From: an uncultured Verrucomicrobiales bacterium
Lineage (GTDB): Bacteria; Verrucomicrobiota; Verrucomicrobiia; Verrucomicrobiales; DEV007
Assembly: GCA_913058215.1 (NCBI GenBank)
Contig: CAJXQE010000032.1
Span: 1-34,229 of the forward strand
DNA length: 34,229 bases
Reading direction: 5' to 3'
The position numbers and the translations under genes are program-made. The notes beneath the pieces are model-generated. The model had not been told where the DNA came from. It saw nothing but the letters and a program-made list of their open reading frames with translations, and made no database searches. Numbering within the stretch: position 1 is the stretch's first letter; every line of letters starts with the position of its first letter. Positions 1-34,229 of the stretch are shown in pieces.

Positions 1-86
1 AAGGTTGGATCGCAGACGGCCTCGGCAACGCCGGTGCAGGTTCTGACATCTTCCATGGTGGAATCAGTCTCAACGTTTCTTTCTAA
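1..86 (+). CDS. C-terminus of an outer-membrane beta-barrel protein (5' partial)
   Basis: The frame is open from base 3 to a TAA at 84-86 and enters the window from upstream. The visible 27 residues end in HGGISLNVSF. The complete protein at 7297-8136 ends in HGGVSLNVSF, so the two are paralogues. A terminal phenylalanine after alternating hydrophobic residues is the classic last strand of an outer-membrane barrel, recognised by the BAM assembly machinery. A strong terminator follows 46 bases later. Nothing can be said about the N-terminus. Confidence 0.8.
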   Translation, partial: GWIADGLGNAGAGSDIFHGGISLNVSF

Positions 87-132
87 GGAAAGACCCGTTT
101 AGACAAACAACTTTAAATCATTTTTGATTTGG

Positions 133-164
133 ATCGCCTCTCCTCACGGAGAGGCGATTTTTTT
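133..164 (+). terminator. Rho-independent terminator of the partial barrel gene
   Basis: A perfect 11-bp stem (133-143 with 148-158) closes a TCAC loop and is followed by a run of seven T (158-164). The T run lies only on the plus-strand side, so it terminates the barrel gene and not the converging minus-strand gene at 190-936. Confidence 0.9.
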
Positions 165-189
165 GTGTCCGACGGAAAAGTTGCAGAGT

Positions 190-936
190 TCAATACCGGT
201 CAAACCAGTTCTGGGTCCAGTGTTGAAGAAAGAACTTTTTCTCCGTGGGAAGAAATGTGTCTTCGCTTTCCCCGATGATGGGTCTCAGTGAGGTCGACAT
301 TTGCAAAGTGACGAGCACGAAGATGAACGCCCAGATCTTCAGATGATTCATTTTAGCGGCTCCTTTTGCTTTCGCAGTGCGGAACATCAGTGTGAGACCG
401 AAGCCAAGGGCGATCAGCCAGAAAGCCAGGGTGAGAAATCCCATGAAACCGTCTGAGTGGGTCGATTGAGAGAAAATCCAGGAAACAGGAGCGAAGCCAA
501 GAAGGAGTAGTCCTGTCAACGTCAGGCAGGAGAGTAAAAGCCCTGCTACTGATTTCAGGGAAACCTCCAGTCCATTAAGGCAGCTGAAAATGTAGAGGCT
601 GGGCAGAGTGATAAGGCCGGAGAGAATCAGTCCTGCAACCACTTTGACAGGTGCTGACCACATTTGGTCGCCTCCTGAAAAAAGCCCCAGTATCAGACCG
701 AATATGGCGAGGCAAAGGATCGCTGTCACGGCGAGTCGTGCGCCAACAGTTTTGAGATTCCCCTTTTCCAGCTCAGCGAGAATGGTGTCGGGTGACTTTA
801 ACAGGCAGTCTATGATCTTTGCGATCGATGGCGGGCCGCTTAGGCTGAGAATCACTTTCGGGGAATCTTCGACAGAAGGGTCCTTTTTATGGGGAAGTTC
901 AGGCGGGGTTTTATCTGCATTGTCTTTTTTACTCAT
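190..936 (-). CDS. Multi-pass inner-membrane protein, first of a tandem pair
   Basis: A 248-residue protein with a hydrophilic, charged N-terminus (about 65 residues) and five probable membrane helices near residues 68-90, 100-121, 129-151, 163-185 and 198-216. It resembles a family of uncharacterised bacterial membrane proteins with a GLFSGG-x-QMW-x-APVK stretch, which I recognise only by general pattern. It shares helix number, a K-x-P plus LNGL pattern in helix 2 and an LRPI-x-G motif after helix 5 with the gene just upstream (958-1659), so the two look like a diverged tandem duplication. The 21-bp gap implies one transcript. Function unknown; no catalytic residues are evident. Confidence 0.75.
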   Translation of the reverse strand: MSKKDNADKTPPELPHKKDPSVEDSPKVILSLSGPPSIAKIIDCLLKSPDTILAELEKGNLKTVGARLAVTAILCLAIFGLILGLFSGGDQMWSAPVKVVAGLILSGLITLPSLYIFSCLNGLEVSLKSVAGLLLSCLTLTGLLLLGFAPVSWIFSQSTHSDGFMGFLTLAFWLIALGFGLTLMFRTAKAKGAAKMNHLKIWAFIFVLVTLQMSTSLRPIIGESEDTFLPTEKKFFLQHWTQNWFDRY

Positions 937-957
937 AGTTTTGTTTTTCTTCAGGGT

Positions 958-1659
958 TTAGAAAATGTGTTTGAGAGCCCACCAGACTGATTCGTAGAAA
1001 TTTCCTTCGAACATGTCCGGTCGGAGGAATTCAATAGTGAGGCCCGGTTGGCCAAAAATCGGGCGAAGGAGGAAACCCATCTGAGCGCCGACGAAGAGGT
1101 TCCCGGCCAGCCATCCGAAAAGAGTGCGTCTGGCTGCAGCCGACGATGATACGGATCGCAAAAGTCCCCAAAGTTGTCTGGTGGCAGTGATCCCTGCAAA
1201 GGAGATCAAGACTATATGGAACAGGATCAGGCTTCGGTGAACCTGACCGGATTGAGGCGAATCGGGCCCGGGAGTGTCGAGCGCCATCCCGAGACTGATC
1301 GGTGAGAGTGACCCAACGATCAGAGAGAAGATCGAAAAAGAAACCAGGAGAGCGGAAAATGTATCTTTGAACCCGAGACCACTCCCGAGCAGGCGTCCGA
1401 GGAGTCCGTTAAGAAGGCTGTTTACCGTGAGTGTCAAAAATACCACGAGAGGCAGTTTCAATCCTACGTAGATCGCCATTTGAGGTCCCTGCCAGGCGCC
1501 GATGCTGGCACCGTAGATTGCGGTTCCTGCGCAAATGGTGAGGATCCAGAGAGCAGGGCGGCGGCAGGCAGGATCAAGAACAAGAGTCGACAACTCACCC
1601 GGGCGACCCGTAGCGAGGATTTTCCAATGTTGGTTGATGGCCTGGAGCCGGAAATTCAT
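958..1659 (-). CDS. Multi-pass inner-membrane protein, second of a tandem pair
   Basis: A 233-residue protein with five predicted helices near residues 36-54, 62-87, 101-127, 143-160 and 179-203. The start is the ATG at 1659-1657; no convincing Shine-Dalgarno site precedes it. Helix 5 ends in FLLRPIFG, matching SLRPIIG in the gene downstream (190-936), and both carry a K-x-P / LNGL pattern in the second hydrophobic block. It is transcribed first of the pair. The C-terminal tail after helix 5 is rich in aromatic residues. No functional assignment is possible from sequence alone; a small transporter subunit or an envelope organiser are both open. Confidence 0.75.
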   Translation of the reverse strand: MNFRLQAINQHWKILATGRPGELSTLVLDPACRRPALWILTICAGTAIYGASIGAWQGPQMAIYVGLKLPLVVFLTLTVNSLLNGLLGRLLGSGLGFKDTFSALLVSFSIFSLIVGSLSPISLGMALDTPGPDSPQSGQVHRSLILFHIVLISFAGITATRQLWGLLRSVSSSAAARRTLFGWLAGNLFVGAQMGFLLRPIFGQPGLTIEFLRPDMFEGNFYESVWWALKHIF

Positions 1660-1892
1660 AAAAGTTGAAGACCCGTTTCTGAGTCGACAACAATCTTTCC
1701 CTGCAATGTGAAAGCAGAAGGAAATGGGCGTGAATTAACCGTGAAAATACGGTGATATCTGTCGTACTAGACTGTTCGGCAATGTCGGCGTTCCCTGATG
1801 ATTGTAAGAAATCCCGGCAAATGATCGACCAAATAGAATGCCATCCAGTCCGGGCATTCTTCAAAGGGGCGGAATCCGAAAGGGAAATAGAA
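1660..1892. other. Intergenic region upstream of the membrane-protein pair
   Basis: This stretch holds the 5' region of the minus-strand pair. The only structure seen is a short inverted repeat, ACCGT-gaaaat-ACGGT, at 1738-1753. No promoter matching sigma-70 consensus is convincing. A plus-strand reading frame is open from a GTG at 1752 into the small candidate gene at 1893-2072. Confidence 0.4.
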
Positions 1893-2072
1893 ATGTCTAC
1901 AGAAATCGAGCCAGCTGAAACCGGTGCGCATATTAACGCAGAGGATTTCGATCGAGTAATTGACGAAAATCCTTCGCTAACTGAGATCCCGTCACTGAAC
2001 TGCAATGTAGAGGACTGTCACCTTGCTACTAACGAATTTGATACTTCACCTCACGATACGGAGGGGAAGTAA
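1893..2072 (+). CDS. Small acidic hypothetical protein (uncertain)
   Basis: A 59-codon frame starts at an ATG preceded by a purine-rich AAAGGGAAATAG stretch, a weak ribosome-binding candidate. The product (MSTEIEPAETG...) is acidic, has three Cys/His-containing positions in its second half, and uses GAA/GAT/ATC codons like its neighbours. The frame can be extended upstream to a GTG at 1752 (106 residues), but that part is less protein-like. It lies alone between two minus-strand genes. Without homologues it could be chance; I keep it as a candidate. Confidence 0.3.
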   Translation: MSTEIEPAETGAHINAEDFDRVIDENPSLTEIPSLNCNVEDCHLATNEFDTSPHDTEGK

Positions 2073-2117
2073 GAGGAAGGATCCTCCGTCCGGGGATGGA
2101 AAGAGGGAACTTTCGAA

Positions 2118-2837
2118 TTATTTCGTGCGGATATCTGCGCTTCCACGTCCCTTCAATTTACTATCGAAGGCCGATTCGACGCCTAGAGAAAGGATTTTAT
2201 CGGTGTGCCCCTCGAATTTGGCAGGCATTGATTTCGAGAATATGACCTTACCGCTGGCATTCTTTATTTGTAGCGCATAGCCACAGTATTCGCTTCCCCA
2301 GTAGGCTGGCGGACGATTGTCGAAGAGGTAGTTAAAGGCCTTTCCTTTCCATTGGGAGGTTTCTCCCTCGGCGGCGTTCACTGTGAAATTTGATTTCTGC
2401 ATGATGCAGAATTTTTTCCGATCCTCGCAGTCTTCGCCGAGAACAGCCAGTGTCGCACTCGCATTTTCCAGATTGTATCCGATTTCCTCGTTCGTAACCT
2501 TAATGGTGAATTCAAATGAACCTTTCCGGTCATCGAAGCCATCGCTCTTGTCATTCCGGTCGGATTTTCCAGTGGCGATATCAATATCCAGTTTCGGAAT
2601 CTTGTTCTTTTGTTCGTTCTTCTTCCATTCTTTGAAGAATTCCTGATCGGCGGCTGAGAATTTCTCCTGAGGTAGCGTGTATTGCTTGGTTCCTCTCTTG
2701 ATTACTACGGAGCCATCGCGAATCGCTACGACTTCCGCTTCAATCTTACGACCGTCGGTTGCGGTGAATTCCCGGGCGGTAAGACTCTGGATTGTGAAAA
2801 GAACGAAGATGGCCGTGGGTAAAAGGTGGTTTTTCAT
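2118..2837 (-). CDS. Secreted SHD1-domain protein
   Basis: The frame extends upstream to 3110, but the ATG at 2837-2835 gives a clear signal peptide (MKNHLLPTAIFVLFTIQSLTA, cleaved before RE), so I start there; the longer version would overlap serA. The 239-residue product begins with an SHD1-like module at about residues 22-72: REFTATDGRKIEAEVVAI, then VVIKRG, then LPQEKFSAADQEFFKEW. This SLA1-homology module is widespread in secreted proteins of Planctomycetes and Verrucomicrobia. The rest (residues 95-239) looks like a beta-rich domain with a possible disulphide pair in GEDCEDRKKFC. It probably acts in the periplasm or at the surface; its ligand is unknown. Confidence 0.8.
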   Translation of the reverse strand: MKNHLLPTAIFVLFTIQSLTAREFTATDGRKIEAEVVAIRDGSVVIKRGTKQYTLPQEKFSAADQEFFKEWKKNEQKNKIPKLDIDIATGKSDRNDKSDGFDDRKGSFEFTIKVTNEEIGYNLENASATLAVLGEDCEDRKKFCIMQKSNFTVNAAEGETSQWKGKAFNYLFDNRPPAYWGSEYCGYALQIKNASGKVIFSKSMPAKFEGHTDKILSLGVESAFDSKLKGRGSADIRTK

Positions 2838-3048
2838 AAGGATACGAGCAGTTTGTATGCCTTTAGGAAACTCGATGTTTCCGGTTTCCGCTATTCCAAA
2901 AGTGTAATATTTTTGTAACGCTGACGCATACCGCCGGGCGACATGCCGGGTGGGAGGTTTTGAAAAAGGTGATGACCAGGTATCAGAATCAATGTCCAAG
3001 CCGGACTTTGCCTCTGATCTGATGGAGCGAGATATGGGAGATCTTTGA

Positions 3049-4677
3049 TTAAAGAACGACCGCCTTCGCTTTTTGAACTCCCTGGATCGCATTGATTTTT
3101 TCAAGGGCATCTCCAGTGATTTCGGAATCCACGTTGATTACACTCAAGGCATTGCCGCCAGCTTCGTTCCTACTCAGGGACATGCTGGCGATATTGATTC
3201 CGTTTTCTCCCAGTATTTGGCCAATGGCGCCAACCACTCCCGGCTCATCGGTGTTTTCGAAAATCAGGAGGTTACCGGAAGGGGACGCTTCCAAATTTCG
3301 GTCATCGATTTTGACAAGGCGGGGCTGATTTCCGAAAAATGTTCCAGCAACGGTGGTGGATTCCTTTTCGTTTCCAACGGTGACCTCAATCAAATCTGTG
3401 AATTCCGATGTATCTGCCGGCCGCGATTCTGTTACGCGAATTCCGCGATCTTCGGCAAGGGCGGGAGCATTCAGGTAATTGGCGGAACCGGAGGCCGCAC
3501 CCACTTCGAGGAAACCCTTGAGAGCTGAACGGCTTACAAGTGTTGTGTCGATATCACCCACTTTTCCCCGATAATCGATACGGAACAGATCGGGCTGATT
3601 TGGAGCCAGCTGCGAAGCAAGTTTTCCGAGGACTTCGGAAAGCTCGAGGTAAGGACCAATCTGGGAAAGCGTGTCCTCGCTCAAATTCGGCATATTAACC
3701 GCGTTGATGACAGTTCCATTCTGGAGGCGGTCACGGATTGCTTCGGCAATTTGAATTCCGACATTTTCCTGGGCTTCCTCCGTGGAAGCTCCGAGGTGTG
3801 GAGTAAAGACCATCTCTTCCCGGCTGAGCAGTTCGTAATCTGCTGATGGAGGTTCGTCTTCGAAAACATCGAGGGCGGCTCCGGCGACTTTGCCTTCTTT
3901 GATTCCCGCGAGAAGAGCAGCTTCATCAATCAGCCCACCACGGGCACAGTTAACGATCCGAACGCCGGCTTTCATTTTTGCAATCCGATCGGCATTGATC
4001 AGGTGCGTGGTTTCAGGCGTCTTCGGCATGTGCAGGGTAATGAAATCAGCCTGAACGACGGCTTCATCGACCGTTTCGCAAAGTTCGACACGCATCGCCT
4101 TGGCTTTGCTGGCTGCAAGATAAGGATCGTAGGCGACGACTCGCATTCCGAATCCCATGGCCCGGCGTGCAAACTCTCCACCAATTCGGCCCATTCCAAG
4201 AATGGCGAGGGTCTTGTTGTAAAGTTCGACCCCTTTGTAGGCTTTCCGGCCTTCCTTGAAGCGTCCGTCAACGACGGACTGATGCCCCTGAGGAATGTGA
4301 CGTGCGAGCGACATCATCAGGGTAAAGGCGTGTTCTGCAGTGGAAATTGTGTTTCCTGTTGGTGTGTTCATCACCACAACACCATTCTTTGTCGCCACAG
4401 GAATATCGATGTTGTCGACACCAACGCCGGCTCTACCAATTGCCTTCAAAGTTCCCGCCCCAGCTTCGATGACCGAAGCTCGGGCTTTGGCGCCAGACCG
4501 AACGATGAGCCCTGAATAGTCTGAAATGAGGCTGGCAAGAAGCTTTTCCTGCTCATCTTTGTCCTCCATTCCACCGATTTCCGGGCGGAAATCTACTTCG
4601 ATGCCTTCGGCCTGGGATAAAATTTCAATCCCGCGGTCGGAAATAGGATCAGCGACAAGAACTTTTCGGATTGCCAT
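3049..4677 (-). CDS. serA: D-3-phosphoglycerate dehydrogenase (long, ACT-containing form)
   Basis: SerA oxidises 3-phosphoglycerate to 3-phosphohydroxypyruvate with NAD+, the first committed step of serine synthesis in the cytosol. The 542 residues fit the long form. The NAD-binding motif GMGRIGGEF is at 161-169. The catalytic trio is visible: Arg246 in NCARGG, Glu275 in FEDEP and His294 in TPHLGAS. An intervening allosteric-substrate-binding-type domain (about 330-465) precedes a C-terminal ACT domain at about 470-542 (DEPGVVGAIGQILGENGINI), which in related enzymes binds serine for feedback inhibition. It is transcribed alone; the SHD1 gene lies 211 bp downstream. Confidence 0.97.
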   Translation of the reverse strand: MAIRKVLVADPISDRGIEILSQAEGIEVDFRPEIGGMEDKDEQEKLLASLISDYSGLIVRSGAKARASVIEAGAGTLKAIGRAGVGVDNIDIPVATKNGVVVMNTPTGNTISTAEHAFTLMMSLARHIPQGHQSVVDGRFKEGRKAYKGVELYNKTLAILGMGRIGGEFARRAMGFGMRVVAYDPYLAASKAKAMRVELCETVDEAVVQADFITLHMPKTPETTHLINADRIAKMKAGVRIVNCARGGLIDEAALLAGIKEGKVAGAALDVFEDEPPSADYELLSREEMVFTPHLGASTEEAQENVGIQIAEAIRDRLQNGTVINAVNMPNLSEDTLSQIGPYLELSEVLGKLASQLAPNQPDLFRIDYRGKVGDIDTTLVSRSALKGFLEVGAASGSANYLNAPALAEDRGIRVTESRPADTSEFTDLIEVTVGNEKESTTVAGTFFGNQPRLVKIDDRNLEASPSGNLLIFENTDEPGVVGAIGQILGENGINIASMSLSRNEAGGNALSVINVDSEITGDALEKINAIQGVQKAKAVVL

Positions 4678-5005
4678 AATTTGTTTGGTCGTGTTTTTGA
4701 AACGGCGTGAAGGTAGGGGCAGTCAGCCGCTTCGCAAGGCGGAACTCACTGCCTTTGGCGATTTGCAAATAAGGCTCGAAAATTCACTTCACTAACCAAA
4801 TTTCAGGAGGATTTTATATACTTCACGCTAAGAACCTTGTATCAATGATTGCAAATATCAGCTGCAACACTTCGATTTTCATTGGCCAATTTCCCTCAAT
4901 CGAGAAATACAAAGGCTTGTTTATTATGAATATTGTGGAAATAGTTGCACTTAAGGAGAATCAAGACGATCCTATTCCGAGATTTCAAGAACCGTTTTAT
5001 ACACC
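4678..5005. other. Divergent promoter region between serA and the secreted propeller gene
   Basis: The 328-bp gap separates two divergently transcribed genes and must carry both promoters. The half near 5005 is AT-rich. A perfect palindrome ATTGGCCAAT lies at 4881-4890. No -35/-10 pair with good spacing could be assigned. A 54-codon open frame (4845-5009) runs through it and is listed separately. Confidence 0.5.
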
Positions 5006-5009
5006 ATGA
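4845..5009 (+). CDS. Possible 54-residue leader or upstream small ORF
   Basis: An ATG at 4845 opens 54 codons that end in a TGA overlapping the start codon of the next gene in the ATGA arrangement (TGA at 5007-5009, ATG at 5006-5008). Such overlaps are typical of translational coupling. There is no clear Shine-Dalgarno site, and the stretch also has to contain a promoter, so a chance frame is quite possible. An internal ATG at 4926 would give a 27-residue version. Confidence 0.2.
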   Translation: MIANISCNTSIFIGQFPSIEKYKGLFIMNIVEIVALKENQDDPIPRFQEPFYTP

Positions 5010-7213
5010 TGATTTTTTCCAGCCGGAGAACCTATGTTTTTCTGGCGAGCTTGCTCACCGCCTCACTTTTTCTTCAAACCGCTGTAGCGGAAAGACTTAT
5101 TTCGACCAGTGATGAGTCGTCACGAAGAGTGAAAAGAAAAGGTGGAGGTGATTCACCTCCTACTCAAGTCGCCGATCTGGATACAGAGACCCGGGAGTCT
5201 TCCAACCTGCAGTATTTCACAAAACGCAGGATCGGGAGTTTTACGGACATGGCTAGAAATTCTGCAGGAACTCTTTATGCAGTTCAGGATTCCGGTGAAA
5301 TCGTCACCTTGAATGAAGCCGACGGAATTGCGACAAAAGTTGTGCAGGTATTCGATCCTGCGAGCGGCCCGTTTGGTGTCAAAGTTCCGGCGATTGAATT
5401 TGTGGGGGAAACCTTGTATGCGATCATTAAGCGTCAACCTATGTATCTGGATGGTCCTCCCGAGTTGTTGAGTGGATATTTCCTCGTTTCCGTTGACCTC
5501 TCGACCGGGGAAGTCACAGACCATGCCGTCGAACTCGGTGGCCGGAACAGTGGAGATGGGCATGGACTGGCTTACGATGCCGTTCTGAATCGATTGGTTT
5601 ATTTCTATACAGAAGGTGGCGGTTCATTCAGTTCGCCTTTCGTTGAGCTGATCGATGTCGTTGGAGAGACGAAAGAAAGTGTTCCCTTCGAAAATACGGG
5701 TGAGGTCCCCGGAGGGTTTACCGGGGTGGTAAGTCTGGGAAACAGTGAGTTTCTCGTTTTCGACAAAAAATCCACTTATGATTTCTATTCCGTTGCCATC
5801 TACAACAACAACGCTGCTGATGACGGGGCGCAGCCAATAGCTCCCCCGACTTCTACCTATCAATTCAGTTCTTCGAGGCTGACCAACAATTCTACAGGGA
5901 ATATTCGAGGATTGGCGCTGACTGCAGACGAGAACAATGTCGTTGCTTTGAATTACGGTCACATCGAAGAATTCACTAAATCCGCTATTGCCAGTTCAAA
6001 TGAGCCGATAGCGACTTCGATCGGAGGGTTTCCTGCAGGGTTCAGCGGTCTCGCCACCAGTCCAGTGACGGGTGATATTTTTGCTCTAACATTCCTTGGT
6101 GATGAAGGGTTGAGAAGACCTATATTCACGCCTCTATTCGGACCAGAGGAAGGCCCCGGAATCGGTCTGTATAAAATCGACCGTAGCGGTCCTGAAGCCA
6201 ATGAAGTAACGGAACTCGATGTGGAGTTTTCCATTGGTGAAGATAGCGACTACGGTTATCCCGAATCGATTGCTTTTGATGAAAAGGGAAAACTCTACGG
6301 GTTTTCGCGAGGTGATGGTCAGTTTCTCGTGGAAATTGATTTGGCAAATGGCGAGGTAAAGAACCCTGTCTCGATTGACCTTCCTATGGGATACAATCAT
6401 CACATCGAATACAATCCGGAGGATGGTTGCTTCTACGTTCTATTCTACAATGAGGAACTCGGTATTGATGATTCCGGCGATTATGGAATACATTTTGCAA
6501 AAGTGACCCGTGGTGGAGCCGTCACGATGATTCCAGTCAATGGGGATTTTATGCAGATGAATCCTAATTCGTTCGTATTTGTCGGTCAGGGAACCTTTCA
6601 TTTCACGCAAGAGAATCTCTACGACATCGGGAATATTCTCAACTCTATCGACACAAATGGTACCCTTACTTTGCTTGAGGAACCGGTTGTAACCGCAAGG
6701 GGTAAAGCAGATGCTTCTGCACTTCCGATTCAAGGGCTTTCCCAGGCCGGCATACTTGCCAAAGCGGATGTAGCGGTAGGCGAAACGAGATCCCGGCTTC
6801 GTGGTAACAATGTTTACAGCCGCTCGGGATCTGGACAGCGGGTGAGTTTCTCCAAGCGTGTGAGGCGTCTCAAAGTGGATTTCTTTGCTACGGTTGAAAA
6901 TGATGGTGCTTACCCGGGAGTTATCTCTTTGAAGGGGACAAGAGCGAGGGGGCGGGATACTATCAGATACACCTTGAATGGACGTAATGTAACTGCGGCG
7001 ATTTTCAGAGGGTTGAGCCTTACCATGGGAAGCGGTGATAAAGCGAAAGTGAAGGCTTCCCTTTCAAGCCGCAGCAAGAGCAAACGCTGGGTATCAACCA
7101 ATCGTGTTTCGGCAAGTTACGGGAGATCTGCAGATACGGGAGTCATTAAATCCACGCTTATCCTGCCAGTGACGAAGAAATCCGGTTCCCGGAAGCCAAC
7201 ATCCCTCTTTTAG
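5006..7213 (+). CDS. Large secreted beta-propeller-like protein
   Basis: The 735-residue product has a clear signal peptide (MMIFSSRRTYVFLASLLTASLFLQTAVA, cleavage after residue 28). ATG codons at 5006 and 5009 are both usable. Residues 70-565 contain irregular repeats of the type GLAYDAVLNRLVYFY, GLATSPVTGDIFALTF and SIAFDEKGKLYGFSRGDG. Each is about 40-70 residues long, as in WD40/NHL-type propellers of six or seven blades. Residues 595-720 form a separate basic module (RGNNVYSRSG, then VENDGAYPGVISLKG, then VRYTLNGRNVTA-like). I associate this pattern with C-terminal modules of verrucomicrobial surface proteins, without a family name. It probably acts extracellularly or in the periplasm. 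Function unknown. Confidence 0.8.
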   Translation: MMIFSSRRTYVFLASLLTASLFLQTAVAERLISTSDESSRRVKRKGGGDSPPTQVADLDTETRESSNLQYFTKRRIGSFTDMARNSAGTLYAVQDSGEIVTLNEADGIATKVVQVFDPASGPFGVKVPAIEFVGETLYAIIKRQPMYLDGPPELLSGYFLVSVDLSTGEVTDHAVELGGRNSGDGHGLAYDAVLNRLVYFYTEGGGSFSSPFVELIDVVGETKESVPFENTGEVPGGFTGVVSLGNSEFLVFDKKSTYDFYSVAIYNNNAADDGAQPIAPPTSTYQFSSSRLTNNSTGNIRGLALTADENNVVALNYGHIEEFTKSAIASSNEPIATSIGGFPAGFSGLATSPVTGDIFALTFLGDEGLRRPIFTPLFGPEEGPGIGLYKIDRSGPEANEVTELDVEFSIGEDSDYGYPESIAFDEKGKLYGFSRGDGQFLVEIDLANGEVKNPVSIDLPMGYNHHIEYNPEDGCFYVLFYNEELGIDDSGDYGIHFAKVTRGGAVTMIPVNGDFMQMNPNSFVFVGQGTFHFTQENLYDIGNILNSIDTNGTLTLLEEPVVTARGKADASALPIQGLSQAGILAKADVAVGETRSRLRGNNVYSRSGSGQRVSFSKRVRRLKVDFFATVENDGAYPGVISLKGTRARGRDTIRYTLNGRNVTAAIFRGLSLTMGSGDKAKVKASLSSRSKSKRWVSTNRVSASYGRSADTGVIKSTLILPVTKKSGSRKPTSLF

Positions 7214-7241
7214 CAGACTAAAGAATTGTAATTTCCTTCGC

Positions 7242-7255
7242 GAAATTCGAATTTC
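7242..7255. promoter_or_regulatory. Palindrome upstream of the barrel gene
   Basis: A perfect 14-bp palindrome, GAAATTCGAATTTC, lies 41 bp before the start codon at 7297. It is followed by an AT-rich TATAAA stretch at 7265-7270 that could serve as a -10 element. A dimeric regulator site overlapping the -35 region is one reading; chance in AT-rich DNA is another. Confidence 0.3.
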
Positions 7256-7296
7256 CCGTTAATTTATAAAAAATATCTCCGATTTAGACTTTAGAT

Positions 7297-8136
7297 ATGA
7301 AATTATTAATCACTACTTTGCTCGCTGTTGCGTCCGCTGTTTCACTTAACGCAGGTGATTACTACAGCGGTGGAAAAGCTCCGATTCAAGCCAAAGCTCC
7401 GATTCATGCTAAAGCCCCTATTGTCGAGGACTGTATTGATTACGGGGCAAATATTAGTGCGGGTTACAAGACGGATTACATTTTACACGGACTTCGAGTG
7501 AATGGTGATTCTGTCTGGACTGATGTAAATTATCAATTCGACAGTTTTCTGCCAATCACTTTTGGTGTCTCACACGTCAGTGGAATTCGGAATACGTTTC
7601 CTTACGGGGGAATTGGTCCAATTGATGAGACTGATCTCTACCTGCGGGCAGCAGTTGGGGAGTTTGCCGGATTTGCAGTAGCCTTGAGTTATACTCATCG
7701 CTTCCTGAATTTCTCTAATGCTCAAGCGATGAACGGGAGTTACGGAGATGTGGGAGTCGATGTTCGTAAGAGTTTGGGATTCGTCGATTTCGTAGCGGGC
7801 TCCACGCTTGGGATTAACTCACGCAACAGTTTCTTCAACGCTGGTGGAGGTGACGGATGGGTTCATCGGGCCGGTTTGGAAAAAGAAATTTCTCTTTGCG
7901 AACAAGCCACACTTATTATGAGCGGTGGAGTGGGATATCATGACGGTTACTTTTTTAATGTAGCCGGGACAGATGACTGGAGTCACTACTACCTGAACGC
8001 ATCCATTCCCTTTGAGTTGAACTGTCGCACAACGATTACTCCTTATATAGGATATCAAGGAGTTCAGCAGTGGGGTGTTTTCTTTCCTCAAGGTGATCTC
8101 CTTCACGGTGGTGTCAGCTTGAATGTGAGCTTCTGA
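7297..8136 (+). CDS. Outer-membrane beta-barrel protein (TorF-like)
   Basis: The 279-residue product has a signal peptide (MKLLITTLLAVASAVSLNA) and then three copies of a KAPI-x-AKAPI-type repeat (residues 28-42). The remainder alternates hydrophobic and polar residues in strand-turn-strand fashion and ends in phenylalanine, as barrels do. The first strand, NISAGYKTDYILHGLRVNGDSVW, resembles the opening of the TorF family of putative porins (DYxxRGxS type), with H in place of R. The end of a paralogue lies at 1-86, so the organism keeps at least two copies about 7 kb apart with unrelated genes between. A porin role is inferred; substrate unknown. Confidence 0.75.
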   Translation: MKLLITTLLAVASAVSLNAGDYYSGGKAPIQAKAPIHAKAPIVEDCIDYGANISAGYKTDYILHGLRVNGDSVWTDVNYQFDSFLPITFGVSHVSGIRNTFPYGGIGPIDETDLYLRAAVGEFAGFAVALSYTHRFLNFSNAQAMNGSYGDVGVDVRKSLGFVDFVAGSTLGINSRNSFFNAGGGDGWVHRAGLEKEISLCEQATLIMSGGVGYHDGYFFNVAGTDDWSHYYLNASIPFELNCRTTITPYIGYQGVQQWGVFFPQGDLLHGGVSLNVSF

Positions 8137-8228
8137 GCTTAGAAGCATCCAATTCCGCTTCAGTTTTCCCGGGAATTCCTCAGAGAACTCCGAAATCGAG
8201 AAGCAAGTGCGCACTCTTTAGTCTTGTG

Positions 8229-8249
8229 CAAATCATTGAAAATGATTTG
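8229..8249. promoter_or_regulatory. Perfect 9-3-9 inverted repeat before the BASS transporter
   Basis: CAAATCATT and AATGATTTG form a perfect 9-bp dyad around GAA, ending 11 bp before the start codon at 8261. It recalls a Fur-type AAT-n-ATT dyad, but it does not match that consensus closely. It could be a DNA operator or an RNA hairpin that hides the translation start. Confidence 0.5.
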
Positions 8250-8260
8250 TATGGCGGCTC

Positions 8261-9217
8261 ATGGCGCGCATCTTCGGAATCCTGACGACCCTTTTCCCCC
8301 TGTGGATTCTTATCTGCAGTGGCCTGGCGCTTTTTTATCCCGAAGTGTTTACCTGGTTTCGGGGGAAATGGATCGTGATCGGTCTCGGTATCATCATGCT
8401 GGGGATGGGAATGACCCTGACCTTTGATGATTTCAGGCAGGTCTTGAAGCTTCCGCAGGCAGCCGTGATTGGCGTGATTTGTCAGTTCACGATTATGCCG
8501 CTTTTGGGGTGGGGAATCGCTCACCTACTGGGACTTTCAGAAATCAGTCCTCATTTGACTGTCGGTTTGATTCTTGTGGCGTGTTGTCCTGGCGGGACGG
8601 CTTCCAATGTGGTGGCGTTTCTGGCGAAAGCGAATGTAGCACTTTCGGTCTTGATGACGATCTGTTCGACTTTTGCAGCGATACTTCTGACGCCTCTTCT
8701 TACCAAGTTGTTGGTTGGCACGATCGTTGATGTTGACGCATACGGATTATTCAAAAGCACGGTCCAGGTCGTGCTGATTCCCGTGGTCGCCGGGGTCTTG
8801 CTCAATCGGTTTTTCCCGAGAATGGTCAAAGGTCTCACTCCAGTGTCACCGTTTGTGTCGGTGCTTGCGATCGTATTGATTGTCGCTTCCGTAATCGGCC
8901 AGAATAATGAAACTATTCTGACTTCAGGCTGGAGGCTTCTGGCTGCTCCGGGATTGCTTCATCTGTCTGCCTTTGCCCTGGGGTACGGGATGGCTCGAAT
9001 CTTCCGACTTCCCGAAGATGCTGCGCGAACTATTTCTATTGAGGTGGGAATGCAGAATTCCGGACTTGGGACCGTTTTGGCGAAGAAGCACTTTCCGGGG
9101 ACGATCGCTCCTGTCCCCTGTGCTATCAGCGCTGTCTATCACTGCATTATCGGGAGTTTGATGGCGGGATACTGGAGGTGGAGAAGTTCAAAAGCGAATG
9201 GACATCAAGAATCCTAA
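8261..9217 (+). CDS. Bile acid:sodium symporter (BASS) family transporter
   Basis: The 318-residue integral membrane protein has nine or ten hydrophobic segments, as usual in BASS carriers, which couple sodium entry to uptake of organic anions through the inner membrane. Two family hallmarks are visible: CCPGGTASNVVAFLAKANVALSV at about residues 107-129, and EVGMQNSGLG at about 261-270. Both form the crossed-helix sodium and substrate region. In bacteria these proteins carry pantoate, 2-oxoacids or other carboxylates; the substrate cannot be read here. A perfect inverted repeat lies just before the start, and a small membrane protein overlaps its 3' end by 20 bp, which suggests coupled expression. 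Confidence 0.92.
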   Translation: MARIFGILTTLFPLWILICSGLALFYPEVFTWFRGKWIVIGLGIIMLGMGMTLTFDDFRQVLKLPQAAVIGVICQFTIMPLLGWGIAHLLGLSEISPHLTVGLILVACCPGGTASNVVAFLAKANVALSVLMTICSTFAAILLTPLLTKLLVGTIVDVDAYGLFKSTVQVVLIPVVAGVLLNRFFPRMVKGLTPVSPFVSVLAIVLIVASVIGQNNETILTSGWRLLAAPGLLHLSAFALGYGMARIFRLPEDAARTISIEVGMQNSGLGTVLAKKHFPGTIAPVPCAISAVYHCIIGSLMAGYWRWRSSKANGHQES

Positions 9218-9452
9218 GCTCCTCAAACTGAAAGGAGTTCTTTTCCTTCTCCTAAGCCTTTTTTCAGGTGGTCTTCTTATCTGCTTCTCCCCCGACTGGG
9301 TCACGGTAGTGCTTCTGCTGATCGCAGTCTGGGCAGCCTGTCGGTTCTACTATTTCGCGTTTTACGTTCTGCATCACTATGCTGATTCGAACTTCAAGTA
9401 CTCCGGATTGTGGGACCTGATGCGTTATTTGCTCGGGAAGCGGGGGAAATGA
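9198..9452 (+). CDS. Small membrane protein overlapping the transporter gene
   Basis: The 84-residue product overlaps the end of the transporter gene by 20 bp in another frame. A GAGGTGGAGAAG stretch in front of the ATG could act as a ribosome-binding site. It has two adjacent hydrophobic helices (about residues 12-29 and 34-58), a histidine/tyrosine-rich stretch (YVLHHYADSNFKY) and a basic C-terminus (GKRGK), which predicts a cytoplasmic tail. The overlap suggests a functional tie to the carrier, for example as an accessory subunit. No family recognised. Confidence 0.7.
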   Translation: MDIKNPKLLKLKGVLFLLLSLFSGGLLICFSPDWVTVVLLLIAVWAACRFYYFAFYVLHHYADSNFKYSGLWDLMRYLLGKRGK

Positions 9453-9456
9453 TCAT

Positions 9457-9499
9457 AAAAAATCCCCGGCATCGACTCCTGAGAGCAGATACCGGGGAT
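9457..9499 (-). terminator. Rho-independent terminator of the PilT operon
   Basis: An 8-bp GC-rich stem (ATCCCCGG at 9462-9469 with CCGGGGAT at 9492-9499) has a 22-base loop. On the minus strand a run of six T follows it (9462-9457). It lies 29 bp beyond the stop of the gene at 9529-10632. Confidence 0.85.
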
Positions 9500-9528
9500 A
9501 AAAGCAGGTTTGGCTGAGAAACTCGAAA

Positions 9529-10632
9529 TCAGTCTTCCTGAGTTCCGCCGGCCGAGTGCCCGAGTTCCTCGTACTCCGGAGGAAGGGCTGCGCGGAATCG
9601 TGATTTATCGATCGCTTTCATGTAGGCCTCCAGAGGAGACACTTTGCCACCAACGAGCTGCTCCCAGATGGCATCATCCATGAACTGCATTCCGTACTCT
9701 CTACCACCGGTAATGATATCGTAAAGCTTCTGGGTGGAACCTTCCCGAATCACCGAAGCAACAGCAGGAGTGGAAACAAGAATCTCATTCACAGCAATTC
9801 GGCCCGGCTGGTCATCACGCTTTAACAAAAGCTGAGCGACCACACCGCGAAGTGAGCCCGCCAGCATCGTTCGAACCTGAGACTGCTGATCAGACGGGAA
9901 AACGTCGACAAGACGGTCAACGGTTTTACGCGCATTGTTAGTGTGAAGGGTTCCGAACACGAGCAGACCTGTCTCTGCAGCGGTCAGTGCGAGTGAAATG
10001 GTTTCCAAATCCCGCATCTCCCCCACCAGAACGATATCGGCATCTTCCCGGAGAGAGGCGCGAAGCCCGTCAGCGAAAGATGGACAGTGAATGGGGACCT
10101 CGCGCTGACTAATCGTTGATTTCTTATGTTCGTGAACGAACTCAATCGGCTCTTCAACTGTGATAATGTGTCGCGCGTAGGTGCGGTTGATATAATCCAT
10201 CAGCCCCGCAAGGGTCGTGGATTTACCGGAACCGGTCGGACCGGTCACCAGTACTAAACCGCTTCGCAAATCACCGAATGTTTCAATCGTCGGTGGAAGG
10301 TTCAGTTCCGCGATCGTCTTGATGTTGGTCGGAATAAGACGAAAGACTGCCCCGAGACCGTTCTTTTGCTTGAAGTAGTTGCAACGAAAGCGTGACTCCT
10401 CATCCATTTCGTAGGCAAAGTCGAGATCGCCTTTTTCAAGGAAACGCTCATAGGCCTTTTCATCACAAATTTCCCGGAGCATGTGATCGAGCGTTGAATG
10501 CTCAAGGATTCCTTCCGCAATAGCGGAGACTGCGCCGTGAGCGCGAACTTTTGGTGGCTGCCCTTCACTGAGGTGAAGGTCAGAACCGCCGGAACTTACG
10601 AGGTGTTGAAAATATTGGTCAATAACTGCCAT
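9529..10632 (-). CDS. pilT: Type IV pilus retraction ATPase, PilT family
   Basis: PilT is a hexameric cytoplasmic ATPase that depolymerises type IV pili and so drives twitching motility and DNA uptake. The 367 residues match the family. Visible are the N-terminal PAS-like start (GSDLHLSEGQPP), Walker A GPTGSGKST at 131-139, the Asp box around 154-166 (HIITVEEPIEFVH), Walker B (VLVGEMRDLETI, about 201-212) and the His box (TGLLVFGTLHTNNA, 221-234). The C-terminal AIRNLIRE-type signature is only loosely represented by AVASVIREG. A second PilT-like gene lies 39 bp upstream and a terminator directly follows, so this is the last gene of the operon. It is the closer of the two to canonical PilT. 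Confidence 0.93.
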   Translation of the reverse strand: MAVIDQYFQHLVSSGGSDLHLSEGQPPKVRAHGAVSAIAEGILEHSTLDHMLREICDEKAYERFLEKGDLDFAYEMDEESRFRCNYFKQKNGLGAVFRLIPTNIKTIAELNLPPTIETFGDLRSGLVLVTGPTGSGKSTTLAGLMDYINRTYARHIITVEEPIEFVHEHKKSTISQREVPIHCPSFADGLRASLREDADIVLVGEMRDLETISLALTAAETGLLVFGTLHTNNARKTVDRLVDVFPSDQQSQVRTMLAGSLRGVVAQLLLKRDDQPGRIAVNEILVSTPAVASVIREGSTQKLYDIITGGREYGMQFMDDAIWEQLVGGKVSPLEAYMKAIDKSRFRAALPPEYEELGHSAGGTQED

Positions 10633-10671
10633 GAGATAACAAAAAGGTTTGGGATTAAGAATTGAGCCGGA

Positions 10672-11754
10672 TCAAAGTCCGAGGCCGGTGCGAAGCGTTC
10701 CTGGATCGAGCGCACGACCGAGAGCCTCTTCGCTTGTGATGAGGCCTTCGTGGTAAAGTTCAGCAAGGGCGTCGTCCATCATGATCATTCCGATTTTCTT
10801 ACCGGTTTGCATCACGCCTGGAAGCATGAAGGTTTTCCCGTCACGAATGATGGCCGAAACCGCGGGGGTATTGACGAGAAGCTCCAAAGCCAGTTCCCGC
10901 CCCGTTCCGTCTTTACGCGGAACCAGCTGTTGGGAAATAACGCCTCGGAGCGATTCACCGACCATGATCCGAATCTGCTCGCGTTGCTCGGTAGGGAACA
11001 CATCGAGAATCCGATCCAGAGTCCGGGCGGCGCTACCTGTGTGAAGGGTGGCCAAAACGAGGTGCCCCGTTTCTGCGGCGGTAATCGCCAGCGAGATCGT
11101 TTCCAGATCTCGCATTTCCCCGACCATGATTACATCGGGATCTTCACGAAGAGCTGCCCGCAGGGCATGGGAGAAACTTTCGGTGTGGGTATGAACTTCA
11201 CGCTGATTCACGTGGCACCCCTCGGATTCAATCACATACTCAATCGGATCTTCGAGAGTAATAATGTGATCCGAGCGGTCTTTGTTGATTTGATTAATCA
11301 GGGCAGCCAGAGTTGTAGATTTACCGGAACCAACCGCACCGGTCACGAGGACAAGCCCGTTGTGGTACTGGAGCAGCGGTTTGATCGCCTCAGGGAGGCC
11401 GAGATCATCCATGCTGCGGAGATCGGTGCTGATGACCCGGAAGACCATCTCCCAGCCGAGGCGGGTATTCACGACAGAAGCACGAAAACGGCCAAAGCCG
11501 GGGTCGTAGGCAAAATCGACATCACCTTTTTCCTCCAGGCGCCTGAGCTCCGCTTCGGGTAGATAATTTCTGGCAAGGGTTTCGGTTCCTTCCGGACTCA
11601 ATTCCTCTGCATTTTCCCAAATGGGTTGAAGAAGTCCGAATCGCCTCCATTTCGGTTTGCAAGTGGGAGCGAGGTGTACGTCGGAAACGTCATACTCCTG
11701 AGCAAGCTTCAGGTATTCGTCTACGTGTTCGAGGGCTGCTACTGTATCTGACAT
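10672..11754 (-). CDS. Second PilT-family ATPase (PilU-like position)
   Basis: A 360-residue PilT-type ATPase with Walker A GAVGSGKST at 139-147, an Asp box (HIITLEDPIEYV), Walker B (VIMVGEMRDLETI) and a His box (TGHLVLATLHTGSA). The N-terminus (DVSDVHLAPTCKP) is more diverged than in its partner, and Walker A has Ala-Val in place of Pro-Thr. Paired pilT genes are common. In other bacteria the second product (PilU) assists retraction under load, and that is the likely role here, but orthology to PilU is inferred. It sits 9 bp after the gene at 11764-12189 and 39 bp before pilT. Confidence 0.9.
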   Translation of the reverse strand: MSDTVAALEHVDEYLKLAQEYDVSDVHLAPTCKPKWRRFGLLQPIWENAEELSPEGTETLARNYLPEAELRRLEEKGDVDFAYDPGFGRFRASVVNTRLGWEMVFRVISTDLRSMDDLGLPEAIKPLLQYHNGLVLVTGAVGSGKSTTLAALINQINKDRSDHIITLEDPIEYVIESEGCHVNQREVHTHTESFSHALRAALREDPDVIMVGEMRDLETISLAITAAETGHLVLATLHTGSAARTLDRILDVFPTEQREQIRIMVGESLRGVISQQLVPRKDGTGRELALELLVNTPAVSAIIRDGKTFMLPGVMQTGKKIGMIMMDDALAELYHEGLITSEEALGRALDPGTLRTGLGL

Positions 11755-11763
11755 GGTGAGTGA

Positions 11764-12189
11764 TTAATCTTCTCGAAAATTTTCAGTTGGAGAAATAGGA
11801 GGTTCTTCTGAATTGCTAAATTGTTCTGTCAGGCTGCCCGTCCATTGTTCCAGCCCTGACCGGGCCATCTTTATTAAACTGGGTGCTGACTCCCGGATTA
11901 TTTGTTTTGTTGCCGATCCAAGCAAGCCTAAAAAAAGCGTTCTTACGATTCTCCCGCCTGATGAGTCGGATTTACGTGATTTTTTGCGATTGCCCGAGAG
12001 TATGGCAAGGCTAAGCCCGAGGGCGACTCCACCGATGATCCATTTGGTCTGGTGCTCTTTGAGCGAGTTTTGCACTCGCTGTGTCATGTTCAGTCGCCCA
12101 CCGAGGGACTCGACATCAACAGAGACGTCACTGCGAATTCGCTTCAACTCCGCCTTCAGCTCGGCACGCGATTTTGTCGGGCTGCGCAT
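11764..12189 (-). CDS. Single-helix membrane protein, yqjK/DUF3618-like position
   Basis: The frame opens at 12231, but I prefer the ATG at 12189-12187. It lies two bases after the upstream stop and has AGGA six bases ahead. The 141-residue product has a basic, helical N-terminus (KSRAELKAELKRIRSDV) that recalls DUF3618 proteins, one membrane helix (about residues 52-66, WIIGGVALGLSLAIL) and a helical C-terminal part. With its two upstream neighbours it reproduces the yqjD-yqjE-yqjK type of arrangement found in Proteobacteria. Those small proteins associate with the membrane and, for YqjD, with ribosomes in stationary phase. The role here is inferred from position only. Confidence 0.7.
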   Translation of the reverse strand: MRSPTKSRAELKAELKRIRSDVSVDVESLGGRLNMTQRVQNSLKEHQTKWIIGGVALGLSLAILSGNRKKSRKSDSSGGRIVRTLFLGLLGSATKQIIRESAPSLIKMARSGLEQWTGSLTEQFSNSEEPPISPTENFRED

Positions 12190-12191
12190 GT

Positions 12192-12629
12192 TCAATCCTG
12201 TGGGGGCCGTTTGCTGAAGCGATTCAACCATTCCCGATCATTTTCAAGCTCGTTCAGGCTGTCCCGGAAATGCTTTGTCGAAAAGAGTCGCCGACCGATC
12301 AGGAACAGGATGAAGCCCACCAGCGCGTGCACACCGGCTACGATGAGAGTCACGTCAGTCCATTCGAAGCGGGTTGATGCGGCAGCCACTTTGGCAATGA
12401 GGGCAACACAGCATCCCATCCAGCAAAGAAGCAAAAAAAATGCTCCTACGAAAAAGAGAAGCGTTCCGGCAATCAGGCTTTTGCGGGCTTCTCTGGCTTC
12501 GAGTCCGAGAAGTGAGAAGCGGACCTGGAAATATTCGAGGGCAGAGCTCAGGGTCCCCGCCGCCAGTTGGCTTAGTTTGGAAGGGGAGCCGGTGCTCTCT
12601 TTTTCCGGAGATGTCTGACCGTCTGACAT
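12192..12629 (-). CDS. Phage_holin_3_6 / YqjE-like membrane protein
   Basis: A 145-residue protein with two membrane helices (about 53-75 and 90-113) flanked by a conserved-type stretch, EYFQVRFSLLGLEAREARKSL. This is the layout of the holin superfamily III (YqjE-like) proteins. Despite the family name, most chromosomal members are not phage lysis proteins. The partners are a DUF883-like gene upstream and a DUF3618-like gene downstream, which supports the YqjE reading. The downstream start lies two bases after this stop, so translation is probably coupled. Confidence 0.8.
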   Translation of the reverse strand: MSDGQTSPEKESTGSPSKLSQLAAGTLSSALEYFQVRFSLLGLEAREARKSLIAGTLLFFVGAFFLLLCWMGCCVALIAKVAAASTRFEWTDVTLIVAGVHALVGFILFLIGRRLFSTKHFRDSLNELENDREWLNRFSKRPPQD

Positions 12630-12670
12630 AAATTAGCATGGCCCGGTGAAAAAGACTCACCGGGAAATGA

Positions 12671-12997
12671 CTATCGGATGATTCTTCCAATGATGAACCC
12701 GAGGCCGAGTGCAATCAGAACAGATTTTGCCGGATTTGCCCGGACGTAAGCTTCGCCTTCGCTCTTCAGGTCTTCCATTTTTTCAGAAGTGACTCCGAGT
12801 CCGTCACGGGCGATATCCTTCAGGTGGTCGGCTTTTTCAGTCGCTGCGTCCCTGATTTCCTGTCCTTTTTGAAGCGCCGCATCTTTTAGTTCCGTAGCCT
12901 TTTGTGCTGCGGCTTCACGTAATTCTTCGGCGGCGCGAACTGCGTCGGCTTTGGCATCCTCAAGGGAAGCCTGACTTTCTTGATTGGTTTCACTCAT
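12671..12997 (-). CDS. DUF883 (ElaB/YqjD-like) C-tail-anchored protein
   Basis: The 108-residue product is an alanine/glutamate/lysine-rich helix with 11-residue-like repeats (AAEELREAAAQKATELKDAA, then QKGQEIRDAATEKADHLKD). It ends in a typical tail anchor, YVRANPAKSVLIALGLGFIIGRIIR. In the ElaB/YqjD/YgaM family that tail inserts in the inner membrane, and YqjD binds ribosomes as growth slows. It is the first gene of a minus-strand run that continues through the YqjE-like and DUF3618-like genes and probably the two PilT genes. The length and the tail match the family well. Confidence 0.85.
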   Translation of the reverse strand: MSETNQESQASLEDAKADAVRAAEELREAAAQKATELKDAALQKGQEIRDAATEKADHLKDIARDGLGVTSEKMEDLKSEGEAYVRANPAKSVLIALGLGFIIGRIIR

Positions 12998-13173
12998 GTT
13001 TGTGGTCGTGATCGAGTTTCAATGCGGTTGGCTGAATAACGCATTTGCCGGGAGATAATGAAAGTCAAAAACAGCGGACTTTCCCCGGTTGGTTTTATAA
13101 GACGTTTCTTTCTCCTGAGAATCACGGGGTTGAAATTGCTTGCAGTCGAGTGCGATCTTGGAAACAGTGAGAC

Positions 13174-14049
13174 GTGAAAATTATTAGCGGAATCTTCTTC
13201 TTTCTCCTGGTCTTCATCGCGGTGGGAATCGCGATGCACTTTGCTATTTACAGCAAGCCGGGAGTTTTTGTTTGGTCACTCGAAGAGAATGCGGAAGGCA
13301 ATACCGAGTTGGTCAGGACTTCCATTGCTTTGGAACCGGCGACTGCGGGAACGGATGGCACAACATCGGATGCTGCTGCCAGTGGAACCGATCCTTCTGC
13401 CGGTGATGGCAAAAAGAAAACCCGCAAAGGCGGAGGAGAAAAAGGTAAAGGGGCAAAACCCGCGGCACCTGCTGATCCCAATTTGTCCGTCCTCTACAAC
13501 GGGAAAGATCTGGGGGAATGGCAAAAAACGCAGTTTGGTGGAGAAGGTGACGTTTTCGTCAATGAAACCGGAGGCCTTGAATTCGGCTTTGGAGCAATCA
13601 TGACTGGTGTTCACTGGGGCGGAGAGGTTCCGGCGACCAGCAACTACGAAATCACTCTGGATGCAATGAAGCTCGACGGTACGGATTTCTTTTGCGCGCT
13701 AACGTTTCCTGTAAAAGAAAGCCACGCCACTTTTGTGATCGGCGGATGGGGCGGTGGTATCGTCGGAATTTCCTCGGTCGATGATCTGAACGCTTCAGAA
13801 AACGAAACCATGAACATCGAAGGTTTCGAAAAAGACAAGTGGTTCAAGATCAAAGTCCGCGTAACTGACGATAAGCTGGAGGCATGGATCGACGAGGATC
13901 AGAAAGTTGATCTCGATCTGGCTGACCGCAAAATCAGTCTTCTACCCGGTGATATTGAGCTGAGTGTTCCCATCGGAATTGCCAGTTTCATGACTCGTGC
14001 TCAGTATCGAAATGTCGAGTTCCGAAAGTTACCGGCATCTGTTGAGTGA
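13174..14049 (+). CDS. Membrane-anchored DUF1080-like (lectin/glucanase-fold) protein
   Basis: The start is a GTG; the next residues (MKIISGIFFFLLVFIAVGIAMHFAIY) form an N-terminal membrane anchor. A 45-residue Ala/Gly/Lys/Thr linker (about 60-98) is followed by a domain beginning LYNGKDLGEWQ at about residue 107, the usual opening of DUF1080 (3-keto-disaccharide hydrolase, concanavalin-like fold). It ends with GIASFMTRAQYRNVEFRKL, also typical. Planctomycetes and Verrucomicrobia have many such extracytoplasmic proteins linked to glycan degradation. The gene stands alone and divergently to the DUF883 gene, so the substrate cannot be inferred. Confidence 0.8.
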   Translation: MKIISGIFFFLLVFIAVGIAMHFAIYSKPGVFVWSLEENAEGNTELVRTSIALEPATAGTDGTTSDAAASGTDPSAGDGKKKTRKGGGEKGKGAKPAAPADPNLSVLYNGKDLGEWQKTQFGGEGDVFVNETGGLEFGFGAIMTGVHWGGEVPATSNYEITLDAMKLDGTDFFCALTFPVKESHATFVIGGWGGGIVGISSVDDLNASENETMNIEGFEKDKWFKIKVRVTDDKLEAWIDEDQKVDLDLADRKISLLPGDIELSVPIGIASFMTRAQYRNVEFRKLPASVE

Positions 14050-14363
14050 GTTCCCTGCGATCTGAAAAGAATCGTTTCAGGAACTCGATATCCACCCCGG
14101 GAATTGTCAGGAATTCGACCATTTTCGGGTTTGGGCCAGTGCCCACTTTTCAATGAGGATTTCGCTGCGTCGTTCACTTGGCTTCATGGAAATTATAAAA
14201 TTGTCAAAAATTAAAATTTTGGACACATTAATTATCAACTTTTTGAATCAAATGCTTGACCAGTCGCAAAAATGCTGTCTGCATATTAAAAATAGATGCT
14301 GCTTTTCGCAATGACCCCATCAATTTTTAAACAACTGCCCCATTTTATCATTCAACTCACCTC
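14050..14363. other. AT-rich intergenic region before the HrgA-like gene
   Basis: No gene is supported. The stretch 14186-14345 is clearly richer in A and T than the flanks and probably carries the promoter. TTGACC at 14256-14261 is a fair -35, but the nearest TATTAA (14284-14289) is 22 bp away, too far for a standard sigma-70 promoter. A 42-codon frame (14186-14314) is judged chance. Confidence 0.4.
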
Positions 14364-15407
14364 ATGAACCTTCGCGATCAACTTAAAGAAATCCTGCCTG
14401 ATATTCTCCCCAGAAATCCGGCCCAGGCAATCAAAGGGACTGAGTTGATTGAGTTGGTTAAGTATCGTCTTAAACAGGAATATTCAGACGCGACGCTTCG
14501 ATACCATTTTTCGATCATGTCCTGTGATCCGTCTTCTCCTATCGCGAAGGTTGAACAAGGGCAGGGTTATTATCTCCGGTCTACGACCATTCACTCTCTA
14601 AACAGTGCGAGGAACTTATTCCGGCCACAGCAGGGAGAGCTCGGCTCGGATATGACAATGACCAGCGAAGATGCTGATATCTCGATGGCTCGCGCCAATA
14701 AGTTTCGCGCAGTGGTCATGCGCTATCTGGAGTCCATCCAGAAGTTCCCGTTTGCGTTTGAGCAGTCTTTCTCCTCTGATGTCCAGGCAAACCGCTGGCG
14801 TGTCCCTGATCTGGCCGTCGTCCAATGGCTTGCCGGGGAAATGGCGGATGACTCTGTTATTCTGGATAAGCGCCAACTGGAGCTGTATCGCCGGATGGGA
14901 ATGTCTCCATTCAAGCTTTCGACTGTAAAACTCAGACTCGAGCTTTCTCATTCGGATCTGTATGAAGACCTTTACCAGTGCCTTTCCACTGCTGAGTGGG
15001 CAAATTCCGGTGAAATCATGATTGCTGCTTCGATCGATGACCAGCAAATGGTGGAAGAGATCCGCAAGTTCTCCACGAAATACGGTATTGGAGTAACCAG
15101 TTTTGGTTTGGACGCAGATATTCTCGATGACATGCCCGAGCCGGCAGCTGTTGAGAATTTGATGCCCCGCGAGTTTGATGCGATTCAAAGCCTTTTCCAA
15201 ATTCGACGCTACGCTGCTCCCACTCCTACGAGCAATTTCGATTGGCAGCATGTTTCCAATTCCGCAGTGGAAAATCAGGACTTCGCCCGTTTCGAAAGTT
15301 GGATTTCCCGCAGCCTGCTGGAAGAGCGTGTGATTACCGCTCGCGACTTCTCAGATCTTGAGCGAAGTGCTGCGGCCTCTCCGGTTTCGAGCGAATACGT
15401 TGCGTAG
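14364..15407 (+). CDS. HrgA/COG2958-like protein with winged-helix N-terminus
   Basis: The 347-residue protein begins with a probable winged-helix domain (residues 8-72: LKEILPDILPRN, IKGTELIELVKYRLKQ, ATLRYHFSIM, GQGYYLR), of the kind found at the N-terminus of restriction-associated HrgA-type proteins. A second domain (about 117-265) shows the order of the HrgA/COG2958 family: W-x-VPDLAVV, then a strand, then SDLYEDLYQCLSTAEWANSGEIMIAA, then STKYGIGVTSFGLD. In nuclease-fold members the central strand carries E-x-K; here the aligned residues read VKLRLE, so the catalytic pair seems lost. There is no methylase or other restriction gene nearby. A DNA-binding regulator or inactive nuclease is inferred from memory of the family, not from a search. 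Confidence 0.55.
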   Translation: MNLRDQLKEILPDILPRNPAQAIKGTELIELVKYRLKQEYSDATLRYHFSIMSCDPSSPIAKVEQGQGYYLRSTTIHSLNSARNLFRPQQGELGSDMTMTSEDADISMARANKFRAVVMRYLESIQKFPFAFEQSFSSDVQANRWRVPDLAVVQWLAGEMADDSVILDKRQLELYRRMGMSPFKLSTVKLRLELSHSDLYEDLYQCLSTAEWANSGEIMIAASIDDQQMVEEIRKFSTKYGIGVTSFGLDADILDDMPEPAAVENLMPREFDAIQSLFQIRRYAAPTPTSNFDWQHVSNSAVENQDFARFESWISRSLLEERVITARDFSDLERSAAASPVSSEYVA

Positions 15408-15444
15408 AATCTGGAAGCGTTCCTGACAGCTTTTAAAGACTGAG

Positions 15445-15472
15445 AAAAGGAGGGAGGATACCTCCTCCTTTT
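15445..15472 (+). terminator. Terminator after the HrgA-like gene
   Basis: AAAAGGAGG plus AGG (with one bulged G) pairs with CCT plus CCTCCTTTT around a three-base loop. The hairpin ends in four T and lies 38 bp after the stop at 15407. The A and T ends are symmetrical, so it may work in both directions. Confidence 0.75.
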
Positions 15473-15788
15473 ATCGAGCCTGGTCTTCTCACTCACTTTT
15501 GCTGTGAGGTTCGGCGGCGCTTTCCGTTCTTTGCATTCCCGGGCGATTTCGGAGAGCATGCGTGGTTCTATCCTCGGAAAGTGGAGCTTTTTCCCGGAAC
15601 CTGTTTCCGGATAATAAAGGGAGAGGAAACCGTTAAAGGGCTTAGCCCCTTTGAGATGATAGTCTTTGATCTTGTTTTGGAAAATCGACAAGTGATCCAA
15701 AACCGTAAACAGGATCCGAACTCCCGCCAGCTCTGACCCGGGACCATTTCGCTACCCCGTTTTCCCGGCGATCAAAGGGGCGTGGATT
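15473..15788. other. Stretch of about 316 bp without a supported gene
   Basis: The region lies between two converging genes, after one terminator and before two more. A minus-strand frame (15275-15700, TTG start) crosses it, but it runs through the terminator hairpin and 133 bp antisense to the HrgA-like gene. I see no tRNA, repeat or clear RNA fold. Confidence 0.4.
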
Positions 15789-15828
15789 AAAAAAAGAAAA
15801 AGGGTGATGGAGTCTATCCATCACCCTT
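15789..15828 (-). terminator. Strong second terminator of the cationic-tail protein gene
   Basis: An 11-bp perfect stem (AAGGGTGATGG at 15800-15810 with CCATCACCCTT at 15818-15828) has a 7-base loop and is followed on the minus strand by a T-rich tract (15799-15789). It is a textbook intrinsic terminator. Confidence 0.92.
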
Positions 15829-15856
15829 AAAAAAATAGCTTGGCTCTAAGCAAGCT
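15829..15856 (-). terminator. First terminator of the cationic-tail protein gene
   Basis: AGCTTG (15837-15842) pairs with CAAGCT (15851-15856), with extra pairing inside the loop, and seven T follow on the minus strand after one A (15835-15829). It lies directly before the stronger terminator at 15789-15828, so transcription meets two in a row. Confidence 0.75.
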
Positions 15857-15871
15857 GAGATTCGAATCTCA
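15856..15871. repeat. 16-bp perfect palindrome in the 3' untranslated region
   Basis: TGAGATTCGAATCTCA is a perfect palindrome directly upstream, in the sense of transcription, of the two terminators. It lies 9 bp after the stop codon at 15881. It superficially resembles a tRNA T-loop but lacks the 5-bp stem with 7-base loop. It shares the ATTCGAAT core with the palindrome at 7242-7255. Confidence 0.6.
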
Positions 15872-15880
15872 AGCCGGGCC

Positions 15881-16687
15881 TTACAGCCTCTTAAGGAGTT
15901 TCTTAAGTCGCTTGATGCGTCTTTTCAGTCTATTCACCGTAGACTTTTTACTTCTTCTACTTCTTTTCGCTTTACGAAGCTGCCGCTCAGCATTTCGGAG
16001 GTCCAGCTTGGCCTTCTGCTTCCTTGTCAGGGTGGGATCTCTGGTGGTTCCATCGGATTGCTCTCCGAATCCGCCACCACCGCCGCCACCACCGCCACCG
16101 CCATTGATGACAATGTCATCGATGACTTCATCGCCAACAGTGGTTCTTATGCCATTGTCCCCTGTAAAGGCAAAAACCGCGGCATCGAATGAGGGGCCGG
16201 AGATACCGATTCTCTGATCCATCCGATTGTTGAAATTCGGAACCTGGGTTATTTCTCTGATTTCGATGCCATTGTTGTAGAGTTTTAAGGTAACTCGAGT
16301 CACTCCGCTTCCCCGGAGTGAGCCGGCGTCACCTCCGTAATAAAACGAGAGGCTTGTGATATCTGACGAGAATGTCATCTCGACGTTGCTCGCAGGCCCG
16401 AGAGTTAAAAGACTCCGGTTTCCTCTGGAGTTGACTCCGAATGCTCCGATCTGCCAATCTGGTAGGATTGGGGTGTTATTCCAAAACGCAACGGTAGGGT
16501 CGGATGCGCTTCTGAAAGTTGAGCTATAGATCCCGACAGAATCACTCTCAAAACTGATCGTTCGGCTTTGGGCCTGAAGGTTGGATATTGAGCCTGTTAG
16601 AGTGACGGCTACAAAACCCAGAAGGGAAAATAGAAGAAGCCCCGGTCTCCTAAGGGCGGTTGGCAGTGAAGAAGTAGTGTGTTTCAT
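15881..16687 (-). CDS. Secreted beta-sandwich protein with poly-Gly hinge and cationic helical tail
   Basis: The frame extends to 16720, but the ATG at 16687-16685 gives a better secretion signal (MKHTTSSLPTALRRPG, a hydrophobic core, then NLQA before QS), so I use it: 268 residues. Residues 40-195 look like the beta-sandwich found in many PEP-CTERM-type secreted proteins (ISFESDSVG at the start, VGDEVIDDIVIN at the end). Eleven glycines in a row follow. The last 48 residues are almost only Lys, Arg and Leu in heptad-like order (NRLKRRIKRLKKLLKRL). No sorting motif is seen. Two terminators follow. The tail may bind a polyanion such as DNA, LPS or acidic polysaccharide; that is inference. Confidence 0.75.
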   Translation of the reverse strand: MKHTTSSLPTALRRPGLLLFSLLGFVAVTLTGSISNLQAQSRTISFESDSVGIYSSTFRSASDPTVAFWNNTPILPDWQIGAFGVNSRGNRSLLTLGPASNVEMTFSSDITSLSFYYGGDAGSLRGSGVTRVTLKLYNNGIEIREITQVPNFNNRMDQRIGISGPSFDAAVFAFTGDNGIRTTVGDEVIDDIVINGGGGGGGGGGGFGEQSDGTTRDPTLTRKQKAKLDLRNAERQLRKAKRSRRSKKSTVNRLKRRIKRLKKLLKRL

Positions 16688-17040
16688 CGGAAAGGTAGGT
16701 AAGAACACAAAAAAACGCACTCATTCGGTCCTAAAGCAACTTTAAATCCCATGAAAAGTAGGTGTTTTCTTGGAATGGCTTAAATTTTCATAGAAATCAG
16801 AGCGAAATGACTTGGGTTTCTGTAAGGGAAATTGTTATTCCTGAATAAATTACGAGCGCGGCAGATTGATGGTCGCCGAATGAATTTCCGTTATTAAGTT
16901 TTGAATTGGATTCATTATTGCAAAGCTAGGGGCGTCTTGTCTCATTGAATGAAATGATCTCCTGTCCATAAGGCTTCTCGAGTTCAGGGCTTGTTTTCCC
17001 CGCCTTTGCCTTCGTGAGAACCAAAGAGGCAGATATCGCG
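16688..17040. other. Divergent AT-rich upstream region
   Basis: No gene is supported in this stretch. It separates the minus-strand cationic-tail gene from the plus-strand VWA operon and should hold both promoters. No confident -35/-10 pair was assigned. The organised repeat array next to it (17041-17096) is listed separately. Confidence 0.45.
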
Positions 17041-17096
17041 CTTACAGGTAGTCTTACATTTTCCTTACAATCCTTTTACGGTCATCTGACAACTCC
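17041..17096. promoter_or_regulatory. Five phased TTACA-like repeats before the VWA-kinase-regulator operon
   Basis: Units begin at 17041 (CTTACA), 17053 (CTTACA), 17064 (CTTACA), 17075 (TTTACG) and 17086 (CTGACA), so the period is 12, 11, 11 and 11 bp. On the other strand this reads TGTCAG, CGTAAA, TGTAAG, TGTAAG, TGTAAG. Direct repeats at an 11-bp period are the known binding mode of PhoB/OmpR-type regulators, which bind head-to-tail. The operon that follows encodes such a regulator. The array ends 26 bp before the start codon at 17123, so it may overlap the promoter core or the start of the transcript, which would favour repression or autoregulation. Confidence 0.6.
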
Positions 17097-17122
17097 TTCT
17101 CAAAGCCTGCGAAGTTGAGACC

Positions 17123-18484
17123 ATGAAAAGAAAGCCATTCTCAATATTCATGTCAGCGCTGGGGGCTATTGCTCTATGCAGCGGAAACCTGCCCGTAAGC
17201 ACTTTCGGAGCGGAAGGGTCCCCGGTCGAAATTCGTATCGGGGTGGACCGGCCCATGGTTCCCAATGACGGGAACGAGCAGAGGGTGATCATCAAGATCG
17301 ATCTGGAAGGGGCGAAGACCGTGGGTCTTTCCCGGACCCCTGTGAATCTTGCGGTGGTTCTCGATCGAAGCGGGTCGATGTCCGGCAAAAAGCTCGAACA
17401 GGCAAAGCAGGCGGCCCATATGTTAATAGACCAGCTCGATGAGTCCGATATTTTCTCTCTCGTGATGTACGATACAGAAGTTGAAGTGTTGGTTCCCGCG
17501 AGAAAACTGGGCAAAGGGAAACGGGATATTCAGCGTCGGATCAGCCGGATTCAGACCGGAGGAAGTACCGCTCTGTATGATGGAGTGAATTCAGGAGGAC
17601 GTGAACTGCGTGAATTCCTTTCTGAGGGACGAATCAATCGAGTCATGCTCTTATCCGACGGAATTGCGAATGTCGGGCCTTCCAGCAATCGGGAAATTGC
17701 GACTCTCGGCCAGCAACTGGCTCGTGAGGATATTTCGGTAACCACCGTTGGTCTGGGAGATGACTATAATGAAAACCTGATGACAGCACTGTCGGAAGCG
17801 AGTGATGCTAACTACTATTATGTCGCGGATGTTGAACAACTTCCTGAGGTATTTCGGAGTGAGTTAGGTGAGTTGAAGAGTCTTGTCGCCCGCAACATTA
17901 CGATCCGGATTGAGTGCCCCGAAGGAGTTCGCCCGATCCGATTTCTCGGTCGCCCGGAAAAATTGGATTCACGCAAGGAAACGATCGAATTCAAAACCTT
18001 GTCCAGTGATCAGACGCGGGAGTTGTTTCTCGAGTGCGCGATCGAGTCGGAGGCCCTGGGGGAAATTTCTGAAATCGTCCAGGTCGATCTGGAATTTGGC
18101 GATGTGGAAAATCCGAGTGCGACTCAACGGCTGAAGAAAACCGTTGTGGTCGGCTACACCAAAGATTTGAAGCTCGCGGAAAGAACGGTGGACCAGGGTC
18201 TGGTCGCAGAAGCTGCTATCTATGACAATGCCGTTGAAACGGAAAAGGCGATTGCTCTGGCAGATCAGGGGAATATTGCAGCCTGCCGTGTTCAATTGGA
18301 GAGTCAGGAAGTGAATCTGACCAAGGCCTGGGCTGTGGCTCCTGCTTCGCAGAAAGCAGAAATCCGGGAAGAGCTGAATGCTGTTTCTGAAGCCAAAGCC
18401 GATTTATCTGACGAGACCCTTTCGAAATCTCAGAGGAAAAAACTGAAAACGAGCGCTTATCAGTTTCGGAACTCCCGAAAGTAA
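17123..18484 (+). CDS. Secreted von Willebrand factor A domain protein
   Basis: The 453-residue product has a signal peptide (MKRKPFSIFMSALGAIALCS..., cleavage near residue 30). A VWA domain follows at about 73-245 with a complete metal-ion-dependent adhesion site: Asp81-x-Ser83-x-Ser85 in DRSGSMSG, Thr149 in GGSTAL and Asp179 in LSDG. VWA domains bind protein or polymer ligands through a divalent cation. After it comes a beta-rich region (about 255-350) and a charged helical C-terminus. It is the first gene before a histidine kinase (127 bp away, across a hairpin) and a response regulator. A role as the periplasmic partner or a target of that signalling pair is inferred. Confidence 0.85.
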   Translation: MKRKPFSIFMSALGAIALCSGNLPVSTFGAEGSPVEIRIGVDRPMVPNDGNEQRVIIKIDLEGAKTVGLSRTPVNLAVVLDRSGSMSGKKLEQAKQAAHMLIDQLDESDIFSLVMYDTEVEVLVPARKLGKGKRDIQRRISRIQTGGSTALYDGVNSGGRELREFLSEGRINRVMLLSDGIANVGPSSNREIATLGQQLAREDISVTTVGLGDDYNENLMTALSEASDANYYYVADVEQLPEVFRSELGELKSLVARNITIRIECPEGVRPIRFLGRPEKLDSRKETIEFKTLSSDQTRELFLECAIESEALGEISEIVQVDLEFGDVENPSATQRLKKTVVVGYTKDLKLAERTVDQGLVAEAAIYDNAVETEKAIALADQGNIAACRVQLESQEVNLTKAWAVAPASQKAEIREELNAVSEAKADLSDETLSKSQRKKLKTSAYQFRNSRK

Positions 18485-18517
18485 TTCACAGGAACAACGA
18501 ATAGCTGTTTCAATTCA

Positions 18518-18546
18518 ACAGGCTTAGGTCATCGACCTAAGCCTGT
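18518..18546. other. 13-bp perfect intercistronic hairpin
   Basis: ACAGGCTTAGGTC and GACCTAAGCCTGT form a perfect 13-bp stem around ATC, between the VWA gene and the kinase gene. No T run follows on either strand, so it is not a standard terminator. An mRNA stability or processing element that sets different levels of the secreted protein and the kinase is plausible. Confidence 0.6.
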
Positions 18547-18611
18547 CTGGTCGGAAATCAGTCGTGCAAGTTGCCTCGAAATCGGCAACAGTATTCAATC
18601 ACTGAAATTCA

Positions 18612-20789
18612 ATGAAGAAACTCGCAACCGTATTCATCGTAGCCGTTTTGGTGCCGACCTTGGTACTTGCATGGCTTGCAGTGCGTTCGATGCGGGATCA
18701 GGAGATCGTAATCAACAGTCAGCGGGCGCTGCTTCATCAAAGAGCAGCCGATGCCCTGGCGGACGATCTCAATACCTTCATGGACGATGTCCGGTTCTTT
18801 TTCAGTCAGTTGGTGGATGATTTGGTGATTGAACAAGGGGTCGAGCCGCTTTCGCAGAATTTCGATCAAGTCATTCAGAACCGCTGGACCCAGGCCAGCT
18901 TCGGCTGTGTGGTGACTGATGACGGGAAATTTCTATCCCCGGACCTTTCCAAAGCTGAGGCAGGAGAAGCAGCGAATGAGTTTATGGTTAAGAACCGGCT
19001 GTTTCTGACAAATCAATCCAGAGCATTGGTTTATCAGGCCCCGGCAATTCTCAATAGCCAGATCGTTGTAACGGAGGATGCTTTTCCGATAGAGGCTGAG
19101 CAAAGGAGCGAGATGAAATTGAAGAAGTCTGCAGAGGTCGCTGCTTCGGCGAGTGTTCCTGTGGCTTCAATCGCTGCGAGCAGCAGTCTGAAGGACAAGC
19201 GATTGGCGGCTCCCAAAGGTTCTGTTGCGGAAGAGAATGTTGCTCTTGACCCTTCCTCCGGATCGATCGGCTCTGCCGTGCAGATGCAAGTCCGGTCGAA
19301 AGTCGAGGTCGCGGGAAATAAGCTCCGCTCTTCACAATACAAGCCTCCTTCATCCTCATCCTTTTATCGAAAGGATGCCGAAAATAAACAAGCGAGGCAG
19401 CAGGAGGAAATGGAGCTTAGTGACCAGGCCGATGGGCTGAAAGAGCAGGCTCTCCCGAATATTTCGGTGGAACAGCAGTTGCGGCCGGTTGCAAGAAATG
19501 TGCAGCCTTCTCTCCGTGGTGCGACTGTTCAATTTGAAAAGCAGGATTCCGACGAGTCGCGGGGGCGGGAGATTTACGGTGATGTCTCGAACTGGTCCAG
19601 TCTGGAGAGAAATTCCGGAAATTTGAAGGAGTTGATGGGGGATCGCGATGAAGGTGCCATCAGCCGTTTTTTGCAGGACGGGATGCATATTCTTCTTTGG
19701 AAGAGGCATCCATCCGCTCCCGAAAGAGTATTCTGGGCGGAGTTGAATTTGGGAGCGATCCGCAAGGATTTGAAGAAGGTGATCGATGAAGTTGGTGGAA
19801 CGAATCGTGACGAAGCCAGCCTGGCTTTACTTGATTCCGATGGAGACGTAGTCGCCCAAACGGTTCCCGGTTTTCGGACGGATTGGAAGCGGCCGTTTGC
19901 TGCTGCTGAAGTCGGGGAGATTCTGCCCCATTGGGAGGTCGCCGCTTATTTGCTCGATCCCGGAATCGTGAATCGCTCCGCTCAAACCGTGAGGTTGACC
20001 ATCTGGTTGATGGTTCCGACTCTGTTGGCGGCGATTGCTATTGGTTCCTTTCTGATTTTTCGCGCGATCGGTTTGGAGATGAATTTGGCGAGGCAGAAAA
20101 CTGATTTCGTCAGCAATGTCAGTCATGAGTTGAAGACACCTCTAACTTCGATTCGGATGTTTTCTGATTTGCTGACCGGCAGTGATCTGCGCTCTCAGGA
20201 AAAGAGTCAGGAATACTCAGGGATTATTTCCTCCGAGGCAGCCCGATTGACACGTCTAATCAATAACCTGCTCGATTTTTCGCGGATGGATCGTGATGAG
20301 ATGAGGTATCAGAAGGTTCCGATTGAAGTGGTTGGTCTGATCCGGGATACCGTCGAGAATTATCGTATGCAAATCGAATCAGAGGGGTGTTCTCTCCGAC
20401 TGGACGATCAGGTAGGGGGAGAGGTGATGGTGAATGGCGATTGCGATGCGATTTCTCAGGTGTTGCTGAATCTTTTATCCAATGCCGAAAAGTATGGATG
20501 CAGTGGCGGTGAGATCGAGGTGAGAATTTCCCGTTGGGAAGAAGAGGGGGGAGTGAGTATTGAGGTGATGGACCGGGGACCGGGGATTGACCGGAAGTAT
20601 TCCTCCAAGATTTTTGAGAAGTTTTATCGCGTGGATGACTCTCTCAGCAGTGGAATCCAGGGATCCGGACTGGGGCTTACTCTTGCTCGTCAAATTGTCG
20701 ACTCTCACGGCGGCGCAATTTTTTATAAAAACCGGTCCGGAGGCGGGAGTCATTTCACCATTCAACTGCCGGGACTCGAGGAAAGTTAA
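18612..20789 (+). CDS. PhoR-like sensor histidine kinase with large periplasmic domain
   Basis: The 725-residue membrane kinase has a first helix at 5-24, a periplasmic part of about 440 residues, a second helix near 463-484, then HisKA and HATPase domains. The phospho-acceptor is His505 in FVSNVSHELKTPL, and the ATP site shows Asn624 (N box), Asp653 in DRGPGI and GSGLGL at 684-689. There is no recognisable HAMP domain; only about 20 residues separate helix 2 from His505. The periplasmic part is interrupted at about 167-318 by a Ser/Ala/Gln/Lys-rich, probably disordered stretch. The cognate regulator starts two bases after its stop. The stimulus is unknown; the secreted VWA protein upstream is a candidate partner. 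Confidence 0.93.
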   Translation: MKKLATVFIVAVLVPTLVLAWLAVRSMRDQEIVINSQRALLHQRAADALADDLNTFMDDVRFFFSQLVDDLVIEQGVEPLSQNFDQVIQNRWTQASFGCVVTDDGKFLSPDLSKAEAGEAANEFMVKNRLFLTNQSRALVYQAPAILNSQIVVTEDAFPIEAEQRSEMKLKKSAEVAASASVPVASIAASSSLKDKRLAAPKGSVAEENVALDPSSGSIGSAVQMQVRSKVEVAGNKLRSSQYKPPSSSSFYRKDAENKQARQQEEMELSDQADGLKEQALPNISVEQQLRPVARNVQPSLRGATVQFEKQDSDESRGREIYGDVSNWSSLERNSGNLKELMGDRDEGAISRFLQDGMHILLWKRHPSAPERVFWAELNLGAIRKDLKKVIDEVGGTNRDEASLALLDSDGDVVAQTVPGFRTDWKRPFAAAEVGEILPHWEVAAYLLDPGIVNRSAQTVRLTIWLMVPTLLAAIAIGSFLIFRAIGLEMNLARQKTDFVSNVSHELKTPLTSIRMFSDLLTGSDLRSQEKSQEYSGIISSEAARLTRLINNLLDFSRMDRDEMRYQKVPIEVVGLIRDTVENYRMQIESEGCSLRLDDQVGGEVMVNGDCDAISQVLLNLLSNAEKYGCSGGEIEVRISRWEEEGGVSIEVMDRGPGIDRKYSSKIFEKFYRVDDSLSSGIQGSGLGLTLARQIVDSHGGAIFYKNRSGGGSHFTIQLPGLEES

Positions 20790-20791
20790 TC

Positions 20792-21502
20792 ATGGAACAA
20801 ACCAGAATTTTTATCGTGGAGGACGATCCCAGTATCCGTTTCGGACTGGAAGAAGTGCTAAAAGGGGAGGGCTTTCTGACCGGCTGTGCGGAAGACGGAG
20901 AAAATGCGGAGGCTAAGATCGGCGACTTTTTACCTGATCTCATTATGCTCGATGTGATGTTACCCGGGAAGAATGGGTATGAAATATGTAAGTCACTGAG
21001 AAGCAATGGATGTCGGATTCCGATATTGATGCTGACAGCCAAGGGGCAGGAAATTGACAAAGTGATCGGCCTGGATGCAGGCGCAGATGATTATGTGACG
21101 AAACCATTTGGAGTTCAGGAGCTGTTGGCTCGTGTCCATGCTCTCCTGCGCCGAACCCACCTCTTGAATGGCAGGGATGGCGTAGAGAAGCAAGTCTCTG
21201 ATAATGAGACGTTTGAGGTAGGGGATGCCACGATCAGCCCGCAGAGCTACGAAGCCACATTGAACGGGGAAACTGTACGCCTGACGCCGAAGGAAATGGA
21301 GCTGCTGAAGTTTTTCAGGGAGAAAAAAGGAAAGGCACTCTCCAGGGACGATTTACTGAATCGGGTGTGGGGAATTCAGTATTATGGGACCACCCGGACG
21401 CTTGATCAATGCGTGGCACAGTTGCGCAAAAAGATTGGAGATAACGGTTCAGACCCCAAATTTATCGTGACCATCCACGGTATTGGATACAAGCTGGCTT
21501 GA
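20792..21502 (+). CDS. PhoB/OmpR-family response regulator
   Basis: The 236-residue protein has a receiver domain with the acidic pair Asp11-Asp12, phospho-acceptor Asp54 (LDVMLPG), Thr82 (LTAKG) and Lys104 (YVTKPFG). A winged-helix DNA-binding domain follows at about 138-236 (LTPKEMELLKFF, SRDDLLNRVWG, RTLDQCVAQLRKKI, IVTIHGIGYKL). It is coupled to the kinase by a two-base gap. Members of this family bind direct repeats at an 11-bp period, and such an array lies before the first gene of this operon at 17041-17096, so autoregulation is likely. The target regulon cannot be told. Confidence 0.95.
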   Translation: MEQTRIFIVEDDPSIRFGLEEVLKGEGFLTGCAEDGENAEAKIGDFLPDLIMLDVMLPGKNGYEICKSLRSNGCRIPILMLTAKGQEIDKVIGLDAGADDYVTKPFGVQELLARVHALLRRTHLLNGRDGVEKQVSDNETFEVGDATISPQSYEATLNGETVRLTPKEMELLKFFREKKGKALSRDDLLNRVWGIQYYGTTRTLDQCVAQLRKKIGDNGSDPKFIVTIHGIGYKLA

Positions 21503-21594
21503 AGAGAGATCGAAAGTTCTCAAAATAATCTTGATTTCCTGCTTGCTAAAAGGTTAAAAACATTCTCCTATACCACCAACACAGTCTTTTATTC

Positions 21595-22206
21595 ATGAAA
21601 CAGATCTTTGCAATTTTCCTGGCCATTTGCGTGCTTCCCGGCTTCCATTCATACGCATGGGTCGGCGGCCCTTTTTCCAACAACACTTATTTTGGTGAGC
21701 AGGGGGATGACGGTATCTACGAAGCGGTTGCTATTCCACGTGGTGGGAACAACGGTATCGGGCTCTTTCGTTGGGCTGTTACCAATGCTTTTCAAGGACT
21801 TGATCCTTCCAATACGACGAGCATTAACTTTTCCTTCGGAAACAGTTCGTCTGATTTCACCGTCCCGGTGTCCGGCAATGTTTCTTTCGATGGAGTCGCC
21901 ACTTATACCAATACTTGGTTCATTGAAGGCAATTACTACAGAGGCTTTACGACAGGAACGGTCAACTCAGGTTTGGGAATCGTCAGTGCCACTGGTGTTG
22001 CAAGAACAGCTGCAGGGATTAACGGGGTTGCTGAGTCGATCTCTTCAGGCTTCACTGCCACGTTTACCAACAGTGACAATGGAATCCCAGTTCGTCGCTT
22101 TGAAGGAAGAGGGCGTGCTGCAGGAACTTCTCCAGATGTTGGAACTTTCACCATCGCTGTTTTCGGAACGAAGGTGCAGGACACTGTCTTTTACTTCGGA
22201 CTTTAG
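21595..22206 (+). CDS. Secreted hypothetical protein
   Basis: A 203-residue product with a clear signal peptide (MKQIFAIFLAICVLPGFHSYA). The mature part is rich in Gly, Asn, Thr, Ser and aromatic residues in short alternating strands (FTTGTVNSGLGIVSATGVA, FTATFTNSDNG), which suggests a beta-sandwich or beta-helix. It has no cysteine and no sorting signal. A second frame (21608-22219) is open for the same number of codons, but it lacks a signal peptide and has a Pro/Leu/Ser-rich composition typical of a shadow frame. A terminator follows. Family not recognised. Confidence 0.7.
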   Translation: MKQIFAIFLAICVLPGFHSYAWVGGPFSNNTYFGEQGDDGIYEAVAIPRGGNNGIGLFRWAVTNAFQGLDPSNTTSINFSFGNSSSDFTVPVSGNVSFDGVATYTNTWFIEGNYYRGFTTGTVNSGLGIVSATGVARTAAGINGVAESISSGFTATFTNSDNGIPVRRFEGRGRAAGTSPDVGTFTIAVFGTKVQDTVFYFGL

Positions 22207-22280
22207 TAAGTCTGTTTGAGAGGGTCGACCTGGCTTGAATGCCACAAGGAAGACCGAAAAGTTTTCTCGATCAATTATAG

Positions 22281-22317
22281 GAGGGGCTGCGTTATGATTT
22301 CGCTTGCCCCTCTTTTT
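22281..22317 (+). terminator. Rho-independent terminator
   Basis: GAGGGGC (22281-22287) pairs with GCCCCTC (22306-22312), with three more GCG/CGC pairs possible inside, and is followed by five T. It terminates the secreted-protein gene at 21595-22206. Confidence 0.88.
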
Positions 22318-22484
22318 GTGCCGAAATTCGATTGCGGGAGATCAGGTAATCAAATCGATTCAAAGTGCATTTCGAGTTGGTACCGATAATTCCCCACGTT
22401 TCAGCATGTCGGAGTTTGATGATAGGCTGGCTGTAAGAAAAGGTAAGGCAGCGCCGGAAATGAGACGTGGAAGGTGAGAACAGA

Positions 22485-23033
22485 ATGAAATCACTGATGA
22501 AAAAAGATAGTTCCCTTCGGAGAAAAACAGCTGGTCTCAGTCTTCTTGAGCTGCTGGTAACCATCCTCATCATTGGCATTTTGATTGGTGTCGTTGCTGC
22601 GGTCTCCAGCAAATTCATCAAGCGTGCAGAAAAAGTGAAGTGCATATCCCACATGAGGACGCTTCACACTGCCTTTCTTGCTTACATGCAAGACAAAGGG
22701 CATTGGCCGCAAATGCCGAAGGACCAGGAATGGACCGAGAGTGGTTTTTTTAAATTTTGGATTATCTCGCTTGAACCGTACGGTGTTGCCCAGGACACGT
22801 GGTTGTGCCCCTCAGACAAGCTCTTCATGGGGTATAAGAAGATGGAGAAGAAAAGAAAAACTGAGTATTTTGGATCCTACGCACCGACACCTTTTGATGA
22901 CGCTCCGGGAACACCGCTTCGGTGGAACCAGCCATGGTTGATGGAGCGCGGTAATCTCCACGGGAACGGCGCGCATATTCTGATGCCTGACGGATCAGTG
23001 CAGGAGTCTACCCAGGCGTTTTTCGGGCGTTAG
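22485..23033 (+). CDS. Type II/IV pseudopilin with C-terminal H-x9-DG-like motif
   Basis: I start at the ATG at 22485, which has AAGGTGAG seven bases ahead; a GTG at 22467 is also in frame. The 182-residue product has a short basic leader and a prepilin cleavage site (TAG/LSLLELLVTILIIGIL) with the required Glu at +5, so a prepilin peptidase should process it. The long hydrophobic helix is followed by a helical spine and a small globular head with two cysteines. It ends near HGNGAHILMPDGSV, the histidine-DG pattern common in pseudopilin-like proteins of the PVC group. It probably joins a pseudopilus or the cell surface. It stands alone after a terminator. Confidence 0.88.
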   Translation: MKSLMKKDSSLRRKTAGLSLLELLVTILIIGILIGVVAAVSSKFIKRAEKVKCISHMRTLHTAFLAYMQDKGHWPQMPKDQEWTESGFFKFWIISLEPYGVAQDTWLCPSDKLFMGYKKMEKKRKTEYFGSYAPTPFDDAPGTPLRWNQPWLMERGNLHGNGAHILMPDGSVQESTQAFFGR

Positions 23034-23135
23034 TCATCCCCGTTTGTAATCCGGGTTTTTGATTAGAGCTGACTAAGAATCCTGCAGGGAAGTACAGGAT
23101 TGCCAAAGGCGCGGATGCGCAAAGGGAAGAGTCAG

Positions 23136-23396
23136 TCAGTCGACATACTCTTCGCGGCAGTGAACCACGGCATCGAGCATGATGTCAGCTTCAGCACGAA
23201 GCTCTGAATTGAGGCTACCAGCAGCGTGATTGTGACGCTTGTAGAGTCGCGCAAGCTGCAGTCGGATCTCCTCTTTATCCATAGTCTCAGGATCGATCTC
23301 ACAGAGTTCTTCAGGAGACAAGGATTCCAGGCCACCCTTTTTACCGGAGGCTTTCCTGGACCCACTTCGGAACCAACTGGCTACTTTCTTGAACAT
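23136..23396 (-). CDS. Small charged protein downstream of the Hsp70 gene
   Basis: I prefer the ATG at 23396-23394, 30 bp after the Hsp70 stop; a GTG adjoining that stop would add ten residues. The 86-residue product has a basic N-terminus (MFKKVASWFRSGSRKASGKKGG) and an acidic helical remainder (SPEELCEIDPETMDKEEIR, LARLYKRHNHAAG, LRAEADIMLDAVVHCREEYVD). The helix order and the EEIR / RHNH stretch weakly recall a J-domain whose HPD motif has been replaced, which would suit an Hsp70 operon. That is a guess. Close linkage to the Hsp70 gene makes a shared transcript likely. Confidence 0.65.
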   Translation of the reverse strand: MFKKVASWFRSGSRKASGKKGGLESLSPEELCEIDPETMDKEEIRLQLARLYKRHNHAAGSLNSELRAEADIMLDAVVHCREEYVD

Positions 23397-23426
23397 TCTG
23401 TCGAAAAGGTAATCTTTCAGGATCAC

Positions 23427-24926
23427 TTAGGCAATCTTGACTTGCTTGAGATAGGAGGATTTTCTTTCGACCTCTTCGTCGGTAAGAACGCCCTCACCTT
23501 TGTATTCGATCCCTACATCTTTACGAATTCCGGAGGTCTCGTCATAAACCTGGGCCCGAACCCGCTGATTCTCATCATAGCTGTAAGTCACTGTAACTGG
23601 ACAACCTGCAGGCCTCCCGGGTGGAACTTCCAGCGAGATTTTTCCGATCACATCCACATATTTCGGATTGAGATCCTCCCCTTGAGTAATTTCCACCTCA
23701 ATCAACTCCTCGTTGTTCTCAGAGGTCACATAAATTTGTGACATTTCGCAGGGGATGGGAGTATTCTTGGGAATCACGACGGAATTCCTTACTTTTGCTT
23801 CACCGGTTGTGGCATCTTCAATGATTGCGAGGGTGCCGTAACTGTGATTGCAAACTTCAGACACCCGGCGAGCCTTTTGAGCGAACAGCGCAGCTCCGAG
23901 GGCAACGCACTCATCGACATTTCCGCAGGAGATCGGTGCCATTCCAAATTGCTCCTCAAGCATATCCTGAACTTTAGGAATACGGGTGCTGCCCCCCACA
24001 AGCACAACGTGATCAATATCCTGAGGCAAAAGAGCCAGATGATCCAGGGCCTGCTCAACCAGCATGACGGTTCGCGTCAGGAGCCGTTTGATGGCGTCTT
24101 CAAATACTTCCCGGGAAAGCTCGATTTTCGCCAGTCCGTCTCTCTCATTGCCGACGGTTTCTGAAACGACATTCAGTTTGGAGAGCATTTTCTTCGTATC
24201 TTCGCATTTTGAGAGAAGTCTCTTCCGTTGCCGCTCATTGAGAATCAATTCTTTACCGGATTGCGAACGATAGCGGTCAGAGATGATTTCAATCAAGGAC
24301 TCATCGAAATCTGATCCTCCGAGGTGCCGGGCACCTTCGCTGAGAAGAATGTCAATTCGATCGTCCTCAATCTCCAGAATCGTAATATCGAGAGTTCCTC
24401 CTCCCAGGTCGTAAACAAGTACGCGACCATCGATATTCTGGGTGTGAGCGTAGAAAAGAGCCGCTGCAGTGGGTTCGTTGACGATGCGGGAAACCTCGAG
24501 GCCTGCCATCTTCCCGGCGGTTACAGTTGCTCTCCGGGCGAGCTCGTTAAAATTTGCCGGCACCGTGATCACTACATTCTGGATCTCGCCAATCAATTTG
24601 CTGCAATCATTCTTCAGCTTGGACAGGATCATGGCCGAAATCTCAGTTGGGGTCCATATCTGACCGTCCAGTTCAACGATGAACGAAGGGTCGTCCATTT
24701 TCTTCTTAATGTGTTGAATCGTCCTCGTTGGATCGCCCCCGTCTTTCGCCGCCGATCCGATCAGCTTTACCCCTTCGAATTGGTCAAAAAAGACAACGGA
24801 CGGCGTGAGCCTTTCACCATCAATATTAGGCACGATCTCCGGGTTTCCGTCTTGACGGATATGAGCCAGTGCTGAGGTACTTGTCCCCAAATCGATTCCT
24901 ACGTAACGAGCGTCTCCTGATGCCAT
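23427..24926 (-). CDS. Short Hsp70-family chaperone without helical lid
   Basis: A cytoplasmic ATP-driven chaperone of the DnaK superfamily, 499 residues against about 640 for DnaK. The ATPase domain is complete: phosphate-1 loop VGIDLGTSTS (9-18), phosphate-2 DLGGGTLD (173-180) and adenosine motif VGGSTRIPKV (310-319). Lys residues at 74-76 fit the catalytic lysine region. The usual LLLDVTPLSLGIE linker is replaced by NHSYGTLAIIED. A short beta substrate-binding part follows (to about 475), and the alpha-helical lid is absent, so the client-holding mechanism must differ. It is the second gene after the FHA/coiled-coil/GrpE-like gene, 118 bp away, and is likely served by that protein's exchange-factor domain. 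Confidence 0.9.
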   Translation of the reverse strand: MASGDARYVGIDLGTSTSALAHIRQDGNPEIVPNIDGERLTPSVVFFDQFEGVKLIGSAAKDGGDPTRTIQHIKKKMDDPSFIVELDGQIWTPTEISAMILSKLKNDCSKLIGEIQNVVITVPANFNELARRATVTAGKMAGLEVSRIVNEPTAAALFYAHTQNIDGRVLVYDLGGGTLDITILEIEDDRIDILLSEGARHLGGSDFDESLIEIISDRYRSQSGKELILNERQRKRLLSKCEDTKKMLSKLNVVSETVGNERDGLAKIELSREVFEDAIKRLLTRTVMLVEQALDHLALLPQDIDHVVLVGGSTRIPKVQDMLEEQFGMAPISCGNVDECVALGAALFAQKARRVSEVCNHSYGTLAIIEDATTGEAKVRNSVVIPKNTPIPCEMSQIYVTSENNEELIEVEITQGEDLNPKYVDVIGKISLEVPPGRPAGCPVTVTYSYDENQRVRAQVYDETSGIRKDVGIEYKGEGVLTDEEVERKSSYLKQVKIA

Positions 24927-25044
24927 CTAAATGATCTAACTAATTTGCCTCGGTCCTGATCATCAGGGCCAAGGCAAATTTACGGGACAATGTCTGAATT
25001 ACCAGAAGTATTACAATAATGAAGAAGAATTAAGTATCAGCTTC

Positions 25045-28000
25045 CTATCCGACAATGACCTCAGCTTTTCTGATGACAACGTCTTTGCTTCCGTTTCGGT
25101 AAATGTATCCCGGACGCAAAGTTTCAACGACTTGCGATTTTCCTCCGGAACCATTGGATCCATTTGAGCTATTACCGTTGAGATAATAGGCCTTCCGTGG
25201 GTTCACTTCGTGAGTCGGCACCAGCTTGATTCTCTTCCGCTCTTCAAGCGAAAGGATTGTTCCCGGTTCCAGATCAAACTGGTTCACGGAGAATTCTTTA
25301 AGCAAATCAAGGAAGCTGCCTTTCAAAATATGGAGCTGTTCAGCAACTTTCGGATAACGCCACTTCTTATCAAATTTCACGGCAAGATCGTCAATTAAAT
25401 CAAGCTTGTTGATGAGCTTGCGGCAGAGAATTTCTTCGTTTCCATTTACTGGTCCGACGACATTGTTCCTCGCGTTTTCGCTGAAGACATCTTTTCGGCT
25501 CAGACCGTTCTCTTCACGTTTTCTTTCGACGGCGTGTTCGAGCTGTCCTTCAAGATGCTTGAGTGCCTCCACTCGTTTCTCTGCGGCTTGAATGCTTTGA
25601 GTCAGGCGTTCTTCCTGAGCAAGCGTTTCGCGGCAGCGTTTCTGAACGGTGTTCAGTTCGGAACGTGAAACGTTCAAGCCCGACTTCATTTCGTTGCGCT
25701 CGGCGAGGAGTCTATCTTTCTCAGACTTCAATTCGTCATGCTGGATTCTGAAATCGGACATCCCTTTACTGAGACCTTCGAGCTCGCTCTCGAATTCGCT
25801 CTTCTTCGCGTTAGCGTCAGTAATCGCTTCCTGCAGATCCTTCAGTTCGTCAGACCCTTTGTCGAATTCTGATCTCTCACTGCGGGCATCCTCAAGACGG
25901 AGTTTCCATTTGTCCATCTCGCGATCGAAGGCGGCTTCCCGTTTCGACTGGTTCTCTAGGAGTTCGGAAATCTCAGACCTCTTGGCAGCGATGAGCTCCT
26001 CGGCTTCGACTCTTGATTTCCTTTCAAGGAAGAAAGAGGTTTTGGTATCACTGACGACGTTCCTCGTATTGTGAAGCACGCCGGAGAAGCCTTCACGGGT
26101 GACCTTGAGCTTTTCGCCAATCTCTTCCTTATCTTTCCGGACATCGTCGAGATCGGTTTCCAAATCGTCGATTCGTTCCAATAGTTCTTCAACTTCCTCT
26201 TCCTTGCGGGTAAGATGATCTTCAAGCTCGTGTTTCTCGGTCGAAAGCTCTTCACGTCCCTGGATAGCGAAACTGAGTGCCTTCTCGGCTTCGCTGAGTT
26301 TGATGTTTTCCTCGAGTTGAAGAAAGGCCTTCTGCTCGTCTCTTTCTCTCCATGCGTTACGGAGAACCTCTGACATTCCCTCGCGAGTTAGGTCAAGATT
26401 GAACGCTAAATCGCAATTGGTGCTCCGTTCCTGATCCAGAACAGTATGAATGGATTCGATTTCCTCTTTGAGTTCATCGATTCGCTCACTCTCCTCCTCA
26501 GCAATCCTTTGCTGTTCTGCCGCGACCTTCTCATTGAGGCTGACGATAACGAGCTCATCTTTTTCAATGCGGCGGCGATTATCCATGTTCTCCAAAGCAA
26601 GTTTGGAGTGGTCTGCTTCGCTGCTCTCAATATTTCTCGTGAGTGAGGCGTTTTCCGCTTTTACTTCAGCGAGGTTGCTCTTGAAAATTTTGATCTGATC
26701 TTCAGTCTCGCTGATTTGTTTTTCGGCAGACTTGAGATTCGATTCAAGTTCCTCTTTTGTTTTCGCTTCCCCTTTCAGGCTTGCTTCCAACGCAGCAATG
26801 CGTTGCTCAGCTTTTTCTCTCAGGTCGCGCTCTTCAATCAGTGCTTCGGAATCCTTCTCTTCGCTTTCCGCTTTAAGACTGGCAACGAGGGCAACTGCGG
26901 AAGCTGCCGCTGCGGCTTTAATGGCGAGATCTTTGGAGATTGAAGATTTCTCTGCTTTCTCCGTGGCGAGGGTCGACTCGGTCGATTTGAGTTGATCCGC
27001 AAGTTTCAGGTTTTCCTGTCTCAGGTCGCTCAATTCCGTGCCGAGCTTGGAAACTTCCTTGTTGGTTTCGTCCTTCTCTGTGGCCAAAGTCGACTCCGTG
27101 GATTTGAGCTCATCCGTAAGTTTCAGGTTTTCCTGTCTCAGGTCGTTCAGTTCCGCGCTAAGTTTGTTAACTTCCTTTTCGACTTTTCCTTTCTCTGTGG
27201 TCAGAGTCGACTCGGTGGATTTGATCTCCTCCGTGAGTTTCAGGTTTTCCTGTCTCAGATCGTTCAGTTCCGTACCAAGCTTGGAAACTTCCTTGTCGAT
27301 TTCTCCTTTCGAAGAAGCAGCCAGCGCATTGATTTCGTCGTCTTTGGAATCGATATCGGCTTGAAGGTCGGCGACCTTGCTGACCTCGCCCTGGAAAAGA
27401 CGGGTCATTTCGGCAACCTGCTTCTCCATAGACGCGGCTTTGTGTGTCGCCTCATCGGCGGCTTTGACCTTCTCTTCCAGTGAGGCAACAAGCCCGGCTT
27501 GCGATTTGAGTTCCTTCTGGGCTGTATTGAGTTGCTTCTCTGAGCTTATGGCGAGTTCGCTCTGTTTTGCGATCTCTTCCTTTAAGCCGGATACGGCATC
27601 CTCCTCTTCAGCTGTCAGGCGGGAGATCTCTTCCTCTCTGATGGCCAGGTCCTTGCGGGCAGATTTCAGTTCGGTTTCAAGGGCCTCAACCGAGCTCTTT
27701 CCTTCATCTTCAAGCTTGGTCACCAAGAGCAATTTCTCCGCGATTTCTTCATCGGAAGCTTTCAGTTTGCCTTCTGCAGCGAGAACCTGTTCCCCCTTCT
27801 CTGCAATCTCCTTTTTCAGCTCCTTGATAGTATCGGACTCGCTCGAAGAGATTTCTGAGATCTCTTTCTCCTTTTTAGCCAGTTCCTGACGGACGGTGGA
27901 AAGCTCTTCCTGAAGTTCTTTGGACGTTTCTTTCTCTTTCTCACTCAGTTCGGCGATCGCCGCTTCTGAAGCGGAAAGTTCTTTCTGCGTTTTCTTCAGT

Positions 28001-29463
28001 TCCGCTTTTACTGAATCGATCTCACTCTCTTTTTTAGAAACGAGAGTCTGAATCTCCTCCGACGCGTTGCTTCCTTTCGCCTCGATTTCGCTGATCAGCT
28101 TTTCCTTGGCGGAAATTTCCTTTCGAGCTGCTTTCAGTTCGGAACCTGAAGCCTTAATCAGAGCCGCTTTTTCAGCGACTTGCTTTTTGAGAGTCTTTGT
28201 TCCTGCGCTCTCTTTTTCAAATTTCTTTTCCAGGGTAGCCAGTTTCTTCTCAATCGCGGTTTTCCCCTTGGTTGCTTCCTTGCTACCCTTTTTAGCTTCC
28301 ACAAGATCGGCGGTCAGGCCGAAAACTTTTTGTTCAAGGGTGGCGCGTTCTGATTCCAAAGACTCCTGAAGTGAGGCGACTTGAACTTGAAGCTCTTCCT
28401 CTTTCTGCTGAATCCCTTTGGTATTCGATGCCTCATCCGCAGCAAGAGACTCTTCCAGCTTTGCCAGATTTGCGGACTCCGCTTTGAGTTTTTTTGAAAT
28501 GATTGCAGCAGCGGCCTTTTCCTCTGCGAGTGATTTTTTGAGTGCCTCAGCTTCGGTAAGTGCCTTATCTTCAGCGGATTTACTCGCGGCTTCACGTTTC
28601 TTCAGCTCCTCAAGTTCTATGTCTGCCTTCCTGATCGCAGACGTATAGCCCTCCAATTTCAGAGGCATGGTGGCGGCCTTGTCTTTCTCGACTCTGAGCT
28701 CAGTCTCCAGAAGCGCGATGCGTCCGTTCAAATCATCGAGCTTCTTCTTGTCATCTTGGGAATACTTCTTCTCCTTGGTTTCCAATTTGGCTCCAAGCTT
28801 CTCCACTTTCGCAGTAACGGTGCTAACCAGACGTGTTTTGTTGCTGACTTCTTTGGACAGCTCCTCGCGAATCTTTGATTCAGCCTCGAGTTTTCTTTTC
28901 AGTTCAGCGGCGCTGTGTCGAAGTTCGGCCGCTTCTTCTCTGGCTTGGTCTCTTGCGGTCTCCAGCTGGGTCAGTTTTTGACGAAGCGAAACAAGCTGGG
29001 TGTGTTCCTTTGAATCCCCAAGAGGGCCTGTATTCGATTTTCCTTTAATCGTGTCGGGAGTGGAAAATGAGGCGATCACATCGCTCGATTTCTTTGAAGT
29101 CCGATTCCGCTTCGTAATTGCGGATCCCCTTTCGCTGAGTGCAACCACCTTAGGCAGGGTGTCAGCGTGCTCCGCCACTTTTACTTTCAAGATACCGAAC
29201 TTGATGTAATCGCCGGGCGCAATCTTGGTTGGTTCCTCCACCCGCACTCCGTTCAGAAATGTACCGTTACTTGATCCGCAATCGATCAGAGTATACTCAC
29301 CTTTCTCATCCATTCTGATCTCTGAATGGTACGCAGAAATGTAGGTTTCCTTGATTCGGAGATCATTATCGAAGCGGCGTCCAACACGATACTTGGACTT
29401 TTTCAGAACAAGCTCGAAAAGGTCGCCATCCACATTTGTGGTAATAAGGAGTTTGAGTCTCAT
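25045..29463 (-). CDS. Giant FHA - coiled-coil - GrpE-like protein
   Basis: The frame opens at 29595, but the ATG at 29463-29461 begins the FHA domain directly: 1472 residues. FHA (1-97) has the conserved GR at 28-29, the S-x-x-H set in YISAYHSEI (43-48) and SSNGTFLNG (64-72), so it should bind phosphothreonine peptides. Residues 170-1330 are almost unbroken heptad-type coiled coil, including three 39-residue near-identical repeats. Residues 1335-1472 resemble GrpE: a paired helix (LDLIDDLAVKFDKKW, LHILKGSFLDLLKEFSV), then RIKLVP, a Gly/Ser/Asn insert, and ETLRPGYIYRNGSKDVVIRKAEVIV, matching the GrpE beta-wing pattern GY-x-L-x-x-R-x-(I/L)R-x-A-x-V-x-V. The Hsp70 gene is next. Confidence 0.85.
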   Translation of the reverse strand: MRLKLLITTNVDGDLFELVLKKSKYRVGRRFDNDLRIKETYISAYHSEIRMDEKGEYTLIDCGSSNGTFLNGVRVEEPTKIAPGDYIKFGILKVKVAEHADTLPKVVALSERGSAITKRNRTSKKSSDVIASFSTPDTIKGKSNTGPLGDSKEHTQLVSLRQKLTQLETARDQAREEAAELRHSAAELKRKLEAESKIREELSKEVSNKTRLVSTVTAKVEKLGAKLETKEKKYSQDDKKKLDDLNGRIALLETELRVEKDKAATMPLKLEGYTSAIRKADIELEELKKREAASKSAEDKALTEAEALKKSLAEEKAAAAIISKKLKAESANLAKLEESLAADEASNTKGIQQKEEELQVQVASLQESLESERATLEQKVFGLTADLVEAKKGSKEATKGKTAIEKKLATLEKKFEKESAGTKTLKKQVAEKAALIKASGSELKAARKEISAKEKLISEIEAKGSNASEEIQTLVSKKESEIDSVKAELKKTQKELSASEAAIAELSEKEKETSKELQEELSTVRQELAKKEKEISEISSSESDTIKELKKEIAEKGEQVLAAEGKLKASDEEIAEKLLLVTKLEDEGKSSVEALETELKSARKDLAIREEEISRLTAEEEDAVSGLKEEIAKQSELAISSEKQLNTAQKELKSQAGLVASLEEKVKAADEATHKAASMEKQVAEMTRLFQGEVSKVADLQADIDSKDDEINALAASSKGEIDKEVSKLGTELNDLRQENLKLTEEIKSTESTLTTEKGKVEKEVNKLSAELNDLRQENLKLTDELKSTESTLATEKDETNKEVSKLGTELSDLRQENLKLADQLKSTESTLATEKAEKSSISKDLAIKAAAAASAVALVASLKAESEEKDSEALIEERDLREKAEQRIAALEASLKGEAKTKEELESNLKSAEKQISETEDQIKIFKSNLAEVKAENASLTRNIESSEADHSKLALENMDNRRRIEKDELVIVSLNEKVAAEQQRIAEEESERIDELKEEIESIHTVLDQERSTNCDLAFNLDLTREGMSEVLRNAWRERDEQKAFLQLEENIKLSEAEKALSFAIQGREELSTEKHELEDHLTRKEEEVEELLERIDDLETDLDDVRKDKEEIGEKLKVTREGFSGVLHNTRNVVSDTKTSFFLERKSRVEAEELIAAKRSEISELLENQSKREAAFDREMDKWKLRLEDARSERSEFDKGSDELKDLQEAITDANAKKSEFESELEGLSKGMSDFRIQHDELKSEKDRLLAERNEMKSGLNVSRSELNTVQKRCRETLAQEERLTQSIQAAEKRVEALKHLEGQLEHAVERKREENGLSRKDVFSENARNNVVGPVNGNEEILCRKLINKLDLIDDLAVKFDKKWRYPKVAEQLHILKGSFLDLLKEFSVNQFDLEPGTILSLEERKRIKLVPTHEVNPRKAYYLNGNSSNGSNGSGGKSQVVETLRPGYIYRNGSKDVVIRKAEVIVG
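26944..27294 (-). repeat. Three tandem 117-bp units inside the coiled-coil gene
   Basis: Three units encode 39 residues each: KEVSKLGTELNDLRQENLKL and its variants, ending in KSTEST-L-TEK. The block CAGGTTTTCCTGTCTCAG recurs at 27007, 27124 and 27241, exactly 117 bp apart. The high DNA identity points to recent tandem duplication that lengthened the rod in frame. Confidence 0.92.
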
Positions 29464-29495
29464 AGAGGTGCGATTAAAACAGATAGAGTGAGTGC

Positions 29496-29547
29496 TATAT
29501 AGGAGGGCACGGTTGTATGATAATTTAGCAGAAAAATGGTTATCATA
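29496..29547 (-). promoter_or_regulatory. Candidate promoter and operator of the FHA-GrpE/Hsp70 operon
   Basis: An inverted repeat, TATGATAA (29516-29523) and TTATCATA (29540-29547), has a 16-bp spacer. On the minus strand the half nearer the gene contains TTATCA, 16 bp before TATATA (29501-29496), a fair -35/-10 pair that would give a leader of about 25 bases before the ATG at 29463. A regulator on the dyad would cover the -35 element. No CIRCE-type heat-shock element is present. Confidence 0.4.
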
Positions 29548-29692
29548 AAGCATAAAAATTACGAAAATGTCTATCACTTCTGCGAAAATGGGCATTTTTG
29601 GCCTATTTTCGACAATTATTTGAATAAAGATGCCGGAGTTTTTTACATTTCTTGCAAATTGTTATGATTGATCCCCTATTTCTCTTAGACGA

Positions 29693-31135
29693 ATGAGATT
29701 ATACGACACGATGTCACGGGAGATCCGTGAACTGGCTCCTGGAGATGGTAAGGAGTTTCGCTTTTACTGCTGTGGGCCGACAGTCTACGGACCGGCTCAT
29801 ATTGGTAACTTTCGAACCTTTTTACTCCAGGATGTTTTCAGAAGAACTTTGGAGCTTTCCGGATTGGATACATTTCACGTCCGGAATTTGACCGATGTGG
29901 ATGACAAGACAATCCGTGATTCACAGGCCGAAGGAAAGCCCTTAAAAGAATTCACCGGATTCTGGACGGACCGCTTTCATATAGACTGCTCCGCTTTGAA
30001 TATGCTGGAGCCTCACCGGGAACCCGGCGCTGTCGATCACATTCCTCATCAGATCGAAATGATTCGAGATCTCGTTGAAAAAGGGCACGCCTATTCCAGT
30101 GAGGATGGCTCGGTGTACTATAAGGTGTCCAGTTTTGAAAAATACGGCCGCCTTTCGCGTCTGGATCAGCGCGAGCTACGTGCCGGAGCATCCAATGCTG
30201 TCGTGAATGACGAGTATGAAAAAGATCAGGTCGCTGATTTTGCTCTTTGGAAAGGAAGAAGGAAAGAGGACGGGGATAATTACTGGGACAGCCCGTGGGG
30301 CGAAGGTCGGCCCGGCTGGCACCTTGAATGTTCCGCAATGTGTCGTGAATATCTGGGCGATTCTTTCGATCTTCATTCTGGAGGAGTGGATCTAATCTTC
30401 CCTCACCATGAAAACGAGATTGCTCAAAGTGAGGCCTGCAACGGCGCGACGATGGCTGATCACTGGTTCCACCTGACGCATCTGCTCGTCGATGGTGGAA
30501 AAATGTCGAAGAGTGCTAACAATTTCTACACCCTCACTGGATTGATCGAAAAAGGATTCTCCGCCGCGGAGGTCCGGTTTGCTCTAATCTGCGCTAGTTA
30601 TCGTCAGCCTTTAAACTTTGTGGCGAAAGATGGTGATGGGAAAGAATCATTTCCTGCTCTGAACTCTGCCAGACAAGCTTTGGAGCGAATCGCCCGGTAC
30701 GAAGAGGCGCTGCGTGAAAAGGCGGGCGTTGATGGTCTGCCGGATTGGGAGCAGGTGAAGGCTTTTGAAAAAGGTGAAGTTTTCGCCGGTGCGTTTGCTG
30801 CTCTGGAGAATGATTTGAATACTCCCGAGACTCTCGGGCAGGTTTTTTCCGCGATTAAAAGGAAGAAACCTGAGGAGATGGATTCAAGAGAGGCAAAGGA
30901 TGCCTGGCAGGGGCTTCATATAACGCTTGCCGGACTCGGCCTTAAGCTGCCGGAGTTATCCAGTGCTGCAGTTCAGGACATTCCGGCAGAAGTCCGGGAA
31001 CTTGCGGAAAAGAGATCGGTGGCTAGAACAAACCGCGAATGGGAGGAGTCGGATCGACTCCGCGACGAGATTGCGGCGCTCGGTTGGGAAGTGAAAGATG
31101 GAAAGGAAGGATTTGAATTATGTCCGATAAATTAA
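29693..31135 (+). CDS. cysS: Cysteinyl-tRNA synthetase
   Basis: CysRS is a class I synthetase that charges tRNA-Cys with cysteine in the cytosol. The 480 residues match the family. The HIGH-type motif is HIGN (36-39) and the second signature is KMSKS (270-274). All four zinc ligands that select cysteine are in place with standard spacing: Cys27 in CCGPTVYG, Cys213 in GWHLECSAM, His238 and Glu242 in FPHHENE. The start ATG encodes MRLYDTMSREIREL, as usual. The gene is divergent from the FHA-GrpE gene, and its 3' end overlaps hemB by 16 bp, so the two are probably translated in a coupled way. Confidence 0.97.
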   Translation: MRLYDTMSREIRELAPGDGKEFRFYCCGPTVYGPAHIGNFRTFLLQDVFRRTLELSGLDTFHVRNLTDVDDKTIRDSQAEGKPLKEFTGFWTDRFHIDCSALNMLEPHREPGAVDHIPHQIEMIRDLVEKGHAYSSEDGSVYYKVSSFEKYGRLSRLDQRELRAGASNAVVNDEYEKDQVADFALWKGRRKEDGDNYWDSPWGEGRPGWHLECSAMCREYLGDSFDLHSGGVDLIFPHHENEIAQSEACNGATMADHWFHLTHLLVDGGKMSKSANNFYTLTGLIEKGFSAAEVRFALICASYRQPLNFVAKDGDGKESFPALNSARQALERIARYEEALREKAGVDGLPDWEQVKAFEKGEVFAGAFAALENDLNTPETLGQVFSAIKRKKPEEMDSREAKDAWQGLHITLAGLGLKLPELSSAAVQDIPAEVRELAEKRSVARTNREWEESDRLRDEIAALGWEVKDGKEGFELCPIN

Positions 31136-32115
31136 ACTTCTCCTCCCGTCCCCGGCGGAATCGGAAAAATCCCGCCGTTCGCGGACTGATTCGTGAAACC
31201 GTGCTTCAGACGGAAGATTTAATTTATCCTCTGTTCCTTCATAGTGATGATTCAGACGTCGCTCTTGAATCAATGCCAGACTGTCATCGGTGGAGTCTAC
31301 GGGGTTTGGTTGAGGAAGTTGGGAGAGCGCGTGATGTGGGAGTCAACTCCGTTGTTCTGTTTCCTGCAATCCCGGAGGAACTGAAGACTTCAAAGGCTGA
31401 GGAGTGTTACAATCCGGATGGTCTTGTGCCCGCAGCGATCCGGGTGATAAAAGAGGAATACCCGGATATTTCAGTAATTACTGATGTCGCTCTCGATCCC
31501 TACAACTCTGACGGCCATGACGGGGTCGTGGAGGTCGATTCGAAAGGGGAATTGCATGTAGTGAATGACGAGACGGTTTCGATTTTGTGTAAACAAGCTT
31601 TGTGCCATGCCGAAGCGGGAGCGGATATTGTTGCCCCCAGTGATATGATGGACGGACGGATTGCGGAAATTCGCAGATCGCTCGATCTGGGAAACTTTGA
31701 GACGGTTTCCATCATGAGTTACGCCGCAAAATATGCTTCTGCCTATTATGGGCCGTTTCGGGGTGCTCTTGATTCAGCTCCAAAGGCGGGTGACAAGAAA
31801 ACCTACCAGATGGATCCGGCAAATCATCGGGAAGCTGTTCGGGAAGCAAAACTGGACGAGGCCGAAGGGGCTGATATTCTCATGGTCAAACCGGCAGGCC
31901 CCTACCTGGATATCATCAGCAAAATTCGGGCTGAGTCGGATCTTCCTCTTGCTGCTTATCAAGTGAGTGGTGAATACCTCATGATTAAGTCTGCCTCGAA
32001 GGATGGTTGGATCGATGAATCAAAGGTCGCAATGGAATCCTTGATCGGGATCAAAAGAGCAGGGGCAGACATGATTCTGACCTATTTCGCAAAAAAAATT
32101 GCAGGGATGCTCTGA
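31120..32115 (+). CDS. hemB: Porphobilinogen synthase (5-aminolevulinate dehydratase)
   Basis: HemB joins two 5-aminolevulinate molecules to give porphobilinogen in tetrapyrrole (haem) synthesis. The 331 residues fit. The two Schiff-base lysines are Lys204 (YAAKYASAYYGPFR) and Lys257 (LMVKPAGPYLD). The metal loop reads DVALDPYNSDGHDG (122-135): aspartates stand where the zinc enzymes have cysteines (DVCLC-x-Y-x-x-x-GHCG). It is therefore of the magnesium- or potassium-dependent type. It starts 16 bp inside cysS, an overlap with no obvious biochemical link. A hairpin 32 bp beyond the stop may end the transcript. Confidence 0.97.
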   Translation: MSDKLNFSSRPRRNRKNPAVRGLIRETVLQTEDLIYPLFLHSDDSDVALESMPDCHRWSLRGLVEEVGRARDVGVNSVVLFPAIPEELKTSKAEECYNPDGLVPAAIRVIKEEYPDISVITDVALDPYNSDGHDGVVEVDSKGELHVVNDETVSILCKQALCHAEAGADIVAPSDMMDGRIAEIRRSLDLGNFETVSIMSYAAKYASAYYGPFRGALDSAPKAGDKKTYQMDPANHREAVREAKLDEAEGADILMVKPAGPYLDIISKIRAESDLPLAAYQVSGEYLMIKSASKDGWIDESKVAMESLIGIKRAGADMILTYFAKKIAGML

Positions 32116-32146
32116 ATTCAGAGTCTTCTCAGCATTGGATTATTTT

Positions 32147-32175
32147 CACAACCGTCTAATTATTAGTCGGTTGTG
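32147..32175 (+). terminator. Candidate terminator hairpin after hemB
   Basis: CACAACCG (32147-32154) pairs with CGGTTGTG (32168-32175), and CTAA/TTAG pair inside with one T-T mismatch. The following bases (TATATTGTCTT) are only partly T-rich, so termination may be weak. A perfect 14-bp palindrome, CTCTGAATTCAGAG, spans the hemB stop at 32110-32123. Confidence 0.5.
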
Positions 32176-32269
32176 TATATTGTCTTAATGCGTGGCCTCA
32201 ATCGCGTCTCAAAAGAGAGGAAATCTCTACGCTTGATAATTGTCATAATTATTGGTAATATCCGATATA

Positions 32270-34168
32270 ATGAGAAATGATAGAGGATTTACCCAAGTCG
32301 AATTGATCACAGCGCTTGCCGTTGTGGCGTTGCTGGCGACCCTTTCGATCACCTCAGTTGGTCGGATCAGTTCTAATGCCAAGGCCCAGAAGCTGGAGAC
32401 TGAGGTGATGACGCTGAACAGCGCGGTGGCGGCCTATCGAGGATCAGGAGGACAAATTCCTGATGATGCGAGCAGCACAGAAATTATTATGAAGCTGAAA
32501 TCGGTTGCCAATTCAGAACTGGTTGATCATATCCCGGGCCTCTCTTCATCAATGGTGGATGCACGGCTCTCCCTTGAAGTTCAATCAGAGGAAGAGGCTG
32601 AGACCAGTCAGAAAAGAGTGGTCTGGGATGGAGTTAAGAATCGTTTTGAGATAGTGAGTAGCGGTGATGCCGGTATTAAGGCCTTTGCATTGAATGCGGA
32701 TCCAGAGCTGGCGAAGACTCAGGAGGATGATCGTGTGCACTCTTTTACATACGCGAAAGAGTCCAGTTGGGTTTGGGATTTCGAGGAAGTGGCTTTGCCG
32801 ACCTCCAGCGGCCCTACGACCGTTGCTGTGGTCGATGAAACGACCCTCACGGTACCGGATGTTCCAACTGTCGAGGATCCGGAGGATCCAGATACCCCGG
32901 AACCGACTTTGTTGGCTCCTCCGACTTTCTCGATTGGCGAAGGAAGCTATTCGATTCGGAATTTTAATCTTCCCGTGACGATTTCGAATCCGAATCCTCC
33001 CGAAGTATCGAACATCTTTTACTCAGTCGATTTCGGCCCCTGGGAAGCCTACAACGGAGACGCGTTGGATCTCGACCCCGATTCTGTTCTGATGTCACAG
33101 GCAATAGCGGCTGATGATACTGATTTCCTCAGCAGCCTTTTGACGAGAGCCACCTACTCGGCCACACCTGCGACCCTGCTTCCTCCGACTATCGAAACCA
33201 GTTCATCCAGTTTCGGGGCACTCGACACACGATTCGTAGGGGTGGGTATCTATGATAACAATACCGGGGATCCTTCTTACGTGGAATATCGTGTTGCTGG
33301 TGGTCCGTGGCAGGTTTATGACGGGCCATTTGTTCTGGATCGCGAAGATTACCTGTCCGGCGTTGTGATTGAATCACGTGCAATCTCGAGTGATGACTAT
33401 TATCATAGCAGTGAGTCTGCGAGCAATGTGGTGACCTACGAGCCGATTGAAATTGAATCGGCCGTGGAAGGGGATTTCAGCAGTGGAACAGGCCCGAGTG
33501 GATTCACTTCGAATTCGAATGCTGACAATCACTTTGCCTGGGGCCGCACCACCGATCGATGGGGGAATCCTTATCAGGGACAGTCACAAAGTGAATTGCT
33601 CTTCAATGGGTCGGATCCCACATCCGTTGGTTTGGGCACGCGTTTCCAATTGGGGGCTTTGGACTACCACAATGGGTCCTTTTTGTCTAACACTGGTGCC
33701 GATGGTGTTGGATTCGCCCTTGATCTCGACTTGATGGTCGGTGGTCAGCAACTCAATGAAGTGTTCAATTTCGAATTCGAATTGCTGAATATTCTAAATG
33801 TAGGGAACTACAACGGCAATGGTTCGGATGCGATTGCCTCCGCCGATACCGTTCGAATCAGTGACAACTCCCGGGTTACTCAATTTACTTTAGGTAGCAC
33901 GGTGTTGGAATTTGCTCTGGAGTTCGGTGAGGCTACTGAAAATGGATTTTCCAATTTCAACGAATTCTTTGTCTTTGAGAACCGGGGCGCGTCTACTAAT
34001 GTTTATGGAACCTTGACCAATATTACTCCTGAAGAAGAGGCTCCCGGTGGGCAGGAGCTACTCGAGGCGAATGGCAAAGGCAAAGGCAAAGGCCTAACTG
34101 AAGAATTTGGAAATGGGAATAACGACAGTGATCCCTCTATCATTGACGCCCTTTTGGATCTGTTTTGA
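32270..34168 (+). CDS. Pseudopilin fused to adhesin-type domains
   Basis: I choose the ATG at 32270, which puts the prepilin site directly after a short basic leader (MRNDRG/FTQVELITALAVVALLATL, Glu at +5); a TTG at 32252 is also in frame. The 632-residue product then has a pilin-like head (to about 185) and an acidic Pro/Thr linker (about 190-225). Two repeats of about 85 residues follow, each with a Y-x-V-x-x-G-x-W-x-x-Y core (FYSVDFGPWEAYNGD, EYRVAGGPWQVYDGP), as in chitobiase/FN3-type modules. A C-terminal domain (about 405-595) resembles choice-of-anchor K (RFQLGALDYHNG, VFNFEFELLN, FNEFFVFEN, YGTLTNI). The tail has GKGKGKG. It is probably a surface-displayed pseudopilus subunit or adhesin. 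Confidence 0.85.
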   Translation: MRNDRGFTQVELITALAVVALLATLSITSVGRISSNAKAQKLETEVMTLNSAVAAYRGSGGQIPDDASSTEIIMKLKSVANSELVDHIPGLSSSMVDARLSLEVQSEEEAETSQKRVVWDGVKNRFEIVSSGDAGIKAFALNADPELAKTQEDDRVHSFTYAKESSWVWDFEEVALPTSSGPTTVAVVDETTLTVPDVPTVEDPEDPDTPEPTLLAPPTFSIGEGSYSIRNFNLPVTISNPNPPEVSNIFYSVDFGPWEAYNGDALDLDPDSVLMSQAIAADDTDFLSSLLTRATYSATPATLLPPTIETSSSSFGALDTRFVGVGIYDNNTGDPSYVEYRVAGGPWQVYDGPFVLDREDYLSGVVIESRAISSDDYYHSSESASNVVTYEPIEIESAVEGDFSSGTGPSGFTSNSNADNHFAWGRTTDRWGNPYQGQSQSELLFNGSDPTSVGLGTRFQLGALDYHNGSFLSNTGADGVGFALDLDLMVGGQQLNEVFNFEFELLNILNVGNYNGNGSDAIASADTVRISDNSRVTQFTLGSTVLEFALEFGEATENGFSNFNEFFVFENRGASTNVYGTLTNITPEEEAPGGQELLEANGKGKGKGLTEEFGNGNNDSDPSIIDALLDLF

Positions 34169-34180
34169 GAAGTCTGAGAT

Positions 34181-34229
34181 CTGTCTCTTATACACATCTG
34201 ACGCTGCCGACGAAGAGGATAGTGTAGAT
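34181..34229. other. Untrimmed Nextera library adapter at the contig end
   Basis: Bases 34181-34199 are CTGTCTCTTATACACATCT, the mosaic-end part of the Nextera transposase adapter. 34200-34213 complete the read-1 adapter in reverse complement. 34214-34221 (AGAGGATA) fit a reverse-complemented 8-base i5 index. 34222-34229 (GTGTAGAT) are the start of P5. This is library sequence and not genome. Confidence 0.97.

Follow-up and report, generated by a model that had tools for sequence, protein, structure and literature searches.

In most accounts GrpE is a small protein that partners DnaK. A gene of an uncultured Verrucomicrobiales bacterium raises the question of what a GrpE-like head would be doing at one end of a very long coiled-coil rod, when the other end of the same protein carries an FHA domain. 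The gene lies in the window analysed here, a stretch of 34,229 nucleotides from a 7.67-Mb draft genome in 595 contigs (G000). In our reading, to which we give a probability of about two in three, the product is an exchange factor that sits on a tether, is positioned by phosphothreonine binding and acts on the lid-less Hsp70 encoded next to it. The two proteins most likely belong to a dedicated Hsp70 system that exists in parallel to the ordinary DnaK-DnaJ-GrpE system.

Domain layout of the rod protein

The rod gene is on the minus strand (Table 1); the plus-strand frame is riddled with stops. The open frame covers nucleotides 25045-29595 and encodes 1,516 residues. Since the rod proteins of relatives begin with M-x-LKL, translation likely starts at residue 45 of this frame, nucleotide 29463, which gives the same protein length as the initial annotation. 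The presence of an FHA domain, a long heptad coil and a GrpE-like head in one protein is confirmed.

Table 1. Positions of the rod gene, its domains and the two neighbouring genes in the window.
Feature	Position	Strand	Details
FHA - coiled-coil rod - GrpE-like protein	25045..29463	-	1,472 aa; start taken from the N-terminus of relatives
FHA domain (Pfam FHA)	29194..29391	-	Residues 69-134 of the 1,516-aa frame
Post-FHA linker	28999..29163	-	Two T-x-x-I/V motifs in most same-genus relatives
Proline-free coiled-coil stretch	25453..28662	-	Residues 268-1337
Tandem repeat inside rod	26945..27310	-	3.1 copies of a 117-bp (39-residue) unit
GrpE-like head	25048..25479	-	Last 144 residues; profile and model evidence
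Predicted β-wing of GrpE-like head, four strands	25051..25134	-	Strands in residues 162-189 of the 190-residue model
Partner Hsp70, 499 aa	23427..24926	-	Nucleotide-binding domain and substrate-binding β-domain; no helical lid; altered linker
Third gene, 85 aa	23139..23396	-	Two-helix domain with weak J-domain likeness; no HPD

The GrpE-like head

Taken alone, the head sequence of the window protein is a weak match to GrpE. The full-length protein gave no Pfam GrpE match at E <= 1, and the last 144 and the last 190 residues scored 18.7 bits (E = 0.0015) and 21.4 bits (E = 0.00021), respectively, against a cut-off of 25.8 bits. The relatives make the assignment secure. When PF01025 was run over 36 of them, several rod-class proteins scored above the cut-off (for example, a 1,168-residue frame with E = 2.7e-8), and Pfam GrpE matched 34 of 40 C-termini (125-190 residues each, from the rod class and its paralogues) at E <= 0.01, the best with E = 2.1e-12. 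A profile comparison with hhalign aligned the head to canonical GrpEs of the same order with P = 9.1e-7 and a probability of 91%, covering 77 columns only, from the short helices on, in a register that agrees through G-Y and R-x-A-x-V-x-V. The same head profile gave a probability of 0.2% against J-domains. When the PDB was searched by sequence with the head profile, unrelated partial matches ranked ahead of GrpE, which had E = 0.18. The profile also recovers a canonical GrpE in genome G034 (L186, E = 2e-5), so short, weak matches to it may be ordinary GrpEs.

An AlphaFold2 model of the last 190 residues, built with 18 sequences, has a mean pLDDT of 79 and a pTM of 0.55. In it, a long helix is followed, after an ill-defined break, by two further helices and four C-terminal strands, and the block-mean pLDDT of residues 161-190 is 89-92. 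In a Foldseek search of the PDB with this model, ranks 1-8 were all GrpE (E from 6e-5 to 0.13), with 1dkg at rank 1 as the sole match under 0.001; rank 9 was unrelated (E = 1.6). The whole-chain r.m.s. deviation from GrpE structures is ~20 Å, which we attribute to the long helix and the hinged domain being superposed as one body; the fold match thus rests on probability and ranking, and not on global superposition. With the β-wing present in the predicted fold and a significant profile match obtained through the relatives, the initial proposal of a GrpE-like C-terminus holds.

The head has its helices and C-terminal β-wing in the same order as GrpE, and, as with GrpE, the gene adjoins an Hsp70 gene. 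The rod protein differs from GrpE in having an FHA domain and a spacer of up to ~1,575 residues in front of the head, and in two altered motifs. The rod head keeps neither the stalk signature of the canonical set (R..A...N.R.R) nor the FDPxxHEA motif with which the β-wing begins. Most members of the genus have LS-x-EERKRI instead of FDPxxHEA, and another family has V-D-V-x-L-R-x-R-I. A review (PMC12987570) puts the length of the GrpE stalk at ~70 residues. According to PMC10803776, the GrpE β-domain touches DnaK subdomains IB and IIB, and the stalk touches subdomain IA and the substrate domain. For the human GrpE homologue, PMC11685456 adds a contact between the wing and the Hsp70 lid. We considered whether the lid-contacting Asp of GrpE (PMC11685456) had been lost together with the lid, and rejected this as a clean story because members of another family keep an Asp at the aligned position though their Hsp70s have no lid. 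Our own reading is that the rod head and the lid-less Hsp70 are a dedicated pair whose contacts may have drifted together.

A conserved cluster with a lid-less Hsp70

The rod gene comes first in a conserved cluster, followed by the gene for the lid-less Hsp70 and then by that for a small helical protein; in the window the intergenic gaps are 118 and 30 bases. The Hsp70 can be aligned with a DnaK 1-509 construct, and its sequence stops at the point at which a lid would begin. Like DnaK, it contains both a nucleotide-binding domain and a substrate-binding β-domain, and it keeps the P-A-x-F-N, G-G-G-T-x-D and V-N-E-P-T segments. It differs from DnaK in having a shorter insert in the nucleotide-binding domain, no lid and a replaced interdomain linker: VVLLDVTPLSL in the DnaK of the same genome has become EVCNHSYGTLA, with small variations among partner Hsp70s. 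Neither the helical lid nor the hydrophobic VLLL linker is present in any of the 15 partner Hsp70s that were aligned, including that of the window. The host genome also encodes a full-length DnaK and another Hsp70, and keeps a canonical GrpE beside DnaJ. A 622-residue Hsp70 frame with a lid-length tail lies on contig G000:C418 (L130), as does a 191-residue frame with a J-domain match.

The third protein has no significant Pfam match and no NCBIfam match. Its AlphaFold2 model (mean pLDDT, 78) consists of two long helices, and Foldseek ranks 1-6 for this model are J-domains, among them the DnaK-bound 5nro, with E values of 0.56-1.5. A comparison with J-domains by hhalign gave a probability of 3%, and the HPD motif is absent from all 24 third proteins. 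We therefore rejected the third gene as a true J-domain and retain the weak resemblance.

The same gene order next to an Hsp70 recurs in related genomes. There are 29 rod-class loci: the window and 28 that were fetched (L033-L060). In 25 of these a single frame holds both FHA domain and head, the exceptions being three loci cut at contig ends (L039, L044, L047) and one with a broken frame, L049. In L049 (G012:C414) the two domains are in separate short frames, which could be due to a frameshift, a pseudogene or an assembly error. In 25 of the 29 loci, window included, the rod gene is followed immediately downstream by an Hsp70 frame of 496-540 residues on the same strand; L048 and L059 lack it, and in the genomes of L053 and L055 it is on another contig. 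Rod gene and lid-less Hsp70 are on different contigs in G037 and G052. The small third gene is next in 24 of the 29 loci, and the contig of L046 ends before it. These counts leave out the paralogue classes and three diverged copies (L061-L063, from G024 and G029), which have no such Hsp70 within the fetched stretch; L061 is in split frames and L063 has no FHA match.

Classes were assigned by hand in 56 genomes. Of these, 27 have both the rod class and the lid-less Hsp70, two the rod alone (G031, G039), two the lid-less Hsp70 with no detected rod (G022, G049) and 25 neither (Fisher, 3e-11). For Hsp70 and third gene the counts are 28 with both, one with the Hsp70 alone, two with the third gene alone and 25 with neither. 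As the 56 genomes are related, co-occurrence probabilities of this kind are too small, and the table of counts itself is the evidence. Genome G055, counted as rod-negative, contains a 949-residue proline-rich protein (L184 4597-7443) with a matching head and no FHA match, and no lid-less Hsp70 in the fetched stretch.

The relatives that could be named by alignment of the head are 17 loci from metagenome-assembled Verrucomicrobiota, of which 14 are Verrucomicrobiales and one is Akkermansiaceae bacterium UBA2381. Among 387 genomes drawn from the phylum, with up to 11 candidates scored in each, at least nine match the head profile at E <= 1e-5. Seven of these have rod-class frames and all seven are from the same order; the other two are weaker matches in short frames, which may be ordinary GrpEs.

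The rod as a probable tether

The giant heptad-rich coil of the initial annotation is borne out. In residues 151-1340 (~1,190 residues) hydrophobic positions recur with a period of 3.5 (z = 23, from 200 shuffles); a period of 3.6 also scores high (z = 18), and there is no signal at 3.8. Glu makes up 18% of this stretch, Lys 13%, Leu 12% and Pro 0.2%, and 1,070 consecutive residues contain no proline. Coiled coils rise by ~0.15 nm per residue, so the proline-free part would measure ~159 nm if it formed one continuous helix pair. The 117-bp tandem repeat is a visible means of rod growth.

The spacer between FHA domain and head varies greatly in the family, from ~46 residues in L060 to ~1,575 in L051, with the boundaries set only roughly. 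In L052 the coil is preceded by a long stretch rich in proline, and L058-L060 have short proline-rich linkers. Between the window protein and five relatives of the same genus, identity is 58-68% in the FHA region, 56-63% in the head and 28-37% in the best stretch of rod; one of the five gave no rod match. Next to the head, the rod of the window aligns to that of L034 over 331 residues with zero length change, and to that of L033 with 496 against 498 residues. A spacer that varies in this way, and is alignable near the head, is best described as a tether that is free in overall length and more conserved near the head.

Could the rod be the point of the protein, and the head an accessory? The protein might be a structural scaffold, a long filament or spacer like the coils of bacterial cytoskeletons, with the GrpE-like end as a dimerisation cap that does not catalyse exchange and the Hsp70 helping in filament assembly. 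This would fit a protein that is mostly coil, has changed the canonical GrpE motifs in its head and aligns to two relatives in the head-proximal rod with little or no change in length. The coil models SMC and KIF21A (NCBIfam, Pfam) also match the rod, under their cut-offs. We rejected SMC/Rad50 or cytoskeletal membership of the rod, as these matches reflect coil composition and are far below the cut-offs (72 bits against 567 for the NCBIfam SMC model). The scaffold is at odds with the far better conservation of the head than of the rod. A spacer that shrinks to ~46 residues or turns proline-rich (L058, L060) would also be odd for a filament, and yet head, FHA domain, Hsp70 and third gene stay in these loci. 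We consider a mainly structural role unlikely.

FHA domain, linker and possible phospho-signals

The FHA domain at the N-terminus is canonical, as first annotated: the Pfam match has E = 4e-18, and G-R, S-x-x-H and S-S-N-G-T are all there. Of 34 family members picked for having an FHA match, all 34 have S-x-x-H, 33 have G-R and 30 have the Asn of N-G-T. We take the G-R, S-x-x-H and N-G positions to be the residues that contact phosphothreonine. The host genome contains 38 kinase-domain matches, 37 of which are over the cut-off. A search beside the rod gene in the 29 loci, with four kinases of the genome as queries, found one frame, in L053 only, which indicates that no kinase is a conserved neighbour.

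FHA domains prefer a hydrophobic residue at position +3, and in proteins of the OdhI/GarA type the FHA domain binds a phosphothreonine in the linker. The linkers that follow the FHA domain of the rod proteins are rich in candidate sites: 21 linkers contain 45 T-x-x-I/V/L motifs compared with 16.4 (sd 3.6) expected, and 0 of 1,000 shuffles reach 45, a significance that is overstated because the linker sequences are related. A conserved pair of Thr motifs is present in 11 of 14 same-genus linkers. These observations, and the +3 preference, speak for an inhibitory or sequestering arm. Its FHA domain would bind a phosphothreonine, either in the linker of the same protein or in that of a partner, close or cross-link the rod in an OdhI/GarA-like manner and withhold the head. 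Apart from the inflated statistics, the difficulty is the window protein itself, whose linker lacks the conserved T-x-x-I/V pair and has T-x-x-I/V/L matches at other positions only. We regard such a phospho-switched inhibitor as quite unlikely.

The window protein has the FHA domain in common with FhaB/FipA and the OdhI/GarA type, and its relatives also share Thr motifs near the FHA domain. It scores well under the NCBIfam cut-offs for these proteins, however, and differs from them in that its FHA domain is joined to a chaperone factor.

A proposed dedicated exchange factor at the end of a tether

Taken together, the GrpE profile match, the predicted β-wing and the gene order make a tethered, dedicated chaperone system well supported by anatomy. 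The initial annotation had proposed a tethered chaperone hub, perhaps recruited by the product of a Ser/Thr kinase; the tethered, dedicated system is upheld by the profile and fold of the head and by the gene order in 25 of 29 loci, and the hub role and the phosphorylation-dependent part stay tentative.

In the mechanism that we favour, a tethered exchange factor, two copies of the rod protein probably pair along the coil, as the coil itself and the known GrpE dimers suggest; canonical GrpE is a dimer. Pairing along the coil would let the GrpE-like heads dimerise at one end and would place a pair of FHA domains at the other. The head, judging from its fold and the gene pairing, may open the nucleotide cleft of the adjacent lid-less Hsp70 and so allow ADP to leave. 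The FHA pair could dock on threonines that one of the many Ser/Thr kinases in the cell has phosphorylated, and this docking would place the chaperone at a particular assembly, or free it from there. The small third protein may serve the Hsp70 as a J-like partner, a role to which its weak resemblance points. A bolder version, of which we are rather doubtful, is a complete second Hsp70 system, made up of the lid-less Hsp70, a J-like helper that lacks HPD and the exchange factor, that is spatially programmed by phosphorylation, with the FHA anchor up to ~150-230 nm from the head and a kinase setting the place of client release.

That the protein is an ordinary redundant GrpE, a spare copy fused to a coil and an FHA domain and serving the general DnaK, is very improbable: the head is GrpE-like and the genome does contain a general DnaK, but it has also retained the canonical GrpE, and across genomes the fused form goes together with the lid-less Hsp70.

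What sets the system apart is an exchange-type head on a very long rod with a phosphothreonine-reader domain, paired with an Hsp70 that has no lid and an altered linker. If the head is active, the Hsp70 cycle would be under the control of place and phosphorylation, and the pair would be a natural test of how far the exchange reaction depends on the lid, the linker and the GrpE stalk. We found no description of the FHA-rod-GrpE architecture in the literature searched, with subscription papers and annotation databases outside the search. The main text of a 2025 review of GrpE-like factors (PMC12987570) mentions neither FHA nor a fusion. Hsp70 and GrpE are also found in one specialised cluster in the GAP1-N2 GTPase conflict systems, which include Hsp70, GrpE and DnaJ-fused proteins according to the available text of PMC7159879. 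Those systems, most of them from actinobacteria and firmicutes, differ by having GTPases and FNIII proteins in the cluster, and the same portion of PMC7159879 describes no FHA-GrpE fusion for them.

Related GrpE-like proteins and other features of the window

The host genome encodes a second class of FHA-coil-GrpE-like protein of ~500 residues (G000:C292, L069 2277-3764), with relatives of ~500-700 residues. It scores 28.4 bits against Pfam GrpE, and no Hsp70 was seen in the stretches fetched for this class. A third class consists of short GrpE-like paralogues of ~170-195 residues. Eleven copies were fetched; the host copy is at G000:C4 (L068 5369-5920) and the relatives include L066, L067 and L176-L183. 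In nine of the eleven an invariant PTAPI follows an acidic stretch, and the other two are without that end. Inspection by eye revealed an N-terminal hydrophobic helix in eight of the nine PTAPI-bearing copies; in the bolder version of the mechanism, the short paralogue, with its hydrophobic helix and PTAPI, may be a membrane docking site. The neighbours of the short paralogues, again by eye, are bioD-like genes (8 of 11), methyltransferase-like genes (10 of 11) and glmM-like genes (7 of 11).

Different GrpE-like proteins, of 338 and 356 residues, lie beside one or two non-canonical Hsp70s in other genomes of the order Verrucomicrobiales (L124 3103-7537; L125 5396-8445), which suggests that several GrpE-Hsp70 pairings exist in the order.

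Promoter patterns were no commoner than in shuffled sequences; terminator-like sites numbered 15 against 9.8 in shuffles, and none was used as evidence. Elsewhere in the window, two consecutive type II/IV secretion ATPase genes are arranged in tandem on the minus strand (9529-11754), and a histidine kinase and response regulator pair is encoded on the plus strand (18612-21502).
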